Origin: a virus | DNA: 64,000 nucleotides | Strand: one strand, 5' to 3' | IMG/VR virus record: IMGVR_UViG_3300006921_000010 | Location: 1-64,000 of that record | Shown: positions 1 through 64,000 of the stretch, in pieces | Layout of the letters: every line of letters begins with the position of its first letter | Position numbering within the stretch: the stretch's first letter is position 1 | Made by a program: the position numbers and the translations under genes | Notes under the pieces: model-generated | The model's database searches: none | What the model was told of the DNA's origin: nothing | The model's input: only the letters and a program-made list of their open reading frames with translations

Positions 1-354
1 AGGATTAAATTGTCCAGGGGTATTTGGTGTATATCCCCATTGTTGATTATACTGTTGTAAACTTGTTCTAACTCTTTCCCTTTGTTGTTCATCTCTCGCT
101 CTTTTACTCCAATAGGCGGCTATCTTTCTATCTAATAGAGCCATTTCTATGTAGTCATTCAATACGAGGTCAAACATCGCTTTCATTACTAAGATGCCTC
201 CAATCGTCATTAGACCAAACACTACTGCGTGAGCATAGTGTGAGAATGCTAATAGATTACCAAACTCCGCATAAAAGAATACGTTTACTCCACATATTGC
301 CCCTACGAACAATATTGTCATTACTAATTTTGTGTCTTTACCTAATGCCGGCAT
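1..354 (-). CDS. Two-TM membrane or virion protein (3' end cut by window)
   Basis: I read this from the sequence; it starts at ATG 354 with CTAGGAG just upstream and stays open to base 1, giving 118 residues without a stop. Two hydrophobic segments (about residues 9-30 and 36-58) are followed by a basic, glutamine-rich region. It is the most downstream visible gene of the minus-strand virion operon. It could be a holin-like or virion membrane protein; the family is not recognised. Confidence 0.75.
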   Translation of the reverse strand, partial: MPALGKDTKLVMTILFVGAICGVNVFFYAEFGNLLAFSHYAHAVVFGLMTIGGILVMKAMFDLVLNDYIEMALLDRKIAAYWSKRARDEQQRERVRTSLQQYNQQWGYTPNTPGQFNP

Positions 355-366
355 ATATATTTTCTC

Positions 367-717
367 CTAGTTATATTGAGCAGAAACTGAAACTTTTACT
401 TTCGTTCCTGCGCCCGTAACTAGAACATATAGTCCATCATTTATTATAGCACCATGCATGTCAAAATCAAGATTTTCTTTGGTTGAACCCACGAATACTC
501 TGTGAATTAGTTTACCATTAAATGCACTTGCACCCGCACCATCAATAAAATCAATCTGCATTGCAGTTGTTTGATTATTACTAACCTTAAGTGAAACTAT
601 CTTTTGTCTACCTGTAATTAGTTGTACCGCTTGCCTACCTGCTGTGCCATTAATTGTTGCATCGCTGGCAGCCGATAAAAATACATGTGTTTTAGTTGCT
701 ATTGACCCACTACCCAT
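367..717 (-). CDS. Small putative virion protein, beta-rich
   Basis: A 116-residue protein rich in Gly, Ala, Val and Thr with alternating hydrophobic residues, suggesting an all-beta fold. It ends 13 bases before the next gene and lies downstream of the major capsid gene, where head-decoration or head-tail joining proteins are common. No family is recognised, so the structural role is inferred from position only. Confidence 0.7.
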   Translation of the reverse strand: MGSGSIATKTHVFLSAASDATINGTAGRQAVQLITGRQKIVSLKVSNNQTTAMQIDFIDGAGASAFNGKLIHRVFVGSTKENLDFDMHGAIINDGLYVLVTGAGTKVKVSVSAQYN

Positions 718-761
718 AAATATCAGTCCTCCTCTAAATCTTTCACATTATGCTATACTTA

Positions 762-1142
762 TTAAAGTTCTGAATCTTCCAAAGTCTTCTTTAAAACTAA
801 AGGTTTAGGTTTTTTAACTTCTTCTTTAGGTTTAGTTTCTGTCTTAGGTTCTACCTTTTTCTTTGGTATTATTGTCTTTTTTGGTTTAACTGTAAACATT
901 TTATCTAGTGTTTCAGATAGTGTTTTACCTTTAAACTCTCTTTGTAGCCATTTGTATTGGCCTTCACTGCAAGTATTGAGTGTTGCTCTATCTGAAGCAT
1001 CGAATGTAATTTTAAAATCAGTATCGCCTAAATAGACTAACGCAAGTTTTGCATCTACGGTCAATGTTTCCTTTGGGGATATTGAACCGCCCTTAACTAA
1101 TGAACGATTTCGCTCATTTCCTGTATATTGTATTTTTGCCAT
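762..1142 (-). CDS. Small protein with Lys/Pro/Glu-rich tail, putative virion component
   Basis: The chosen start is the ATG at 1142 (MAKIQYTG), preceded by AAGGTG at good spacing; an upstream extension to 1169 lacks a comparable site. The 126-residue product has a compact N-terminal region (about 1-85) and a low-complexity C-terminus rich in KP, KE and TK. Similar N-terminal MAKIQYTG sequences occur in small proteins next to phage capsid genes, but I cannot name the family with confidence. Confidence 0.7.
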   Translation of the reverse strand: MAKIQYTGNERNRSLVKGGSISPKETLTVDAKLALVYLGDTDFKITFDASDRATLNTCSEGQYKWLQREFKGKTLSETLDKMFTVKPKKTIIPKKKVEPKTETKPKEEVKKPKPLVLKKTLEDSEL

Positions 1143-1169
1143 GTTTTCACCTTGTAAAGTCGTAACCAA

Positions 1170-1200
1170 TGGCCTCCCGATTAAGGGAGACCAAAGGCCA
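1170..1200. promoter_or_regulatory. Intergenic hairpin between two capsid-region genes
   Basis: CTCCC (1174-1178) pairs with GGGAG (1185-1189) around a GATTAA loop, and TGGCC (1170-1174) can pair with GGCCA (1196-1200). It fills most of the gap between the genes at 762 and 1215. It may be an mRNA processing or partial termination element; no long T-tract follows on the minus strand. Confidence 0.45.
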
Positions 1201-1214
1201 CATTACTACTCCTT

Positions 1215-1550
1215 TCAGAGTATTCCGTAAACACGAAGTCTAACCATACCTTCATCACCTGTTCCGCTTTGTTGAGCATCACCTGCATTTAAGGCAAGTT
1301 TAAAACTTGTTCCGCTTAAATATGCACCGTCTGTATCAAGCACTGCTGATGCAGTGTGAGTTAATTGCTCACAACCTGTCACCAATACAGCGTTAATACG
1401 GCTTAAGCCAAGTGAAGCCGCCGTTACGGTTACTCCACCTTGCACGTATGCAGTTATATTTACTGAAGCATCCACAAGATATTCATCACCATGCACTCTT
1501 GGTGTAGTCATACCTTTATGGTCTGCTAACAATTTAACTACGTGTGTCAT
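1215..1550 (-). CDS. Small putative virion protein next to the major capsid gene
   Basis: A 111-residue protein (starts MTHVVKLLADH) with a strong GAGGTGA site before ATG 1550 that overlaps the end of the capsid gene. It is rich in Ala, Thr, Val and Gly, and beta-strand-like. Its place directly after the capsid gene suggests a head-decoration or stabilising protein. Unrecognised by sequence. Confidence 0.75.
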   Translation of the reverse strand: MTHVVKLLADHKGMTTPRVHGDEYLVDASVNITAYVQGGVTVTAASLGLSRINAVLVTGCEQLTHTASAVLDTDGAYLSGTSFKLALNAGDAQQSGTGDEGMVRLRVYGIL

Positions 1551-1561
1551 ACTTAATCACC

Positions 1562-2944
1562 TCAAGCACTTGTTAGGTTTGTTATTTTTCCTTGTCCCTT
1601 AAAGAAAGAGCAACCTGTTTCAGCAATGGTTCGATACATTGCTTGATTACCCAAGTTTCCAACTCCGAATGGGTTTCCGTTATCAATTCCATCCTCAAAG
1701 TATTGGGTTGGTTTCATAACAGATAGCCATAGATGGTCTGTATCAAGAATAAGCATATCGCTTAGTTTATCTGTCTCAGCCGCATTTCCGGTTTTAGGCA
1801 TGTCTTTACATGGTATCAAAGGTATATCATAGTAAGTAGCAACTCTAAATCCTACTTCTGTTCCTTTTACTCCACGAACACCGCCATGTGTTGGTATTAT
1901 TTCTTTTCTGTCTAAGAATCTTTCTTGGCTTTGTAGCAAATCACCTAGATGTTGGATAGTATCATATCCAGTCAAGATAACTTTAGGGCTACCACCGTTT
2001 TCTCTTAATTCTCTTAACATACCGTTTAGTATAGTTAGGGTCAATGGTCTAGCATCTGATGCACCGTATGAAGCACCGAAATCAACCTGTGAATCCATGA
2101 AAGATTCATTAAATGCATTGTTAACTAATTGCCTGTCTGTATTTCCATACAATGTAACTAATTGGTTAATAATTCCACCTGTGGTTGATGCACCTGTATC
2201 AAGTAAAGATGCATCTTCCATTGCTTCAATCTCTTTTGATGATGAAACTACCTTCATTAAAGAAGTATAGTTTGCAGTTACATCAATAACAGCAGAGCCA
2301 TCAGTTTGGTCGTAGTTTTCAAGAGGCATCAATAACATTTTATTCTGCACTTCAGCATGGTGTTTACCCATATCTTCACGAATTAATGCTCTTAAGTCGC
2401 CTACTCCATCGTCAATCTTAGCCATTTCAAGCGCAAGTTCTGAAAACTCAAACATATGAGCAACAGTTTTTGGGCTTGTAAACAAGGTTGTATAACTTGG
2501 TGCCATAGATTTTAATTCAGTTCCTAGTCTTGCATTTTCAACAACACCACCTAGATTATCTATTCTAGGTGCTGAACCACCAATTGCACCTGTTCCTGTT
2601 CCGGCACCAGAATTAATTGTAGCAAACTTACTACCTGAACCACCAGATGGTCTGTCAGTCATTATTCTCCAACCACTTGAAGTATAAGGTCTCTTAGGAA
2701 GCATTGCTAATGCATTAACTTCTTGGTTAAGCATAGACCATACTTTCTTTCCATATACTAGGTTATACAAACTACCTATACCAGTAGCCGCAGTTCCTTG
2801 TGGAGTTTCTGTTCCTCCATGTCCGGTATGTAATCCCATGACTACTCCGGCACTCTTTAACAGCGAGTTACCGCCTAATCCACTTCTACCACCATAGGTA
2901 GATGCTTCTAAATCTTTCATTGTTTTAATATAGTTTGTAGACAT
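1562..2944 (-). CDS. Major capsid protein (HK97-type)
   Basis: A 460-residue protein immediately downstream of a prohead protease gene (2-base gap) and in the same operon as portal and terminase, which is the usual head-gene order of tailed viruses. The long Gly-rich N-terminal arm (about 1-65), the middle region with LALEMAKIDDGVGDL, and the C-terminal part with a short acidic loop are compatible with an HK97 fold. The call rests on length, context and composition; no catalytic motif exists for this family. An unrelated abundant structural protein is the main alternative. Confidence 0.78.
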   Translation of the reverse strand: MSTNYIKTMKDLEASTYGGRSGLGGNSLLKSAGVVMGLHTGHGGTETPQGTAATGIGSLYNLVYGKKVWSMLNQEVNALAMLPKRPYTSSGWRIMTDRPSGGSGSKFATINSGAGTGTGAIGGSAPRIDNLGGVVENARLGTELKSMAPSYTTLFTSPKTVAHMFEFSELALEMAKIDDGVGDLRALIREDMGKHHAEVQNKMLLMPLENYDQTDGSAVIDVTANYTSLMKVVSSSKEIEAMEDASLLDTGASTTGGIINQLVTLYGNTDRQLVNNAFNESFMDSQVDFGASYGASDARPLTLTILNGMLRELRENGGSPKVILTGYDTIQHLGDLLQSQERFLDRKEIIPTHGGVRGVKGTEVGFRVATYYDIPLIPCKDMPKTGNAAETDKLSDMLILDTDHLWLSVMKPTQYFEDGIDNGNPFGVGNLGNQAMYRTIAETGCSFFKGQGKITNLTSA

Positions 2945-2946
2945 AA

Positions 2947-4167
2947 TTAATTTCCTCCTTCATATTGAGCCATAAAGTTATGCACTTCTCCCCAACTCAT
3001 TTCAGCAACATTTATTTCTGGCACTGTAATTGTCTGAGATTTAATGATTTCATCATTTCTTTCAGTAAGGCTCTTTCTAAGGGTAGCGAACTCCTCTCTT
3101 AGTGTTTCAACCTCATTCTTTGCGTCATATTCATTCCTTGCTACTGCGCTTTTACGCACAGATGTTTCATTAATGAAGCGAGACTCAAACTGCTTCTTCA
3201 ATGAATCGTATGCCATCTTTTCAAGTTGTTCTGCCTTGAACGCTTCATACGCTTTTTCTACGTTTGCCGTAGATAGGTCTAAAGTAGAAAACTCATCGTT
3301 TTTCCATTCTTTATACAGTGGCCCAACTTGTGCTGCTTGTGGCAATTTCTTTCCTTGTGATTCCTCACCCATCAATCCAGCCTCAACAAACCCTTCTGGC
3401 CCACTTCTTCCTTTTCTCTCACTATCGTAGTTAGACAATTCTAACTCCGATTTATCGTCTGCATCATTATCAGCCATTTCCATTTCTTCGCCCTTAGAAG
3501 GCATGCCTTCTTCATTGGTGTCCATGTATTCTGCTTTCTCTTCAACAGGCATCTCTTCCTTTTTCTCTTTCTGGAGAGAATCAACTTGCTTCATTAACTC
3601 GTTTATCTCGCCCAGAGTTTTTTCCAATCTATCACTCATGGTATCTTTCTCCTCCTTTAGAATATCAAACTTTGCTTCGGGGTTAATCCCCTTTTCGCAG
3701 ATTGTTACTTCATGGAGTTCTAATTTATCTATTTCGTTATACTCGCCTAATTCCTTAGTCGAGGTTTTCCTCTTAGATAATGCTTGGCCGCCTATACTAA
3801 ATGACCGTAGGGTTCCTTTACGAATACCCCTTGAGATTTCTTTTGCTTTTTCTATGTCATCTCTTAACTTAATAACAACATAGAAACCAACATCGTCTAC
3901 TTGAGTTTTATGTAAACTCCCGTTTTTATCACGATATTGTTCTATTACTTCTCCAACTTGCACGTTAGAATGGTTAGACATTACATTTCTATACTTCTTA
4001 ACTTCCATATATTTTTGGACTGCATCTTGTAAAGCACTTAAAGTAATCAAATCATTTTGTTTGTCTACTACTTCAATAGAAGCATATCCACCAATAACTA
4101 AATCATCAGATTTAAGAATAGAAAAACTACCCTTAGTATCAGACCGAAGCATTGTAGACTGCGCCAT
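2947..4167 (-). CDS. Prohead protease fused to a scaffold-like domain
   Basis: The N-terminal 190 residues look like the HK97/XkdF (S78-like) prohead protease: IGGYASIEVVDKQNDLIT near residue 26, a candidate catalytic His in NVMSNHSN (about residue 66), a candidate Ser in LRSFSIGG (about 122), and ELHEVTICEKGINPEA. The C-terminal half is charged and coiled-coil-like (many E, K, D), as expected of a scaffold that is cleaved during maturation. It lies directly upstream of the capsid gene. In the cell it would process capsid and internal proteins inside the prohead. Confidence 0.85.
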   Translation of the reverse strand: MAQSTMLRSDTKGSFSILKSDDLVIGGYASIEVVDKQNDLITLSALQDAVQKYMEVKKYRNVMSNHSNVQVGEVIEQYRDKNGSLHKTQVDDVGFYVVIKLRDDIEKAKEISRGIRKGTLRSFSIGGQALSKRKTSTKELGEYNEIDKLELHEVTICEKGINPEAKFDILKEEKDTMSDRLEKTLGEINELMKQVDSLQKEKKEEMPVEEKAEYMDTNEEGMPSKGEEMEMADNDADDKSELELSNYDSERKGRSGPEGFVEAGLMGEESQGKKLPQAAQVGPLYKEWKNDEFSTLDLSTANVEKAYEAFKAEQLEKMAYDSLKKQFESRFINETSVRKSAVARNEYDAKNEVETLREEFATLRKSLTERNDEIIKSQTITVPEINVAEMSWGEVHNFMAQYEGGN

Positions 4168-4206
4168 TATCTTCAGGTGTTAAACAACTACTATATTAAG
4201 TAAGTT

Positions 4207-6738
4207 CTATTCAGATATTAACATGTCTAATTTTTTAAACCTATCTTTGGATAAATCCCATACACCCTTATCTTCTGTATCATCTAGCATCTTTTGTTTA
4301 TATCCTGTCCATACTAGCCATGTATCTTGTTTTTTAACAGGAACTACTCGGAAATGTAATCTAGTTTCAAACTTATCTCCATTAATTCTATATTCATGAT
4401 AACCATCCTTTTGAACACCTAACTCTATTTTACCTCTATCAAGCAGTTTACCACCATTAACCTTAGTTGCTATTTGTGCAGGGTATTTACCTGCTTTACC
4501 AAATAGATTGAATATATCTTCTGTATCGTCTAAATTAATATTCCAAGCCATTTGTTTATTATTAACATCTATAATTAAATCTATGTTACCATCTTCTGTT
4601 TTAACTATTTTGAATATACCTTCCTTTTCATCTGGTTCTTCCTTAGATATATGGTCGTCATTAAAAGTATATTTTCCACTATTTGCTAAAAACTCAAACT
4701 CGGTTTGGTCGTTCATCCAATTTTTTAATTTTCTTGGTGATAGTTTTGACTTAGTGCTTTTATCATCAGACCATAAATCATTAGCCAACGAAGGATTTTC
4801 TTTTACAATAAACTCTAATATTTCTTTTACATCCTTTCCTTGTTGATTAGGGTCTTTTATTTTGAGCCATTCCTTTATTGTTCCTCTTGCTTCAGAAGTT
4901 TTAGTTTTAGTTATCTGAGTTAATTGTTCTTTCCAAGAATCAATATCAACCAAAGCATTCTTTTCCATTAATGAATCTCCTTCAAATCCATATATTGTAA
5001 ACCCGTCATAGTCCCCTTTTAGAATAATATCTGCTGTTCCATGAATACCATCAGTTATTGTATATTTCAATAAAGCATCTTGAATATCATAGGCTAATGA
5101 TTTTCTACTTTCTGTTGATAATAATTCTAACGTGATTAGTTTTTCTGGTGATTCTACTTCTGGTATTTCTATAACCTTAGCAGAAAACAAACTATATCCT
5201 GTGCCTTTTCTTTTTACTTCATCAACTTTAACTCTTACAATAGAACCAATATCCACATTTTCTTTAGTGTTTAATGCTTTACCAACAGGAAGGTATGTCT
5301 TTCCTTCGATTTCTGTGCCATTATGTTCTCTTGATTCTTCTCCAGAAAGTGGCCCCACTCCAACTGTATAAGAATATAAATTAGATTTAGTTTTCTTTTT
5401 ATCTAACACTATTACATCTAAATCTACAAACTTCTTCCATTTAACCCACTTAGGATTTTTCTTACTACCTATGTAATAAGTAGATTCAATATCTTTAATT
5501 ACAACTCCTTCTGAAGTAGGAGAGTCCATAATATCTTTAGAATACTTTTTTACTTCTTGTAATGAATCTGCTATTCTAGTGTTTTTCTTATTAGGAAAAT
5601 ATAATTCATCTGATGATTGTTGAGAGTATTGATAAAACAAAATGTTTATTCTTTCTCTTAATGGGTCATCACATATATTCTTATCTTCATGGTGCATAAT
5701 ATCAAACACTCTAGCCTTTAATACTGCATCTTTATATTTGCCTTTGAATAAATGAGCAATAGTATCTGCTCTATGTAATGGTTCTTTATTGTCGTATAGT
5801 ATAAGTTCAGCATCTAAAATACAATCACCAAACTGTTTGGCTTTCATTCTATCTACTACTTTATCACATTTATCTGTAATGTCTTTTTCATTGTAAGTAT
5901 ATATTTTAATTTGTTCATTCATTTTATGTATTTGTATTCTAATGCCGTCATACTTTTCTTGCACTACAAACTCTCCACTAAACCCTTTCAACTCTTTCAT
6001 ATCATTTATTTCAAATATACGATACATTGGTTTGTTTGGTATTATAAAATTAATTTCTGCTTTTTCTTCATCACTTTTCTTTAAATCTAATTGAATCAAT
6101 TTAGTCCAACTACTCTCATCATTTTCGACAAGATATACTTCTTCTAGTATTTTTAAAGCACCTTTAAACTTAGGCTTAACTCTATCAGTATCAACATCAT
6201 CACCATAATGTTCTATAATATATAGTGGAATATCATCAATTGCTAAATCAAGTCCTGTTGAACCTTCTGTAACTATATCAGGTAAATGACCTTTAGCCGC
6301 CCATGATTTTTCTCCGATAGCATGAGCATGTGAACGTAATGCATAATGAATAAATGCGGCATATAACTCAGGCCTTTTTATTATATTAGGAATCACCTTG
6401 TTTCCCATTTGAGTAGTAAAAGGGTCATTTACTTCTGTGGAGTTAAATCTTAGATTTTTAATCTGTTTAAATAATTCCTTTGCTTGATGAGATTCTGCGT
6501 CTTTTACTTCTTTAGCAAATACAACATCTTCTTCTAAGTATCTTTTTAATTCCCTAGAAAAATCATTTAACCCATCAAAGTCTTCTCTTATCTTATCAAT
6601 AGATTTACTCCATGCTGTCCCAAAGGATTTAGTATCTTCTTTAGCAGACAAATAATTGTATCTAGTATCTTCAAAAAAGTCTAGCACTCGCTTTGTAAGT
6701 GCATCCTTTTTATCTTTAAAGACCCCAGAAATAGGCAA
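4207..6738 (-). CDS. Large ATP-dependent DNA ligase in the virion operon
   Basis: The start is TTG 6738, with GAGGGAT placed correctly upstream. The 843-residue protein has an N-terminal extension (1-230), then an adenylation core: motif I EKYDGIRIQIH (Lys nucleophile near 264), ILDAELILYD, SEGVVIKDIES and WVKWKKF. An OB-like segment and about 320 further residues follow, ending in a beta-rich part (FETRLHFRVVPVK) with faint likeness to a LigD phosphoesterase module. It would seal nicks in DNA. Its place among head genes, separate from the replication ligase at 51489, suggests repair or end-processing of packaged DNA; that role is inference. Confidence 0.88.
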   Translation of the reverse strand: MPISGVFKDKKDALTKRVLDFFEDTRYNYLSAKEDTKSFGTAWSKSIDKIREDFDGLNDFSRELKRYLEEDVVFAKEVKDAESHQAKELFKQIKNLRFNSTEVNDPFTTQMGNKVIPNIIKRPELYAAFIHYALRSHAHAIGEKSWAAKGHLPDIVTEGSTGLDLAIDDIPLYIIEHYGDDVDTDRVKPKFKGALKILEEVYLVENDESSWTKLIQLDLKKSDEEKAEINFIIPNKPMYRIFEINDMKELKGFSGEFVVQEKYDGIRIQIHKMNEQIKIYTYNEKDITDKCDKVVDRMKAKQFGDCILDAELILYDNKEPLHRADTIAHLFKGKYKDAVLKARVFDIMHHEDKNICDDPLRERINILFYQYSQQSSDELYFPNKKNTRIADSLQEVKKYSKDIMDSPTSEGVVIKDIESTYYIGSKKNPKWVKWKKFVDLDVIVLDKKKTKSNLYSYTVGVGPLSGEESREHNGTEIEGKTYLPVGKALNTKENVDIGSIVRVKVDEVKRKGTGYSLFSAKVIEIPEVESPEKLITLELLSTESRKSLAYDIQDALLKYTITDGIHGTADIILKGDYDGFTIYGFEGDSLMEKNALVDIDSWKEQLTQITKTKTSEARGTIKEWLKIKDPNQQGKDVKEILEFIVKENPSLANDLWSDDKSTKSKLSPRKLKNWMNDQTEFEFLANSGKYTFNDDHISKEEPDEKEGIFKIVKTEDGNIDLIIDVNNKQMAWNINLDDTEDIFNLFGKAGKYPAQIATKVNGGKLLDRGKIELGVQKDGYHEYRINGDKFETRLHFRVVPVKKQDTWLVWTGYKQKMLDDTEDKGVWDLSKDRFKKLDMLISE

Positions 6739-6747
6739 TTCTATCCC

Positions 6748-7236
6748 TCAGTCTAATTTGGTGGGGTCTCCACCATAACCATAATCGTATTTATTTAAAA
6801 AATCTCCTACTTTATCTTCAAAAATAGAAAGTTGATTTATTGTTTTTTGCACTTCACCTACTATTTGGGTAGGAATGTCTTTTTTATTTTCATTAAAGAA
6901 TACTTTTAATTTATGTGGCATTTCGTTTTCCATAATTTCTCCATAAATTGTCCCAAGAACACTTTCATTTTTTGGCCGTGTCATATATCCATCTTCATCT
7001 TCAAATGGTCTCCTAGATTCTTTAGAAATTACTTCATCTCTAATCTTAGTCTTTTCTTCATCACTACCTTTAGCATCAGGAACCTTTGTTGCTTTAGGTC
7101 GGCTCAATTTAACTTCTTCACCTGTTAAATCATCTTCATTAAAATCATCATAATTACCTATTAATTCAACTGCTTTTTCTGCGGCTTTCTTTAGCAATTC
7201 TGCTATCTTTTCATCTTTTGTTACTTTTTCTGGCAT
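6748..7236 (-). CDS. Acidic, charged hypothetical protein
   Basis: A 162-residue, highly charged, mostly helical protein that overlaps the gene at 7236 by one base and ends 10 bases before the ligase start. It has no tryptophan tag and no recognised domain. Membership of the virion operon is the only functional clue. Confidence 0.75.
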   Translation of the reverse strand: MPEKVTKDEKIAELLKKAAEKAVELIGNYDDFNEDDLTGEEVKLSRPKATKVPDAKGSDEEKTKIRDEVISKESRRPFEDEDGYMTRPKNESVLGTIYGEIMENEMPHKLKVFFNENKKDIPTQIVGEVQKTINQLSIFEDKVGDFLNKYDYGYGGDPTKLD

Positions 7237-7478
7237 TAATAACCACCTTCTAATTTAGATACCATTTTACCAATATCTTCCCAATCCATCTTTGCTATCC
7301 TATCTACTTCGCTACCGCTTGCATTAGAATTATCAATAGATGGAGTAGGTGTATTTACTACTACAAACCCTGATTTCATCAGAATATTATCTTTATCATA
7401 AACTGCATTCTCTAATTTATTTACTTTATCTACTAATGTCTTTAACAACATTAACATCTCATTATTTTCTTCACTCAT
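7236..7478 (-). CDS. Small hypothetical protein with N-terminal coiled coil
   Basis: An 80-residue product (MSEENNEMLMLLKTLVDKVNKLE) with a clear heptad-like N-terminus over residues 1-28. It overlaps both neighbours, so it is translated in a coupled block. Unrecognised; perhaps an oligomerisation or chaperone-like factor for virion assembly. Confidence 0.75.
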   Translation of the reverse strand: MSEENNEMLMLLKTLVDKVNKLENAVYDKDNILMKSGFVVVNTPTPSIDNSNASGSEVDRIAKMDWEDIGKMVSKLEGGY

Positions 7479-7815
7479 CTTTTTCCTCTCCTAAATCGCC
7501 TTTGCTTTTTGGATATACCATTCCTCTTAATTGACGGTATAGAATCTCATAATCTTTTCTTAATTCAGCCGCCCTTGCTACTAAATCTGTATTTCTTTCT
7601 GCCATAGAATCCATTTTCTTTTGCATAGGTTTAGATTTATTCATTGGTAAATTATTTAATTCATCTAATAAATCTCCTAATTTAGTAAAATCTTGTCCCA
7701 TATATTCAGAGGGTTGGACTGACTGTAATACTTTTTTAATCTTCTTTTTCTGTTTAGGGTCTGCTTTATCAAGCATCGGACTATTAGATTTACTAAGTAT
7801 ATCAACCCAACTCAT
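7471..7815 (-). CDS. Tagged helical virion-operon protein (MSWVDILS)
   Basis: A 114-residue, Lys-rich, helical protein. Its first residues, MSWVDILS, are a member of the M-x-W-x-x-[IL]-L-K tag family found on many proteins of this operon. It overlaps the genes at both ends (ATGA type). No enzymatic motif is visible. Confidence 0.78.
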   Translation of the reverse strand: MSWVDILSKSNSPMLDKADPKQKKKIKKVLQSVQPSEYMGQDFTKLGDLLDELNNLPMNKSKPMQKKMDSMAERNTDLVARAAELRKDYEILYRQLRGMVYPKSKGDLGEEKDE

Positions 7816-9278
7816 TTTTTATCCCTCTTTTCTTGAAGTGCTTTAACTCTAGCCCTAAGTGTTTCTATGTCTGAAGTGACGCTCAAAGGAGGTTCCTTAT
7901 CAGGCTTTCTAATACTAGCAGTTTCACTCTTATCTTCTTCTGGTGTTAAATTACCTTTTGCTCTTTCAGCATCCATTCTTTCTTCTGCCGCCCTTTCTCT
8001 ATTTTTAAGATTCTCTAACTTCTGTCTTTCGTTTTTCTTATCTTGGTTGATTTGACCTGTATATTTATTATAGTGTTGTATTGTTTCTTTAATTTGTTTA
8101 TAGTCTTCTTTAATTCTTTCTTCTCTACCAGTATCAACTTCAATATTTAATTGTTTATCTGATAACATTTCTGCAAGTTTATTGTAAGCGATAAACATAG
8201 ACCTTAATCTTTTGTAGTCGCTTTCTATCTCTTTAACAATTTTCTTGTATTCTTGACCTGCTAATTTTTCTCTACTAATGTCTTCTCTTTCACTAGCAGA
8301 AAGTGCATTCCATGAAACATCTATTTTACTTTCCATGCCTTTACTACTCCATTCACTTATCCTGTTCGTTTTATCATTAGCCTCATCATATTCTTCAAAT
8401 GTATCTTTAAAATCAATCATTATTTCATCCCAAGTATCAATCATATCTGAAATACTTTCTGATAAATAATTTATATCCGACTTGCTTTTTGCACCTTGAA
8501 ATCTATACCTATCTTGATTAATTAATTTGATTAGGTTCTCCAATGAGTTTTTCTTTCCATCAGATATTAATTTATATTCTCTAACTAATGCCTTTCTATC
8601 AGGTCTTTGATTACCGCTAAGTATTTCTATTCTCTTCATTACCTTTTCATATAAATCAGTTGGTTTATATGTGCCATCCTCTTTCTGCTCAATTAATTTA
8701 TTATATATATCAGGGTGCATTAGTCTAAGTCCGGTGTTAGCCATACGCTCAAATATTAATAATTGTTTAGTAGTTAATATTTTTTTATCATATAATGAGT
8801 TTTGTAATGAAACAGATATTTTACTTCCTTCTTCTACTCTTTTTATTAAAGTTAATAGAGTGCTTTCATTAGAAGTTAGATTCCTTCTTATTTCTTTTTC
8901 AGAAGTATCTTCTTCATCAAAAAAAGATTGTAGGTTTCTAAATAAATCTTCTGGGATGTTTGGTTTTATTTGCCAAAGAGATGACATAATTACTGAATTA
9001 TTTGCTTTACCTTTTCGATTTCTACCGCTAGGGGTAATTAGTGTCTCCTTATCGAACCCATATGTATTATCCTCACCTAAAGTATGTTCTTTTAAATCTA
9101 ACATTACTCTACCTTGAACTTTAGGTTTTGCTTTACTGAAAAACTCTCTAACTTGTTCTGTGGTATATGGTCTAATAACAGATTGGTTACGTTCAAGTCT
9201 ATCAAAAATCTTATCTTCAACAGAAGTAGATTTTAAGATATTACTATCTCTTATTAAAAAACCATCTAAAAATGACAT
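7812..9278 (-). CDS. Coiled-coil hypothetical protein, putative internal virion protein
   Basis: A 488-residue protein dominated by charged helices; the region from about residue 330 onward (LKNRERAAEERMDAERAK) is predicted coiled coil. It has no tag and no known domain. It overlaps the tagged 114-residue gene by four bases. Confidence 0.75.
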   Translation of the reverse strand: MSFLDGFLIRDSNILKSTSVEDKIFDRLERNQSVIRPYTTEQVREFFSKAKPKVQGRVMLDLKEHTLGEDNTYGFDKETLITPSGRNRKGKANNSVIMSSLWQIKPNIPEDLFRNLQSFFDEEDTSEKEIRRNLTSNESTLLTLIKRVEEGSKISVSLQNSLYDKKILTTKQLLIFERMANTGLRLMHPDIYNKLIEQKEDGTYKPTDLYEKVMKRIEILSGNQRPDRKALVREYKLISDGKKNSLENLIKLINQDRYRFQGAKSKSDINYLSESISDMIDTWDEIMIDFKDTFEEYDEANDKTNRISEWSSKGMESKIDVSWNALSASEREDISREKLAGQEYKKIVKEIESDYKRLRSMFIAYNKLAEMLSDKQLNIEVDTGREERIKEDYKQIKETIQHYNKYTGQINQDKKNERQKLENLKNRERAAEERMDAERAKGNLTPEEDKSETASIRKPDKEPPLSVTSDIETLRARVKALQEKRDKK

Positions 9279-9287
9279 TTATATCAC

Positions 9288-9506
9288 CTAAAAGGGTAAA
9301 CTTCCCATCTTATTACTTCTTTTCTTCTTTGGCTTTCCAATATAGTCAGGCACTTCTGCACTATCTGGTCTTGTTATACTCTTTGCTTCAGGGTCTACCC
9401 CAATAAAGTCAAAGTTTCTATTCTCTGGTTTTTCAACAGAGTTTCTTTCTTCATTTCTTTTTTTAGTTAATTCTTCTCTTAACTGTCTTGTTGTTTTTTC
9501 TGTCAT
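9288..9506 (-). CDS. Small basic hypothetical protein
   Basis: The start ATG 9506 (MTEKTTRQLREEL) has GGGAGAT eight bases upstream and lies directly after the stop of the previous gene at 9508; a longer frame extending upstream would overlap that gene fully and is rejected. The 72-residue product has a charged helix and a C-terminus of KKKRSNKMG. Function unknown. Confidence 0.7.
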   Translation of the reverse strand: MTEKTTRQLREELTKKRNEERNSVEKPENRNFDFIGVDPEAKSITRPDSAEVPDYIGKPKKKRSNKMGSLPF

Positions 9507-9507
9507 T

Positions 9508-10023
9508 TTAATATCTCCCGATTTTACCTGGTCTACTATAGTTTGGGTTGTTAACTTTTTTAATTGAACGCTCAAGCATGTCCCAACCTCTTTGTAGTTT
9601 AAAATCATGCGGTGCATCCTTGTGGGCGTATCTGTATCTATGAATATGTTTATCCTTATTACTTTCAATAGAGTTAGCAATATGTTCATCTCTACCTTTA
9701 AGATGTTCAGCGTCATTAAACTCTATATGAACTTCATCGTCATTTTTATCAAAACTATGTATTGTAATTCCAGGTATTGGTTTATCCGTAGTAGTAGCCC
9801 CGTGAGGGTTCCATACATACGTCCCGTCTATTATATTTGTAATCGCTTCATACACTCTGTCTCTATCGGAGGGATAATCAAACTCATTCCATAAAATATA
9901 TGTCTTTTTGAATTGCTCAGTATGTGAGTCTGCAAAATATCTTTTTAAAAACATATACATTTTAGTTACATGTATACCATGTGGGTTACGTGGATTAACC
10001 TTCAATATTTCTTCCCACATCAT
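9508..10023 (-). CDS. Tagged hypothetical protein (MMWEEILK)
   Basis: A 171-residue protein beginning MMWEEILKVNPRNP, a clear member of the tag family; the second Met may be the true start, which would leave MW only. The body is rich in His, Asp and aromatic residues with no known motif. Its start overlaps the portal gene end by four bases, coupling the two. Confidence 0.75.
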   Translation of the reverse strand: MMWEEILKVNPRNPHGIHVTKMYMFLKRYFADSHTEQFKKTYILWNEFDYPSDRDRVYEAITNIIDGTYVWNPHGATTTDKPIPGITIHSFDKNDDEVHIEFNDAEHLKGRDEHIANSIESNKDKHIHRYRYAHKDAPHDFKLQRGWDMLERSIKKVNNPNYSRPGKIGRY

Positions 10024-11681
10024 GGTACTCTCCTTTCTGTTCTTGAATCTACGTTCTGATTACCTGCTTCTTTAGGTAGACCACTAAATCTTTTATCTGG
10101 CCCCGTTTCCATAGAAGGCTTATTTCTTGTTTTTGGTGGTTCAGATTTAACCTTTTCTGCTTGACCCGCTTCTGCCAAACTAGGTTTATTACCTGCTTCC
10201 ATCATTTGTCCTAATTGACTAGCATCTATATCAGTACCGGCATAAGGGTCTACTTGAAACTCTTCACCTTTACCTTTTTCTCCACCTTTCATTTCTGGTT
10301 TTTCTTTAGAATATTTGAACCTACCCTTATCATCCATAGAGACTTCAAAACCTAAGTTTTTAATTGAACCTGCTATATTTACTTCCATTTCTCTAAGTCT
10401 AAGTCTAGCGATTTCATCTTCTTCTTCTGATGGTGGTAGTTTAAGTTCCCAATCAGTTATACCAAACTCTTTGATGATAAAAGGAAACACATAGTTATTC
10501 CATATAGTTTGAGCCATTTCTACCGCACGATTAGTAACAAGTATTTGCATACCTTCATTATTCAATCCACCACTTGCAGAATTATCAGACATAAACACTT
10601 TACTTACACCATAGAACCCAGATACCCTATCTCTTAAATCATCTTTAACAGATATATAATCCATTTCTTTTAGACTGTCCATAAACTTAATCCATTCAAT
10701 AGAACCCTTGCCATTTTCTGCTTCTATTCCCATTACAGGAATAAAGTGTGGGTCTTGTTCCATCTTCTCTTTGACCCCTCTCCAAAATGATTTCATTGAG
10801 TCAATGTTTCTAGTTTGAACAGCAAGTAATCCTCTAGGCATTCTTTGTTTTGAGTAGGATGAATTGACATAATTTTCCATAGCCAATAAAGTAGTGATAT
10901 GATTCCATAAAGTCAAAACAGGAGACAAACCATACAATCTACTTGGGTTGTATTTACTAAAATGCAACACTTCACCTTCGATGAAATGTTGTTCTTCACC
11001 ATTACATCTATTCACATAATATACAGGGTGCATTGGTGAACCACATTCATCGCACATTGCAGTAGGGTCTTCTATTATTTGGTCTCTATGATTTAGACAA
11101 GTAAATCCATGATTACCCTTCTCGCCATTTTCATCACTATAAATAGCCATAGTTACAGGGTCTCCTCTATACATTTCTTTAATTTTATGCATTCTAATTT
11201 TACCATTATTGTCTAAATAATATTCTTTCTTTAAAACAATATAAGCATCATCCATAATGTTCAAATCATCTTCTAATTCTTTTAATATATCTATGAACAT
11301 TTGGTCTGAGTTATTGACATATCCATCTAAATATTCTTTAGCATACTCTAATTGTTTTTTATTAGGTTTAGCCAAACTTACAGAACCACATTCTGAACAT
11401 TTTTCTACGGGTTCATCATGCTCATGTCCACAGTCTCGGCATTTGTAGGCAAACTTTTCTTCCCACTTATACCCTCTTCTAAATATTTCATTTTTTAATT
11501 GAGTAGTGCATGTTCTAACAATAACAGACTGTTGCGCTACATGATAGATTACAGGAGTAGTAATCATATAGTCCGTGGCTTTCTCTTGAATGCCTGGATT
11601 AAATGCTCTAGGGTCTTTAGGGGTTGGAGTCCTTCTTCTGAAAAGATTAGTTATACTAAATCTTCTTTTCTCTTCTACCAT
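10020..11681 (-). CDS. Portal protein with zinc-ribbon insertions
   Basis: A 553-residue protein resembling phage portal proteins: VLHFSKYNPSRLYGLSPV (about 240-257), followed by a long helix and the FYGVSKVFMSDNSA region (about 353-366). Two Cys-rich insertions occur in the N-terminal half: CRDCGHEHDEPVEKCSEC and a later CLNH...CDECGSP, probably zinc ribbons. It forms the DNA channel at one head vertex. It lies between the LAGLIDADG-domain gene and the terminase side on one flank and small tagged genes on the other. Confidence 0.85.
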   Translation of the reverse strand: MVEEKRRFSITNLFRRRTPTPKDPRAFNPGIQEKATDYMITTPVIYHVAQQSVIVRTCTTQLKNEIFRRGYKWEEKFAYKCRDCGHEHDEPVEKCSECGSVSLAKPNKKQLEYAKEYLDGYVNNSDQMFIDILKELEDDLNIMDDAYIVLKKEYYLDNNGKIRMHKIKEMYRGDPVTMAIYSDENGEKGNHGFTCLNHRDQIIEDPTAMCDECGSPMHPVYYVNRCNGEEQHFIEGEVLHFSKYNPSRLYGLSPVLTLWNHITTLLAMENYVNSSYSKQRMPRGLLAVQTRNIDSMKSFWRGVKEKMEQDPHFIPVMGIEAENGKGSIEWIKFMDSLKEMDYISVKDDLRDRVSGFYGVSKVFMSDNSASGGLNNEGMQILVTNRAVEMAQTIWNNYVFPFIIKEFGITDWELKLPPSEEEDEIARLRLREMEVNIAGSIKNLGFEVSMDDKGRFKYSKEKPEMKGGEKGKGEEFQVDPYAGTDIDASQLGQMMEAGNKPSLAEAGQAEKVKSEPPKTRNKPSMETGPDKRFSGLPKEAGNQNVDSRTERRVP

Positions 11682-11683
11682 AT

Positions 11684-12985
11684 TTAGAACTCCATTTTAC
11701 TATTCTCTTCTAGTTTAGTTATACCGTCAATATCAATATCCCATGCTTTCCAATCAAATCTGGTATTATCACTATGATTATAATATTTCATTAATTTGAA
11801 TAATTCATCCTTTCTATCTTTATACCAATCTTCTTTTTTATTTTCTTTCTTTATTTTAATTAACTCTAATAATGCGTTAGCGTTATTTTTCTTTAATTTA
11901 AAGTGAGGTAAACACTTGGTTAATAATTTCTTAATGTCTCCTCCAGAATAAAAGTTGAGTCTATTAATTAACCTAGTATCTTGTGGAGATTTCTGGTCTA
12001 GGTGTAATCTACCCATACCTAATGATTTGTGCATCTCTAACATAAACGCCTTGCCTCTATTACCTGTTGCTACTAATCCTACTCTTGGGTTATGGTTTTT
12101 ATCCATTGTAATATATCCGTCTGAATCTATGAATGCGGCTGTATAAGCCCAAATGTTTTTCTTAATATCGTCATTTATTTTATAGTGCGCCCCATCTACG
12201 TTTGTAATATTCTGTTCTACTGCAAGTTTTGCTATTATTTGGGGGGAACTTCTATCGTATAAGTTTCTAGGTAATGAATCATGTATCTCTCTTGAGGATA
12301 TTCCAGGGTTATTACAGACAGAATCTAATATCGCTTTCCTTATACTATCCTTTGGTGATATACTTATAGGGGTTTCTTTTATTATTTTCGTGAAGTTTTT
12401 CTTTAGAGTTTTCATCTCTTTAGTTAATTCACAATATTTTTCACCATAATTCAAATGTTTTCTTTCTTGGTCTGCTTCCCAATATTTACACAGAACGTCA
12501 ATGACTTCTCTCTTCTGGTCTTCAGAAGTTATAGAGTTTAATTTAATTAATTTATCTTCATTATAATTCATCTGTCTCAAAGGAGTTTCATACTTTCTTA
12601 TCCAATAAATACTGCGAATACATTTAGTTAAGTAATCAGAATAATCCTCAATCAAATTATCTATGGATTTGGTGAATGCTATTTTAGTTTCACCCTTTAG
12701 AGTTCTTCTATATTTTCTCATTGACTTAATTAATGAAGGTATATCTTTACCTTCTATTTCATATTTCTTAGGATATTCAAAAAGTGTATTTCTAGCCTCA
12801 GTAAGATTTATTTTAGCAAAACTAGCATAATCTTTAGCAATATCATCATGGCTTCTAATTGGTTGAGATTCTAACCACTTTTGTTCCATGCTTTCTTTAA
12901 TTCTAGTCATTTCTTCTTTGACTTCTTCTATATTATCTTCTTCATCTGCTAGTTTACGATATGCTTCTGCTCTTTCACTCATCAT
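11684..12985 (-). CDS. LAGLIDADG endonuclease-like protein with winged-helix segment
   Basis: A 433-residue protein. Residues about 1-200 are helical and charged; about 215-265 look like a winged helix (NNPGISSREIHDSL). Residues about 275-390 carry a LAGLIDADG-type domain: WAYTAAFIDSDGYITM, then a loop-rich beta region and ISGGD-like FYSGGDIKKLLTKCLPHF. The active-site Asp is kept. It sits snugly between portal and terminase in the operon, so it is either a settled homing endonuclease or a domesticated DNA-binding or nuclease protein for packaging. Confidence 0.78.
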   Translation of the reverse strand: MMSERAEAYRKLADEEDNIEEVKEEMTRIKESMEQKWLESQPIRSHDDIAKDYASFAKINLTEARNTLFEYPKKYEIEGKDIPSLIKSMRKYRRTLKGETKIAFTKSIDNLIEDYSDYLTKCIRSIYWIRKYETPLRQMNYNEDKLIKLNSITSEDQKREVIDVLCKYWEADQERKHLNYGEKYCELTKEMKTLKKNFTKIIKETPISISPKDSIRKAILDSVCNNPGISSREIHDSLPRNLYDRSSPQIIAKLAVEQNITNVDGAHYKINDDIKKNIWAYTAAFIDSDGYITMDKNHNPRVGLVATGNRGKAFMLEMHKSLGMGRLHLDQKSPQDTRLINRLNFYSGGDIKKLLTKCLPHFKLKKNNANALLELIKIKKENKKEDWYKDRKDELFKLMKYYNHSDNTRFDWKAWDIDIDGITKLEENSKMEF

Positions 12986-12994
12986 ATCACCTAT

Positions 12995-14440
12995 TCAAAA
13001 ATTAAGTCCCATTATTCCTCTATTTATTCCATAATTAGGTTTAATTGGGCTGTCAAATATCTCCATATCATCTAATAATACAAATGAGTCCGTTGAAGTT
13101 TGTGCCGCGCTATTAGCCAATGCTAAGGCCATAACTAGGTCATCGTGTGCGCCTACGCCTTCAAACCTTCCGCTATCAGTAATAGAAAACATAGATAATT
13201 CTTCAATTAACATATTAGTTACTGCTCTACTGTTATTATCACCATAAGGTAAGTTGATTTTCTTGTTTTCAAAGTTCATTTGTAGGTTTAGTATAATCTC
13301 TTGTTTCTTTTTTCTAGTTGTATCGAAATCTCTAACATTTAAGTCCGATACTGCTCTTAATTCTTGAGTAAATGCTTTGGCGAATGTATTTGTTTCATAA
13401 AGTATGTTATCCGGCTGAAAAACTTGACCTATTATACGCAATTTGTCTATATTTTCTCTAAAACTCACATTTTTGGCTCTATCTACATGGACAATTGTTT
13501 TATTCCCTTCATCATCTACCTCTAAAACCATAATTACGTTATAATCTCCATCGGTTGATATAGCAGGGTCTACACCAACACAATATCTGTATCCTTTATC
13601 TCTTCTTTGTCCTAATTTTAGTATATACTCTTTATTTTTAGCATCCTCTAAGTGTTCTATGCCAAATAGTGCAGTTCCTGTAGATACAGGAATACATAGA
13701 TACTCTCTCGTAAACTTTAATGACCCAATTTCAGCCCTTCTTTGCATAAGTGAATCATAGTCCCATCTCTCAGGCCATAATGGTTCTTCTAATGAATTAA
13801 AACAAGGATATTTTCTAACAAAATATGCAGGGTTTTCTTCTAATTGTGAAAATATATCAGTATAAGTAAAAGGAGTTCCAATCATTCTTAATTTAGCAGT
13901 ATGATGTAGTGTTGGTATCATGTCTCCAAAGAACCAATCTGTAACTCTAGTAATACCTGCTACACTAAACTCTTTCAAAGGGTCGTCAATAATAATTTCT
14001 TGAGGATGAAGTCCTCTAATCTGAGAACCTACTGACCTTTCTAATACAGAATTACCATTAGTCAAAGTAATATTACCAATAGCCCATCCCCTAGTAGGTT
14101 TATACTGTTTCAATGCAGGGATGTTAAAATATCTATCTATTTCTCTCATGTGAACCATTGTCTGCTTTTGGTTAGATGAAATATATAGCATTTGAAACGG
14201 AGGTTCTTGAAATATAAGATTCCATACTACCCAACTATGCATAAAGACAGATTTACCGTGGTCTCTTGAGCAAATAATAACTGTTCTATCCGTTGTCTCC
14301 ATTGATTGTAGCCACTCTTCCATATACTTAGGATACATCATACCCAATACATTTTGAAAGAAGTAAGGAAAAGAATGTTTAGATAATTCCATGTCCATTC
14401 TATGAGTAAAATCTAATTCATTAATTTCCAGAATATTCAC
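12995..14440 (-). CDS. terL: Terminase large subunit
   Basis: A 481-residue packaging motor. The ATPase half has the Walker A variant CSRDHGKS (about residues 56-63), a coupling region and Walker B EIIIDDP (about 150). The nuclease half starts with YCVGVDPAISTDGDYN (about 285), giving the first metal-binding Asp, with further acidic residues in LYETN and near GAHDDLVMALALAN. It cuts and pumps DNA through the portal. Length is normal for the family. Confidence 0.93.
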   Translation of the reverse strand: MNILEINELDFTHRMDMELSKHSFPYFFQNVLGMMYPKYMEEWLQSMETTDRTVIICSRDHGKSVFMHSWVVWNLIFQEPPFQMLYISSNQKQTMVHMREIDRYFNIPALKQYKPTRGWAIGNITLTNGNSVLERSVGSQIRGLHPQEIIIDDPLKEFSVAGITRVTDWFFGDMIPTLHHTAKLRMIGTPFTYTDIFSQLEENPAYFVRKYPCFNSLEEPLWPERWDYDSLMQRRAEIGSLKFTREYLCIPVSTGTALFGIEHLEDAKNKEYILKLGQRRDKGYRYCVGVDPAISTDGDYNVIMVLEVDDEGNKTIVHVDRAKNVSFRENIDKLRIIGQVFQPDNILYETNTFAKAFTQELRAVSDLNVRDFDTTRKKKQEIILNLQMNFENKKINLPYGDNNSRAVTNMLIEELSMFSITDSGRFEGVGAHDDLVMALALANSAAQTSTDSFVLLDDMEIFDSPIKPNYGINRGIMGLNF

Positions 14441-14709
14441 CTACTTGATTTATTGCCGTGACACTTCCATTTTCTACGGCTTAAGTTATTAGGGCTATTA
14501 GGGTCTTTTCTCCAATCTCCTTTTATCTTATTTGACCTTGCACAATAAGCATCACCCTTACTTGTATTGGGTCTAATTCTATCTCCACCATCCTTTGCTT
14601 TACCTGCTTGACCGTAAGAGACAGTTCTGTTTCCGACCTTTTTAGAAAACCTTTTTCCTTTAGCCTTCTTTTTCTTCTTCTTCTTCTTTAAGACATCTTC
14701 CCAATACAT
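14437..14709 (-). CDS. Tagged Lys-rich protein of the DUF6321-like family
   Basis: A 90-residue protein, MYWEDVLK tag followed by a Lys run, then a block familiar from many marine phages (SYGQAGKAKDGGDRIRP, GDAYCARSNKIKGDWRK, PNSPNNLSRRKWKC). The function of that family is unknown to me. It overlaps terL by four bases and the upstream gene by one. It shows the tag attached to a domain that elsewhere occurs without it. Confidence 0.82.
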   Translation of the reverse strand: MYWEDVLKKKKKKKKAKGKRFSKKVGNRTVSYGQAGKAKDGGDRIRPNTSKGDAYCARSNKIKGDWRKDPNSPNNLSRRKWKCHGNKSSR

Positions 14710-15374
14710 TATGGTCTACCCCAAAATCTATTCTTCCATTCGCTTTGTGTAAGTCCCATTGCTTCTTTTTTGCTAGGTGGATAAGGTGGAGTTTCATATC
14801 CCAATGACCTAAGATATCTATGTATCATTCCACCATTAAGTAATGATTTACTGCTCATTTTAGCCTTAATGTGATTAGTAATATTTCTTAAAGCAATGGC
14901 GTTTTCACCCGTATCCTTACTAAGATTTTCTGCATATTTTTCTCTTAGAGTATCCCAAAATTGGCCTTGAGGCAATAACTCAAAAATGCCTAAATCATTC
15001 ATGTAAATAGATATTGTATCTTCTAATGCCTGTTTAAACTCTCTTCCTTGTATCTTTTTACTTTTACCTCCGGCTCTTTTATACATCATTGATTCTTGAC
15101 TATGTTCTGATGAAATAGGAGGTGCGTTAGGGTTTCTATGTGATTGAACAAGACACATATCCCAATCTCTTAACATTTGTTTAAACATTGGTCTTTGACT
15201 TTCCATAGCAGTTGTAGAAAACTCTTCAATCATACCTCTAAGTTCATCACTATCTAAATCTTTAAAACTATGTAATAAATCATTATTCGCACCCATTTTT
15301 TCTAATACACGATAGAGTCTTTCTTTTGCTTCTAACGTGCAAGGGTCTGCCTTTAATATCTCAATCCAATTCAT
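14709..15374 (-). CDS. Tagged hypothetical protein (MNWIEILK), C-terminal RFWGR
   Basis: The start ATG 15374 is chosen because GGGAGGAAG lies just upstream and because it gives the tag MNWIEILKADP; an upstream extension is rejected. The 221-residue, mainly helical protein ends NRFWGRP, like the 181-residue protein at 27432 that ends ARFWGRE. Its position beside terL would fit a small terminase or packaging factor, but no motif proves that. Confidence 0.75.
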   Translation of the reverse strand: MNWIEILKADPCTLEAKERLYRVLEKMGANNDLLHSFKDLDSDELRGMIEEFSTTAMESQRPMFKQMLRDWDMCLVQSHRNPNAPPISSEHSQESMMYKRAGGKSKKIQGREFKQALEDTISIYMNDLGIFELLPQGQFWDTLREKYAENLSKDTGENAIALRNITNHIKAKMSSKSLLNGGMIHRYLRSLGYETPPYPPSKKEAMGLTQSEWKNRFWGRP

Positions 15375-15375
15375 T

Positions 15376-15486
15376 TTATTCTTCCTCCCAAAACTGCACA
15401 AATAACCTATCTAATCTAACTTTCTTTTTCTCTCTAAACACTTCTTCATATCCCTTTATTTGCGCTTCCCAATATTCCGTGTTCAT
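15376..15486 (-). CDS. 36-residue small protein with tag-like start
   Basis: Read from the sequence: MNTEYWEAQIKGYEEVF... ending FWEEE. The stop lies two bases before the next start and contains that gene's GGGAGG site. The Trp-x-x-x-Ile-Lys spacing resembles a variant of the operon tag. A helical amphipathic peptide of unknown function. Confidence 0.55.
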   Translation of the reverse strand: MNTEYWEAQIKGYEEVFREKKKVRLDRLFVQFWEEE

Positions 15487-15501
15487 CTCATACCTATAAT
15501 A

Positions 15502-15672
15502 TTATTTCTTACATTCCTTTTCTAAATGGACAGCACATAGTTTCTTTTCACATTTTATACATTCTATATGAGCAGGTCGCCAACAATAATAACATGTATC
15601 TCCAACAATTTCATCATTGATTGGAACATGTGTTTTTCTATTAATCATAGCCTCCCATCTTGATATAACCAT
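15502..15672 (-). CDS. 56-residue zinc-binding protein with tag-like start
   Basis: Read from the sequence: it begins MVISRWEAMINRK, a variant of the tag, and then has seven Cys/His residues arranged as CYYC, CIKC, CAVH and a final C, resembling a B-box or cross-brace zinc site. It starts five bases after the stop of the 854-residue gene. Function unknown. Confidence 0.6.
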   Translation of the reverse strand: MVISRWEAMINRKTHVPINDEIVGDTCYYCWRPAHIECIKCEKKLCAVHLEKECKK

Positions 15673-15677
15673 ACTAA

Positions 15678-18242
15678 TTACCTAAACATTGCTTTAACAT
15701 GATATACTGCATTACTATTAACCCCATATCTTTTGGCTATAGTTTCCATACTATCTATTTCATTAACTATCCCTGTTATATCTGAGCCGGTTAATTCCAC
15801 CTTATATTGTTCTTTAATTATATCAATAGTATCACTTATGTGATTAAAACTTTCAAGTTCACATGTGTTATAATAAATAGGCTTGCCTAACATCTTTCTA
15901 ATTTCATCATGCGCTTCTAAAATCTTTGTATGAACAGAAGCCAATTTGGTTTCGGTTTGGTTTTTGTATGCTGTCTTAAACTTATCATATTCTTTTCTTG
16001 TATAGTGATTCTTTTCAAATTGTCCTCCAAACTTATACAGCATTGTAATTACATTATGATAAGACGTTTTATGTTTTCTTTTATCAAACATCATATCTTC
16101 TATTTTTCTATTCTGTAATGTAATACCTGTTATATCAAAACTAGAATCTCTTTTTGCCTGTTGTTTAAACTCATTAGCAAACCAATTTATATCATTTTCT
16201 ATATTGCCAGGGAACATTTTCTTTAATACATCTAATACTCTATCCGCTTTTTGTTCCATATCTTCTGCATCTTTACGTGCAGAGTTACTAGTTACTAAGT
16301 AGTCTGTTAATATTGAAATGGTTCTAGGTGTAACTGATGAATGATAATACTCTCTATATAACCCTAAAGTTATCTGTGCTACATTTTCTGGGCCATGATT
16401 AATTAGAGCATTTAATGTATCTGAATCTAAGTATTTAGGAACTGTCTTATATGGTATCATTAATTCTCTAATTGGGTCTCCATAATATCTATCTGCTATA
16501 TCAAATAACTCAGTAAGACTTTCTGAAAACTTAGCATATTTTTTAACATCTCTTTTTTTACCTTTCTTACCTAACTTTAATGAATGTATTAAATTGAATT
16601 GCGTTTTAAATCTATCTTGCTCTTTCTTATCCGCAGGTATTCTTTTTTCTCCTTTACCTTCTAGCCCAGGTGCGAAATCAGAAGGCTGATGGTGTATTGG
16701 GATTGTAGACTTTTCTAATGGGTCTTCTAATAAATCACTTATTAGAGTAACTAATTTTATATGAAAATCTTCTATTTTATCTAAAGGCAACTCTATATCA
16801 TCAATATGTTGTAAAGCACTTACAACACTTTCACTAATAGGAAAATAGAAGTTTGTCCTATCACCAGCATCAAACGCTTGTTCTTGGTATTCTTCGTGTT
16901 CTGCTAATGCTGTTCTATAAATAGATATTGCACCTGGATTATTTTTAGTTGTATCTTTTAATCTATTATTTAATTCAGTCTTAGTTTTCTCCCAAGAACT
17001 AATACTATATTTATTTTTAATAATACCTCCATGTGCGGCAACAATAAATAGTGGGTCTACTTGTTCTATTACATTGAATTGATTTAAATCATCCATTAAA
17101 TCATCATACTCTTGTTCTTGTCTAACTTCTTCTTCTGTTTTCTCTCTAAAATTAACTTGTGCCGCTTGAGGTTTGTTTTCGCCTTGTTTCTCACCTATCG
17201 TTGCTATTTGATTTTGTTGTGATTGATAATAATCATCATCATCTTCAAAATCTTCTTCGTGTGCTTGTATTTCTTCTTTACCTAAAAGGTCGGTTAATGC
17301 TCTTAACAACGTAGTTTGCACACTTGCACTAATACTTCTATCTCTATTAGTAATTATAGAATAATCTAATAGTCCTGTTTTTATTATGTAGTTTTTATCA
17401 GCATCCATTTGATTATATAATTCTTGCATTCTTTTAAACTCAGAATCTAACTCTTCTACCTTATCTGACACTTGGTTTTTAGTATTGTATCGGCCTGTTG
17501 GTTTCTGTGTAATTTGACCTGCCTCATCCATAGCATCTTCCATTTCTTCTTCAACGTCATCCCATAGTTCTAACACTTCTTTCATAGCGTTTTTTAAATC
17601 ATCATATAGTGAATATCTTTCTTGATAAAAATTATATATATCTTCTCTGTCATTTTTGTTTGCAGGGCTTATTCTAGTAACTGAACTAACTGACCTACTT
17701 AATGGAGTATATTCTACTTCTGTCTTTAGCGTTTCTAATTCATTTAATAACATCATTAGACCATCTTCATAAGAAGGTAATTGACTAATAAGAAGTTTAA
17801 TCTGTGCTGATAATGCAGATTTACTTGTTTCATCTACACCCATAGTAGTTATGTCTTGTAGTGTTAAATCTTCTCTTAAATCTTTTAGAGTCATTTGTCT
17901 ATCTCTATATCTAAAAGAAGTTAATATTTCATTTTTGACTGTTCTTAATGCTATATCATCAGGTTTTAATTTGCCTACCTCTTTAGTATATGAAGAAATA
18001 TAGTTTTCTTCAAAACCTCGTTCTATTAAATCACTTCTAATAGAACTAAGAACCCCTGCTTTATTATCAGTCTCATGTATAGATGTGCTATGTCTAACTG
18101 CTATGTGAGATTCATCAAACTCTTCTTCGGTTACATTATTTAAGAAAGTAGACATATCTAACTTAGTATATTTAGTAGCAAAATCAGGCCAACTAAGATT
18201 AATATAATCTCCAACCTGTTTCTTGGTAATCTTTTTTGACAT
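15678..18242 (-). CDS. 854-residue hypothetical protein, putative internal virion protein
   Basis: A long, mainly helical protein with acidic low-complexity segments (EDFEDDDDYYQSQQ near 340) and no recognised domain. It starts MSKKITKKQVGDYI without the tag, though LSWPDFATKY occurs near residue 17. The gene is adjacent to another large unknown protein (one-base gap). Size and operon position suggest an internal head, ejection or tail component. Confidence 0.75.
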   Translation of the reverse strand: MSKKITKKQVGDYINLSWPDFATKYTKLDMSTFLNNVTEEEFDESHIAVRHSTSIHETDNKAGVLSSIRSDLIERGFEENYISSYTKEVGKLKPDDIALRTVKNEILTSFRYRDRQMTLKDLREDLTLQDITTMGVDETSKSALSAQIKLLISQLPSYEDGLMMLLNELETLKTEVEYTPLSRSVSSVTRISPANKNDREDIYNFYQERYSLYDDLKNAMKEVLELWDDVEEEMEDAMDEAGQITQKPTGRYNTKNQVSDKVEELDSEFKRMQELYNQMDADKNYIIKTGLLDYSIITNRDRSISASVQTTLLRALTDLLGKEEIQAHEEDFEDDDDYYQSQQNQIATIGEKQGENKPQAAQVNFREKTEEEVRQEQEYDDLMDDLNQFNVIEQVDPLFIVAAHGGIIKNKYSISSWEKTKTELNNRLKDTTKNNPGAISIYRTALAEHEEYQEQAFDAGDRTNFYFPISESVVSALQHIDDIELPLDKIEDFHIKLVTLISDLLEDPLEKSTIPIHHQPSDFAPGLEGKGEKRIPADKKEQDRFKTQFNLIHSLKLGKKGKKRDVKKYAKFSESLTELFDIADRYYGDPIRELMIPYKTVPKYLDSDTLNALINHGPENVAQITLGLYREYYHSSVTPRTISILTDYLVTSNSARKDAEDMEQKADRVLDVLKKMFPGNIENDINWFANEFKQQAKRDSSFDITGITLQNRKIEDMMFDKRKHKTSYHNVITMLYKFGGQFEKNHYTRKEYDKFKTAYKNQTETKLASVHTKILEAHDEIRKMLGKPIYYNTCELESFNHISDTIDIIKEQYKVELTGSDITGIVNEIDSMETIAKRYGVNSNAVYHVKAMFR

Positions 18243-20150
18243 CTAATTTCCTCCAATTAGTCCCTTCTCACTTAATTTATCAAAGAGAAGATATGCTTTA
18301 GAATCATTACTAAGAGACAGTGAGTCTTGGTAATCTTCTTTATTCTCTAGTATATCATCAACTTTAATCTTTACGCTATCCACAAATGAATTAATTATAT
18401 TGGTAAAGTTTTCTTTAGCAGATTTTACTAACTCTTCGGATGATATTTCCCCTCTTTTAAACTTAGCCGCAACTGACCTAAAAGGTGTTCTTGCATAATA
18501 AAAATCTAAAACAAATAAATAGTGAATCATACCAGAGGGTGTAGGAGTTCCACTAATTGGTGGTTTATATCCAGTAGTATAATTTTGTAATGTTTGTTCT
18601 AAAGATGTTGAAACACCTTGAACCTCATCTGCTTGTCTAAGTATTTTAAGACCGTGAACCAAATCTCTCATATCTTGATTTTTCATTCCGGCAGGGGTCA
18701 TAAACTTATATCCCCCTTCTATTGATTTAAACGGACTACTTGTTCGTAGCACTCCTTCTAATAATACAGGCAATCTATCATCAACAGTTTCAGCATTATA
18801 ATATTCCATTAGTTTATTTGGAATTGCTCTTGGATTTATGCCACTAAGCCCTTCCATAAATGTTTTTTCTTCTTCTGAAAATAGGTTAGGTATTGATTGT
18901 ATCAATGCATTATTTAATTTAGCAAAATCATTTTGGTTTTTACCCTTTAATTTCTTAATAAAAGACGTAAGATTGCGATTAGTATTGTTGTATATCTCCT
19001 GTAATTCTAGTATTTCGTCTTTACCTACACCACCGATAGAAACAGGGTCTTTCGCTTCTAATACTTCCATTAGTTTAGGACTATTATATCTAATATTAGA
19101 TTCGACAGACCCTTGTTGCATTAGATTAGTTAAATTAAAAGTAGAAGTTTTAAATAAACTTCTAAGTGAACTAGATAGGCTAGGGGTTTCTCCACCTAAT
19201 AATAACTTATTAGCATTTTTAGTTACTTTAGGACTACCCTTTTGTATTTTAGGTTTAGGAGTAAACTTTATTCCCTTTTTATATCCTCTTGAGGTTATAA
19301 TTTCCAAATAGGCTAAAGCATGTTCTGGACTACTTACAGTATTAGTGTAGTTTTTCTTTTCAGCATTCTTTACTTTAGTTTTTACTTGTAATGATACATT
19401 ATCATCATACAACTCTAACAAAGGAGATTTAGTAAACTTACCTGTTTTTTTGAATATAATTAAATCCTTTTTCTTTTTAGCCTGACCTTTAATTTGGGAT
19501 ACTTCTAATGCTAATTTCATATCAGAAGCAGAAGTTTTATCTGGGAATGTTAATTTAATTCCATTTGTAGTATCTATTTTAATATCTGTGTCGGATAATT
19601 GACTTCGTATAGTAGATACTTTATCATCCCAATCATCATCAGAAATAGGTTTACTTGCTACTAATGAAAACTCGTTAGTAACATAATAGAATAAGTCTTT
19701 ATCATTCATATCAATGAAGTTTAATATAGCACTTTTGTTTTTCTTTAATAATGAAACCTTTTCTGTTCTAGTTTTACTAGGCATGTTTCTATATTGTGTA
19801 TTGCCTACTAATTTAATTAACCCTTTCTTATCTTCATTTTCAATAATAGTATTTAGTTTATCTTCTAGCGTTTCTTTCTTAGGTTGAGTTTTAGAATTAC
19901 TATCTTTTATTATCTCTTCAAGAGCAATCACTAATTTTTCAGCGTTAGATTGTATAGTTTCCTCATCTAAGCCTTCTGTGATTCCTTTACCTGTTGCTAA
20001 TTCTTTGGCTTTATTTTTGACTCCTATAATGTTCTTTTTATTGGCCCCATTTGCTTGACTTACCAGTAGTTGTAGTCCCGCATCTTGCGAAAGCATACCA
20101 ACTATCGCATCAGGTTTAGGTAAACCCTTCAATATTGAGACCCATGACAT
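18243..20150 (-). CDS. Tagged 635-residue hypothetical protein (MSWVSILK)
   Basis: It begins MSWVSILKGLPKPD, a good copy of the tag. The rest is helical, Lys- and Ser-rich, with no catalytic motif that I can see. It lies directly upstream of the 854-residue gene. This is the largest protein with an N-terminal tag, showing that the tag is not restricted to tiny proteins. Confidence 0.77.
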   Translation of the reverse strand: MSWVSILKGLPKPDAIVGMLSQDAGLQLLVSQANGANKKNIIGVKNKAKELATGKGITEGLDEETIQSNAEKLVIALEEIIKDSNSKTQPKKETLEDKLNTIIENEDKKGLIKLVGNTQYRNMPSKTRTEKVSLLKKNKSAILNFIDMNDKDLFYYVTNEFSLVASKPISDDDWDDKVSTIRSQLSDTDIKIDTTNGIKLTFPDKTSASDMKLALEVSQIKGQAKKKKDLIIFKKTGKFTKSPLLELYDDNVSLQVKTKVKNAEKKNYTNTVSSPEHALAYLEIITSRGYKKGIKFTPKPKIQKGSPKVTKNANKLLLGGETPSLSSSLRSLFKTSTFNLTNLMQQGSVESNIRYNSPKLMEVLEAKDPVSIGGVGKDEILELQEIYNNTNRNLTSFIKKLKGKNQNDFAKLNNALIQSIPNLFSEEEKTFMEGLSGINPRAIPNKLMEYYNAETVDDRLPVLLEGVLRTSSPFKSIEGGYKFMTPAGMKNQDMRDLVHGLKILRQADEVQGVSTSLEQTLQNYTTGYKPPISGTPTPSGMIHYLFVLDFYYARTPFRSVAAKFKRGEISSEELVKSAKENFTNIINSFVDSVKIKVDDILENKEDYQDSLSLSNDSKAYLLFDKLSEKGLIGGN

Positions 20151-20158
20151 TTAATCCC

Positions 20159-21145
20159 TCAAGCCATTTCTTCATTGAAACTTGATTTGCTTCCATCCGG
20201 CTTTTCATAAAACATAGTAAACTCTTCATCACGCTTATTTCTAACAACATCCATAAACTCAGTTCTGAAAGTTTTATGATGCATTTCAAATCTATTAGAT
20301 GCCGCCATACCTCTTGGTGTAATTTTAGGATAGCCTCTCATATTAGGTGTTCTTTTATCTAGGTTCATATCAACAAATCCTCTATCTGCTAAAGTCTTAA
20401 TGTATTTGCTTTTAGTATTTCTAGCAAGTGGCCCTATTCCTAATTCCATAAACAATTTTTGCTGTTGTAGGTATTGTTTTGGAGGGCCATCTGGCTTTAT
20501 CTGTGATAATATTAACAATGCCGCTACTTCACCATTATTCAAATCATAGTCTTGGTCTCCTGTTCCTTCAGTCATTTTAGGATTTACATATTGTTGGAAG
20601 TTAGATTTTTCACCATAGTAAACATTTATCATTAATGATGGCTTACCAAAAGTGGTTCTACCTCCTCTTTTCTTAGGTTTCAAATCGTATATTACAGTAA
20701 CTCCTATTTCATCTTCTTCTAACTCAAATGACCTTTGACCTGCCGCTATTTTAGCAGATTCTGTAACTTGTGTTAGTTGGTCTTGTATTTGGACATTTCT
20801 TAACGAACCTGTTTCCCACGGGAAAGTCGGTGTTTTAGATTGAAGATTAAAAACAGTAACAAACATAATAGCATTTTGCCTATTGCTTATACTAGGTCTC
20901 CAAGAATTACCTAATTTTCCGCCTATCATAATAGGATGTGATTTAACAGTTGTTCTAGGTGCGGCACTAAGTTCCTGACTTAATGGGAAACCTGCACCAA
21001 ATAAAACATCAAACCCTGGAATATCAGAAAACTGATGAATATCATATTTGTTTTTATTAGCATAAAAAGGAGGGGGTGCCTTTCTTATTATTTCTGTCCA
21101 TCTCTTTAGTATTACATCTTCTCTAATTGTTTCGTTCCATTTCAT
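20159..21145 (-). CDS. Tagged 328-residue hypothetical protein (MKWNETIR...RWTEIIRK)
   Basis: The N-terminus contains two tag-like segments, MKWNETIRE and, ten residues on, LKRWTEIIRKAPP, suggesting either a duplicated tag or that the second is the functional one. The C-terminal 100 residues (KYIKTLADRGFVDMN) resemble a winged-helix region. It overlaps the upstream gene by one base. Confidence 0.75.
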   Translation of the reverse strand: MKWNETIREDVILKRWTEIIRKAPPPFYANKNKYDIHQFSDIPGFDVLFGAGFPLSQELSAAPRTTVKSHPIMIGGKLGNSWRPSISNRQNAIMFVTVFNLQSKTPTFPWETGSLRNVQIQDQLTQVTESAKIAAGQRSFELEEDEIGVTVIYDLKPKKRGGRTTFGKPSLMINVYYGEKSNFQQYVNPKMTEGTGDQDYDLNNGEVAALLILSQIKPDGPPKQYLQQQKLFMELGIGPLARNTKSKYIKTLADRGFVDMNLDKRTPNMRGYPKITPRGMAASNRFEMHHKTFRTEFMDVVRNKRDEEFTMFYEKPDGSKSSFNEEMA

Positions 21146-21717
21146 TATAAGTCCTCCCTATATTGATAGTATTCATCTGATTCACAGTCCCACGGTCTAT
21201 AGCCATGATTACCGCCAAGACTTCTAACTACTTCAGCAAAATGCTCATCACATAATTGACTATTATGTTGTTCATTTTTATAGACAGCATGAGCATCACA
21301 ATTTACTTCATCACACTCACACTCATCTTCTCCATCATCATTAAATGATTCTAATTCTGTATCATCATCAAATCTAGTTTCTGGTTCTTGTGGTCTAGCC
21401 ATTAATTTTGGTGCTTTTAACGCATTAAACCATTCACCATCATCTCTATTTCTTAACATTAATCTTAAATTAGAATGAGGCCTAACAGAATCCATTTCTG
21501 CTAATTTTAATGGAGGGGATACATACGCACCAAAATCATCATTCGCATTAGTTTTAGCGGCAATTAAAGCATCTACTAAATCACCACTATACATTGTTCC
21601 TTTAGTCTTTAAAGGAGGATTTTGTTCTAAATACTGCACCATAGCCATGTATCCATCTTCTTGTAATTCAGCAAGAATAAGGTCATAGGTTCTGGAATAG
21701 TCTTTCTTAAGAATCAT
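21145..21717 (-). CDS. 190-residue protein with acidic Cys-rich zinc site
   Basis: Starts MILKKDYSRTYDLI. The C-terminal half has an acidic stretch and CECDEVNCDAHAVY followed by CDEHFAEV, a likely zinc knuckle. It overlaps the following and preceding genes. No family recognised. Confidence 0.75.
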   Translation of the reverse strand: MILKKDYSRTYDLILAELQEDGYMAMVQYLEQNPPLKTKGTMYSGDLVDALIAAKTNANDDFGAYVSPPLKLAEMDSVRPHSNLRLMLRNRDDGEWFNALKAPKLMARPQEPETRFDDDTELESFNDDGEDECECDEVNCDAHAVYKNEQHNSQLCDEHFAEVVRSLGGNHGYRPWDCESDEYYQYREDL

Positions 21718-21886
21718 AACTAAATCTCCTATTTAATTTGTTTTTTCTAGCCTTACAACCACAATCTTTACCTGTCGCTTTGGCTACTTTATCAACAACA
21801 GTTTTGATGCCTGTCGCCTTAGTAACCCTCTCAACAGTATCGCCAAGTCCGGTGTCCTCTTTTAATAGTTTATCTTTCCAACCCAT
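21707..21886 (-). CDS. Tagged 59-residue protein (MGWKDKLLK)
   Basis: Read from the sequence: it begins MGWKDKLLKEDTGLGD and continues with an Ala/Thr/Lys-rich helix and a CGCKARKNK segment. The stop overlaps the start of the 190-residue gene. The CGCK motif before a basic tail occurs in small phage proteins of unknown function. Confidence 0.7.
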   Translation of the reverse strand: MGWKDKLLKEDTGLGDTVERVTKATGIKTVVDKVAKATGKDCGCKARKNKLNRRFSYDS

Positions 21887-21887
21887 T

Positions 21888-22433
21888 TCACCAATCTCCT
21901 ATGAATACATTCTGCCTTTCTAATGCTCTTTTCACGTTCTGCCTCATATGCGCTTCTATCTTTCTAACTACTGCGCCTCTAGCACCTGTTGTTATAATAA
22001 ACTTAGTAGGTTTATCTGTAGGATTATGTTCACCATCATAAGTGCAACGTATTTTCATATGTTGAGTTTTTCTACTTACTTCAGGAGGCCACTCATCAAT
22101 AGTAACTCCTGGGATTCCTTCTAATGCTGATTTAATTTTTTTCATTACTTTAGATGAAATAAACTTTCCCTTAATTATAGTAGATGCTTGACTTAATTTT
22201 TTTAACGCCTTTTCATCTAATTCATATAAATGATACAATTTTTTACTTTTACCTTCAACATGTTCTTTACCATTCATTAGAGTCCCATCAGGATGTTTAT
22301 GAGTTTCACCAACATACTGTGTTCCATCTTCAAAGAAATGTCTTTCACCCATTCCTTTCTTTACTTCACCGTATGTTTCGCAAGGGTCTTTACCGCACCC
22401 ACAGTTTCGTTTAATTATTTTTTCCCACTTCAT
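21888..22433 (-). CDS. Tagged 181-residue protein (MKWEKIIK) with THKHPDG motif
   Basis: After the tag come CGCGKDPCETYG and THKHPDGTLMNGKEH, a metal-site-like pattern seen in uncharacterised marine phage proteins, then a helical and a beta-rich C-terminal part. It overlaps the gene at 22430 by four bases. Possibly a fusion of two small domains; function unknown. Confidence 0.78.
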   Translation of the reverse strand: MKWEKIIKRNCGCGKDPCETYGEVKKGMGERHFFEDGTQYVGETHKHPDGTLMNGKEHVEGKSKKLYHLYELDEKALKKLSQASTIIKGKFISSKVMKKIKSALEGIPGVTIDEWPPEVSRKTQHMKIRCTYDGEHNPTDKPTKFIITTGARGAVVRKIEAHMRQNVKRALERQNVFIGDW

Positions 22434-22708
22434 TTAGACTCATTCCTCAACATTTCGGCTAACCTTTTTTTAACTTCTTCCATCTCAAACTCAGTATATC
22501 TTGGCATATTTCTATCAAGCCCTGGTAAGATGACTGCATCTCCCACTTCTTTCAACCTCATCCAAAACATGTTAATTTTGTAAAGTAAACTGCTTTTTAT
22601 ATACTTACTACTATCCATACTTTTAACAGACATAGCCGCTTCATCGAAAACCGCTTTCATTTCATTATACGAATATTTTCTTTCTTTTAGTATCTCTTCC
22701 CAACTCAT
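22430..22708 (-). CDS. Tagged 92-residue helical protein (MSWEEILK)
   Basis: It begins MSWEEILKERKYS, one of the best copies of the tag, and is otherwise helical. Overlaps genes on both sides by four bases. Function unknown. Confidence 0.77.
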   Translation of the reverse strand: MSWEEILKERKYSYNEMKAVFDEAAMSVKSMDSSKYIKSSLLYKINMFWMRLKEVGDAVILPGLDRNMPRYTEFEMEEVKKRLAEMLRNESK

Positions 22709-23361
22709 TGTAGTCTTTCCTCCATTTTTGATTTAACATCTAACCATACTTGTGGGTGGTTCTGTGCTAATACTTCTTGCACTACTTGCATTTGTGCGAC
22801 TATAATTGTGTCTTGTCTCTTGTGGACAAGTTTACCTTTGAACTCCATTAAGTATCTCAAACTTTCTCTAATCTCTTTTGCTAACTTAGTTAGACTGTCT
22901 ACATACTTAGGATGTATTTCATCTTGGTCGAATAGAATATCTATTTTTTGTTCTAATCTATATATGGTTTTAGTCAATGACTCTATTTCATCTACTTCTT
23001 TAACCGCAATAATACTTGCCGCAGATTTTTGAACCAAAGGTTGTAAGTGTTTTCTCATATGGCGTTTAACTTGTTCTTCTGAACAATCAGCAATTTGAGC
23101 AACTACGGCAGGAGTTATCTCACCTTCTTTCAATTGTTGTTCTATTAATCCTCTAATCTCATGTGTGCAAATATTACATTGAGGATTAGAAGAATCAAAA
23201 TAATCTCCCATATGATTTCTTTGGTGTCTAGCAGTAGTTCCACTAGGCCAATTATATTGTTTATCTAAAGCATCAGGAGATATAGACATAGTTTCTAGTT
23301 GTGTCTCAATCTCTTCTCTATTATCGAGATTACAAACTTTACATCTTTTTCTTGTTACCAT
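22705..23361 (-). CDS. Duplicated zinc-HTH protein, candidate terminase small subunit
   Basis: I prefer ATG 23361 (MVTRKRCKVC) over an upstream TTG at 23403. The 218-residue protein carries two repeats of the form C-x2-C ... R-x-x-I-E ... H-x3-H (CKVCNLDNREEIE...RHQRNH and CNICTHEIRGLIE...RHMRKH), a pattern common in phage small terminases and HTH proteins that read DNA. A helical C-terminal region (about 110-218) could oligomerise. Role inferred. Confidence 0.65.
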   Translation of the reverse strand: MVTRKRCKVCNLDNREEIETQLETMSISPDALDKQYNWPSGTTARHQRNHMGDYFDSSNPQCNICTHEIRGLIEQQLKEGEITPAVVAQIADCSEEQVKRHMRKHLQPLVQKSAASIIAVKEVDEIESLTKTIYRLEQKIDILFDQDEIHPKYVDSLTKLAKEIRESLRYLMEFKGKLVHKRQDTIIVAQMQVVQEVLAQNHPQVWLDVKSKMEERLQ

Positions 23362-23365
23362 AGTA

Positions 23366-23596
23366 TCAATAATCCTTGAATATAAAACTCTCTGCAACAC
23401 CAACTAAAGTGTTCATAATATCTGGTGTGTTTTTGTTCTTTCTAATAAAGTTAAGTATAATAGAATCTAATGTCGCAACTTCATTATTGCCTGGAAGTTG
23501 TTGTGCCTCATTCCAGAAATGAGGATTTCTTCTTTTAAACTCAGAATAGATTTGTATTTCATTCTTCATGATGACCTGCCAATTATTTCCATCCAT
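23366..23596 (-). CDS. 76-residue helical protein with tag-like start (NNWQVIMK)
   Basis: The start MDGNNWQVIMKNEIQ lies inside the end of the upstream gene (31-base overlap). Trp-Gln-Val-Ile-Met-Lys matches the tag pattern with a longer leader. The rest is helical. Function unknown. Confidence 0.65.
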   Translation of the reverse strand: MDGNNWQVIMKNEIQIYSEFKRRNPHFWNEAQQLPGNNEVATLDSIILNFIRKNKNTPDIMNTLVGVAESFIFKDY

Positions 23597-24705
23597 TTCT
23601 TAACCTCCTTTTTAGTTTTTTTAGATTTTTTAGCGTCTTTACTTACATGATAAACTACATCTCTACCCTTATATTTTTTACATACTCCTGTTAAAGTTGC
23701 TAGTTTCCTAGTTTGTCTTCTTGAAATGTCTAATTGAAATGTAGTTATTGTTCCGGCATATTTATTAAAATTAGCCGCACGTTTAATGAACCTACTTTGT
23801 GCTAATCCTTGCACATCAAACTTTTCAGAAGATATTTGAGAATGCATTGGTCTATCTTTCCAATGTAATGTTTTTGGATTTATACCATCACCTGGGCTAG
23901 TGCTAGAACCGACCTTACTTGCTAACCAACTTTTTACTGCGGGTAATTTATACACATCTTCGGCTAGTAGCCCATCACCAGAATCATGAACCTTTAAAAT
24001 AACATTGTGTATTTCAGTTTCTTTAATTAATTTCTTTGCTTCTTGACAAACACCTAACAAACCTAATGATACCATATCACCATTTGTAGCAAACAATGCT
24101 TGCCACATCGGGGGTTCTGCTGTGTTTTTTCCATCTGTGCCTTCAGCATACCAACTAGAATCAACTGCTTCAATACTTTCTGGATTGATTTTACTGTTAG
24201 GAAGGTCTGCTAGTATTTTTCTAAAAGCAATATAATCAGGTGTTCTATAATGACCGTAAACTTCTGTAACGTCATCTTCATCATAATCTCCATTATCTGG
24301 GTTTACTTCACTTAATATAGGCACTGTAAATCTAATGTTTCTTGGGTCATTTTCTGAATCAGCCATAGCATTAAGTTTTTCAATTACTTCATCTAATGCA
24401 ATTAAATCTACTGTTTCTAATACAGCAATATCATTTTCCCATTCTTCCATTAATTCAATTATAGTCCCTGCACCTTTATCTTTACTAACAGGACTTTTAG
24501 TGTAAGGTCTCGCCACAACTCCATGTGCGCTAACTATTTCTAATAATGTAGCACTAGAAGTTAATCCTAATTTAGAACCACTTGCTTTACAGTCATTTTT
24601 CCATTTATCAAAAATAACTTTAAACTTATCATAGTCAAAGTCCTGAGTTGCAGAACTGCCTTTTTCTTTAATTGGTCTTGAGGATTTTTTAGTTTTCTTT
24701 GGCAT
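23566..24705 (-). CDS. 379-residue hypothetical protein
   Basis: The start ATG 24705 (MPKKTKKSS) is preceded by TGGAGG at ideal distance; a start at 24729 is unlikely. The basic N-terminus precedes a globular region with no known motif, and the protein ends KKWMEIIGRSS, a C-terminal sequence resembling the tag; this may be coincidence because the next gene starts in the same DNA. Confidence 0.75.
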   Translation of the reverse strand: MPKKTKKSSRPIKEKGSSATQDFDYDKFKVIFDKWKNDCKASGSKLGLTSSATLLEIVSAHGVVARPYTKSPVSKDKGAGTIIELMEEWENDIAVLETVDLIALDEVIEKLNAMADSENDPRNIRFTVPILSEVNPDNGDYDEDDVTEVYGHYRTPDYIAFRKILADLPNSKINPESIEAVDSSWYAEGTDGKNTAEPPMWQALFATNGDMVSLGLLGVCQEAKKLIKETEIHNVILKVHDSGDGLLAEDVYKLPAVKSWLASKVGSSTSPGDGINPKTLHWKDRPMHSQISSEKFDVQGLAQSRFIKRAANFNKYAGTITTFQLDISRRQTRKLATLTGVCKKYKGRDVVYHVSKDAKKSKKTKKEVKKWMEIIGRSS

Positions 24706-24838
24706 CTTCTTCTTCCTCCACTTCTCCAAACTTTAAATTAAATAATGCATCTGTTGCGGGATTCGCTTCTCCACCATATGTAGAACCTGTTGTTACGGCA
24801 GTAGCAACTTTAAGTAAATCAAACCATTTGTGCGTCAT
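24689..24838 (-). CDS. Tagged 49-residue protein (MTHKWFDLLK)
   Basis: Read from the sequence: it begins MTHKWFDLLKVATAVTT and ends in an acidic tail (VEEEEDAKEN). It overlaps the upstream 751-residue gene by 20 bases and contains the ribosome site of the downstream gene. The tag here is almost identical to THWFDLLKFKG found inside the neighbouring 751-residue protein. Confidence 0.65.
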   Translation of the reverse strand: MTHKWFDLLKVATAVTTGSTYGGEANPATDALFNLKFGEVEEEEDAKEN

Positions 24839-27074
24839 CATTACCATCTTCTTCATCCTCATCTTTTTTCTTTGGAGGTTCTGGGTATCTTGGTAATGGG
24901 TTGGCGTTTCTTTTCCTTTGCCTCTCTTCTTGATTTACCTCATTACCTCTCATTTCATCTATATAATCCCAAAGCCTTTCTCTAGCAAGGTCTTGTGAGT
25001 TCATTTCATTTTCTGTTTGGAACCCTGTTCCTTTACCAGAGTCTGGAGATATTTGACTTGCTCTTTGCCATCTAGTCCACAAATCTGGGTATTTTTGCAT
25101 CTCTGCCGGATTAAACTGACCTCCTGGCCCTACATATCCACCTCTTTGTTTGAAAGCATCTAATATATCTATTTTCAATTTCATTTGTTTATCAGTAGAT
25201 ACACCAACATCTGCATAAAACTCTTCATTTTCTAAATTATCGCTTATTTCAGTTAATTTACTTTGAACATGGTCTTGTATGCATATATGATAAGCCATAG
25301 CCAAAGTCATTCCTAAACCTCCAACCTGCACTCTTCTGCCATTTATTATCTTTTTACTAGGTCTATCTGGTTTTGCATCCCAATACTCTTTTGGTAAGAA
25401 AGATAACTTACCTGCAACGTTAGAGAAAAAGTTCATTTCGTTTGCAGGTATTCTTATTTCTTTATTACCAGATACTTCACCACTATCTTCATCAAACTCT
25501 AAAGGTATAGTAAATCCTTTATCTCCTCCTACATCAGATTTTATATCATCTCGACTTGCGTTGTGTAAGTCTGCTATTGTAGGGTTATTGTTCACGTTTC
25601 CATAACTGTCTACTACTGATATTCTAACAGCCATAGCCTTCTCAATGTCTGAACAAGTAATGTTTTCATCTATCCATTCCTCCATCATTCTTAATTGATA
25701 GTCATCTGTAAATGATGTTAGTTCTACATAATCTTTTAGGTATTGTCTAATTTTACCACAACAGAAAGTATCTGTTCCTACTGTTTCTCTTCCTTCTGCT
25801 AGTTTACTTGCCTTTCTTCTTTTTCCTGTGATTGGGTCTATGTTGTTATCTTTTTTCCAATCATCTTTCCATCTCTTCGGGGATTCTCTTTCTCTAATAG
25901 TATTATCATCTTCTGGATTTTTAGGCTTTTTAGAAGGGCCACCACCTGCGGGTAAAGCCATATCATCATCATCTTTATCATCCCAACGTCCTTTAAACTT
26001 TAATAAATCAAACCAATGTGTAGTTTTGCCTTTCTTTATTTTGTCAAACATATTATCGCCTCGTAAAGTTTTAGCCCACGCGGATTTACTTAGTGGGTTT
26101 ATTGGGTCTCCTCTAGGTGTTCTAATAAAGTATTCGCTATTCTTTCCGGTTAATCTTCCATCTTTACTTTTAATGCGTTCTATTGCCGTTTTAATATAAT
26201 CTGAAACACTACCGCTTTTATCAGATAATAACTCTTCCATATATTCTGGGGTTAAAGGCTTAAATCCTGTCTTCATTAATGGAGATTTTAATCTTTCATT
26301 AGCGGCCACAGTAATGTGCCACTTATCTTTATTCATTTGTCTGGCTTCTTCTAAGATTTCTTTAACAAGACCAGGATATTGTTTTCTAATTAAATCATTA
26401 ACAACCGCTACAAAATCTGCTTGAGTTTTAGAAACTTGTAATTCTTGTAAAATACCTTCTCCCTCGATAGGTTTGTGTAAATACTCTACTAAATAATTAT
26501 TGTATTCTGGAAAATTGTCCTCTAAATAATTAACTTGCGAATCAAGAGTTTTATAATTATCAATCCAACCTTTAGGGGGTTTAGGAATAGAAGCAAAACC
26601 TTTATCGCTCTTTTTATCTACATCTAATAATTGAGATGCTCTAACCATTTTTGATGCTCTACCAGATTTTCTATCTATTGTGGTTTTTAACGGGTCATCA
26701 GTAGGCACTCTATTACCTGCTACATCTTTCATTCCTATTAATCCACCACGTATTATTAAATTACCAGAAGTCTCACCTTCTGTTCTAGTGTAAAGAGGAA
26801 TGCCAGAATCTAAATCATAGTAAGTATGAGTAACCCATTTAGGTTCAAATAAATGATTTAATACAGTTGTTGTTCTACCAATAGAAGCATCTCCAGAGTT
26901 TCTATTTGTTCCTAAAGTCATATTATCAGGAAATGCTTGTTGTGGTTTAAAACCAAAAGGCTGTAAAAAATCCATCCAAAACTTTTGAGCAGTTTTTTCT
27001 GTCCCTACTTCTCTTCCTACTCCTAGTTTTTTTAGGATGTCATCATAGGCCTTTATTATACTGTCATTATCCAT
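24819..27074 (-). CDS. 751-residue hypothetical protein with an internal copy of the tag
   Basis: No N-terminal tag (MDNDSIIKAYDD), but at about residue 355 it has KTTHWFDLLKFKGRWDD, matching the tag of the adjacent 49-residue gene, followed by an acidic, Pro/Gly-rich linker. This looks like a fusion of two formerly separate genes, the second of which kept its tag. A short Cys segment (FCCGKIRQYL) follows. The C-terminus is acidic. Function unknown. Confidence 0.78.
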   Translation of the reverse strand: MDNDSIIKAYDDILKKLGVGREVGTEKTAQKFWMDFLQPFGFKPQQAFPDNMTLGTNRNSGDASIGRTTTVLNHLFEPKWVTHTYYDLDSGIPLYTRTEGETSGNLIIRGGLIGMKDVAGNRVPTDDPLKTTIDRKSGRASKMVRASQLLDVDKKSDKGFASIPKPPKGWIDNYKTLDSQVNYLEDNFPEYNNYLVEYLHKPIEGEGILQELQVSKTQADFVAVVNDLIRKQYPGLVKEILEEARQMNKDKWHITVAANERLKSPLMKTGFKPLTPEYMEELLSDKSGSVSDYIKTAIERIKSKDGRLTGKNSEYFIRTPRGDPINPLSKSAWAKTLRGDNMFDKIKKGKTTHWFDLLKFKGRWDDKDDDDMALPAGGGPSKKPKNPEDDNTIRERESPKRWKDDWKKDNNIDPITGKRRKASKLAEGRETVGTDTFCCGKIRQYLKDYVELTSFTDDYQLRMMEEWIDENITCSDIEKAMAVRISVVDSYGNVNNNPTIADLHNASRDDIKSDVGGDKGFTIPLEFDEDSGEVSGNKEIRIPANEMNFFSNVAGKLSFLPKEYWDAKPDRPSKKIINGRRVQVGGLGMTLAMAYHICIQDHVQSKLTEISDNLENEEFYADVGVSTDKQMKLKIDILDAFKQRGGYVGPGGQFNPAEMQKYPDLWTRWQRASQISPDSGKGTGFQTENEMNSQDLARERLWDYIDEMRGNEVNQEERQRKRNANPLPRYPEPPKKKDEDEEDGNDDAQMV

Positions 27075-27078
27075 TTAA

Positions 27079-27432
27079 TCACACCTTGTAATATGTTTTC
27101 TTTCCTGTTCTTCCCGCAGCAGGTTCTTGGAATGTTTTTACATCCATGTTATCTAACCTTTTTCTCAAAAATGATATTAAGTTTTCATCTGCATCTTTTA
27201 ATCCTGGGTTTTTATCTCTTAGTGATTTAGCAATATCTTGTAAACTAGACCAATTATCATCTATTGTTTCAATAATTTGTTTATTTAATATATCATAGAA
27301 CTCTTTGCTTTTCTTACCATGTTTCTTTCTAAGATAATCTAAATGGGTTAAGTCGGTAGGTTCTGCATATTTTTGTGCTAGAACCTCAAACTCTTTTAGT
27401 TCGCCAGATTTAATTAATTCAAACCAAGTCAT
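27079..27432 (-). CDS. Tagged 117-residue protein (MTWFELIK)
   Basis: Begins MTWFELIKSGELKEF. The C-terminal region (KNPGLKDADENLISFLRKRLDNMD) could be a winged helix or a helical hairpin. It overlaps the upstream gene by one base. Confidence 0.76.
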   Translation of the reverse strand: MTWFELIKSGELKEFEVLAQKYAEPTDLTHLDYLRKKHGKKSKEFYDILNKQIIETIDDNWSSLQDIAKSLRDKNPGLKDADENLISFLRKRLDNMDVKTFQEPAAGRTGKKTYYKV

Positions 27433-27977
27433 TATTCTCTACCCCAAAACCTTGCATTCTCTTGCCTCAATCCTTCTTCTTTGCCTTCTTCAAAGAAACG
27501 AGTACCATGATAAAAGTAATCCCATCTCCAAATAGCAGTCGCATATATTTCTGCATTTTCATCTGCCATTTTTTCTACTAATTCCTGTTCTTGAGGAAGT
27601 AATTGACGAGAGTTTTCCCATATCTTACTGTATTTATTTAAGTCTCTTTTATTCTTTTTATATGTAATATATTCTGCATCAGTAACAAAATATGGAATAT
27701 AAGTCCTAAGAAAAGAATGCCAATTAGTAGTAGTTTGACCGCGACTAGTTTTTGATGCTTTAGGTGCAAACCGATAATCGTTTATTCTAGGAAGTTGTTC
27801 AGGGGGAACATAATATTTTGTTTTATCTGCTTGGTTAGCACGTTTTATCCCTTCTTCTTTTTCTTCTCTATCTAATTTTTCTTGTTCTCTTATCATTTCA
27901 GGCGCAAATCTTTTTGCATCACTGATAGCATCCCTAGTGGATATTTTTAGAACATTAAACCAAATTATAGTAATCAC
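27432..27977 (-). CDS. 181-residue protein, tag WFNVLK, unusual start
   Basis: The annotated GTG 27977 abuts its own GGAG site (no spacing). If translation instead starts at ATA 27968, spacing is normal and the product begins M-I-W-F-N-V-L-K, the standard tag. The protein is helical and ends ARFWGRE, like the 221-residue protein at 14709. The start choice is unresolved. Confidence 0.7.
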   Translation of the reverse strand: MITIIWFNVLKISTRDAISDAKRFAPEMIREQEKLDREEKEEGIKRANQADKTKYYVPPEQLPRINDYRFAPKASKTSRGQTTTNWHSFLRTYIPYFVTDAEYITYKKNKRDLNKYSKIWENSRQLLPQEQELVEKMADENAEIYATAIWRWDYFYHGTRFFEEGKEEGLRQENARFWGRE

Positions 27978-28129
27978 TCCTTATTAACTCGCATTCTACC
28001 TTTACCACTTCTTCTAACACAAGTGGCACATATTTTTTTTCCTTTAGACTTTGCAGTAGGAGACATTCGGTTATAACACCCAGGATTTTCACACATCTTT
28101 CTATGCTTTATCATTGTAAACCACTTCAT
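27974..28129 (-). CDS. Tagged 51-residue zinc-binding protein (MKWFTMIK)
   Basis: Read from the sequence: MKWFTMIKHRKMC, then a C-x4-C ... C-x2-C pattern (C13, C18, C34, C37) in a Lys/Arg-rich background, a likely treble-clef or ribbon. AGGAGAGG precedes ATG 28129. The stop overlaps the GTG/ATA start of the next gene. Confidence 0.7.
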   Translation of the reverse strand: MKWFTMIKHRKMCENPGCYNRMSPTAKSKGKKICATCVRRSGKGRMRVNKE

Positions 28130-29049
28130 TATCCTCTCCTCCTACTAAAACCAATTTCTTCAAGCACTTTATCGTTTAAATCTTCACCATTAATATATCT
28201 TTGAATATCCTCATAACCTGCGTTGTCTATGTATCTACTAATCATAACTGTCATTTCTCCTATGGTAGTGTTTTCTCTTTCAGGTAGTGTGCCTAAGTAA
28301 AACCTCTTTTGTTGAACATCCAGCATCCGTTTATAAATAAAGTCTACAGTTTCAGACCAAGCACGTTCCATTAACTGCGTAATTTGTCCCATGTATTCTA
28401 CTACATTAGGGAATCTTATGTCTATAATTAACTTTTCCATGTGAGAAAACTCTTCACTTTCTCCTATTGCCTCTTGTAGTCTATTAATTACACTAGATTT
28501 TGTTCTCCGAAGAGTATTATTAAAATCGTCTCGCCAATAATCTTTGTATTTATCTATTATTATTCTGCTTATTCCTTCAACACTTTTACCTGCATACCCT
28601 GCATATAATTCATCAAGTATAATTGTTGCTGCATGTTTTTTACACGCCGCTAATAACTTGCTAGTTTTTTCATCTAAATCAAACAGATTCTTGTCATCAA
28701 TCTCTAATAGTAATCCAAGCATTATATCTGACATAACTCCACCTATTTCAGATTTTAAACCAGTATACCCAGAAAGTTTATGGAATAACACATGTGCATA
28801 TTCATGACTCAATGTATTGCTCATTTCTCTTATTACTTGTTCTTCATTTTCTTGTTCGTAATTACCGTCTTTATCATACAACATATTTTTCCATGCATTA
28901 GCACTTAAATTAATACTTGCTATGTTTCCGCGTGAAAACCCTGCCGCTTCTTTAGGCACTCCTCGATAACCTTGTAAACCTTGTGAATCAACATCGGCAT
29001 ATTTACCATGAGAATACTTAAAGTCTTTAATTATGTTAAACCACTTCAT
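28129..29049 (-). CDS. Tagged zinc metallopeptidase-like protein (HEYAH)
   Basis: A 306-residue protein with tag MKWFNIIKDF and a zincin motif SHEYAHVLFH at about residues 82-91; ELYAG near 148 could provide a third metal ligand. The N-terminal 80 residues contain a beta-rich piece preceding the active-site helix, as in gluzincins. A protease carrying the putative capsid tag would be delivered into the head or virion; targets are unknown. It overlaps genes at both ends. Confidence 0.78.
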   Translation of the reverse strand: MKWFNIIKDFKYSHGKYADVDSQGLQGYRGVPKEAAGFSRGNIASINLSANAWKNMLYDKDGNYEQENEEQVIREMSNTLSHEYAHVLFHKLSGYTGLKSEIGGVMSDIMLGLLLEIDDKNLFDLDEKTSKLLAACKKHAATIILDELYAGYAGKSVEGISRIIIDKYKDYWRDDFNNTLRRTKSSVINRLQEAIGESEEFSHMEKLIIDIRFPNVVEYMGQITQLMERAWSETVDFIYKRMLDVQQKRFYLGTLPERENTTIGEMTVMISRYIDNAGYEDIQRYINGEDLNDKVLEEIGFSRRRG

Positions 29050-29381
29050 CTCATGTCCTCTCCCATTGATAGTAAATCCTCATTACAATCTAAATATTTA
29101 GCATACATGTCTTTTATTACTTGATATATTTCGCCTTCATCAGCAACAGAAAGTATCTGTGAATCAATTATATATTTTCTTTTGAAATACGACATACCTT
29201 CACCCAATATTCTTTCTACTTCAGGAACTAATACCTCACAATTATTTTTATTCTTTTTAATAAAACTCACAAAGTCATTAAAAATAAGATTTTCAAATAG
29301 TAGTTCTAAATCTGTAGCCAGTGCTTCACAGCAATTGTCTTCATCTAAATCAACATTTTTTAAAATAGCCATCCAACTCAT
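29046..29381 (-). CDS. Tagged 111-residue acidic helical protein (MSWMAILK)
   Basis: Begins MSWMAILKNVDLDED, followed by helices with two adjacent Cys (NCCEAL). Overlaps the metallopeptidase gene by four bases and the next upstream gene by one (TAATG). Function unknown. Confidence 0.75.
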   Translation of the reverse strand: MSWMAILKNVDLDEDNCCEALATDLELLFENLIFNDFVSFIKKNKNNCEVLVPEVERILGEGMSYFKRKYIIDSQILSVADEGEIYQVIKDMYAKYLDCNEDLLSMGEDMR

Positions 29382-29518
29382 TAAAAGACTTCCTTATGAC
29401 CGCATTCGGGACAAAGATATATTGCTCTATTTCTTGCATATTTAGTTTTAGAAGGTTGCTTTTCTAATTTAGCACCACACATCATGCATTTCATTTTAAT
29501 TATGTCTTCCCAACTCAT
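29381..29518 (-). CDS. Tagged 45-residue zinc ribbon (MSWEDIIK)
   Basis: Read from the sequence: MSWEDIIKMKCMMCGAKLE, then a basic loop and CPECGHKEVF, a compact four-Cys zinc ribbon. The ribbon shows that the tag is a separable N-terminal piece on a small folded domain. Confidence 0.7.
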   Translation of the reverse strand: MSWEDIIKMKCMMCGAKLEKQPSKTKYARNRAIYLCPECGHKEVF

Positions 29519-29528
29519 TCTAAATCCC

Positions 29529-29774
29529 TCAATATCCAAACGCAATTCCTTCTATTATATCTCTTAGGCCTTCTTCGCCTACCTCTTTTCTTATAATATC
29601 GTGAATATCCCCAAAGAAACCATCGGTGAATTGACCTAATAATCTCATAGCCAAATCAAGAGCATTTGAGGTATCTCCTTCTTCCAACAAAGCCCTAATC
29701 TTATCCATTGTTTCAATGTGCTTTTGTTCTTCTATGCTACCTTCATATTCCTTAATTACTTCTTTCCAACTCAT
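29529..29774 (-). CDS. Tagged 81-residue acidic helical protein (MSWKEVIK)
   Basis: Begins MSWKEVIKEYEGSIEE and continues as two or three helices. It overlaps the next upstream gene by one base. Unrecognised. Confidence 0.75.
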   Translation of the reverse strand: MSWKEVIKEYEGSIEEQKHIETMDKIRALLEEGDTSNALDLAMRLLGQFTDGFFGDIHDIIRKEVGEEGLRDIIEGIAFGY

Positions 29775-30265
29775 TACAATCGCCTCTTTTTATATGGCCT
29801 TTTATTAGCATTATCAAGTGGTATAATCTGACCTTTAGCATTAGTTCTACGCGAAGCAACAGGTTTTCCTTCAATAGTTCTAGCACAAGCAGCACAATAA
29901 TTTAAATCTGCGGCATTGTTTAATGTTTTAGTTTGCTGATTATTAGTCAATTTAATTCCACACATTGCACACCTAGATGCCGGATTAAGATTAGCACCTT
30001 CTGGTGCCAACTCATATCTCGACTTACGCCTATTCGTGTGGGGATGGACTTTATTGCCACCACCACGTTGTATAGATATTCTTGCTCTAGGAACTTTCTT
30101 AAAACTTTCAGCAACCTTTGCTTCTCTTTCTTTGGTCTTTTCATCCCTTGCTTTCATTCTATCTTCTATGTTTACAGGCTTATCGCCTTCTCCAGTAAAT
30201 GGATTATACGGCACACGCTTACGCCTATTACCGCGTTTACGTTTAATAACATCTAACCAATTCAT
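29774..30265 (-). CDS. Tagged basic protein with zinc ribbon (MNWLDVIK)
   Basis: A 163-residue, strongly basic protein (RKRGNRRKRVPY after the tag) with a C-terminal CAMCG...CAAC ribbon. Such a composition would suit a nucleic-acid-binding internal head protein. It ends in PYKKRRL. Confidence 0.76.
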   Translation of the reverse strand: MNWLDVIKRKRGNRRKRVPYNPFTGEGDKPVNIEDRMKARDEKTKEREAKVAESFKKVPRARISIQRGGGNKVHPHTNRRKSRYELAPEGANLNPASRCAMCGIKLTNNQQTKTLNNAADLNYCAACARTIEGKPVASRRTNAKGQIIPLDNANKRPYKKRRL

Positions 30266-30269
30266 TATA

Positions 30270-30383
30270 TCACTTCTTTATTGGTACGCAATTTGGAACT
30301 TGTTTTCCATTTTTGTCTTTCATACCTATTTGTTCATAACCATCCCAACAAGGATTTTTCTTAACAACATTAAACCAATTCAT
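30270..30383 (-). CDS. Tagged 37-residue protein with CWDGYEQ...VPNCVP motif
   Basis: Read from the sequence: MNWFNVVKKNPCWDGYEQIG, then KDKNGKQVPNCVPIKK. The CW-x-GY ... G-K-x-VPNCVP block is widespread as a tiny protein or a domain in marine phages; its function is unknown to me. Here it carries the operon tag. The start overlaps the upstream stop (ATGA). Confidence 0.78.
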   Translation of the reverse strand: MNWFNVVKKNPCWDGYEQIGMKDKNGKQVPNCVPIKK

Positions 30384-30532
30384 TTTAACCAACCTATTTT
30401 TTTACCAATCCAAGTCCAAAAAGAATTGTAGCCTTCAATAGTAATATCTGATTGTCTATTCTCTACTATATCTTCTTCAAACAAAGAATCCATTATTTTA
30501 TCATGATTATGACACTCTAACATTGATTGCAT
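30380..30532 (-). CDS. 50-residue small protein
   Basis: Read from the sequence: MQSMLECHNHDKIMDSLFEEDIV..., ending SFWTWIGKKIGWLK. It has a strong AGGAGG site before ATG 30532 and couples to the next gene by ATGA. The aromatic, basic C-terminus may bind membrane. Unrecognised. Confidence 0.65.
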   Translation of the reverse strand: MQSMLECHNHDKIMDSLFEEDIVENRQSDITIEGYNSFWTWIGKKIGWLK

Positions 30533-30543
30533 ATTATCGCCTC

Positions 30544-31002
30544 CTATCTTTTATCCTGATTGTATCCCCATTCGTCATCATGTGAGAACTCTTCAATAGG
30601 AACCCATGCATGTCCACTATTGTTTCTATTAGCATAAGTTTTATGGCCTTCAGGATATCTATCATCAGCAAAATCGCTATTTGCACCACATACTTGAACA
30701 CCATCAAATCTATCACCTTCATATCTACAACCACCATGTTTACCATTAGTGCATTTCCATTCTGCATCTTCATCACAATAAAAACATTTTACTCCTTCAT
30801 GATACCGTTCCGTTCTTTCTTGTATTTCATCTTCTCCAAAACCTTCGTAATCTGAACCATACTGACTTTCATTATGTGTTTGTCTTGTTCCATAGCCTTG
30901 TCCTGGGCTTCTGTTTCCCCAATTTTTTTCTACTTCATCTTCTTTGAGTATTTCTTTCCAATCTTCTGATTTTTTGACTTCATCATCACAATTACTGCAC
31001 AT
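30544..31002 (-). CDS. 152-residue Cys-rich protein with tag at residue 14
   Basis: Starts MCSNCDDEVKKSEDWKEILKEDEVE: the tag WKEILK appears after a 13-residue leader. Later CFYCDEDAEWKC and neighbouring His/Cys suggest a zinc finger of the HIT or AN1 kind, then an acidic aromatic C-terminus. Minor in-frame alternatives in the opposite frames are shadows. Confidence 0.72.
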   Translation of the reverse strand: MCSNCDDEVKKSEDWKEILKEDEVEKNWGNRSPGQGYGTRQTHNESQYGSDYEGFGEDEIQERTERYHEGVKCFYCDEDAEWKCTNGKHGGCRYEGDRFDGVQVCGANSDFADDRYPEGHKTYANRNNSGHAWVPIEEFSHDDEWGYNQDKR

Positions 31003-31257
31003 TTATATCAACTCCTGTATATTGTTTGTTTCACATTCTTCCCAAATAACCATTAAATCTTTCATAATCTTGATTACTCGATTAACATGTCCTTTAGGTA
31101 TATTTTTCATAGAGGGATTATCAGTAGTTAGGTGTTGATTATCATCTAACCATTGGTATAAAGTGGAACGGTCATTTACTATATGTGCATTATTCACATA
31201 CCACGCTTCATTATCTGTCTTAATAAGATTTTGAATATGTTTAAAACAATCAGTCAT
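31003..31257 (-). CDS. 84-residue hypothetical protein, first gene of the virion operon
   Basis: Starts MTDCFKHIQNLIKTD with AGGGGG eight bases upstream. It is the promoter-proximal gene of the minus-strand operon and lacks the tag. Helical, with a central polar region; function unknown, possibly regulatory given its position. Confidence 0.72.
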   Translation of the reverse strand: MTDCFKHIQNLIKTDNEAWYVNNAHIVNDRSTLYQWLDDNQHLTTDNPSMKNIPKGHVNRVIKIMKDLMVIWEECETNNIQELI

Positions 31258-31294
31258 TGTAAAACCCCCTTTACAGGATGGTACATACTACCTT

Positions 31295-31303
31295 GATTAT
31301 AGA
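31295..31303 (-). promoter_or_regulatory. Possible TATA element of the virion operon
   Basis: On the minus strand TCTATAATC lies about 40 bases upstream of the first operon gene, a plausible distance for an archaeal promoter with a short leader. It does not match the array promoter consensus (TTAAATACTAA), so the two sets are probably controlled differently. Weak evidence. Confidence 0.3.
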
Positions 31304-31332
31304 ACATATTCGGCATTCTCATTTTCTCACCA

Positions 31333-31422
31333 TTTTTTTGGGGCATATTTTTTAGACCTTTTTTATCCTATTTTTGGGGTGTTATTTTTCTGGCACTTGC
31401 GTTTATTTTTTTGCTCTTTTTT
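31333..31422. other. Phased T-tracts (probably curved DNA)
   Basis: Seven T-runs of 5-7 bases, centred near 31336, 31350, 31361, 31373, 31387, 31409 and 31420, recur at about one or two helical turns. This pattern is known to bend DNA. It lies just upstream of the virion operon and could be an activator-binding or architectural site, or part of an origin. Confidence 0.5.
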
Positions 31423-31671
31423 GTCCATTCCCAGAATAAGAATTAATTCATTACCTGTAGTGAGGGTTTATTTGAGCATTGGTGGTTAATGTGTATTCTT
31501 TTATTGATTCATTTGTATCCTTGATGCACCGCGAATTAATTATTAATAGCGATTCATACATTGATGCTCAACAGCCTTCTATTAGACCCACATGAGTAAC
31601 ACTATATTAATTTAGGGTTTCTAAAGACAAAATCTTATGTCAATTAAAATAAAAAAAAATCGAAAGACAAA
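31423..31671. other. Non-coding stretch before the palindrome array
   Basis: No ORF is supported. It holds a partial direct repeat (GATTCAT...TTGATGC at about 31506-31527 and 31550-31566) around the AT-rich CGAATTAATTATTAAT. Nothing else is recognised. Confidence 0.5.
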
Positions 31672-31992
31672 GCATATGGTGGGAGAAACGTAAAGCGTTA
31701 ACCACTGATGATGGTCTTACTCTCCCTCGGAATAACGTATAGTTGCGTTAAGCAATAGTAGAGAGGAGGGGAGACCAGAAGAAGGAGGTTAAAGCAGTGT
31801 GAATGAATCACACCTTAAGGGTCGGGTTTAATCACATAAAATATCAGTAGTTGGGTGTGATATCTACCAAGCATTCTCCGTGCGTAGTTTCAATAGACGT
31901 TTCACTGATGCTTAATGCATCACCTTTCACCACTGCACACGAATGCTGGAGATACACTCCCATCTATCTGCATCTTTTATGCAACCATATGG
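31672..31992. repeat. Array unit A: two hairpins
   Basis: Hairpin 1 (31695-31795) has outer arms GCGTTAACC and GGTTAAAGC, an inner GGTCT/AGACC pair and the apex TTGCGTTAAGCAA (31743-31755). Hairpin 2 (31853-31961) has GCATTC/GAATGC arms and the apex TGATGCTTAATGCATCA (31906-31922). A small GTGTGA/TCACAC hairpin lies between. The two apices are in opposite orientation. Confidence 0.75.
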
Positions 31993-32164
31993 GTGTAGCG
32001 TAGCGTTAAGCAGCCTTAAGGATATGAAACGCTTCGCTGTTACATCATCCTGCTATTTCTAGTTAAAAGCATTGAAACGCTTCACTTTTACTGAATGTTT
32101 CATCACAACACTTTTACCACTACGTTACTAAAAATATTGAAGGATGTAATTTAATACCATATGA
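31985..32164. repeat. Array unit B
   Basis: Bounded by CCATATGG and CCATATGA. TACATC (32041) can pair with GATGTA (32143). GAAACGCTTC occurs twice as a direct repeat. No clear apex palindrome, so it may be decayed. Confidence 0.5.
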
Positions 32165-32304
32165 TTGTGCATTAAGCACACTGTTGTAAGGGAGGTCGGT
32201 AATGAAGCAACGTGAAACGGCCTGAGTGGACGTTGACCGAACAAAAGGTGAGTCCCAATCTATTAGATTGAACTCGCTACGCTCAAACAAATACAATCAT
32301 ATGG
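32157..32304. repeat. Array unit C with perfect 12-bp terminal inverted repeats
   Basis: CCATATGATTGT (32157-32168) is the exact inverse of ACAATCATATGG (32293-32304); both boundary octamers carry the same substitution. Inside are GTGCATTAAGCAC (32167-32179), a hairpin TCGGT..CAACGT / ACGTTG..ACCGA (32196-32240) and CAATC-TATTA-GATTG (32256-32270). Confidence 0.75.
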
Positions 32305-32418
32305 TATCATAAACGTAGTTTAGATTATCCCCAATGCGGTCACAATTCTTAGCGACACACCAACCACTCCCGTTGTTTATTGCTAAACGCATATCTACTA
32401 AGAATGCGAACCATATGG
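32297..32418. repeat. Array unit D: short hairpin unit
   Basis: ATTCTTAG (32345-32352) pairs with CTAAGAAT (32398-32405). No CATTAAG core is present. Confidence 0.6.
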
Positions 32419-32765
32419 TAGTGTTAAGTTATATCTGAGTTTACTCTGTTTAGGCAATGGAGGAACGAGGTGAACTGGTAAGTATTATCACGCAAACATA
32501 CATAAAACGAATAGTGCATTAAGCACAGTTGTATGTGGCGGCTTAAGTAATACTTACCGTGCAACCATGTTCCGCAATTTGCCTAAACGGAGTAAAGTCA
32601 GGGGAACTATTATCAATACCACAAATGTGGTTATTATTGACTCTATATAGGAAGAAGACGATATCATCATGCTTAATGCATGGTTCTAGTGAGTGCGAGG
32701 CGCACTCCAAGAACATCTGATATTCAACCGTCTTCTCCTATATCTCCCCGAATATAACCATATGG
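32411..32765. repeat. Array unit E: two long hairpins
   Basis: It begins CCATATGGTAGTGTTAAG. Hairpin 1 (32440-32596) pairs TTTACTC/GAGTAAA, GTTTAGGCAA/TTGCCTAAAC, GGAAC/GTTCC, GGTAAGTATTA/TAATACTTACC and ACATACA/TGTATGT, ending in the apex GTGCATTAAGCAC (32514-32526). Hairpin 2 (32645-32743) pairs ATATAGG/CCTATAT, AGAAGACG/CGTCTTCT and ATATC/GATAT, and encloses the apex ATGCTTAATGCAT (32669-32681) plus GAGTGCG-AGG-CGCACTC. Five collinear paired blocks cannot reasonably be chance. Confidence 0.85.
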
Positions 32766-33074
32766 TAGTGTTAAAGTGTAGGTTACTTTACCTAAGTCTT
32801 CGGAAACTTTCAAGGCTAGGAGAATATTTAACAGCATACATACGCGCTGAACCTAAACTGGTTCAGGTAAGTAATGTATTGGCATTAAGCCAATGTTTAT
32901 TTGGACTAGCCTTACAGTTGGAAGAGACATTAGAGTTACAGTATACTAAACAATAACATCTACCCCATGTCGTCTCCTCCCCAGGTGTCTCCCCTTCTGG
33001 TTGTTAGCATAGTATCCATAGAACGGCTTAATGCCTTATAGTTCTATTACCTAGATACTATTACAACCATATGG
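32758..33074. repeat. Array unit F: two hairpins
   Basis: Begins CCATATGGTAGTGTTAAAG. Hairpin 1 (32812-32913): AAGGCTAG/CTAGCCTT enclosing CTGAACC/GGTTCAG and the 17-base apex ATTGGCATTAAGCCAAT (32878-32894). Hairpin 2 (32999-33068): GGTTGT/ACAACC, AGTATC/GATACT, TAGAAC/GTTCTA and apex GGCTTAATGCC (33025-33035). Confidence 0.82.
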
Positions 33075-33570
33075 TGTTATACTTTGTGGTATAACACCTT
33101 AAATACTAATCAATATCTATTATAATGTCGAGGAAACGTAACTCGACATGAGTGTGCCAGAATAAGTCCGTTATCTAGGGCTAATGGAATGCCATGTTCT
33201 GTGGTGGAACAACGAGGCCGATAATAATAAGTCGGTCAGTGAAAGGAAGGTAACTCTTCTATGGTAAGTTTTCTGGGGTGAATGCTACATGCGAATATAG
33301 ATACCCATTCAGAATTGGTGGACGGTAGAAATATCAACCCACTCACTCCCCTGTTTTTCTAGTTTCAAGGATTGAGCCAAACGATAGTTTAATGGACTCA
33401 TAAAATAAAAAACTAGACCACATAAACGAGTGGGAAATAGAAGTGGAAATCCCGTAAGTTATTCCAGTGCATCCAACCGAAAGGCTAGCCATTAGTGCGT
33501 TAGTAGGTTGCAGGTGTTATAAACAACGCTCGACCTTGTGGGTTTATTAACAAAGTATACACCCATATGG
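33067..33570 (+). ncRNA. Array unit G: promoter-bearing unit without ORF, candidate structured RNA
   Basis: Left end: CCATATGG merges into a perfect hairpin GGTGTTATAC (33073-33082), loop TTTGTG, GTATAACACC (33089-33098). Then comes the array promoter TTAAATACTAA (33099-33109) and ATTATAATGTCG ending at 33130. The predicted RNA begins GTCGAG, which can pair locally with CTCGAC (33142-33147) or with CTCGAC near 33528. A further hairpin (33338-33434) pairs CCCACTC/GAGTGGG and CTAGTTT/AAACTAG. The right end, read inversely, repeats the CCATATGG...ATACTTTGT terminus. No ORF of useful length exists, unlike the three sister units. Confidence 0.6.
33099..33130 (+). promoter_or_regulatory. Array promoter 1 (unit G)
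   Basis: TTAAATACTAATC, then ATTATAATGTCG; TATA-to-start distance is about 25 bases, as in archaea. Matches four other copies (minus strand near 34981 and 36590; plus strand at 37028 and 38001). Confidence 0.7.
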
Positions 33571-33720
33571 GTGTAGCCCTTAAGGAGACTTTTTCGTTAT
33601 TATTTCATGGCTTCACGCTTTTTCACATTAATTGTAATCAAGTGCTAAATGCACTATACCATGTTAAAAAACCTTCACCATTTCAAAAATCACAAAAAAC
33701 CATTTCATTGTTCCATATGG
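33563..33720. repeat. Array unit H
   Basis: Its left boundary is the perfect 18-base palindrome TACACCCATATGGGTGTA (33558-33575). The core AGTGCTAAATGCACT (33641-33655) is a palindrome of the apex type with a changed centre. The rest is A/T-rich with weak pairing. Confidence 0.6.
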
Positions 33721-33824
33721 TAGGAGTCTAGTCTCAGGCATTATGCCTAGAACCGTGGTGGGAAGACTTAGGCCGACCCCAAACGTATTGGGGACTATCT
33801 ATACTACGTTATGACACCATATGG
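33713..33824. repeat. Array unit X: short unit
   Basis: Contains AGGCATTATGCCT (33736-33748), a variant apex, and CCCCAA/TTGGGG hairpin (33777-33793). Confidence 0.6.
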
Positions 33825-34127
33825 TAGTGTAAAGAAAGGAACAGGATAAATATATTTATGCGGGTATGGTGTGTGCGATTACGGTGCTTTTCTAGTATTA
33901 TGAATAATACAGTATAGGGCATTTAGCCCTTGTATTCATAATGCGTATAGGGAAAGCACGTATACGCTACACAAATGTCCCGCATAAATATTATTTATTC
34001 TAGTGATTCTTATCATCTACCCGTCTTGAGGGCGGGAGACTTCAGGTTATCTGGTGTTAGACTTGGCTTAACGCCACTTCTTAGTTTCTATGAACTAATA
34101 AGAATAGTTCTTCCTAACACCATATGG
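33817..34127. repeat. Array unit I: two hairpins, sister of unit K
   Basis: Begins CCATATGGTAGTGTAAAG. Hairpin 1 (33852-33991) pairs ATATTTATGCGGG/CCCGCATAAATAT (13 bp, perfect), GTGCTTTTC/GAAAGCAC, TTATGAAT/ATTCATAA, with apex AGGGCATTTAGCCCT (33916-33930). Hairpin 2 (34053-34121) pairs GGTGTTAG/CTAACACC, with apex TGGCTTAACGCCA (34064-34076). The linker ATTCTTATCATCTACCCGTC (34006-34025) is identical in unit K. Confidence 0.85.
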
Positions 34128-34290
34128 ATGGGGGGCATTAGTCATACAAAGGACATTAAGTCTGCTACGAAGTAGATTTGACAATGCTCTCTCTCCACAT
34201 AAAGTTTAAGACCTGGGGCAAACTATGTATTTGTATCGTTAGATAAACTACTGCCGTTGGCCGTGTTTATCACGAACTGCAACCATATGG
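34120..34290. repeat. Array unit J
   Basis: Has GACATTAAGTC (34152-34162), a core with GAC/GTC arms, and weak flanking complementarity. A short reading frame crossing units I and J is judged spurious. Confidence 0.55.
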
Positions 34291-34334
34291 TGGGAGTGGT
34301 AATACTTTGTTAAAAGAACGTGAACCTGAAAAAA

Positions 34335-34390
34335 GGGACAAAAAGAAGGGTGAAGGTGGCCTATCACCTAATCACTCTTCTTCTTGTCCC
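34335..34390 (-). terminator. Hairpin at the 3' end of the 179-residue array gene
   Basis: GGGACAA (34335-34341) pairs with TTGTCCC (34384-34390), with GGTG/CACC inside; the right arm overlaps the gene's last codons. Could terminate or stabilise the minus-strand transcript. Confidence 0.5.
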
Positions 34391-34911
34391 CCATTATCTA
34401 CTACATTAGGATAACCTTCTAGTGTGAAAGTCCCATCCCAGAAATAACGCTTTGATACGTCATTCTTAGCATACGCATTGTAGCATTGACTCAAAAATAA
34501 GGACATAACCTTAGTTTGATTGTCAGCGTATTCTGTGCGGCCATCATCCATATCTCTATAGAGGACACCGCCGGATTTACCGTGTGTTTTAGCAAAACCG
34601 CGTTCTTGATTGTATGCTACGTCATATTGATACTGCCAATAATCTGCTTTGTATGTATCAAAATCCGATTTAATAGCGGTTGTCATCAATGACCTTCTAC
34701 CGCCGCCAATAGGGGAATTGCTCAAATCAGCAAATATCCCACTAATGCTAGACCAATGCTTCTTACGAAGGTCGCTTTGCATGTCACCTATCGCAAATAG
34801 TCCATCAGCAATGACTCGTCTACCCTCATGTTGAGGGTTCGCATCGAACCATTCTGCAATCAATTCTTTCTTCGCATTCCATGTGTTATCTTCCATACTG
34901 TAATCTACCAT
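34372..34911 (-). CDS. Array cargo protein 1 (179 residues), paralogue of the 37105 gene
   Basis: It starts at ATG 34911 after GGAGGAATAAATT. The product, MVDYSMEDNTWNAKKEL..., shares with the protein at 37105 an N-terminal ME-[DE]-x-x-W-N, a central RR-S/T-L region, the motif HGKS-x-G at about residue 118, a later F/W-DGT, and the end QEEE. No known family; the conserved HGKS may be a nucleotide- or DNA-contact loop but is not a Walker motif. Its own promoter (near 34981) matches the array consensus. A role in array maintenance, replication or host takeover is open. Confidence 0.8.
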   Translation of the reverse strand: MVDYSMEDNTWNAKKELIAEWFDANPQHEGRRVIADGLFAIGDMQSDLRKKHWSSISGIFADLSNSPIGGGRRSLMTTAIKSDFDTYKADYWQYQYDVAYNQERGFAKTHGKSGGVLYRDMDDGRTEYADNQTKVMSLFLSQCYNAYAKNDVSKRYFWDGTFTLEGYPNVVDNGGQEEE

Positions 34912-34958
34912 AATTTATTCCTCCAAGTTATATAAATAACTAGGTGTTAGGCCACCTT

Positions 34959-34987
34959 CATTACAGTCATTTTAACTTACTATTTAA
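34959..34987 (-). promoter_or_regulatory. Array promoter 2 (179-residue gene)
   Basis: On the minus strand CCTTAAATAGTAAG followed about 20 bases later by GACTGTAATG. Same arrangement as the other array promoters, next to the ACTTTGT terminal hairpin. Confidence 0.65.
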
Positions 34988-35011
34988 GGTGTTCATCCAC
35001 AAAGTATCACA

Positions 35012-35166
35012 CCATATGGAACAACGAAGTGGTAATTGGTAATTGCTTGTAGCGAAGAGTAATTATATATTAGTAAGGACATTAAGTCCTAGCAATACGT
35101 TGAATATATAATTGTGATTGAGCGAAAGAATTAGCCATTCGTGCCTTAAGGGTTACACCCATATGG
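35012..35166. repeat. Array unit L: one long hairpin
   Basis: AATTATATATT (35061-35071) pairs perfectly with AATATATAATT (35103-35113) around the apex AGGACATTAAGTCCT (35076-35090). Outer bases (CGAA...TTCG) extend the pairing toward both ends. Confidence 0.8.
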
Positions 35167-35353
35167 TAGTGTAAAACGATAGACGTTATGGGTTGTAAGG
35201 AGACTTGTCATCGTCTAGTCGTAGAGTAACGATGAGAAGCATCCGTCAAGACATGTTGTCGGCTTAGTTGGTACAATATCCGATATCTTGGGATTGTAAA
35301 CTGTCCTCAAGATGTGGCTTAATGCCACTTACATACGTTTATCAACCATATGG
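35159..35353. repeat. Array unit M: two hairpins
   Basis: Begins CCATATGGTAGTGTAAAAC. CATCGT/ACGATG (35209-35234), ATCTTGGG/CCTCAAGAT (35284-35312) and the apex palindrome GTGGCTTAATGCCAC (35314-35328). Confidence 0.75.
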
Positions 35354-35545
35354 TTGGTCATAATTGAAATACAGTTTGATGTGAACATTTAGGTATCAAT
35401 AAGGTAGCGCAGTAATAGTGCTACATTACTTATACCGTGAACATTGTAAACTGTGTAATGTATAGACCATGCCCCATTTTTGAATGGGGTCAAGCCCTAA
35501 ACCACGTTATTTACGCTTAATGCGTATTTTCTCTTGTCCATATGG
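35346..35545. repeat. Array unit N, sister of unit T
   Basis: CAACCATATGGTTG starts it. ACAGTTT/AAACTGT (35371/35448), GGTAT/ATACC and GTAGC/GCTAC enclose AATAAGGTAGCGCA and TAATAGTGCTAC, almost identical to unit T. A CCCCATT/AATGGGG hairpin and the apex ACGCTTAATGCGT (35513-35525) follow. Confidence 0.78.
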
Positions 35546-35653
35546 TTGTTAATAGACTGGTCTATAACTTACCCCATTGTGGAAACCGCTAACGTTGTCC
35601 TTGCCTAGCAAGTGTTCTTAATGACACATTACAACAACGCTACTTCCATATGG
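35538..35653. repeat. Array unit O: short unit
   Basis: TAGAC/GTCTA, CTTGC-CTA-GCAAG, and GTGTTCTTAATGACAC inside an AACGTTGT/ACAACAACG pair (35591-35640). Confidence 0.65.
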
Positions 35654-35753
35654 GTGTGCATTAAGCACAGGGTAAAACATAAACCCCCAAATGAGGATTA
35701 TACATGGCGTTCCGAGAGGAAACCTCCTCCACTAACAATGTATAACCATATGG
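35646..35753. repeat. Array unit P: short unit
   Basis: GTGCATTAAGCAC lies immediately after the boundary octamer; TTATACAT/ATGTATAA (near 35698 and 35737) with GAGAGG-AAA-CCTCCTC inside form one hairpin. Confidence 0.68.
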
Positions 35754-35918
35754 TTGCATTAAGCAAGGAACGTAGTATAGAGGTCTAGGGCGGCTCTGAC
35801 CGATTAATACTACGAGACATTTCCCGATTGCCAAAAATGGGATTGACTTCCGCTAACCGCTTAACTAAACTACGCAAATGTTTCCATTTTCGTAGATTAT
35901 GTAAAATCAACCATATGG
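35746..35918. repeat. Array unit Q
   Basis: TTGCATTAAGCAA (35754-35766) adjoins the boundary; CGTAGTAT/ATACTACG with GGTC/GACC form a hairpin (35771-35814). CTACG/CGTAG make a second small hairpin. Confidence 0.68.
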
Positions 35919-36211
35919 TAGTGTAAAGATGGAACTGAAGAAAAATATATTTTTCTGAGAGTGCAAAGAGTGGGGTTTTGCAGATTCAGATGATATTAAT
36001 TTAGCATTTAGTGGCATTAAGCCACTGCGTAATATTATCGGTTAAAACTCTGTAAAGCCCCCTTTTGCACCTTGTAAAAATATATTTTGTCTTTGAGTGT
36101 ATTCTTATCATCTACCCGTCCTAACATCCGCCCCTCTGGTGCTAGACTTGGCCTAATGCCAACTGACTAGATTATAATCTACACAGTATCGTTTTATCTA
36201 ACACCATATGG
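35911..36211. repeat. Array unit K: two hairpins, sister of unit I
   Basis: Begins CCATATGGTAGTGTAAAG. Hairpin 1 (35942-36088) pairs AAAATATATTTTT/AAAAATATATTTT, GTGCAAAG/CTTTTGCAC, GATGATATTA/TAATATTATC, apex AGTGGCATTAAGCCACT (36010-36026). Hairpin 2 (36138-36206) pairs GGTGCTAGA/TCTAACACC, apex TTGGCCTAATGCCAA. The 20-base linker (36101-36120) equals that of unit I although the stems differ. Confidence 0.85.
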
Positions 36212-36239
36212 TTCTAAACTTTGTCTATAGAACCTGAAG

Positions 36240-36443
36240 TTAATCTTCAGATTCCCCCGTTATAGACATATATTCGTCTAAAGCCTGTCTTAATTCGGAC
36301 ATAACCATAGAAAGGTCATCACCAGATACCTTCAATTCCTCAATAGAGAGGACAATGTTCTGTCCTGATTTCATATGCTTTAATTTGATAGCATATTTAG
36401 GGGCATTTACTTGTTGTATAATAGTAGTAGTTTCGTTATTCAT
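36240..36443 (-). CDS. Array cargo protein 2 (67 residues)
   Basis: The start ATG 36443 (MNNETTTIIQQVN) follows TTTGGTGATTTTA; a TTG/ATG extension upstream is less likely. Residues 14-32 (PKYAIKLKHMKSGQNIVLS) look like a beta hairpin and the C-terminal 30 residues an acidic helix. Unrecognised. It has the array promoter and a structured leader. Confidence 0.65.
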   Translation of the reverse strand: MNNETTTIIQQVNAPKYAIKLKHMKSGQNIVLSIEELKVSGDDLSMVMSELRQALDEYMSITGESED

Positions 36444-36564
36444 TAAAATCACCAAAGGGTGAGACAGCCCTTAACCAAGTGGCTATACTTCCAATAAATA
36501 CGTTTAGATTGTCTCATGGCATCATCACGTTGTTGGATAGCGGTCAAGCATTGGTGGGCTGTCT

Positions 36565-36600
36565 ACATTATAATAGATATTAGTTAGTATTTAAGGTAGT
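36565..36600 (-). promoter_or_regulatory. Array promoter 3 (67-residue gene)
   Basis: On the minus strand CCTTAAATACTAAC, then CTATTATAATGTAGAC; nearly identical to the unit G promoter although the downstream cargo differs completely. Confidence 0.7.
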
Positions 36601-36619
36601 CCTTAACAAAGTTGTCCTA

Positions 36620-36799
36620 CCATATGGTTCATCGTAGATTGGACAGAACCAGATTTTAGGGCTTACACTTGGTATTGTAATCATTGCATCTGCGCTTCGT
36701 TGGCTGAATACGCCTGATAAAGAAATATCAGAAGAGTATATGTATTCATCCTTTGAAGACTTGATGGAATGAAACAATCCCTTCGCTACAACCATATGG
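36620..36799. repeat. Array unit S, without apex palindrome
   Basis: No CATTAAG core. Its plus strand contains a 44-codon frame (36638-36772) encoding a hydrophobic segment then an acidic tail, but without ATG or a ribosome site, so coding is not claimed. Confidence 0.5.
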
Positions 36800-37006
36800 A
36801 GGGTCATGAAGTGATAAAAGGTAATGTATGAACATAACAGTATGAATAAGGTAGCGCAATAATAGTGCTACCTTAGTAATACCGTGAAATACATTATTTG
36901 TTCATGATAGATTTCTCCACACAAATGAGGTATCCCCACTTACGTTTTGCAGAGGAGATGGCTTAATGCCATATATCTCTAATTTCTCAGCAAGCCTACC
37001 ATATGG
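36792..37006. repeat. Array unit T, sister of unit N
   Basis: AATAAGGTAGCGCA then TAATAGTGCTAC (36845-36871; GGTAGC 36850-36855, GCTACC 36867-36872), followed by ATGGCTTAATGCCAT (36958-36972) inside GAGAT/ATCTC. Confidence 0.77.
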
Positions 37007-37027
37007 TTCGACTTTGTCAAGAACCCC

Positions 37028-37058
37028 TTATATACTAACTATGTTAGATTATAATGTC
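37028..37058 (+). promoter_or_regulatory. Array promoter 4 (169-residue gene)
   Basis: TTATATACTAAC, then ATTATAATGTCG, about 25 bases apart, with the ACTTTGT hairpin just upstream (37011-37017). Confidence 0.72.
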
Positions 37059-37104
37059 GCTGACCTAACTAAAGGGAAGAAAGGATTATTGGAAGGTAAT
37101 TAAA

Positions 37105-37614
37105 ATGGAAGAAAGTAATTGGAATAATGTAAAGAATAAAGTAGCCTCATGCTTAGATGGGGATATTGATAGTGAAATACCTATTGATGTGAAAACATTA
37201 GTAAGCATGCTAATGGAGACAGGAGATAATAATGTCGCAAACCGAACCGCACTAGCGGCATCAGTAAAAGCGATGTTGAAAGATTTCCCATCAGGTCAAG
37301 TAGTCTGGAGAAGAGGTAATCAAGGACTATTGTCTATTGAGGCAAGTATGGTTGTTGAAACTGCTTGTGCAGAAATTAGAGAAGCGGCTCATCTGTTTTT
37401 CACCACTACTCAGACTTATTCACAACCCCTGTTACGAAAGCATGGTAAATCTAAAGGCGCACCTGTGTTTTTAGATGCCGATGACTACGCAAATACTCTA
37501 GTGGCTAAAGCCAAGCAAACTGCTAGAGAATTATTCAAATCCAAAGAATGGGATGGTACTACTGACGGCTTAGATGCATGTGCATCTTATACCGAAGTTC
37601 AGGAGGAGGAATAA
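37105..37614 (+). CDS. Array cargo protein 3 (169 residues), paralogue of the 34372 gene
   Basis: Starts MEESNWNNVKNKV at ATG 37105 after GGAAGGTAATTAAA. It shares W-N at the N-terminus, NRT-A-L, LRKHGKSKGAP (about 110-121), a WDGT segment and the QEEE end with the 179-residue protein on the other strand. Predicted mainly helical. No known family. Two paralogues in separately bounded units with the same promoter suggest they belong to the array's biology. Confidence 0.8.
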   Translation: MEESNWNNVKNKVASCLDGDIDSEIPIDVKTLVSMLMETGDNNVANRTALAASVKAMLKDFPSGQVVWRRGNQGLLSIEASMVVETACAEIREAAHLFFTTTQTYSQPLLRKHGKSKGAPVFLDADDYANTLVAKAKQTARELFKSKEWDGTTDGLDACASYTEVQEEE

Positions 37615-37722
37615 TCGCCTTCTGAACTTTAGTTTTGGTCGGCGACAACGGTAGGCAAGGATAGGTTGAAATATACCTATTCTTGTCTCCAAAACTTCTG
37701 GTTCTATGGACAAAGTTTAGAA

Positions 37723-37826
37723 CCATATGGTCACACTAAAGATGTGCCTCAATTTGTGGATACGCAGATATTCTTATTCTTTGTCGTTCATAACATATCA
37801 TCTCCTGAATATCTGCTACCATATGG
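37723..37826. repeat. Array unit U: one hairpin
   Basis: GCAGATATTC (37764-37773) pairs perfectly with GAATATCTGC (37807-37816); the loop contains CTTTGT. No apex palindrome. Confidence 0.7.
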
Positions 37827-37937
37827 TAGTCCATAATGAATGGAATGAAAAGGTTTAGGACTTACCCGAGGGGTTTTTTAGGGTATGCACAAGGACGATT
37901 CTCTTGTGCTTAATGCACACTCTCTGCCACCATATGG
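37819..37937. repeat. Array unit V (last clear unit)
   Basis: Contains TGTGCTTAATGCACA (37905-37919). ACCCGAGGGGTTTTTT (about 37864-37879) looks like a plus-strand hairpin followed by a T-tract. Confidence 0.62.
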
Positions 37938-38000
37938 TTGTAGAGTAATAAAAAAAGAATAGCGTGTTGTAGAGCGAGGGCATCGAGGTGGTGCCGCGCA

Positions 38001-38033
38001 GTATATATACTAACTCGATTTGATTGTAATGTC
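38001..38033 (+). promoter_or_regulatory. Array-type promoter 5, toward the right operon
   Basis: GTATATATACTAAC followed by GATTGTAATGTCG matches the other four promoters. It is the last promoter before the plus-strand operon 570 bases on. A GGCGG/CCGCC hairpin (38033-38077) and repeated AATGGCC follow the start point, so the leader, or a short RNA, is structured. Confidence 0.65.
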
Positions 38034-38601
38034 GGCGGCAATTAAAATCTAATGGCCTGTTAAACACGCATTCCGCCAATGGCCTATTTATACCTATTAC
38101 ATTTAATGGCTTAATTTATTATACAGTGAATAAGCATAGTTTAGGATTAATGAACCGAGAAGGCTATCTATGTATAATATATCTCTTATCTTATACACAT
38201 ATCAATATGGCATATCCTATATGATATGATAGTTTATCGAATACGTTTCTAATTTCTAATTTGGATTGGAAATGAGTTTGCTCAAAATGAGTGGGTTAGG
38301 GTATAGTAAGTATGTTAAAATTATATATTTATAATATTATAATATTTCTAACTAATATATATAACAACTACCTACCTACCTACCTACCTACCTACCCTGA
38401 TGGGGGGTTAGAAACGTTAGAAATTAGAAATGACAGTCAAAACAAGTTAAATTGTATCAGTTATCATAGAGTATCTGGTGCAAAATGTGTTTCCAATGGG
38501 ATTAGAATAAGGTTAGAAATGCTTCTTGCCCTACTGCTGTATTATTCTGTCCAAGAAGACATTGCGCGCTTGCTTTTAACACAAAAAGGAGAATAAAAGA
38601 A
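38034..38601. other. AT-rich leader region before the plus-strand operon
   Basis: About 560 bases without a convincing gene. 38160-38365 is very AT-rich (possible unwinding element). Seven CTAC copies occur at 38368-38395. A perfect 14-bp inverted repeat, TTTCTAATTTCTAA (38246-38259) and TTAGAAATTAGAAA (38417-38430), has additional half-sites at 38409 and 38513. Confidence 0.6.
38368..38395. repeat. CTAC microsatellite, seven copies
   Basis: Perfect tetranucleotide repeat between the two arms of the TTTCTAATTTCTAA inverted repeat. It lies in an open frame that I reject as a gene. Confidence 0.9.
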
Positions 38602-39159
38602 ATGGTATTAACCAAGAAAGAAGAAAAGAAAATAATTAAACGATATAAAGAAGGTATGAAAACAAAGGACATAGCATTAGAGTTAAATGTTAATCAAAGT
38701 AAAGTAACTTCTAAGATTTACCACCTACAAGGGTTAGGTATTTTACCTAAGAGATATGGTAAAGATAAAGTGTCTAGGAAACATATTATGATGAATAATT
38801 TAAACTATACACCAAAGACAGTAACAACACAAAAGAAGTTGAAACAAGGTGCTTTACCAAACACACAAACAAAGGCTATAAAAGACAGGCAAGTGCTTGG
38901 TGAGAACCAGGTCAAAATAGCAGGACTTATGGATGAAATTAAGACAATGCTTTTGGCTAAAAATGTTCAGTATGGCGACTCCGCTTTACAGCCAGTTAGA
39001 GTCTTTTCTACGGCTGACACAACTGAACAAATCAAGGTAAGAATTGATGATAAAATTAATAGAATTGTGCAAGGTAATGATAGTATGGAATCAGATGAAG
39101 ATGTGATTAAAGACTTGATAGGTTATCTTGTATTATTACTCATAAATATGAGAGAGTAA
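38602..39159 (+). CDS. HTH plus DUF1599/MazG-like protein
   Basis: A 185-residue protein, first long gene of the plus-strand operon, with AAGGAG upstream. Residues about 5-45 form a helix-turn-helix (MKTKDIALELNVNQSKVTSKIYHL). Residues about 120-185 (YGDSALQPVRVF...VRIDDKINRI...DVIKDLIGYLVLLLI) match the all-alpha DUF1599 nucleotide-pyrophosphatase-like family. It may be an enzyme fused to its own repressor; the inverted repeats upstream would be candidate operators. Confidence 0.75.
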   Translation: MVLTKKEEKKIIKRYKEGMKTKDIALELNVNQSKVTSKIYHLQGLGILPKRYGKDKVSRKHIMMNNLNYTPKTVTTQKKLKQGALPNTQTKAIKDRQVLGENQVKIAGLMDEIKTMLLAKNVQYGDSALQPVRVFSTADTTEQIKVRIDDKINRIVQGNDSMESDEDVIKDLIGYLVLLLINMRE

Positions 39160-39169
39160 AACTCACACG

Positions 39170-39319
39170 TTGAGTTAGGTTTGTCCGTTAAAAAGATGAA
39201 TAATGTTGGTATATCAAATGGTTATTTGAAGTCTCATAGGTTGTATCAAAATGCAACTAGGACTAGGCGACACTGACAACTTCACACTGCAATGTGAAGG
39301 TCTTATCTTCCTAACTCAA
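39170..39319 (+). ncRNA. Structured leader or small RNA before the 39341 gene
   Basis: TTGAGTTAGG (39170-39179) and CCTAACTCAA (39310-39319) are exact inverse copies closing a 150-base region. Inside are CTTCACA/TGTGAAG (39280-39299) and GTTG/CAAC. No ORF fills it. It could be a cis-acting leader or an independent RNA. Confidence 0.45.
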
Positions 39320-39340
39320 TAATATAACAGAGGAATTAAA

Positions 39341-39529
39341 ATGGATATAATAGATGAAATAAATAATGGAACACAAATACTAATCTTGCGAGACCCTGTA
39401 CCCAAAGGTAAATTGGGAATATCGTTTATCTTCGATGACGACAAAAGGTTTAACGGAACATTAGATATGTTAAAACACAAGCAATTGATACTCGATATTG
39501 CTGAAGCATTTGGAGATGAAGAGGAATGA
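39341..39529 (+). CDS. 62-residue hypothetical protein
   Basis: Starts MDIIDEINNGTQILIL with GAGGAATTAAA upstream and overlaps the next gene by four bases. Small alpha/beta protein; unrecognised. Confidence 0.68.
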   Translation: MDIIDEINNGTQILILRDPVPKGKLGISFIFDDDKRFNGTLDMLKHKQLILDIAEAFGDEEE

Positions 39530-39780
39530 AATTAGAAAACATGACAAGAAAACAATTGCTTGAACATATTGAAGAATTAAGTAAAGAATGTAATGCATTA
39601 TGGAGTATTACAGATTGTTGGACTATGTGTAGGGATGACTATACCATGCACGACCAATACGAAAACCTCGATGATAAATACGCCTATGATGACTTCAATG
39701 GCGTTATCATCCTCAAAGAGTTGTATGATTACACAGAAGAAGATGGCTACCAATTAAAAGAAATAGAGGTGGAAGAATGA
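39526..39780 (+). CDS. 84-residue acidic hypothetical protein
   Basis: Starts MKLENMTRKQLLEHIEEL, a helix, then an acidic aromatic region with two Cys. Overlaps both neighbours by four bases. Unrecognised. Confidence 0.7.
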   Translation: MKLENMTRKQLLEHIEELSKECNALWSITDCWTMCRDDYTMHDQYENLDDKYAYDDFNGVIILKELYDYTEEDGYQLKEIEVEE

Positions 39781-39902
39781 AATGTGGAGAATGCGTAAAA
39801 GGTATAATAATGAAACAGATAGCGATATCTGAATGGAGTGCGGAACCATGCACTTGCACAATAAATAATTGGTTCAATGAATTAAAACAAAGGAATGATT
39901 AA
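39777..39902 (+). CDS. 41-residue Cys-rich protein
   Basis: Read from the sequence: MKCGECVKGIIMKQ... then PCTCTINNWF. A C-x2-C ... C-x-C pattern suggests a zinc site. ATGA overlap with the previous stop. Confidence 0.6.
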   Translation: MKCGECVKGIIMKQIAISEWSAEPCTCTINNWFNELKQRND

Positions 39903-39903
39903 A

Positions 39904-40293
39904 ATGACGAAAAGTTGGAAGAAAGAAAACACACAAAGAATGAGAGTAACTTATACTTATGACAAGTATAAGGAAGCGGAAGAGTATAAAGATACTTTCC
40001 GTGTAATAGAAGGAACATTAGCATATGTAAATATGCCAATGGCTAACTCCTTCTTGAATATAGTAGACGAAAATACAGGCAAAGTAGTAAGTATTGCATT
40101 CGGATTAATATTGAAAATTGAATGGGATACCATGCCAAAGTGGACTCAACTATCAGAATCACAAGTAGTAGATTCTGCTACAATGAGATTGAAGAACCTA
40201 GATAATGAACTAGAGATTCAAAGAAATAACATGGCTCAACAGGAAGCATTGTCAGAAATGCTTGACAAAAGCGGCGTATCGGAGAGTAATTAA
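39904..40293 (+). CDS. 129-residue hypothetical protein
   Basis: The start ATG 39904 (MTKSWKKENTQRMRV) follows AAAGGAATGATT. The N-terminal half is beta-rich (RVTYTYDKY, VIEGTLAYVN) and the C-terminal 40 residues are a charged helix. No family seen. Confidence 0.7.
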   Translation: MTKSWKKENTQRMRVTYTYDKYKEAEEYKDTFRVIEGTLAYVNMPMANSFLNIVDENTGKVVSIAFGLILKIEWDTMPKWTQLSESQVVDSATMRLKNLDNELEIQRNNMAQQEALSEMLDKSGVSESN

Positions 40294-40294
40294 T

Positions 40295-40540
40295 ATGGCT
40301 ATGACACAAGAAAGAAAAGTAGTAGAGTTTACCTATATCGAGAATGAGGAGATGCCTCCCATCATTATAACGATGGATGAGGATGATAAACCAAAGGTAG
40401 TAATTAACAGATGTCATACAATTTGGCTGTCTTTGAATAGAAAACTTATAGGTGGCATCTCAGAGGAGTTATTCGGTAAGATAGATGACTTGCTTTCAGG
40501 TCATTTGAAAGAACAAAGAATGTATGAAACAATGGAGTAG
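40295..40540 (+). CDS. 81-residue hypothetical protein
   Basis: The start ATG 40295 (MAMTQERKVVEF) has GGAGAG upstream. Small alpha/beta protein with an acidic loop (MDEDDKP). Unrecognised. Confidence 0.7.
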   Translation: MAMTQERKVVEFTYIENEEMPPIIITMDEDDKPKVVINRCHTIWLSLNRKLIGGISEELFGKIDDLLSGHLKEQRMYETME

Positions 40541-40543
40541 AAT

Positions 40544-40660
40544 ATGTCAGGTATAATAAAAATAAAGTGTCCAGAATGCGACAAATGGATGAGACAGGCC
40601 GTGGATTTATGTCCAGATTGTCGAGTCTTTTTAATATCAGTAAAGGAGGAAGAGGAATGA
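40544..40660 (+). CDS. 38-residue zinc ribbon
   Basis: Read from the sequence: MSGIIKIKCPECDKWMRQ..., CPDCRVFLISVKEEEE. Two CP-x-C knuckles 12 residues apart form a minimal ribbon. The end overlaps the next start (ATGA). Confidence 0.68.
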   Translation: MSGIIKIKCPECDKWMRQAVDLCPDCRVFLISVKEEEE

Positions 40661-40863
40661 ATAATAAGTTTAAAACAGCAAGAGGCCATACGGTAATACA
40701 TCACGGTGCAATCTGTGCGTATACAGAAGTAGTAGAAAGAACACCACGTAAAGTAATGGGTAGTTATGAAACTACTTATATTGACGTTCACTTACATAGT
40801 GGAACGGTGTTTACAATTCAACCAGAAGATGTCGAAAGATTTCTTGAATGGATGAAAGAATAA
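40657..40863 (+). CDS. 68-residue hypothetical protein
   Basis: The start ATG 40657 (MNNKFKTARGHTVIHHG) follows AAGGAGGAAGAGGA. Beta-rich with a C-terminal helix (VERFLEWMKE). Unrecognised. Confidence 0.7.
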   Translation: MNNKFKTARGHTVIHHGAICAYTEVVERTPRKVMGSYETTYIDVHLHSGTVFTIQPEDVERFLEWMKE

Positions 40864-40876
40864 GGAGGAAATAAAA

Positions 40877-40963
40877 ATGCAAATAAATCAATGCGAATGC
40901 GGAAAAATAATAAGTATGAATAAAACAAAATGCAAGTCTTGTAATGTTAAGGTGATGGCGTGA
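40877..40963 (+). CDS. 28-residue zinc-ribbon peptide
   Basis: Read from the sequence: MQINQCECGKIISMNKTKC... with C-x-C and C-x2-C pairs, after a strong AAGGAGG. Very small, but the site and Cys spacing support translation. Confidence 0.55.
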   Translation: MQINQCECGKIISMNKTKCKSCNVKVMA

Positions 40964-41049
40964 TATGCCCTTGCTGTAATAGAATATTACCAGACTACAA
41001 GTATTACGATATAGAATTGAAGAAGTGTCGAGTAACGGTGATGAAATGA
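40960..41049 (+). CDS. 29-residue Cys-rich peptide, GTG start
   Basis: Read from the sequence: (M)ICPCCNRILPDYKYYDIELKK..., coupled to the previous stop by GTGA and to the next gene by ATGA. C-P-C-C is zinc-ribbon-like. The alternative is that this is leader for the next gene. Confidence 0.45.
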   Translation: MICPCCNRILPDYKYYDIELKKCRVTVMK

Positions 41050-42182
41050 GAAGAGAATTAGGAACAGGAAGATGGGACAAGAAACTAATCCAGAATATGG
41101 TTGAGTTATCTGTATCAGACAACTACGAAGAGGCTAAACATGAATGGATAGCAACCGGAGAAGTTTGGTGGAATCAATTAAGTGCAGTACCAGATTGGGC
41201 GGCTAAACATCAGAACAATTGTCTATGCGGTCATGATATAGTATATCATTTTGAGATTCTTAATACTGAGAATGGAACAAGAGAGTGTGTTGGTTCAGAC
41301 CACATCAATTCATATCTAATCTTTAGAGCAATCAAGGAAGATAATCCTTCATTGTCTGACGACATGATAACTGATGACATGATTGAAGAGTGGATTAATG
41401 TTAGAGTCGAAGCACTAAAACAGAAAGTTTGGTGGAGAGAAAACGGTGAACAATTCACACTAATGTTTGATAGAGTTAAAGACCTAGACTTACGAGTTAA
41501 TGTAAGAAAGAAAGGTAGACACTATGACTCTGACTTACAATTATATAGAGATACTACCTTCATTAGAAAGGTATCTAAATATGATTTTGGGGACTTAGAT
41601 TATCAAATGGCTAGTATAGTTTGGAGGTGGAATCACCCAGATAACCCTAAAGCACAGATAAATAGAAAGGGTTTTCCTAACCAAAAACTATGGAATGACC
41701 TATTAATGTTCTACTTTAATGTAGAGAAAGCAGAAGCAATTGTCAAAAAAGAAGACGATTTTGTTGAACGTAGAACATTTACTCTAAAGAAACACAAGGA
41801 AAATCAGATTAACATCAGAAATGAACAAAGAAAAAGGCGAATTAAAGTAGCAAATAAAGTGCATGAGATTACATTTGAACCATTTTTTGTAGAATGTTGT
41901 GATTTCTATGGAGTAAAACCATTCATTAAAGAGCAAGGAAGAAACACTTGGGAAGAAAACTTCTTAAATAATGCTAAGAAGTTAATAGTATCAGGACATA
42001 CCCTGACGGAAGGACAAGTCTCTACACTATGGAATATATTAGATGGTGATAGTAGACAACAACAAGCAACTCAAAAGCAGAAGGAGTATTTAGTTAGGCT
42101 AGGTTATGAAGGCGATGTAGACGAACTAACGAAACATGAAGCAAGCGAGCAAATTAAAAGACTAAAAGGAAATTGGAGTTGA
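41046..42182 (+). CDS. 378-residue zinc-binding protein with LGYEGD tail
   Basis: I place the start at ATG 41046 (MRRELGTGRWDKK). Residues about 60-95 (NNCLCGHDIVYHFEIL...RECVGSDHI) are a CxC-type zinc ribbon found in phage and archaeal proteins. The C-terminus (TQKQKEYLVRLGYEGDVDELTKHEASEQI) is a small helical module seen at the ends of diverse phage DNA-metabolism proteins. Function unresolved. Confidence 0.72.
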   Translation: MRRELGTGRWDKKLIQNMVELSVSDNYEEAKHEWIATGEVWWNQLSAVPDWAAKHQNNCLCGHDIVYHFEILNTENGTRECVGSDHINSYLIFRAIKEDNPSLSDDMITDDMIEEWINVRVEALKQKVWWRENGEQFTLMFDRVKDLDLRVNVRKKGRHYDSDLQLYRDTTFIRKVSKYDFGDLDYQMASIVWRWNHPDNPKAQINRKGFPNQKLWNDLLMFYFNVEKAEAIVKKEDDFVERRTFTLKKHKENQINIRNEQRKRRIKVANKVHEITFEPFFVECCDFYGVKPFIKEQGRNTWEENFLNNAKKLIVSGHTLTEGQVSTLWNILDGDSRQQQATQKQKEYLVRLGYEGDVDELTKHEASEQIKRLKGNWS

Positions 42183-42186
42183 AAAA

Positions 42187-42432
42187 ATGGAAAAGAAAGA
42201 TAAAGGTAAAAGTAAGAAAGAGTTAGAATTAGAATTGGATATGTTAATTGAATCGAATGTTGAACAACAGAATCAACTTCAACAATTGAGTCAAGCATAC
42301 CAGACTATTCTAAATGCGAACACAAACTTAAGTGTTCTAGTAGATAAATATGAAGAAACAATCAACTTGCTAACTGCAAGATTGATAGAAACAAAACGCG
42401 ATGTAAGAGTAGCATCTGAGGAGTCGAGGTAA
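42187..42432 (+). CDS. 81-residue coiled-coil protein
   Basis: Starts MEKKDKGKSKKELELELDML and is a near-continuous helix with Leu/Gln heptads (QQNQLQQLSQAYQ). Likely an oligomerisation protein. No partner known. Confidence 0.68.
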   Translation: MEKKDKGKSKKELELELDMLIESNVEQQNQLQQLSQAYQTILNANTNLSVLVDKYEETINLLTARLIETKRDVRVASEESR

Positions 42433-42478
42433 GGTTAATAGACCTACCTTAATAAGAGAAAAATAAGAGGAAATGAAA

Positions 42479-42685
42479 ATGTTATTAACAATAATTAATG
42501 AAACAGGACATACAGAATTAGTGAGCCAAACGGCATCACAAGTAATAGACCAGATAAACGACCACCCATCTCATTGGGTGATTATTGATGGTGATTTGAC
42601 ATCAAGAGAAATGATTTCAGAAGTAAGTTGGGATACTGTAACATCAGTAGACCTTATTCCGGCAATAGTCGGCGGAACACAGTAA
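42479..42685 (+). CDS. Ubiquitin-like/ThiS-like protein ending in GG-TQ
   Basis: I choose the second ATG at 42479 (MLLTIINETG), eight bases after AGAGG. The 68-residue product follows the small beta-grasp order: strand LLTIIN, strand TELVSQ, helix ASQVIDQIND, strand WVIIDGD, SREMISEV, then VDLIPAIVGGTQ. The hydrophobic strand before GG resembles the VEIVRAVGG ends of ThiS/MoaD. Two residues after GG would need trimming before adenylation, and a JAMM protease (49628) and E1-like enzyme (48526) lie in the same operon. Family call by pattern only. Confidence 0.6.
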   Translation: MLLTIINETGHTELVSQTASQVIDQINDHPSHWVIIDGDLTSREMISEVSWDTVTSVDLIPAIVGGTQ

Positions 42686-42699
42686 GCGTTCCATCTTGA

Positions 42700-42732
42700 G
42701 GGTTGGGTAGTAGATGCCTTCACTACCCACCC
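42700..42732 (+). promoter_or_regulatory. Intergenic hairpin after the ubiquitin-like gene
   Basis: GGGTTGGGTAGT (42700-42711) pairs with ACTACCCACCC (42722-42732). No clear U-tract follows, so partial termination or mRNA protection is likelier than full termination. Confidence 0.55.
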
Positions 42733-42752
42733 TCCTACCAAGAGGCATTATC

Positions 42753-43136
42753 ATGCTTAAAGACAATATTAATTTTATAGATAAAGACGTATTCCCTACG
42801 CTGATGGAAATATTCGGTTGGAATGCAAAAGAAGATTTCTTGACTTACAAGGACATGGCTGTTGTTAGAGCAGACTTTTATCCTACGGGTCATGTATTCG
42901 CTTTCAGTCATAAGGCTGTTATCGTTTGTGATGGTAAGATGAGTATCACCTACAAAGGTGAAACTTATACAGACTTTTCAGAATTAGAGAAAAGATATGG
43001 AACCAAAGCAATATCCACATTTCCAAAGTGGGAGATTAAAATGGAAAAACAATGGACTGTTAAAAAGAACGGTCAATGGGTGGCGGCATTCACCAATCTA
43101 GCAGAAATGCCATATAGACAAGCATTGAGGTGCTAA
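42753..43136 (+). CDS. 127-residue hypothetical protein
   Basis: The start ATG 42753 (MLKDNINFIDKDVF) follows AAGAGG. Beta-rich central part (HKAVIVCDGKMSITYKG). It ends one base before the ribonucleotide reductase gene, so it is transcribed with it. Unrecognised. Confidence 0.7.
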   Translation: MLKDNINFIDKDVFPTLMEIFGWNAKEDFLTYKDMAVVRADFYPTGHVFAFSHKAVIVCDGKMSITYKGETYTDFSELEKRYGTKAISTFPKWEIKMEKQWTVKKNGQWVAAFTNLAEMPYRQALRC

Positions 43137-43137
43137 T

Positions 43138-45069
43138 ATGAGTAAACAAATAAATACAATCAAAAAACCAAATGATGACGACAAGGCAAGTAAGATAATG
43201 AGCGACATTACAGTATATATGAAATATGCTAAATGGCTTCCATCTGACTTTAGGAAAGAAACATGGAAAGAGATTTGTGATAGAAATATGCAAATGCATC
43301 TAAGAAAAATTGATTCTTTACCTGCTACCGGCGAAGATATGAGAGAGTTAATGAGAAAAGAAATCATAAACATTTATGATAACTTTGTAGTTACTCACAA
43401 AATACTTCCATCAATGCGTTCAATGCAATATGCAGGTAAGGCAATAGAAGTATCACCTAATTCAATTTACAACTGTGCTTATATGCCAGTAGATTCAGCA
43501 GAATGCTTTCATGAATGTATGTTCTTATTGATGAATGGGACAGGAGTAGGATACTCTGTTCAAAGACACCATGTAGAACAACTACCTGAGATACAATTAC
43601 CAAATGTTAATAGAACAAGAAAGATAGTAATTCAAGACTCTATCATTGGTTGGGCTGATGCAGTTAAAGAATTGTTTAGGTCATATACAGGTGAGTTAAG
43701 TCAAACTCCTAGATTCATTTATGATGATATTAGACCTAAAGGGACACGACTCAAAACTAGAGGAGGTCAAGCACCTGGCCCACAACCATTGAAAGAATGT
43801 ATGCTTAAAGTAGAACATATACTTCAAAGCAAAACTAATGGTGATAAACTTACAACATTAGAATGTCATGATATTATGTGTCATATTGCTGATGCAGTTA
43901 CAGCAGGTGGTAATAGACGAGCCGCATTAATTAGTTTATTTAGTGCTGACGACCAACACATGATTAACTGTAAAGCAGGTGATTTCTATGTTGATAATGC
44001 ACAAAGATTTAGAGCAAATAATTCTGCTGTATTATTAAGACATAGAGTAACTAAACCATTCTTTGATGGATTGTGGAAACGTGTGCAAGCAGGTGGTTCT
44101 GGAGAGCCAGGAATATACCTAACTAATGACAAAGATTGGGGAACAAATCCTTGTTGTGAAATAGCACTTAGACCATATCAATTCTGTAATCTTACAGAAG
44201 TTAATTCATCAACAGTAGAAAGCCAAGAGGACTTAGAAGAGAGAGTAAAAGCGGCAACTATTTTAGGCACAATGCAAGCAACATATACTGACTTCCATTA
44301 CCTTAGAGATATATGGAGGACTACTACTGAAAAAGACGCACTGCTAGGTGTTTCTATGACAGGATTAGCGTCTAATAGGTTGAAGGGATTAGACGTTACA
44401 GGAATGGCTGTAATGGCTAAAGAAGTGAATAGACATTGGGCTACAATGTTGCGTATTAATCCGGCGGCAAGAGTAACTTGTGTTAAGCCATCTGGGACTG
44501 CTTCTATGGTATTAGGTTCCTCATCAGGAATACATGCTTGGCATGATGAATATTATATTAGAAGAATTAGAGTTGGTAAGACAGAAGCAATCTGCACATA
44601 TCTAACTAACAACCATCCTGAACTTATTGTAGATGATGAGTTTAACCCTGATGGTAGAATAATAGAGATACCGCAGAAAGCACCAGAAGGTGCATTAATC
44701 AAAAGGAATGAAAGCACCTTTGATTTCTTAGAGAGAGTGAAGGAGACTTCAGTAGGTTGGGTTAAACACGGTCATAGTAACGGCCAGAATACTCACAATG
44801 TATCTGCAACAGTTTACATTGACAAAGACCAATGGGATGACGTAGGAACATGGATGTGGAATAACAGACATTTCTACAATGGACTATCATGCTTTCCAAA
44901 TGATGATAGTGTATATGTTCAAGCACCTTTTGAATCATGTGATAAAGATACATATGATAGAATGTTTGAATATCTTAAAGAAGTAGATTTAACAAAAATA
45001 ATAGAGTATGAAGATGATAGTAATTTTGGCGTAGACCCTGCTTGTGCGGGTGGTGTGTGTGAGATATAA
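43138..45069 (+). CDS. nrdJ: Class II (B12-dependent) ribonucleotide reductase
   Basis: A 643-residue enzyme reducing ribonucleotides to deoxyribonucleotides for viral DNA synthesis. Visible signatures: the N-terminal GTGVGYSVQ region (about 135), NPCCEIALRPYQFCNL (about 337-352; substrate-site loop with the radical-relay Cys), SGTASMVLGSSSGIH (about 450), and the C-terminal redox pair in ACAGGVCEI. The tail plus lack of an NrdB partner or a glycyl-radical motif favour class II, which needs adenosylcobalamin. Length is close to the monomeric class. Confidence 0.88.
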   Translation: MSKQINTIKKPNDDDKASKIMSDITVYMKYAKWLPSDFRKETWKEICDRNMQMHLRKIDSLPATGEDMRELMRKEIINIYDNFVVTHKILPSMRSMQYAGKAIEVSPNSIYNCAYMPVDSAECFHECMFLLMNGTGVGYSVQRHHVEQLPEIQLPNVNRTRKIVIQDSIIGWADAVKELFRSYTGELSQTPRFIYDDIRPKGTRLKTRGGQAPGPQPLKECMLKVEHILQSKTNGDKLTTLECHDIMCHIADAVTAGGNRRAALISLFSADDQHMINCKAGDFYVDNAQRFRANNSAVLLRHRVTKPFFDGLWKRVQAGGSGEPGIYLTNDKDWGTNPCCEIALRPYQFCNLTEVNSSTVESQEDLEERVKAATILGTMQATYTDFHYLRDIWRTTTEKDALLGVSMTGLASNRLKGLDVTGMAVMAKEVNRHWATMLRINPAARVTCVKPSGTASMVLGSSSGIHAWHDEYYIRRIRVGKTEAICTYLTNNHPELIVDDEFNPDGRIIEIPQKAPEGALIKRNESTFDFLERVKETSVGWVKHGHSNGQNTHNVSATVYIDKDQWDDVGTWMWNNRHFYNGLSCFPNDDSVYVQAPFESCDKDTYDRMFEYLKEVDLTKIIEYEDDSNFGVDPACAGGVCEI

Positions 45070-45112
45070 TCATCATTACAAATACAAAGGTTTCACATCT
45101 ACTGATGTTAAA

Positions 45113-45406
45113 ATGATATACCCTTTTCTACTAGAGAAGGTAATGACTGTTGAGCATATTCTACCCTCATCAAGAGACCGTGTGGGTAAATATGCTTACA
45201 GGAATAAAGACCAGATGGTTGATTCTTTTATACAAGCATCAACTGATGTGATAGATGGTAATTGTGGTGCTGAATATTATCTTAACTTTGTTAGAAGAAT
45301 ATTTATAGCATCATCATTATCACCAAGTAATAGCAAGTTTTACTTGGAGATAGCAGAATTGAAACAACTTGCAGAATATATAGAGGCGAATAAAAATGAA
45401 GTTTAG
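45113..45406 (+). CDS. 97-residue helical hypothetical protein
   Basis: I use ATG 45113 (MIYPFLLEKVMTVEH); upstream GTG codons inside the reductase gene are less likely. No strong ribosome site is visible. Helical, with many Ser and Asn near FIASSLSPSNSKF. Function unknown. Confidence 0.55.
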   Translation: MIYPFLLEKVMTVEHILPSSRDRVGKYAYRNKDQMVDSFIQASTDVIDGNCGAEYYLNFVRRIFIASSLSPSNSKFYLEIAELKQLAEYIEANKNEV

Positions 45407-45875
45407 TGATTGTAAATGTGGATGTAATAAGTTCAATTTAGATATGAAAGGAAAAATGATATGTCAAGCGTGTGGTGCTGAGTTTAAACCATTTGAAGCA
45501 GAAATGCATAAGGTGATTAAAGACGATGGCTTCCATTATTTTTGGGCTGTGTTTACACCCCATTTTATGGAACGATTAACTGAGAGAATCCCAGGTGCTG
45601 AAGTAGAAGATGTGTTAGAGATTGCATCGGCAATAGAGAAGAAAGCAAAGAGAAAGAAGTTTCAATGCACCAGATGGAAAGACAGACATATCATATGGAA
45701 ATATAGATATAACGAGAAGCGTAAAAGACTTGAGTTAGAGTTTATCAGCGTAATACCTGTAAATAAGTTTACCACTAGATTAGACAATGGATACTTTGTT
45801 AAAGATATACAATATGTCGAAATAGAAACTAAGGAGGAATCTAAATGCAAAACAATAAAAATGAACAAGAAATAA
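45396..45875 (+). CDS. 159-residue protein: zinc ribbon plus RelE/DUF4258-like domain
   Basis: Residues 1-30 (CKCGCNKFNLD...CQACG) are a zinc ribbon. Residues about 50-150 (FTPHFMERLTERIP...KWRH-like CTRWKDRHIIWKYRYN...LEFISVIP) have the helix-then-sheet order of RelE/DUF4258 proteins. It could act on RNA. Start ATG 45396 overlaps the previous gene by 11 bases. Confidence 0.65.
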   Translation: MKFSDCKCGCNKFNLDMKGKMICQACGAEFKPFEAEMHKVIKDDGFHYFWAVFTPHFMERLTERIPGAEVEDVLEIASAIEKKAKRKKFQCTRWKDRHIIWKYRYNEKRKRLELEFISVIPVNKFTTRLDNGYFVKDIQYVEIETKEESKCKTIKMNKK

Positions 45876-46267
45876 AACAACAAGAAGAATTACAAGCGAA
45901 GTATGATTCATTTATGAAATCAGACTTACTTAAAGGACTTAAGAAATATCTAAAAGATAACAACAGAATCAGAAATAAATCTGATGGTTTTGGTAGAAGG
46001 AAAGGTAATGGATTAGAAAGACCATGTATTAATGGTAAATATTATTCATGGAACTCCTTTACTAAACTCCCTAAAGATGCAGTATTAGTTTATTGTCTGA
46101 TGACAGGTTGTGATTTAGATTACTTACTAGCCCTACAAAAGAGAGGTTGGTTTGATGTGAATAAGAAACTTAGAGCGCAAGCCCGTAAAGATGGTAAAGA
46201 GATTATAGGCGTATCTGGAGGATTTCTAATCAAACCTAAAGGTTGGAAAGGTGAAACTAATGTTTAG
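45845..46267 (+). CDS. 140-residue basic hypothetical protein
   Basis: Starts MQNNKNEQEIKQQEE with AAGGAGG upstream. Helical N-terminus, then a Lys/Arg/Gly-rich globular part. Overlaps both neighbours. Unrecognised. Confidence 0.7.
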   Translation: MQNNKNEQEIKQQEELQAKYDSFMKSDLLKGLKKYLKDNNRIRNKSDGFGRRKGNGLERPCINGKYYSWNSFTKLPKDAVLVYCLMTGCDLDYLLALQKRGWFDVNKKLRAQARKDGKEIIGVSGGFLIKPKGWKGETNV

Positions 46268-47594
46268 TCATTATGGTAATGAATATAAGTTTAAACTAAA
46301 AATATTCGGTGCTAGTGATTCTGCTACAGATTTCCAAACTACTAATGTGTGTGTTTATTCTACATATGAAATAGAGACTTTAATGTTAGAAGTAGCGAGA
46401 ACATGGAATCCACATTTTGCTCAAGGTAGACGACACTCCGGCCACATGATTGAGCATTCATATGGAGGTGATTCAGTTGTTTCCGTATCTGTTCAAAATC
46501 AATCAGGCGGATATGCTAAAGGTGAACCTCTTATTCAAGAGATTCAGAAAACATTACAGTTTCTTTTCGGTTGGGGAAATAGAAGATACAGCAGGCGTTT
46601 TGGAACACCTGATGAGTTTAAGATTGCTATTGTTTTACCAGATGCAGGTAATATGGCTATAATGATAGAGAAGGGTAAAACCTACTATAAGTTAATGAAT
46701 CAAAGGATTAAGAAGAAGAATCTAATGTTTGCTATGTCAAGATATTTGTATCGTTCTACATCAGACAACGATGGAGTTAGCCTATTAACATACTTAATGA
46801 AGATGATGACATTGCCTGAAAATGTATCCTATGTTTTAGAAAATCGAATCCCATTTTGGTTCTTTGATATGGAAACCAGACAGAAGGTTCATTGTAGACT
46901 TAATGCTGAATTAATAGGCACTTCAGAAGTAGCAATAGAAGTATCGGATGGTATTTGGGGTTCACTATCAGTCGAAGATTTAGATACTATGGTAAATTAT
47001 TTCTATCTAGGACATACTCGTTCTAAAACATGGAGGAATGCTTCACCTAAAAGATTGTGGACTATGACTATGGGTGAAGAACCCACTAATTCACAGTTAG
47101 ATTTGATGAAAGAGTTTCTTGTTCAGAATAGGACTAAGGATTTAATAGAGAATCGAGCAAAAGAATTGATGGCTAGTTTAGTTGTTAAGTATCCAGATAG
47201 AATTAATATCATAGAGGTAGAAAATAAAACCATTATGTTTGTTGCAGGTAAGTTAGGTGATTGGGCTATAACAGCAACAGGATTAGGTAGAGGTAGTGCC
47301 ACGCAGAAAGTATCAGTATACTTTTATGATACTATGTCCTCTGATGAAGGGGTTTTTAAAGGCCCAATTTGCATTGATAACATACATTCTAATTCAAGTT
47401 TAGGAGACCAATTTGCTTCAAGAGCATTGGCTTTATTAAACGATAAATTAACTGTTAAATTAATACATACTATTGATAGATATATACCAGATGGTTGCAC
47501 TGAAGAAAATGATGAGTGTAGGATATATAAAACAACTAACATACCATTAGCAGAATTAGATGCAAAGACATTGAATTGGAGTGAATTGCTATGA
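46260..47594 (+). CDS. 444-residue hypothetical protein before TFB
   Basis: Start ATG 46260 (MFSHYGNEYKFKLK) after AAAGGTG. The body alternates strands and helices (for example DSVVSVSVQNQSGGYA and GPICIDNIHSNSSLGDQ). It ends inside the TFB start (four-base overlap). No family recognised; possibly a novel enzyme or regulator. Confidence 0.72.
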   Translation: MFSHYGNEYKFKLKIFGASDSATDFQTTNVCVYSTYEIETLMLEVARTWNPHFAQGRRHSGHMIEHSYGGDSVVSVSVQNQSGGYAKGEPLIQEIQKTLQFLFGWGNRRYSRRFGTPDEFKIAIVLPDAGNMAIMIEKGKTYYKLMNQRIKKKNLMFAMSRYLYRSTSDNDGVSLLTYLMKMMTLPENVSYVLENRIPFWFFDMETRQKVHCRLNAELIGTSEVAIEVSDGIWGSLSVEDLDTMVNYFYLGHTRSKTWRNASPKRLWTMTMGEEPTNSQLDLMKEFLVQNRTKDLIENRAKELMASLVVKYPDRINIIEVENKTIMFVAGKLGDWAITATGLGRGSATQKVSVYFYDTMSSDEGVFKGPICIDNIHSNSSLGDQFASRALALLNDKLTVKLIHTIDRYIPDGCTEENDECRIYKTTNIPLAELDAKTLNWSELL

Positions 47595-48523
47595 GTAGCA
47601 TTTGTATAGAGTGTGAAGGTAATGAGTTTATGTTTGATGATAGGTTAGGTGAACGAATATGTGTATCATGTGGCTTTGTTCAGGTTACTCATATCTTTGA
47701 GGACACTAATAGAACAATAGTATCAACAGACCATCACTATAATTTAGGTGCAGGTATTTTTATTAAAGGTGCAGATAGAGCATTGGGTTCATTCATTGGG
47801 GAAGAACGCACCAATAATACAGACTTAATTAGTTCTTTGAAAAGAACCCAAAGAAGGTTTAGGAACAAGAAAGATATTTCAATCAACCGAGGACTTATGG
47901 AATGTAATATGGTTTTATCCCCATATCTACCTAACATTAGATTGAAAGAGAATGTTCATTCTTATTATCGAAGATTATACTTCGACCATAAGTTTACAGG
48001 TATTCCATTAACTCTAAGAGCATGTGCTGTAGTAGTTATATGTCTTAGAGAATATGGACTACCTATAAGCATTAATGAGTTAGCAACTGCAAATAATGAA
48101 AACCCACATAAGGTGTCTAAATATGCTAGACATCTTGCTAGGTTCTTAGGTAAATCTAGTGTATTACAAAGTATGCCTATCTCTCCGTGGATTGATAGAG
48201 TATGTAATGACTTAAATGCAAGTAGAGAGTTTACAAGTGATTGTAGAATAGTAGTAGAGTATTTGCATCAGTTAGTATTAGAACATGACATACACTTCTC
48301 AAGAAGTTATATGGCTACAGGAATATGGATAACATCTCTACTAAGAGCGCAGGGTAAACCAGAATATACCCAAGAAGTAATATGTAATGCTTGTAATTGT
48401 TCAGCAGTTGCACAGCGTTTAATTGCGAAGAAATTATTTCCCATGTTAAACTTACAGAAAGATAAACTGAAAGTATTAACTGTGGAAGAGTTTGTATCTG
48501 GTATAAGAATAGGAGGACAATAA
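47591..48523 (+). CDS. tfb: Transcription initiation factor TFB
   Basis: A 310-residue TFIIB homologue. The N-terminal zinc ribbon is CIECEGNEFMFDD...CVSCG (residues 5-27), followed by the linker and two cyclin-like repeats (about 110-195 and 205-300, with LPISINELATANNENPHKVSKYARHL in the first). It would bind TBP-DNA and recruit host RNA polymerase, possibly to switch to viral promoters such as those in the array or the virion operon. Confidence 0.9.
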   Translation: MSSICIECEGNEFMFDDRLGERICVSCGFVQVTHIFEDTNRTIVSTDHHYNLGAGIFIKGADRALGSFIGEERTNNTDLISSLKRTQRRFRNKKDISINRGLMECNMVLSPYLPNIRLKENVHSYYRRLYFDHKFTGIPLTLRACAVVVICLREYGLPISINELATANNENPHKVSKYARHLARFLGKSSVLQSMPISPWIDRVCNDLNASREFTSDCRIVVEYLHQLVLEHDIHFSRSYMATGIWITSLLRAQGKPEYTQEVICNACNCSAVAQRLIAKKLFPMLNLQKDKLKVLTVEEFVSGIRIGGQ

Positions 48524-48525
48524 TA

Positions 48526-49146
48526 ATGAAAACAAAAACAAAAAGAAAGGTGCTAGTGATTGGAGTAGGCGGGATAGGTAGTTTCCTAACCCCTCTACTT
48601 CATAGGACAGGGTTGTATGATATTTACATGCATGACCCTGATACTGTTGATTTGAAAAACATCAGTTATCAAAACTTTAATCATGGTGATATTGGATTGA
48701 ATAAAGTAACTGCAATGCGTATCAATACTACTTGTATGAATCACTTGGCTGATGTTGGGTTGAGTCAAGGTAAAGCATATCCGATATTAACTAAGAAACA
48801 ATTAGAAGGTTTTGATTTAATAATATGTTGTGCTGATAATCTAGCAGTAAGAAAACTCTTGTATGCTCAAGGGTTCAAAGATGATTGTAAAACACATTGG
48901 TTAGACCTTAGAGCGCAAGGTAGAAATGGTGCTTTGATTAGTTATCTTACAGAGGGCAATTTTAGTGAAACATTACTAAATGGGCCAGAAGGTTCTTTCT
49001 CTTGTCAAGGAGAGAACTTTAATGAATCCTTAAATACAGAGGATTTACACTTCACTCACGTAGCAATTGCGGGTTATGGCGCACAATGGATGCAACGATG
49101 GTTCGCAGGTGATGAAGTAAAGGACAAATATATAATAAACGTATGA
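48526..49146 (+). CDS. E1/ThiF-like adenylating enzyme
   Basis: A 206-residue single-domain protein with the Rossmann start VLVIGVGGIGSFL (about residues 7-19), DPDTVDLKNISYQNF and DIGLNKVTAMR (matching D-x-D-x-V ... N ... Q-x-F ... D-x-G-x-x-K), and IICCADNLAVRKLL. A Cys in GSFSCQGENF could be the acceptor; the zinc CxxC pairs of larger E1s are absent. It would adenylate the GG end of a ubiquitin-like protein, with the 42479 product as candidate substrate. Confidence 0.8.
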   Translation: MKTKTKRKVLVIGVGGIGSFLTPLLHRTGLYDIYMHDPDTVDLKNISYQNFNHGDIGLNKVTAMRINTTCMNHLADVGLSQGKAYPILTKKQLEGFDLIICCADNLAVRKLLYAQGFKDDCKTHWLDLRAQGRNGALISYLTEGNFSETLLNGPEGSFSCQGENFNESLNTEDLHFTHVAIAGYGAQWMQRWFAGDEVKDKYIINV

Positions 49147-49155
49147 GTTGATAAT

Positions 49156-49635
49156 ATGGTAAAATGGACAAAAGATGAAGAAGAACAAATACTACAAGGT
49201 TGGCCTGTTAAAGAGCATAGAGATGCGATAGCAGAAGAATTAGGTAGAAGTAAAGCGGCTTGCGCTACACGTTATCGTAAGTTGATTAAAGAAACACCTG
49301 CAAAAGATTTGACAGGGGATGCTTATGTTGAGAAGGTTCAACAAATGAAAGAAGAAGTAGTAGAAGAAATCAAAGAAACTATTACCCCAACAAAAGCGGC
49401 ACAAGAAATTAGTGAAAAGATAACTGAAATCATAGAACAAAATGAAGCGGAGTTAGCGGCAACTAATGGTAAACTAAAAGAAGTAAAAGAAGAATTGAAA
49501 GAAGAACAAGTGAATAATGTTGCAGAAACAGTAGAAATACTTTCTACAAAGAAAGACTACAAGTATACAGTTAGGATTGTAGCACTATTAACAATACTTG
49601 GATGTTCATACTTAGGATGGTATTTGTATGCTTAA
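49156..49635 (+). CDS. Tail-anchored protein with SANT/Myb-like domain
   Basis: A 159-residue protein. Residues 3-44 (WTKDEEEQILQGWP...IAEELGRSKAACATRYRKL) look like a SANT/Myb helix-turn-helix. A charged coiled coil follows, and residues about 138-158 (VRIVALLTILGCSYLGWYLYA) are a single C-terminal membrane segment. It could tether DNA to the host membrane. It lies between the E1-like and JAMM genes. Confidence 0.75.
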   Translation: MVKWTKDEEEQILQGWPVKEHRDAIAEELGRSKAACATRYRKLIKETPAKDLTGDAYVEKVQQMKEEVVEEIKETITPTKAAQEISEKITEIIEQNEAELAATNGKLKEVKEELKEEQVNNVAETVEILSTKKDYKYTVRIVALLTILGCSYLGWYLYA

Positions 49636-50176
49636 TGGTAAAGAAATAGATTACACAGGAAGAAGGACTAATCTTGTAGATTATAGAGGAGATGACTTTC
49701 AGGAATTAATTCCCGATTGGAAAAGAATAATAGAATCAAAATACGAAGATGTATGCCTAATACACAGGTCTCAACTTAAGAAAACAATAGATGATTTCCA
49801 TAAAGCAATTTGGGAAATGTCTACAAATGCTTTCGATAAACCTAGAGAGATTCAGATAGTAATTGATGGTAACGATAAGTGCCATATTAGTGCTGGAAAT
49901 CCAGGCTATGTTACATTTGGTGGACAAGAAGAAGGAATCGCAGGTATGAAGTTTCCATTAAAAGAATGGATTCATACTCATCCTTTCGGACAAGCGTTTT
50001 GGAGTGGCACAGATATGAATACTATTAATATGTACCATAGATTTTTAAACTCCGCTACTGTTATAGGTAATGGTGAGAAGCAAACATCGTACTTCAGGTA
50101 TGACGCTGATGGTAATGATTATCATGAATGGACACAGTTTGCATGGGGACAGATAGGTGGAGGTGAAGAAGAATGA
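49628..50176 (+). CDS. JAMM/JAB metalloprotease-like protein
   Basis: A 182-residue protein with a full metal-site motif HTHPFGQAFWSGTD (His-x-His, then Ser-x-x-Asp) near residues 118-131, preceded by strands and a helix compatible with a JAB fold. Such proteases cut after the GG of ubiquitin-like proteins or remove them from targets. With the ubiquitin-like and E1-like genes nearby it completes a possible modifier cycle; no E2 is seen. Confidence 0.8.
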   Translation: MLNGKEIDYTGRRTNLVDYRGDDFQELIPDWKRIIESKYEDVCLIHRSQLKKTIDDFHKAIWEMSTNAFDKPREIQIVIDGNDKCHISAGNPGYVTFGGQEEGIAGMKFPLKEWIHTHPFGQAFWSGTDMNTINMYHRFLNSATVIGNGEKQTSYFRYDADGNDYHEWTQFAWGQIGGGEEE

Positions 50177-50637
50177 AGGCTCAAATGATGATTTTGTTAA
50201 TATTGTCTACATTATTAGCAGGGTGTGCAGATGCAATACCTGACCCTGATGATGTGTATAGTGAAGATGATACTATCCAGAAGGATTGGGTTATACTATC
50301 AGGTAATTTTACTCTAGTGTTTGATAACACTACTGATAACCTAACCTTACTAGAAGCACCTACTATATTGTTAGAAACTAACAGGACGTATGGTTTATTA
50401 GAAGTTAAAAGGTTTAACTATACAGCAGAACATCTTAGTTTTGAAGTAATTAATAATACCGTTAGGTTCTACAATTATTCATTTAACATGAATGGTTACT
50501 TAGAACAAGATGGCTTACACTTTAACGAAGGACTAGCACCTGATTGGGGTGATGCTACACTTAAGTTTGCCTCATTCCCTTTTGATATAACTGTTCACTA
50601 TGAAGTAGAGTATCGAGTTTGGGATGGAAGAGAATGA
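50173..50637 (+). CDS. Secreted lipoprotein with many N-glycosylation sequons
   Basis: Signal peptide MKAQMMILLILSTLLAGC with a lipobox Cys (LAGC) at residue 18. The 136-residue exported part is beta-rich and has sequons NFT, NTT, NLT, NRT, NYT, NNT and NYS. An early viral surface lipoprotein could block superinfection or alter the host envelope; this is inference. Confidence 0.78.
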   Translation: MKAQMMILLILSTLLAGCADAIPDPDDVYSEDDTIQKDWVILSGNFTLVFDNTTDNLTLLEAPTILLETNRTYGLLEVKRFNYTAEHLSFEVINNTVRFYNYSFNMNGYLEQDGLHFNEGLAPDWGDATLKFASFPFDITVHYEVEYRVWDGRE

Positions 50638-51053
50638 AGACTAATGCTGTAACTATACGTTTTCCCGCACCTTTACCTGCTGAAGTGCCATGTCCTATAT
50701 GTTCCTTAGAAGAAGGAAAGAAAGGACTTGGTTGTAAAGTATGTGAGTTTGAAGGAAAACTGTTGATAACAGTAGATGCTAAAATACCTATACAAAGGGG
50801 ACATATCATAAAGTATGTTTCAGATAATCTAAGTGTTATAGCATCTGAATTAACAAGAGTTACAGGGTTAGTTCCAGAAGTTAATACTCTGGAAATAATA
50901 GATAAATCAGAAGATGGTGGCGTTGGACAATATGAGATTGTTCAGGTTAGTAGTCTAGGTGGGGCAGTTTGGATAGCCAATAGGTTAGATGAGTTTGCTT
51001 CACCTAGATACTTCTACACCAATAAAGAATTAAAAGATTTTAAAGGTAGTTAA
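50634..51053 (+). CDS. 139-residue zinc-binding hypothetical protein
   Basis: The start ATG 50634 (MKTNAVTIRF) overlaps the previous stop. CPIC ... CKVCEFEG (residues about 19-40) is a DnaJ-like zinc knuckle pair; the remainder is alpha/beta. Unrecognised. Confidence 0.72.
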   Translation: MKTNAVTIRFPAPLPAEVPCPICSLEEGKKGLGCKVCEFEGKLLITVDAKIPIQRGHIIKYVSDNLSVIASELTRVTGLVPEVNTLEIIDKSEDGGVGQYEIVQVSSLGGAVWIANRLDEFASPRYFYTNKELKDFKGS

Positions 51054-51054
51054 T

Positions 51055-51291
51055 ATGAATAATGAAAAGATAATAGCAAGAATACCTAGAAGTGCTACAC
51101 AAGAATTAGTAGTAAGGACAGGAGAGTATTGGAATATAGAAATCGTTGATATGCGTTGGTATAACAACGGCTCAGTTACCCGTAAAGGGTTAAGAGTAAA
51201 TATGGAAGAAGCCATAACATTAGTTAGGGCATTAGAAAAGATAGTTGGTAAAAATGATAATAAGTCAAAGGAAATTGAAAGAGAAAATTAA
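51055..51291 (+). CDS. PC4/Sub1-like ssDNA-binding protein
   Basis: A 78-residue protein matching the PC4 core: RTGEYWNIEIVDMRWY, then NGSVTRKGLRVNMEEAITLVRALEKI. Such proteins bind single-stranded DNA as dimers and assist transcription or repair. It lies with TFB and possible histone-fold genes. Confidence 0.75.
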   Translation: MNNEKIIARIPRSATQELVVRTGEYWNIEIVDMRWYNNGSVTRKGLRVNMEEAITLVRALEKIVGKNDNKSKEIEREN

Positions 51292-51520
51292 AGAAAAACT
51301 ACCACCAAAGACTCATGTTCGTGAAGGTGTTTACGAATTGATGAGTGAAATAATGGAAGTAGAATTAGATTCGCTGTTAGAAGCAATACTAATTGATTAT
51401 AGTAATGGTGGCGATAAAGCCATAAGAAAGTCCCACGTTTATACAGCATGGGCGAAGCAAATAATAAAATTAAATAGAGGTAATAAAAATGACATTGAGC
51501 ATATTTTCAAGAATGAATGA
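51254..51520 (+). CDS. 88-residue protein, possible histone fold
   Basis: I use ATG 51254 (MIISQRKLKEKIKEKL). Residues about 20-75 (HVREGVYELMSEIMEVELDSLLEAILIDYSNGGDKAIRKSHVYTA) follow the histone-fold order: short helix, long helix ending in NGGDK-x-I, then short helix with HV-x-x-A. Overlaps the ligase gene. Pattern-level evidence only. Confidence 0.6.
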   Translation: MIISQRKLKEKIKEKLPPKTHVREGVYELMSEIMEVELDSLLEAILIDYSNGGDKAIRKSHVYTAWAKQIIKLNRGNKNDIEHIFKNE

Positions 51521-53030
51521 GAGATTAGAAGGAATCACACCAAAGGAACAAGTAGAAGAGTTAAGTAATTCTTTAAGTGCTTTTATTGGTGATGATAAGG
51601 CGTTAGTAATACAGATACTTGCACTAGAGTATGATGTGAATAACATAGGTGAAACTAGGGCAAAGGCATGGGTTGCTAAAGCACTAGGTATATTTGATGA
51701 GGAATTAGATTCATACATCCATACATGGGGCGACATAGGAGAAGCAGTCTATGAATTAGATACAGGTAATGAGAACGATTCTAAACTATCAATTAAACAA
51801 CTACATCGTTTGTTAAGTTTAGATTGTTCAAGAATCAATAGTCATTCATATGATTTATTTTCCGAAGCGTTGTCTTTTATGAGTGCTAGAGAGAAGAAGT
51901 GGTTTCTACGTTATTGGCTACACAAGCCAAGAAACGGAGTGCATACTACAATTCCAAAGAAGGCAATGGCTAGGTATTATGGTAAAGGTGTAAGAGAGAT
52001 TAATAAATACGCGCAATACAATTCATTATATGAGATATGTTTAGATTTAGAAGCAGGTAATGTTCCTGAATGTAAACTAAAACACGGGCAGTTTGTAACT
52101 CCTATGCTAGCAAAGGCTAGAAAAGGTGCTGAAAAACCAGATAAGTATATTATTGATATTAAGTATGATGGTAATAGGTATATTATACATAAGAAGGATA
52201 AACACATAATTATCTTTAATCGTAAAGGCAATATAGCAACAGACCAATACCCAGATATTGTTGAGATAGTCAAAGAGTTTAATGGAGATATGATATTAGA
52301 TAGTGAAATATATCCTATCAATAGAGATGGTTCACCTGCTGAACACAAGATGTTAGGTAAGAGAGTCCACAAGAAAGACAAAGCGGAGGCAGTGCGAGAA
52401 TGTCCTGTTAATCTTGCTGTGTTTGATGTATTATCTTTCAATGGAATCTCATTGTTGGTAGAAACACAAGAAGTAAGAATGAAGAAACTATTAGAAGTAG
52501 TGCCTAAAGAATATCAAACACATATCTTTGAGGATGACACTATCAAATCAGCATATAACAAAGCAATTGATTGGGGCTATGAAGGTATAATGATTAAAGA
52601 TGCATCTATGATTTATGAGGCAGGTAAAAGAAGTAAAGGTTGGTTGAAATATAAACCACCACGCATTGAATTAGATGTAGTAATAACTTCTGGCACATAT
52701 GGTAAAGGAACAAGAACAGGGTTGTTTGGTTCATTTGGTATATCAGTTAAAGAAGGTAGTAATTATGTCAATGTAGGTAAAGTAGGTACAGGGTTTTCTG
52801 ATGAAGAATTAGTATGGCTAACTAATGAACTTAGAAAGAGCATTGATAGAATGGATAATGGTGTGTATTATTTCCTACCTAGAATTGTATTACAAGTAAC
52901 AAGTGATTTAGTTACGAATGATGCAGATGGTAATATAGGATTAAGATTTCCTAGAAGCATGAGAGTAAGACATGATAAGTTTGCTAGTGATGTGGACACC
53001 ATACAAACAGTTAGGGAGATGATGTTATGA
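51489..53030 (+). CDS. lig: ATP-dependent DNA ligase (replication operon)
   Basis: A 513-residue ligase. Residues 1-200 form the N-terminal DNA-binding domain; motif I is DIKYDGNRYII (Lys near 221), followed by FNRKGN, DMILDSEIYP, WGYEGIMIKDAS and GWLKYKPPR. It seals nicks during viral replication. It is the second ligase of the window and is closer to normal archaeal/viral length than the 843-residue one at 4207. Confidence 0.92.
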   Translation: MTLSIFSRMNERLEGITPKEQVEELSNSLSAFIGDDKALVIQILALEYDVNNIGETRAKAWVAKALGIFDEELDSYIHTWGDIGEAVYELDTGNENDSKLSIKQLHRLLSLDCSRINSHSYDLFSEALSFMSAREKKWFLRYWLHKPRNGVHTTIPKKAMARYYGKGVREINKYAQYNSLYEICLDLEAGNVPECKLKHGQFVTPMLAKARKGAEKPDKYIIDIKYDGNRYIIHKKDKHIIIFNRKGNIATDQYPDIVEIVKEFNGDMILDSEIYPINRDGSPAEHKMLGKRVHKKDKAEAVRECPVNLAVFDVLSFNGISLLVETQEVRMKKLLEVVPKEYQTHIFEDDTIKSAYNKAIDWGYEGIMIKDASMIYEAGKRSKGWLKYKPPRIELDVVITSGTYGKGTRTGLFGSFGISVKEGSNYVNVGKVGTGFSDEELVWLTNELRKSIDRMDNGVYYFLPRIVLQVTSDLVTNDADGNIGLRFPRSMRVRHDKFASDVDTIQTVREMML

Positions 53031-53506
53031 TAGATATCGGGTCTATGACATTAATCGAAGCAATACCTTATACTTGTGTAAAAATCGAAGGTAGCGTGGC
53101 GTTTTTACAAAGAGTCGGTGAAGACAAGCGGGGTAGATTGAAAAAAATGGATGTTAAATTGGTTCCCTATGTTGATGAAAATAATCAACTAGTAATTCCA
53201 AAACCGCCACCTATGAACAGGAAGAAAATGACACGTTTTCATTATATGAAAGCAATTAAAGATGAGATAGATTTACCCGTTTCACATGACTTGGCTTATT
53301 TTATTGCTGAACAATTAGACACTTTAATTAGAGACTTAGCCGTGAAAGCACAACAGAATGCACAGTATAGAAATGATGATAGGATAACTCCCAATCATTG
53401 GTATAACCTACAATTGGGTATGCATCAAGGTGATGGTTATTGGCCTTCACATAAAGGAATAGCAAAAGAATATAAAGAATATTTGAGGGGAAATGATGTC
53501 ATTTAA
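53027..53506 (+). CDS. 159-residue protein, possible histone fold
   Basis: The N-terminal 70 residues are beta-rich. Residues about 75-135 (FHYMKAIKDEIDLPVSHDLAYFIAEQLDTLIRDL...NDDRITPNHW) look like a histone fold with the usual V-S ... D start and R-I-T-P-x-H before the last helix. Four-base overlap with the ligase gene. Family call is tentative. Confidence 0.62.
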   Translation: MIDIGSMTLIEAIPYTCVKIEGSVAFLQRVGEDKRGRLKKMDVKLVPYVDENNQLVIPKPPPMNRKKMTRFHYMKAIKDEIDLPVSHDLAYFIAEQLDTLIRDLAVKAQQNAQYRNDDRITPNHWYNLQLGMHQGDGYWPSHKGIAKEYKEYLRGNDVI

Positions 53507-53897
53507 TACTGATGAATTGCGAGGTATTTTAGTATCAATCGCTAAACCAGAAATACATATTGGTCGCTCAGATAGTATTCAAATAGGATATAGAGTTAGA
53601 GTTAGAGTAAACATAAGAGGCTCTGATAATTTTCTAATATGGATAGAGCGAGCATTATTAATGAAAGGTATTGAATCTAAATATAAAAAGATAGAACATA
53701 AAAGTAGACCTAGACCCATACTAACAATTAGCGGTTTAGTAAATCTTTGGAAACTATCGGAATTAATTCCTAAAAATATGCCCGATGCTAAGAATGCGTG
53801 GGGTGATTTTAGAGAAGTAATTACTCTTATGGACGAAGGTAAACATCATACCTTAGAAGGTTTAGAAAGAATCTTACAAATAAAAGGAGAGTTATGA
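53493..53897 (+). CDS. Degenerate LAGLIDADG-like domain protein
   Basis: A 134-residue protein resembling archaeal LAGLIDADG proteins outside the catalytic helix: IQIGYRVRVRVNI, ALLMKGIESKYKK, PILTISGLVNLWKLSELIP, and HHTLEGLERILQI. The catalytic DADG acid is not evident in LRGILVSIAKPE, so it may be a DNA-binding relic. The start may be either of two adjacent ATGs. Confidence 0.6.
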   Translation: MMSFNTDELRGILVSIAKPEIHIGRSDSIQIGYRVRVRVNIRGSDNFLIWIERALLMKGIESKYKKIEHKSRPRPILTISGLVNLWKLSELIPKNMPDAKNAWGDFREVITLMDEGKHHTLEGLERILQIKGEL

Positions 53898-54115
53898 TGA
53901 AGGACTTTACTTCTGATGACATTGTGCTTTTAGAAAAGTCTGTCAAGCAAACGCTTGAACATGGCTGTAAAGAATGTAATTTTAGATACATTGCATTCTC
54001 TACAAACGTATCACTAGAACCTAACGGAACCAAGTGTTTTTTTCTGGAAGTAGAATGTCCTAACTGTGGTGCTGAATATACAGACATTATGGCAATGAGG
54101 GATAAAAATGATTAA
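53894..54115 (+). CDS. 73-residue zinc-ribbon protein
   Basis: CKEC (about residue 25) and CPNCG (about 55) form a four-Cys ribbon with beta strands between. Overlaps both neighbours by several bases. Function unknown. Confidence 0.7.
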   Translation: MMKDFTSDDIVLLEKSVKQTLEHGCKECNFRYIAFSTNVSLEPNGTKCFFLEVECPNCGAEYTDIMAMRDKND

Positions 54116-54950
54116 TATAAATACAAATAGAGCAATAATAATAGTAGGAAAAACAGGCACAGGTAAAACAACTAAAGCATTAGAGATGTTGCCTGTTAAT
54201 CCTATTATTAAATATGCAGATGAATATGACATAGATGATAATTTTAGTATACCTAGAGATAGAGGCATACTAATCGAAGAGGTTCACTTTAAACCTAACA
54301 TAGAGTTGATAACTAAAACTCTATTAGAATATAAAGGACAAATAGTTTTGACATCACTAAATCAAAAAGATGTCCCTAAATCTATATTTACAATGTGTAA
54401 ATTAAAGAGAGCAGGTAGCACAAATCATGTGAATAAAGAATTACTAGAGAAGGGTTGTTTGCATAGAACGATTGACACTTATCAATTGGATAAGAGCATA
54501 TTTGATTTAACATATGACTTCGCTAAGAATAAAGATAGAGAGTTAGTGATAAAACATTTAAAGCACAACAAGCCTTTTGATGAGCAGATATTATCTTGGT
54601 TACAAGATGTAGTAGGTATTTCTAAAATATCATATCTTGATGCTAAGGTCAAGCGCAAGTGGTCTTCAAATTACTTGTTTGAATTATTGGGCTATTCCCA
54701 TGATGGGAAATATACGGGGAAAATTACATTCCCTTCAAGAAGGACTTATGATAAACGCCCCCTTCTTTGTAGAAAACTAGGTCTTAGAAAAATAGATTAT
54801 GGCTTAATTGATTTATTAAAACAAGACCCTGAGTTTCAAAACTACATTTATTCTAAACTAACCAAAGTAGATAGAGTAAAGGTTGGCGTTACCAAGAAAG
54901 TAAAAGTAGAGAAGACAGATGCTTCACAATTAACATTAGGTGATTTTTAA
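54108..54950 (+). CDS. P-loop ATPase with C-terminal PIP-box
   Basis: A 280-residue protein with Walker A VGKTGTGKTT (residues 13-22) and a probable Walker B in GILIEEVHF. The last residues, ASQLTLGDF, fit the PCNA-interacting pattern Q-x-x-[LI]-x-x-[FY]. Basic residues precede it. A PIP-box plus an adjacent RFC small subunit and PCNA suggests a clamp-associated ATPase, perhaps a much diverged partner of the clamp loader; a different PCNA-tethered motor is equally possible. Confidence 0.75.
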   Translation: MININTNRAIIIVGKTGTGKTTKALEMLPVNPIIKYADEYDIDDNFSIPRDRGILIEEVHFKPNIELITKTLLEYKGQIVLTSLNQKDVPKSIFTMCKLKRAGSTNHVNKELLEKGCLHRTIDTYQLDKSIFDLTYDFAKNKDRELVIKHLKHNKPFDEQILSWLQDVVGISKISYLDAKVKRKWSSNYLFELLGYSHDGKYTGKITFPSRRTYDKRPLLCRKLGLRKIDYGLIDLLKQDPEFQNYIYSKLTKVDRVKVGVTKKVKVEKTDASQLTLGDF

Positions 54951-55219
54951 TGGCAGGACATAATAAGAATACATATCGCATGATAGCAATACATGAGTTT
55001 GCTGATACCTTGAAAGAACGTGAACAGTTTCACATTACTCAATGTGTAGAGTTTCTTAATACTAGAAAGGCAATAGGGACTAATAGACCACATAAGCAAA
55101 CTCAAACTGATAGTAGACAACTACCAATGTTATTAAGAAATACAGGTATGTTTACAAGTCTTGGCTACGGTAAATGGAGATTTATTGGTGTGCCAATTAG
55201 TAGGAGGAAAAAACAATGA
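54950..55219 (+). CDS. 89-residue basic protein, possible winged helix
   Basis: Starts MAGHNKNTYRMIAIHEFAD; the order helix, helix, SRQLPMLLRNTGMFTSLGYGKWRFIGVP is compatible with a winged helix. One-base overlap with the ATPase gene. Unrecognised. Confidence 0.65.
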   Translation: MAGHNKNTYRMIAIHEFADTLKEREQFHITQCVEFLNTRKAIGTNRPHKQTQTDSRQLPMLLRNTGMFTSLGYGKWRFIGVPISRRKKQ

Positions 55220-55788
55220 ATATATTTATTTTAGACAATGACCCAACAGAATGTGCTAAACTTATGATAAACAAGCACGTAGTAAAAATGCCAACTGAAA
55301 GTATGCAAATGCTTTCAACTAATGCAAACCATTTAGGTTTCAATAGTCCGTATAAACCTGTGATGTTAAACCATCCCTGCACTATATGGGCTAGAAAAAG
55401 TAAAGATAACTTTCAATTTTTGTTAGACCACACAGATGCATTATGTAAAGAATATACTATACGTTATGGTAAGAAACATAAAGTAGAAACTACGTTATTA
55501 GAGTATCAAGATACATGGCAATCTGTATTAGATGTATTGCCCGATATTGGTTTAACTCCATTTGCTGTGGCTATAAGCCCAAATATGAATTGTAGAAAAT
55601 TAGATGGGTTTGACGATATGTCAGTAGCAGATAAATATCGCAACTACTACATAGAAGATAAGTGGTGGTTTGCAGAATGGAAAACACAAGAGCCAGAATG
55701 GTGGCCTAAAAACCATTACAATATAAAAATGAATGAAATAGAAATGAGGAGGAATAAGAATGTTATGGACAGAAAAATACAGGCCTAA
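55216..55788 (+). CDS. Conserved phage protein of the FILDxDPxxCA type
   Basis: A 190-residue protein with IFILDNDPTECAKLMINKHVVKMPTESMQML, NHPCTIWAR, and AISPNMNC-type segments. This pattern is familiar from many marine phage proteins of uncertain role, some annotated as DNA glycosylase-like; I do not assign an activity. AGGAGG precedes ATG 55216. Confidence 0.75.
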   Translation: MNIFILDNDPTECAKLMINKHVVKMPTESMQMLSTNANHLGFNSPYKPVMLNHPCTIWARKSKDNFQFLLDHTDALCKEYTIRYGKKHKVETTLLEYQDTWQSVLDVLPDIGLTPFAVAISPNMNCRKLDGFDDMSVADKYRNYYIEDKWWFAEWKTQEPEWWPKNHYNIKMNEIEMRRNKNVMDRKIQA

Positions 55789-56689
55789 GATATTAGATGA
55801 AATTATAGGACAAGATAAGTTTGTTGCTGATGCAACACATTGGGGAACCGATTATTATGGTGTTATTACAACCATGCCTAATGTTATACTATACGGTGTA
55901 GCAGGTGTAGGTAAAACTGCGGCGGCTCATGTGATTGCTAATAAATTACTAGGCGACAATAAGAAATCAAACTTCTTTGAGATTAACGCATCAGATGATA
56001 GAAAGTTAGAGACAGTAAGAACAACAATAAAAGATATAGCCATGTCTATGAAAATAGGTGATGTGCCTCACAAGATAATACTGCTAGATGAAATGGATGG
56101 TATGACTCCTGATGCTCAGAATGCACTAAAGCGTGTGATGGAAAGATACAGCCACAATTGTAGATTCATAATTACTTGTAATCGTAGACATAAGATAATA
56201 CCGCCGCTACAATCTAGGTGTGCTAATTATCATTTTACCCGTTTATCCGATGCCGATGTGAAAGAAGTTTTGGTATCTGTCTTGGAAAGAGAAGGGAAAC
56301 CCACGCCAGATTCTTCAGATTTCGACACCTTTATTAGTAGCCTTCAAGGTGATATTCGTAGGGGACTAACTGAACTTCAAGCCTCAGTTAATAGTGATAC
56401 CCCGATAACAATACTAATAGAAAGAACACATGCACCTTACAAAGAAATAATGTCATTGGTTCTAAATAAAGATTATAATAAGGCTCTCAATCAAATGCAT
56501 AAATTAGTATACTTATCGGTAGATATGAAAGTAATATGTCAAAGTTTACATGATACGGTGATTGATATGAATGATTTAGATAACGGCCAGAAGTTTAAGT
56601 ATCTTAGAGTTATAGGTGAAGCCGAATGGAGAAGTAATAATATGACACCAAAGATACTATCTTCTTGGATGATAGGACAGATGATATAA
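55760..56689 (+). CDS. rfcS: Replication factor C small subunit (clamp loader)
   Basis: A 309-residue AAA+ protein: N-terminal WTEKYRPKILDEIIGQ, Walker A YGVAGVGKTAAA (about 47-58), Walker B ILLDEMDGM, sensor 1 FIITCNR, and the Arg-finger SRC in LQSRCANYHF. The C-terminal collar (about 220-309) is present. It opens the PCNA-like ring at 59754 onto primer ends. Confidence 0.93.
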   Translation: MLWTEKYRPKILDEIIGQDKFVADATHWGTDYYGVITTMPNVILYGVAGVGKTAAAHVIANKLLGDNKKSNFFEINASDDRKLETVRTTIKDIAMSMKIGDVPHKIILLDEMDGMTPDAQNALKRVMERYSHNCRFIITCNRRHKIIPPLQSRCANYHFTRLSDADVKEVLVSVLEREGKPTPDSSDFDTFISSLQGDIRRGLTELQASVNSDTPITILIERTHAPYKEIMSLVLNKDYNKALNQMHKLVYLSVDMKVICQSLHDTVIDMNDLDNGQKFKYLRVIGEAEWRSNNMTPKILSSWMIGQMI

Positions 56690-56763
56690 TGGATGTTGGA
56701 GTATTACTTATATTTACGTTTATATTATATTGGTGGATGACAAAGGATAGACAATATTATTAG
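56689..56763 (+). CDS. 24-residue single-span membrane peptide
   Basis: Read from the sequence: MDVGVLLIFTFILYWWMTKDRQYY, one hydrophobic segment with a basic end, coupled to rfcS by TAATG overlap. A small regulator of a membrane protein is plausible; the following gene is also membrane-bound. Confidence 0.5.
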   Translation: MDVGVLLIFTFILYWWMTKDRQYY

Positions 56764-56774
56764 GAGGAAAAAGA

Positions 56775-57011
56775 ATGAAGAAATTATTTGACTTTAACAA
56801 TGATGGTAAAGTAGACAAAGAAGATTTCAAACACCTTATGTTAAGGTATGAAATAATTCTATTGGGAGGTATGGCATTAATTATATTGCCTATACTAAAC
56901 TCAATGGGAGTAATAGAAGTAGATTCTGATACGTTCTGGGTTTTGGCAGGTATTGTCATTAGCGCAGAAGCAGTATTAGAAATCATACACGAAAGGAGGA
57001 AAAAAGAATGA
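56775..57011 (+). CDS. EF-hand two-span membrane protein
   Basis: A 78-residue protein with an EF-hand or dockerin loop DFNNDGKVDKEDF (residues 6-18) followed by two hydrophobic helices (about 26-44 and 54-70) and a basic tail. Calcium could control it. Strong GGAGG site upstream. Confidence 0.72.
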   Translation: MKKLFDFNNDGKVDKEDFKHLMLRYEIILLGGMALIILPILNSMGVIEVDSDTFWVLAGIVISAEAVLEIIHERRKKE

Positions 57012-57262
57012 TTGAAAATGACATGGATGCTGATGCATTCTATGCTGATGAAATGATGAAAACAGAAAAACCTGTATATGCAGGTAGTAAAGACTATGCT
57101 ACAAACAGCATACGTTGTGAAGACATTCGGATAAATAATGCTGATGGTGATACATTAGTTAGACTTTATTTAGATGATAGTAAACATGCATTCGCACACT
57201 TAACGGTGTCCGTAAAGGATAATAGTATTGTAATGCGAATACTAAACGAGGAAGAAAGATGA
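57008..57262 (+). CDS. 84-residue acidic hypothetical protein
   Basis: Starts MIENDMDADAFYADEMM; acidic N-terminus, then a beta-rich part (DGDTLVRLYLDD). Overlaps neighbours by four bases. Unrecognised. Confidence 0.68.
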   Translation: MIENDMDADAFYADEMMKTEKPVYAGSKDYATNSIRCEDIRINNADGDTLVRLYLDDSKHAFAHLTVSVKDNSIVMRILNEEER

Positions 57263-57354
57263 GCCAATCTTGGGAATCGTATAAAAAAGCAAAAAAGAAA
57301 TGGCTAGAAAGAAAAAAAGGAAGTAATAAAAATGGAAGAACAAATAGTAAATGA
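57259..57354 (+). CDS. 31-residue Lys-rich peptide
   Basis: Read from the sequence: MSQSWESYKKAKKKWLERKKG..., overlapping the next gene start by 23 bases. ATGA coupling supports translation but it may be only a leader peptide. Confidence 0.45.
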   Translation: MSQSWESYKKAKKKWLERKKGSNKNGRTNSK

Positions 57355-58549
57355 AGTAAACAAGGCAGCAGAAATGTTGCAGATGGAAGTAAGTGAGGTA
57401 GAAGCAAAGTATATGGAAATATGCCAAGCAAATAACCTCGACCCTGTTGGTGATGTGTTATTAGCACGTTCATTATTCAGGCAATGGTTTAGCGGTGCTT
57501 ACCAATATAAAGATGCACCACAGCAAGAAACACGACAAAGCAATAGTTTGATTAAAGATGCAGTAGGATATTTTATCTCAGTTAGCGAACCTATGGATAT
57601 GGGTGCTAGAAGAAATGAACAGATTCTTGGCGAATATAAGAGAGACCAACATGGCACATTTAGCACAGGAAAAGTTGCTACTGCTAGGAAAGAAGGTGAG
57701 AGTTATGTTATCTCAAGAATGCACAATGGTGAACAACAAGATAAAACTCTATCAGCATTACCTGATAATAGCCACGAAGTAGAGTTTGGACAGTGGGTAA
57801 TACCATTGGATAACATACCTGCTTATGGTGAAAGAAAGAACAAGGCATACGGTAAACCTTTACCTGCTAGTCAAAGCAGAATGCAAGGGGTATTCTTGGG
57901 TGAAGTTGATGGTGAAAGTAATCTATATTACTTCTCTTACAAGGGAACATCTGCTAAGACATTTACACCAAGAACCTTTAAACTTCTAAGTATGGAAGTA
58001 ATTAAAGATAGTAATAACCCAAACCGTATATATGGTTTCAAGGATGGCACAGCAAACAGTTTGAAGTATAATGCTGATTTAGAAGAAGGTAGTAAATTAC
58101 CAGAACCAAGTGTTTCTGATATGCAGAATTATACAATGGAACATGCTATGAATAATTATAGCCCATTGATTGATGTTGGTATGTATCATACTAATGTTGC
58201 TGATAGAAACTATGCTGAGAAGTTTGTAATAACAGACGGAACAGTTACTAGCATGAACATGACACCTAATAGGTTAGGTAGTCGAAGAATAACAATTACC
58301 GATGTAAACTCGGATTATAGTTATGACGGTTCATGGGCGGGAACAACTTGTTGGATACCTGCACACTTAGACTTAGACTTTGGAATTAATTCAAATGTTT
58401 TAGTTGTGGGTAGGACTTCACAAGGAAGAAACGATGATGGTAGTTTTAGAGAAGTTTCTTTGAACCTTAGTGGAATACTTTGCATTAACAACATGGGGGT
58501 TGTAGCAGAACCATTTGAGGCAGAAGAAGAAGACCTAGATTGGTTCTGA
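57332..58549 (+). CDS. SSB/RPA-like protein with acidic C-terminal tip
   Basis: A 405-residue protein. The central and C-terminal parts are beta-rich (KLLSMEVIKDS; LDFGINSNVLVVGRTSQG; SLNLSGILCINN), compatible with OB folds. It ends EAEEEDLDWF, an acidic tip with a terminal aromatic, as in single-strand binding proteins that recruit partners. The adjacent Sak4-like, PCNA and polymerase genes support a replication role. The fold itself is inferred. Confidence 0.65.
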   Translation: MEEQIVNEVNKAAEMLQMEVSEVEAKYMEICQANNLDPVGDVLLARSLFRQWFSGAYQYKDAPQQETRQSNSLIKDAVGYFISVSEPMDMGARRNEQILGEYKRDQHGTFSTGKVATARKEGESYVISRMHNGEQQDKTLSALPDNSHEVEFGQWVIPLDNIPAYGERKNKAYGKPLPASQSRMQGVFLGEVDGESNLYYFSYKGTSAKTFTPRTFKLLSMEVIKDSNNPNRIYGFKDGTANSLKYNADLEEGSKLPEPSVSDMQNYTMEHAMNNYSPLIDVGMYHTNVADRNYAEKFVITDGTVTSMNMTPNRLGSRRITITDVNSDYSYDGSWAGTTCWIPAHLDLDFGINSNVLVVGRTSQGRNDDGSFREVSLNLSGILCINNMGVVAEPFEAEEEDLDWF

Positions 58550-58585
58550 AACCAATTGTATCTTATTGGTAGTAGCGACCAACGA

Positions 58586-58602
58586 GGGGGTGCAAAGCCC
58601 CC
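58586..58602 (+). terminator. G/C-rich intergenic hairpin
   Basis: GGGGG (58586-58590), TGCAAAG, CCCCC (58598-58602) after the SSB-like gene; TTGGT/ACCAA lies beside it. No U-tract follows, so it may attenuate rather than end transcription. Confidence 0.5.
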
Positions 58603-58625
58603 AACCAAATAAAGGAAGAAAAAAT

Positions 58626-58877
58626 ATGTATGAAATAACAGATAGAATAATACATGGTTCAAGTTTCGCAGTGGAACTTGATACCATAGAGTTTCTAACT
58701 ATGAGATTGAATGAAGAAACCAATGAATATTGGCTTAAGATGCATTTACCCTCAAGTAAAGAAATAAGATTGAAAGTCAGCGAGACTGATGTAAGAAACA
58801 TTGTAGAACAATGGACACAAAATGGAAATATTGATTTAAATATAGGTGATGAAAATTATGGATTGGACAAAAGATAG
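58626..58877 (+). CDS. 83-residue hypothetical protein
   Basis: The start ATG 58626 (MYEITDRIIHGSSF) follows AAGGAAG. Alpha/beta, acidic. Overlaps the ATPase gene by 20 bases. Unrecognised. Confidence 0.7.
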   Translation: MYEITDRIIHGSSFAVELDTIEFLTMRLNEETNEYWLKMHLPSSKEIRLKVSETDVRNIVEQWTQNGNIDLNIGDENYGLDKR

Positions 58878-59757
58878 AAAAGGAGAAGCACATAAAGAAG
58901 ATGAAGACGATTTCTTTGCACTACAGAAGGCAAAGATACTCGCACAAATACAGGCAAGATTGGATAGAGATAGAAGTCATCTTCTATGTTCTATTACAGG
59001 CAACCCAAAGACAGGTAAGACAGGTCTAGTATTAGACTCTAGGACTGAAGAACAAATAGCAGAAGGTAAGAAAATATACATCTTAGATTTTGATAGAGGC
59101 GCAGAACCTACATGGGATTCTTGTTGGGATAGAGATGAGAATATAGTTATCTTTGACCCTATTGAGATGAGAGCAGATGGTTCTACTAATTGGGAAATTA
59201 CGTTTAAGAATGCAAGTAGTTTCTGTCAATTGGCTAAGGAAGCATTAACAGAAGAACCTGGAAGTATATGCACTTTTGTTTTAGATGGTGTAGACAAAGC
59301 CTTTGAAGGTTCTAGTGATGTATTAAGAGAGTTGCTAGTTAAACAACAGACAAGAGAAGGAACAGTTGTTCATGCTACTGATTCAGTTAAGGTATCTACT
59401 CTTGATTGGAAAATTAGAAATAGAGTATACAATAGACTATTGGATTTAGTTTGTAATCTACAATGTGATAGATTTTTAATTACACACATGAAACCATTGT
59501 ATGATAATATCAACGTGCCTACACCGATAGGTCATACACCTGATTGGCATAAATCAACACCTGCAAGGTTCGTTCAAATGATTCATATTAGAAAGGAATT
59601 AAGAAGAAATGGTGATAGTGAGCAGACTAACTACATTGCTAGGTTAGATGCAAGTAAAACAAACCCAACTCTTGTAGGAAACGAATGGACTATCTTTACA
59701 ACAAATGGTGAGAACAAATGGAACGGAATAACAGAACTACGAGAGGGAACTCTTTGA
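58858..59757 (+). CDS. Sak4-like RecA-family ATPase
   Basis: A 299-residue protein; start ATG 58858 (MDWTKDRKGEAH) after AGGTGAT. Walker A is GNPKTGKTGL (about residues 45-54), with IYILDFDRGAEPTW and Walker B CTFVLDGVDKA further on. This compact RecA core matches the Sak4 group of phage single-strand annealing or recombination ATPases. It would work with the SSB-like protein in recombination-linked replication. Confidence 0.8.
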   Translation: MDWTKDRKGEAHKEDEDDFFALQKAKILAQIQARLDRDRSHLLCSITGNPKTGKTGLVLDSRTEEQIAEGKKIYILDFDRGAEPTWDSCWDRDENIVIFDPIEMRADGSTNWEITFKNASSFCQLAKEALTEEPGSICTFVLDGVDKAFEGSSDVLRELLVKQQTREGTVVHATDSVKVSTLDWKIRNRVYNRLLDLVCNLQCDRFLITHMKPLYDNINVPTPIGHTPDWHKSTPARFVQMIHIRKELRRNGDSEQTNYIARLDASKTNPTLVGNEWTIFTTNGENKWNGITELREGTL

Positions 59758-60527
59758 ATAGTATTCAAGTGAATACTAAATCATTTATAGAAGCAATAGA
59801 GGCAATTTGGCTTAAAGGTAAATATAAGTCCTCTACTACTTCTAAGACTGATGTTATCAGTAATACCTGTGTAGCAATTGTTAGAAGTGAAGAGTTAGAG
59901 TTATTGAACGGTAATGATAAAACAGCATTGAGTGTTATAATACCAATTGAAGAACAAATCTCAGTAGTAGAAGAGATGCTTATATTTGATATAGAGAAAC
60001 TAATGAAATACGTTAAGAATATGAAATGTGTAAATCTTACATTAAGATTTAATCAATCTACGTTAGAAGTTAAAGGATTAGTTAAAACAGTTAAATTACC
60101 AAGACTGTTAGAGCATACTAATATGAATCTAATTACTATGATTATGTCATTTGACTATGAGCATGGTGGTAAGGCTATATTCGGCAAGACAGAATTACCT
60201 TGTCAATTATCATTTAATGGTAATGAATTGAAAGAAGCAGTTAAGTTTTGTTCTGTATCTGGCACAGCAACATATACTATTGTGCATTGGGGTGGGAATA
60301 ATGAGTTTAAACTTATGTCATCAAGCAGTAGTGGCACAGATACTAGTGAAGTAAACGTATCATTACTATCAGAAAATGATTATGATGCAACAGTTTCATT
60401 TTCTGCACCATTAGATAAGTTTTGTATAGATAGTGAGATGACAATATTAACAGGTGATAACTTACCTGTTATGTTAATTGGGGAAAGTAGAAAGATGGTG
60501 GTAGCACCATACGTTAGAAGTGATTGA
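59754..60527 (+). CDS. pcn: PCNA-like sliding clamp
   Basis: I place the start at TTG 59754 (overlapping the previous stop, after GAGAGGG), giving MNSIQVNTKSFIEAIEAIW, the usual N-terminus of a clamp; an internal ATG at 59718 would overlap by 40 bases. The 257-residue length fits. The C-terminal DNLPVMLIGESRKMVVAPYV resembles the last PCNA strands. It tethers the polymerase and PIP-box proteins to DNA. Confidence 0.82.
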   Translation: MNSIQVNTKSFIEAIEAIWLKGKYKSSTTSKTDVISNTCVAIVRSEELELLNGNDKTALSVIIPIEEQISVVEEMLIFDIEKLMKYVKNMKCVNLTLRFNQSTLEVKGLVKTVKLPRLLEHTNMNLITMIMSFDYEHGGKAIFGKTELPCQLSFNGNELKEAVKFCSVSGTATYTIVHWGGNNEFKLMSSSSSGTDTSEVNVSLLSENDYDATVSFSAPLDKFCIDSEMTILTGDNLPVMLIGESRKMVVAPYVRSD

Positions 60528-60528
60528 A

Positions 60529-62193
60529 ATGATAATAAGCACTGTAGATAAGAATAATATGATTGGCCTTAGATGGCGAGATGAAAATAATAAAAGAGTA
60601 GTGGAGGAGGTTTCTTACGAAGAAGCCCCTCCCTATTTCTTTGTAGAGCAAAGTGCTAATAGAATAAAAAGAATGTCTGTTAAAGAATACGGACAAAGTT
60701 TCACTATCAATGTTAGTTATGAAGAAGGTGATTATGTTTCTTTAGAGAAGAAGAAACTAACTAAAGTTACGTGGACTCCTCCTAAACCGTGGTATGGTAA
60801 AACATTAAAGAATCAATTTAATAAAACGTATGAAGCAGATGTAGCATACTCATACAGATATGCTGTTGATAACATACATGATATGCCAGAGTATGACCTT
60901 AGAAAAATCTATTGGGATATGGAGTGGCAACAAGGTGGTGAACATGATAATGCAGTTACTTGTATTTCCTACTATGATAGTTATACAGGTGTATCTAATG
61001 TATTATGGTGGACACCATTAGGTGCTGTTCGTGATATTATAGACCATTGTAAGCCAAATGAAAGTGAGCATGATATGTTAGAATGTTTTCTTACGGTTAT
61101 AGAAAGTCATGACCCAGATATGCTAGTTGCATGGTTTGGTTCTAAGTTCGATTTACCTAAGTTAATTGAAAGACTACATGCTAATGGTATAGACCCTAGA
61201 CGTTTATCTCCTTATCATGATGTTAAAGGTGTATTCTTTGAACCAAGTAAAGGGATTAAACTCACAAAGGCAGTAAATAACTACTCACCAATAGAACAAC
61301 CTATTCGTGGAAGACTTGTTCTAAACCTAGACTTAGCATTTGAAAGGCAATGGAATGATTCACAAAGAGGAACATTACCTTCTATGGCTTTGGATTATGT
61401 ATCTGAATTGGTATTAGGGACTAAGAAACTTGTTAGTGAAAAGTTTCCTGATAAGAATGATTTCTTTCAAAGAGGATGGCTTGAAGATACTCAAAGATAT
61501 TTAGATTATGCTAGGGTTGATGTAGACCTTCTGGTTCAAATTGATGACAATATGAACACATCAGAATCTGTAATAGCATTACAGCGATTGCTAAAAGCAC
61601 CCTTTGAAGCATGTTTCTATGCAAGCAATATGGGTGGGATATACTTCATGCGTAATGCATGGTGGAAAGCCCCTACGGGTGAGAAAGGTGAACGTATAAA
61701 TTATGAAGGTGCCATGATTTATGACCCTTTAACTGAAGGCACAAATGGACTACATTTAGGTGTAGCCGCATTTGATTTTGCACAACTGTATCCATCAATG
61801 ATGATAGCAAGAAATATTTCTTGGGAAACTAAATCAAATGAACCAACGGAGTTTGCAGTTAATATATTAACTCCAAGAGATTTCAGTGATGTTACAAAAG
61901 AAGATATGCGTTATTTCAAAACAGATAAACTTGGTTTATTACCAAAAGCAGTTTTGGAACTTAAAGAACTAAGAGATGAATATAAAGCAAAGATGCGACA
62001 AGCAGAAACTAAAGACGAACAAATTAAATGGAACAGTAATCAATTGGCAGTTAAACGACTGATGGCTTCATTCTATGGTATTACCGCATATCAAGGCTTT
62101 GGTTGGGCTGACGTAGATATAGCGGCTTCAATAACTGCTAGTGCTAGAGAAGCAATTAGATGTGCAGCATTAAAAGTGGAGGGATTAGAATGA
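60529..62193 (+). CDS. polB: Family B DNA polymerase, N-terminal part (motifs A and B)
   Basis: A 554-residue protein starting at ATG 60529. Exonuclease motifs are visible: KIYWDMEWQ (Exo I), LVAWFGSKFDLPKLIERL (Exo II), and YLDYARVDVDLL (Exo III). Polymerase motif A is DFAQLYPSMMIARN and motif B is KRLMASFYGITA. It ends at EGLE, just before motif C, which is on the 62276 gene. The two halves must assemble for activity. Confidence 0.92.
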   Translation: MIISTVDKNNMIGLRWRDENNKRVVEEVSYEEAPPYFFVEQSANRIKRMSVKEYGQSFTINVSYEEGDYVSLEKKKLTKVTWTPPKPWYGKTLKNQFNKTYEADVAYSYRYAVDNIHDMPEYDLRKIYWDMEWQQGGEHDNAVTCISYYDSYTGVSNVLWWTPLGAVRDIIDHCKPNESEHDMLECFLTVIESHDPDMLVAWFGSKFDLPKLIERLHANGIDPRRLSPYHDVKGVFFEPSKGIKLTKAVNNYSPIEQPIRGRLVLNLDLAFERQWNDSQRGTLPSMALDYVSELVLGTKKLVSEKFPDKNDFFQRGWLEDTQRYLDYARVDVDLLVQIDDNMNTSESVIALQRLLKAPFEACFYASNMGGIYFMRNAWWKAPTGEKGERINYEGAMIYDPLTEGTNGLHLGVAAFDFAQLYPSMMIARNISWETKSNEPTEFAVNILTPRDFSDVTKEDMRYFKTDKLGLLPKAVLELKELRDEYKAKMRQAETKDEQIKWNSNQLAVKRLMASFYGITAYQGFGWADVDIAASITASAREAIRCAALKVEGLE

Positions 62194-62279
62194 AAAGTAA
62201 AATGTTAATACGAATAATATATGTAATAGGTAAAATATCTACCATAATCGGTAGATTTAACAGTAGGTGGAGAAAATGA
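62190..62279 (+). CDS. 29-residue basic hydrophobic peptide between polymerase halves
   Basis: Read from the sequence: MKSKMLIRIIYVIGKISTI..., linked by ATGA overlaps at both ends to the two polymerase genes. It may only keep ribosomes coupled, or be a relic of sequence lost when the polymerase was split. Confidence 0.5.
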   Translation: MKSKMLIRIIYVIGKISTIIGRFNSRWRK

Positions 62280-63181
62280 GAGTAGTTTATGGACATACAG
62301 ATTCAATATACGTTCAGATGCCTATGGAACGGGCAGAAGAAACATTAGCATTACTAAATAATCATGTTAGAAGTCATTTCCCAAACCTGTTGGGTCTAAA
62401 GGAACACCCTGTAACTTTAGAGTTTGAGAAATACTACAAGACTTTAGGAGTAGGTATTACTAAGAACAGAAATGCAGGTCTAATAACATGGAAAGATGGT
62501 AAAACATTAGAAGAACCGGAGTTTGTTATGACAGGTTTTTCTGCTAAAAGAGTAGCAGTAACTACATTAGCAAAGACAATTCAATTAGAAGTGCTTAATC
62601 GTTGGGTCAATGAAGAGAGTGAAGAGAGTATTACTTCATATCTTAAGACTCAATACAATAGAGTATTAAACGGTCAAATTGAAATTGATGAGATAACAAA
62701 CAGAAGTAGATATAGACCCGAAAGATTCGTCTATAAGTGTAATGATTGTAATAAAGAATACACCGTAGATGATGCAATTAAAAGACACAAGGAGTTTACT
62801 ACTTCTTTTTGTGGTAAGTGCGGCACCGAGTTAGACTTAAAAACTCTTGAAGGTAAACAACCAAGTATAGGTAGTGGAGTAGAAGGAGTAATTTGGTGGA
62901 ACCAAACATATCCTACACCTATTAGTGAATCGTATTTTTATGTTAGAGTCCAAGATGACCCGTTAAGGCTTAAATATATTAATCCAATAACAGGAATGCA
63001 CAAAAGACCAACCTACTTAGCGGCACCAAGTAAAGAACAGATGCCGAATCATATCCCAGATTATAGACACTATTCAGATTCTATAATCAAAAAAGCAGAA
63101 CCGATTTACAATGCTATGGGATGGGATTTAAAACCAATTAAAAACGATGTGAATCAAACAAACCTAGAAGAATGGTGGTAA
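62276..63181 (+). CDS. polB: Family B DNA polymerase, C-terminal part (motif C YGHTDS)
   Basis: A 301-residue protein starting at ATG 62276 after AGGTGGAG. It opens with VVYGHTDSIYVQM, where the usual YGDTDS has His in place of the first Asp; the second Asp is kept. The rest is the thumb, with a zinc finger CNDCNKEY...CGKCGTEL (about 155-190). It completes the polymerase encoded from 60529. Confidence 0.88.
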   Translation: MRVVYGHTDSIYVQMPMERAEETLALLNNHVRSHFPNLLGLKEHPVTLEFEKYYKTLGVGITKNRNAGLITWKDGKTLEEPEFVMTGFSAKRVAVTTLAKTIQLEVLNRWVNEESEESITSYLKTQYNRVLNGQIEIDEITNRSRYRPERFVYKCNDCNKEYTVDDAIKRHKEFTTSFCGKCGTELDLKTLEGKQPSIGSGVEGVIWWNQTYPTPISESYFYVRVQDDPLRLKYINPITGMHKRPTYLAAPSKEQMPNHIPDYRHYSDSIIKKAEPIYNAMGWDLKPIKNDVNQTNLEEWW

Positions 63182-63185
63182 TAAA

Positions 63186-64000
63186 ATGACAGAAGAATTA
63201 AGAGAATATACATATAAATGGAATGCAGATAATTATGATGATGATACACAACCCATATTGAAGATAACAAAATCTTCATTTGGTTCATTTCAATGGTGTC
63301 CTAAGAAGTATGAGTTTAACTACATACACAGGCTACCTCAATCTACATCAGAAGCAATGATAAAAGGAACAGTAGTTCACAATAGCAGAGAAGAGTTCTT
63401 TAACGTGTTTGACGTTAAGAAAGCAGAAGACCTAAGTTACCATGAATTGGTAGAATATAATATGAGTCTATACCCAATAGATGGATATAGTGATATGTAT
63501 AAAATCATATCAACCTTTGAAGCAGATAGGTTTCTTAAATCTAAAGAAGATAATACAATACATGAATACCTACCTGTTGTAAATGAAGCAACGTTAGATG
63601 CTGAGATAACTATACCTCATGCCTTTAATCCTAAATACGTTTTACAACGTGATTATGTTGTTCACTTACAAGGAATAATAGATAGAATGTTTGTTCAAGA
63701 TAACAAATATATTCCTTTAGAGTTGAAGACAGGCGCATGGAAGGACTATAAAACAACAAGTATGAGAAAAGAAATGGCCTTCTATAAGATGTTAGTAGAG
63801 AATGCTACTGATGAAAGCCTAGCAAATGCAGGTATTAGTAGAGATATACCAATAACTAATTGGGGTTGGTATTACCCTGCATCTAATTACATACATGTAG
63901 AACCTGTTAAGACTAGCAGTTACAAAGCAGTAATGAATGGCATATGTCAATTACTACATGCTTATGAGCAGAAAGAGTTTAATGCTAAGTATTTTTACAA
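63186..64000 (+). CDS. PD-(D/E)XK (RecB/Cas4-like) nuclease, cut by window end
   Basis: Open from ATG 63186 to base 64000 (271 codons seen). IKGTVVHNSREEFF, LQGIIDRMFVQ and YIPLELKTGAWK give the His, Asp and E-x-K order of RecB-type nucleases, followed by a MAFYKMLVE helix. FQWCPKKYEF is the N-terminal Cys-containing part of such enzymes. It would process DNA ends in replication or recombination. Confidence 0.85.
   Translation, partial: MTEELREYTYKWNADNYDDDTQPILKITKSSFGSFQWCPKKYEFNYIHRLPQSTSEAMIKGTVVHNSREEFFNVFDVKKAEDLSYHELVEYNMSLYPIDGYSDMYKIISTFEADRFLKSKEDNTIHEYLPVVNEATLDAEITIPHAFNPKYVLQRDYVVHLQGIIDRMFVQDNKYIPLELKTGAWKDYKTTSMRKEMAFYKMLVENATDESLANAGISRDIPITNWGWYYPASNYIHVEPVKTSSYKAVMNGICQLLHAYEQKEFNAKYFY

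Follow-up and report, generated by a model that had tools for sequence, protein, structure and literature searches.

The 64-kb window (the whole stretch of DNA that was analysed) carries a cassette array of 25 units separated by a palindromic joint, and it is probable that the array has been rearranged by an activity that recognises this joint. When relatives were compared, past shuffling, inversion, duplication, gain and loss of units, as well as exchange between lineages, were shown at the joints at the level of sequence, and such rearrangement may continue today.

The joint is an identical palindrome with a ACCATATGGT core, of which 8-10 bp are conserved. Twenty-three exact copies of CCATATGG were found in the window, every one within 31985-37937, against a mean of 0.88 per window and a maximum of 4 in 100 dinucleotide shuffles. 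Exactly three joints inside the array carry one mismatch (31672, GCATATGG; 32157, CCATATGA; 32297, TCATATGG). All three belong to the left edge, a segment (31672-32418) that is arranged differently in the relative L119. These counts confirm an earlier note on this DNA, which had listed 23 exact and three one-change octamers and about 25 units of 100-740 bp; the units measure about 96-729 bp. That note had also made its reading depend on the octamer being rare elsewhere, and outside the array we counted none in the window and a single copy, at position 71735, in the remainder of the 71.8-kb record. None of the array units was found elsewhere in this record. In a survey of unit ends the joint measured 8-10 bp and the units 72-2095 bp, so that the near-identical repeats of 20-50 bp and the uniform spacers of a CRISPR are not seen here, as the note had stated.

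The array is located precisely where the divergent operons and the sign of the GC skew switch (Table 1). To the left lies a minus-strand arm with capsid, portal and terminase, and on the other side a plus-strand arm with RNR, ligase, RFC and PolB. By gene content and layout, the genome was assigned to a magrovirus-like archaeal tailed virus. Members of the Magrovirales (Aoguangviridae and Apasviridae) have modules for replication and for the virion that diverge, together with split PolB, RFC, ligase and ERCC4 nuclease, and they have no integrase (PMC10768690, PMC12999244). The same divergent modules, split PolB, RFC, ligase and ERCC4 nuclease were found here. The published magrovirus texts examined mention no such array, the classified magroviruses being compared by description. 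When PolB was searched against a phage collection, the top matches were haloarchaeal viruses (~25 %) and no magrovirus was among the matches listed. The window contains no tRNA according to ARAGORN. A literature search on the octamer, on archaeal-virus shufflons and on magrovirus non-coding regions, which covered part of the magrovirus literature, returned no description.

Table 1 Features of the array and its right flank (positions in the window)
Feature	Position	Strand	Remarks
Whole cassette array	31672..37937	.	25 units and 26 joints, of which 23 are exact CCATATGG and 3 differ by one base; position conserved in relatives
Array left edge	31672..32418	.	degenerate joints GCATATGG/CCATATGA/TCATATGG and non-coding units
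Unit 01, non-coding fold-back	32411..32765	.	z -12.0, strongest folding of window units
R cassette, stand-alone manA-like RNA	33067..33570	+	CTTTGT hairpins at both ends; homologues in several lineages
R cassette promoter	33098..33130	+	TTAAATA box ~26 bp upstream of TAATGTCG; sequence, alignment; like A and C promoters
Putative manA RNA (RF01745)	33126..33349	+	match over full model; E 4e-12, 54.3 bits against a gathering score of 55.2
Unit 06, non-coding fold-back	33817..34127	.	z -10.3; duplicate is unit 15 (35911-36211); homologues
Unit 07, non-coding	34120..34290	.	96-97 % over 62-77 bp to units of a distant lineage (L106, L133)
B cassette	34283..35019	-	CTTTGT hairpin ends
Protein B, 179 aa	34372..34911	-	A paralogue; no Pfam or PHROG match
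Unit 11, non-coding	35346..35545	.	duplicate is unit 18 at 36792-37006; the two are inverted in comparison with L119
C cassette	36204..36627	-	CTTTGT hairpin ends
Protein C, 67 aa	36240..36443	-	beta-beta-helix model; start in ORF list 4 residues earlier (36455)
C cassette promoter	36563..36597	-	TTAAATACTAACTAATATCTATTATAATG; sequence
A cassette	36999..37730	+	CTTTGT hairpin ends; place and direction conserved
A cassette promoter	37027..37059	+	CTTATATACTAAC...TATAATGTCG; sequence
Protein A, 169 aa	37105..37614	+	modelled as all-helical; its family is the signature of these arrays
Promoter-like sequence outside array, before replication arm	38002..38034	+	resembles cassette promoters; sequence

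The earlier note had proposed to look for the same joints in related viral genomes, and more than 60 other IMG/VR contigs were found to have an array of this kind at a junction of the same type, with the joints at the skew switch in nearly all relatives. Homologous units share ~70-98 % identity between relatives and end exactly at the joints. Units have changed places and direction and have been duplicated, gained or lost, and the flanking genes are collinear in the pairs compared. Where unit order and orientation vary among relatives the breaks fall at joints, with 7 of 15 adjacencies broken between L106 and L114 and 15 of 18 between the window and L119. When blastn was applied without predefined units, most array match ends lay 0-6 bp from joints, with collinear flanks, and a minority lay inside diverged units. 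Arrays differ greatly in how many units they hold and of which kinds, and distant lineages share near-identical unit pieces. Independent assemblies carry identical arrays; among near-identical viruses the assembled contigs are collinear in the array and display no rapid switching. The suggestion of a recombination-built cassette array, loosely integron-like, is thus strongly supported.

Two kinds of unit were observed, namely self-contained gene cassettes and short fold-back non-coding units. The gene cassettes encode the paralogous helical proteins A and B, the small protein C (with D also present in some viruses) or a manA-like RNA. They occur in both orientations and bear predicted archaeal TATA promoters, the TATA-like sequence being found mainly at the 5' end (60 vs 16 of 148). 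Both ends of a gene cassette form a hairpin whose stem begins in the GG of the joint and whose loop contains CTTTGY; joint-anchored hairpins of this type with stems of at least 4 bp numbered 134/217, compared with 19/217 after shuffling. The earlier note was silent on the promoters, on these terminal hairpins, on the manA-like RNA and on the conserved proteins that the cassettes encode. None of A, B and C was placed in a family by Pfam, and PHROGs offered nothing useful for A or B. The predicted structures of A (pLDDT 79.5) and C (73.6) had no significant PDB match, and that of A had marginal matches to two viral proteins. The single match to A in a GTDB scan was judged to be due to chance (bacterial housekeeping contig, 49 % GC, partly masked). 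The cargo would presumably be expressed early, with the replication arm.

To our knowledge, manA RNA was described in 2010 and has no known function to date. No match was found in the window at Rfam gathering thresholds, and the manA match came in E-value mode. Homologues of the R cassette match the manA model with E-values of 1e-6 to 1e-9, those of four other lineages reaching 39-49 bits, and compensatory changes were observed in 36 of 49 pairs. The R cassette aligns to the full manA model with covariation, at a score just under the gathering score. The published form is a 5'-UTR element of cyanophages and marine bacteria (PMC2864571), whereas here the RNA stands alone, outside any 5' UTR, in a cassette that has an archaeal promoter of its own and is free of ORFs of at least 90 aa.

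Folding tests covered 20 units no longer than 496 bp; z ranged from -1.2 to -12 and was below -3 for most of them. The claim that most units are self-complementary therefore stands, except for units 04, 05 and 12, which fold weakly on both strands. The non-coding units covary without strand preference, as single stem changes of the G-T and A-C types are equal (86 vs 76 oriented, 31 vs 37 ambiguous), and they reverse orientation between relatives. Inspection by eye revealed no conserved promoter in these units, R apart. Their hairpin apex motifs are repeated and lineage-specific. Little information is found at their ends past position +5, and the shared terminal repeat amounts to only ~2-5 weak positions.

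Tyrosine recombinase (PF00589), serine recombinase (PF00239) and Y1 transposase (PF01797) were absent from 17 array viruses, some of whose records are fragments; the PF00589 search was positive in 14/14 control genomes. We know of no site-specific recombinase whose sites are as short as the 8-10 bp conserved joint. The array was presumably rearranged by a joint-recognising activity whose enzyme lies outside the tyrosine, serine and Y1 recombinases recognisable in the virus. Candidates for this role are proteins A to D, a LAGLIDADG-like protein and a conserved 378-aa protein.

Bacterial integrons provide most known examples of cassette arrays in which gene modules are reordered. The array acts like an integron or a shufflon, yet it departs from both in key features. 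As with integrons (IntI, attI, attC), there is a linear array of exchangeable modules with joints of an identical class and fold-back single-strand structure, and modules are exchanged, gained, lost and reordered at the joints. It is not an integron, however, because no tyrosine recombinase, and hence no integron integrase, was found in the 17 array viruses. In addition, the joint found is an 8-bp perfect palindrome where an integron would have attC sites, the cassettes have their own promoters and both orientations whereas integron cassettes are mostly promoterless and in one orientation, and the setting of the array is a divergent junction of a viral genome. In shufflons and DNA inversion systems (Rci, Hin/Gin), segments flanked by short repeats likewise invert and reorder. 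In the case of the present array no Rci-type or serine recombinase was found in these viruses, the joint is symmetric, the assembled contigs of near-identical viruses show no switching, and each module is a complete transcription unit or a hairpin and not an alternative gene end. IS200/IS605 elements also have hairpins near both ends, but their Y1 HUH transposase was not found here and the joints are shared, in contrast to insertion beside a fixed tetranucleotide. MITE arrays too are made of short non-coding elements that fold back and are flanked by identical repeats; they share terminal inverted repeats, of which there are almost none here beyond the joint, and the present units invert and shuffle in place and were not seen outside the array.

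We propose that independent modules are separated by the identical palindromic joint, some being gene cassettes with their own archaeal promoter (A, B, C, sometimes D, or the manA-like RNA) and the others non-coding modules that fold back. As the joint reads the same on both strands, a cut or crossover at any two joints would leave the intervening modules deleted, duplicated, moved or inverted but undamaged. A dedicated activity would recognise the joint, probably together with the flanking hairpins, and the array would be situated at or near the replication origin. We are evenly divided on the wider proposal that this is a new direction-free class of site-specific module shuffling, widespread among archaeal tailed viruses, in which an 8-10 bp palindrome and recognition hairpins would be used by an enzyme outside known families, with reshufflable early genes, manA RNA and fold-backs at the origin.

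It is also conceivable, although unlikely, that no dedicated enzyme is involved and that errors of replication or repair, such as template switching or single-strand annealing of 8-bp palindromes between strong hairpins near an origin, rearrange the array, the palindromes persisting as hot spots. The strong fold-back of the units, the strand-neutral compensatory changes expected of quasi-palindrome correction, the lack of a recombinase match in the 17 viruses and the position at the skew switch are consistent with such errors. However, the exact octamer is retained in viruses that have diverged widely and in hundreds of units unrelated to one another, and the specific CTTTGY end hairpins suggest recognition by a protein. 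Target-specific mobile elements that entered CCATATGG again and again and so built the array, the octamer being their 8-bp target duplication, would account for the identical repeats flanking the units, the MITE-like appearance of the short ones, the shared joints (by nested insertion) and the exchange among lineages. We consider such transposon or MITE units quite improbable, given the weak terminal positions, the confinement of the units to the array within the record and the lack of a Y1 transposase match in the 17 viruses (DDE families were covered in part of the genomes); moreover, in-place inversions require recombination between joints.

The earlier note also listed an origin or genome-maintenance locus, where palindromes and hairpins would bind an initiator and the cargo would be incidental. 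The location between divergent arms at the skew switch in nearly all relatives fits this candidate, as do the repeated apex motifs, and the origin role itself is suggested by position. Skew follows the direction of transcription as well and is thus no proof of an origin; in addition, arrays differ greatly in unit number and type, and conserved promoters and cargo genes are left unexplained. As a full account it has a modest chance, and an origin function is compatible with the cassette array, since both can hold. A set of trans-acting structured RNAs, with each unit one RNA gene, was the remaining candidate of the note. It holds for the R cassette, whose manA-like RNA covaries and has a promoter to itself, and low folding energies are in its favour. 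For the other non-coding units this reading was set aside, as conserved promoters are lacking, orientation flips between relatives, and there is no excess of G-T over A-C stem changes, unlike an RNA made from a fixed strand; as an explanation of the whole array it is very doubtful.

The preferred reading, a cassette array shuffled at palindromic joints, concerns an array type that is apparently common among viruses of marine archaea. As a gene of its own beside conserved partner proteins, the manA-like RNA gives manA a setting in which its function can be tested. If this is a system comparable to integrons without recognisable recombinases, it would be a new way for genomes to build and exchange modules, and it might open the way to a recombination enzyme of a new, direction-free kind.

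The palindromic octamer CCATATGG, which forms the joints between units, has 23 copies in the window, none of them outside 31985-37937, whereas shuffles average 0.88 per window. With three one-base variants counted in, the array reaches back to 31672. These counts agree with the earlier note, and the confinement to the array that it claimed also holds, with one more copy in the 7.8 kb of the 71.8-kb record beyond the window. A tetranucleotide repeat, (CTAC)n, lies immediately to the right of the array (~38370-38397).

IMG/VR was scanned with a 14-base joint pattern, which returned many virus contigs carrying the same array, and cassette-protein scans recovered further ones. The cassette-end pattern CCATATGGTN{3,10}ACTTTGT gave at least 109 new loci, at least 51 of them with three or more clustered joints. 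With obvious repeats of one contig removed, arrays were present in more than 60 virus contigs, located between divergent arms; the proposed search for the same joints at the same locus in related viruses was therefore positive. GC skew changes sign across the window's array, and skew turned from negative to positive in 15 of the 16 cassette-end-pattern loci with both flanks measured, among the matches listed. The tRNA gene with a long variable arm of several relatives was not found in the window. The LAGLIDADG-like gene at both ends of one relative's record (G019, 96,765 bp; locus L199) suggests a terminally redundant, complete genome.

The window's array lies between two arms. On the minus-strand arm are virion genes of the HK97 type (capsid of the SU10 type, S78 protease, portal and terminase); the plus-strand arm encodes RNR, ligase, a split PolB, the RFC small subunit and a TFB-like zinc-ribbon protein. 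ERCC4 and PD-(D/E)XK nucleases are encoded past the window's end. Since this gene content and layout agree with those of published magroviruses (PMC10768690), we infer an archaeal, probably marine, host. The ligase-domain protein among the virion genes is additional to the ligase at 51489-53030. The neighboring ThiF-like and JAB-like genes are possibly a ubiquitin-like conjugation or deconjugation pair.

Features of the window and of related array loci (L and G numbers; L001 is the window's own record)
Feature	Location	Strand	Remark
843-aa protein, ATP-dependent DNA ligase domain	4207-6738	-	among virion genes; adjoins capsid and protease
R cassette (manA-like RNA)	33067-33570		CTTTGY-ended gene cassette
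B cassette	34283-35019		CTTTGY-ended gene cassette
C cassette	36204-36627		CTTTGY-ended gene cassette
A cassette	36999-37730		CTTTGY-ended gene cassette
Sequence resembling A, C and R promoters	38002-38034		outside array, ahead of replication arm; read from sequence
Weak match to T4 endoribonuclease RegB	45396-45875	+
ThiF-like gene	48526-49146	+	near JAB-like gene
Weak JAB-like gene	49628-50176	+	near ThiF-like gene
LAGLIDADG-like protein, 134 aa	53493-53897	+	conserved in 13 of 17 array viruses
Tail-fibre-like protein, 525 aa	L001:9718-11295 (window record 69718-71295)		repetitive, glycine-rich repeats; record's end
tRNA gene, long variable arm	L107:3296-3379, L108:13722-13805, L117:15890-15973, L141:4738-4821, L142:13339-13422		near array's protein-A end
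Cassette with DUF932 protein as cargo	L115:15011-16003	-	distant relative
LAGLIDADG-like gene	G019:154-543 and 96344-96733		both record ends

When the arrays were split at the joints and units were matched between relatives, near relatives had orthologous units in common, changed in order and orientation and in many cases alignable joint to joint. Between L106 and L114 (flanks ~86-93 % identical), 7 of 15 adjacencies were broken and three units inverted; between the window and L119 (flanks 92-95 %), 15 of 18 were broken. In unit-independent BLASTn, flanks were collinear and most in-array match ends lay 0-6 bp from a joint, the minority falling within units of diverged sequence. The suggestion of a loosely integron-like array built by recombination is thus strongly supported. 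Duplicated units in the window (06/15 and 11/18), units present in a single relative, and the 96-97 % identity over 62-77 bp of unit 07 with units of a distant lineage, whose protein A is only ~57 % identical, show that units have been duplicated, gained or lost, and exchanged between lineages. The change seen is evolutionary and not rapid switching, as arrays of near-identical viruses (L108/L113, L109/L111 and L117/L118) are collinear. Misassembly was also considered as a source of the arrays; identical arrays in separate metagenome assemblies (L117/L118 and L109/L111) argue against it.

A total of 424 distinct units were compared and two kinds were distinguished. Gene-bearing units (ORF of at least 110 aa, n = 148) have CTTTGY within ~30 bp of the 5' end (116/148) and 3' end (99/148), against 1.3 % of interior 30-mers. 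This motif lies in a hairpin loop, and the stem of that hairpin begins in the joint's GG; joint-anchored stems of at least 4 bp occur at 134 of 217 ends, compared with 19 of 217 when the arms were shuffled. TATA-like motifs mark the gene's 5' end in 60/148 and its 3' end in 16/148. The helical proteins A and B are paralogues within a single family, which nearly every array of the first set examined encodes (one to four copies per array, usually in their own cassette), and C is a second, smaller protein family. While A keeps its place at or close to the end by the replication arm and is directed outwards (window, L106, L107, L108, L113, L114, L117-L120, L133, L141 and L142), B, the small proteins C/D and R vary in order and direction. 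The promoter likeness suggests that the A, C and R cassettes may share early expression with the replication arm. The DUF932 cassette indicates that arrays can carry other genes.

Most of the non-coding units are strong fold-backs (folding z down to -13), as expected from the self-complementarity described earlier. Double stem changes kept Watson-Crick pairing in 101 of 153 cases (80 of 302 in slid controls), and single stem changes gave G-T and A-C in similar numbers (86 vs 76 oriented, 31 vs 37 ambiguous; counts not independent, as related pairs overlap). Pairing is therefore conserved with neither strand clearly preferred, a pattern more in keeping with DNA hairpins, or with imperfect palindromes corrected by template switching, than with RNA. 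Hairpin apex motifs differ by lineage: CATTAAG in the window and L119, CTAAGCG/ACGCTAAG in L106/L114 and CCTAAGC in the L108 group. Of the proposed set of structured RNAs, what stands is the manA-like R cassette, which aligns with the whole manA RNA model (RF01745; 54.3 bits, just under the gathering score of 55.2; E-value 4e-12) from its predicted transcription start. Homologues occur in four other viruses (E-values 1e-6 to 1e-9), with compensatory changes in 36 of 49 predicted pairs in a nine-sequence alignment. Published work (PMC2864571) placed manA in 5' UTRs, in cyanophages and marine metagenomes; here the manA-like RNA is a gene of its own.

Because the symmetric joint makes all unit ends equivalent, one cut-and-join or crossover activity at the joints would suffice for all the rearrangement outcomes seen. 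Tyrosine, serine and Y1 recombinases were not found in 17 array viruses (positive controls included). Homodimers of the LAGLIDADG fold bind palindromes, and the 134-aa protein, whose homologues match PF14528 weakly, is a candidate joint enzyme, though its degenerate motif (LxGILLS) seemingly lacks the usual catalytic acid. Further candidates are proteins A/B and C, which the array itself encodes, and it is possible that a host enzyme or hairpin-driven repair rearranges the array instead.

We conclude that the array is a real and conserved structure in which the modules between joints are the units of rearrangement. In its workings it resembles an integron or shufflon, yet it lacks those of their defining features that were tested; we classify it as a viral cassette array of a new kind, with a putative joint-recombining enzyme.
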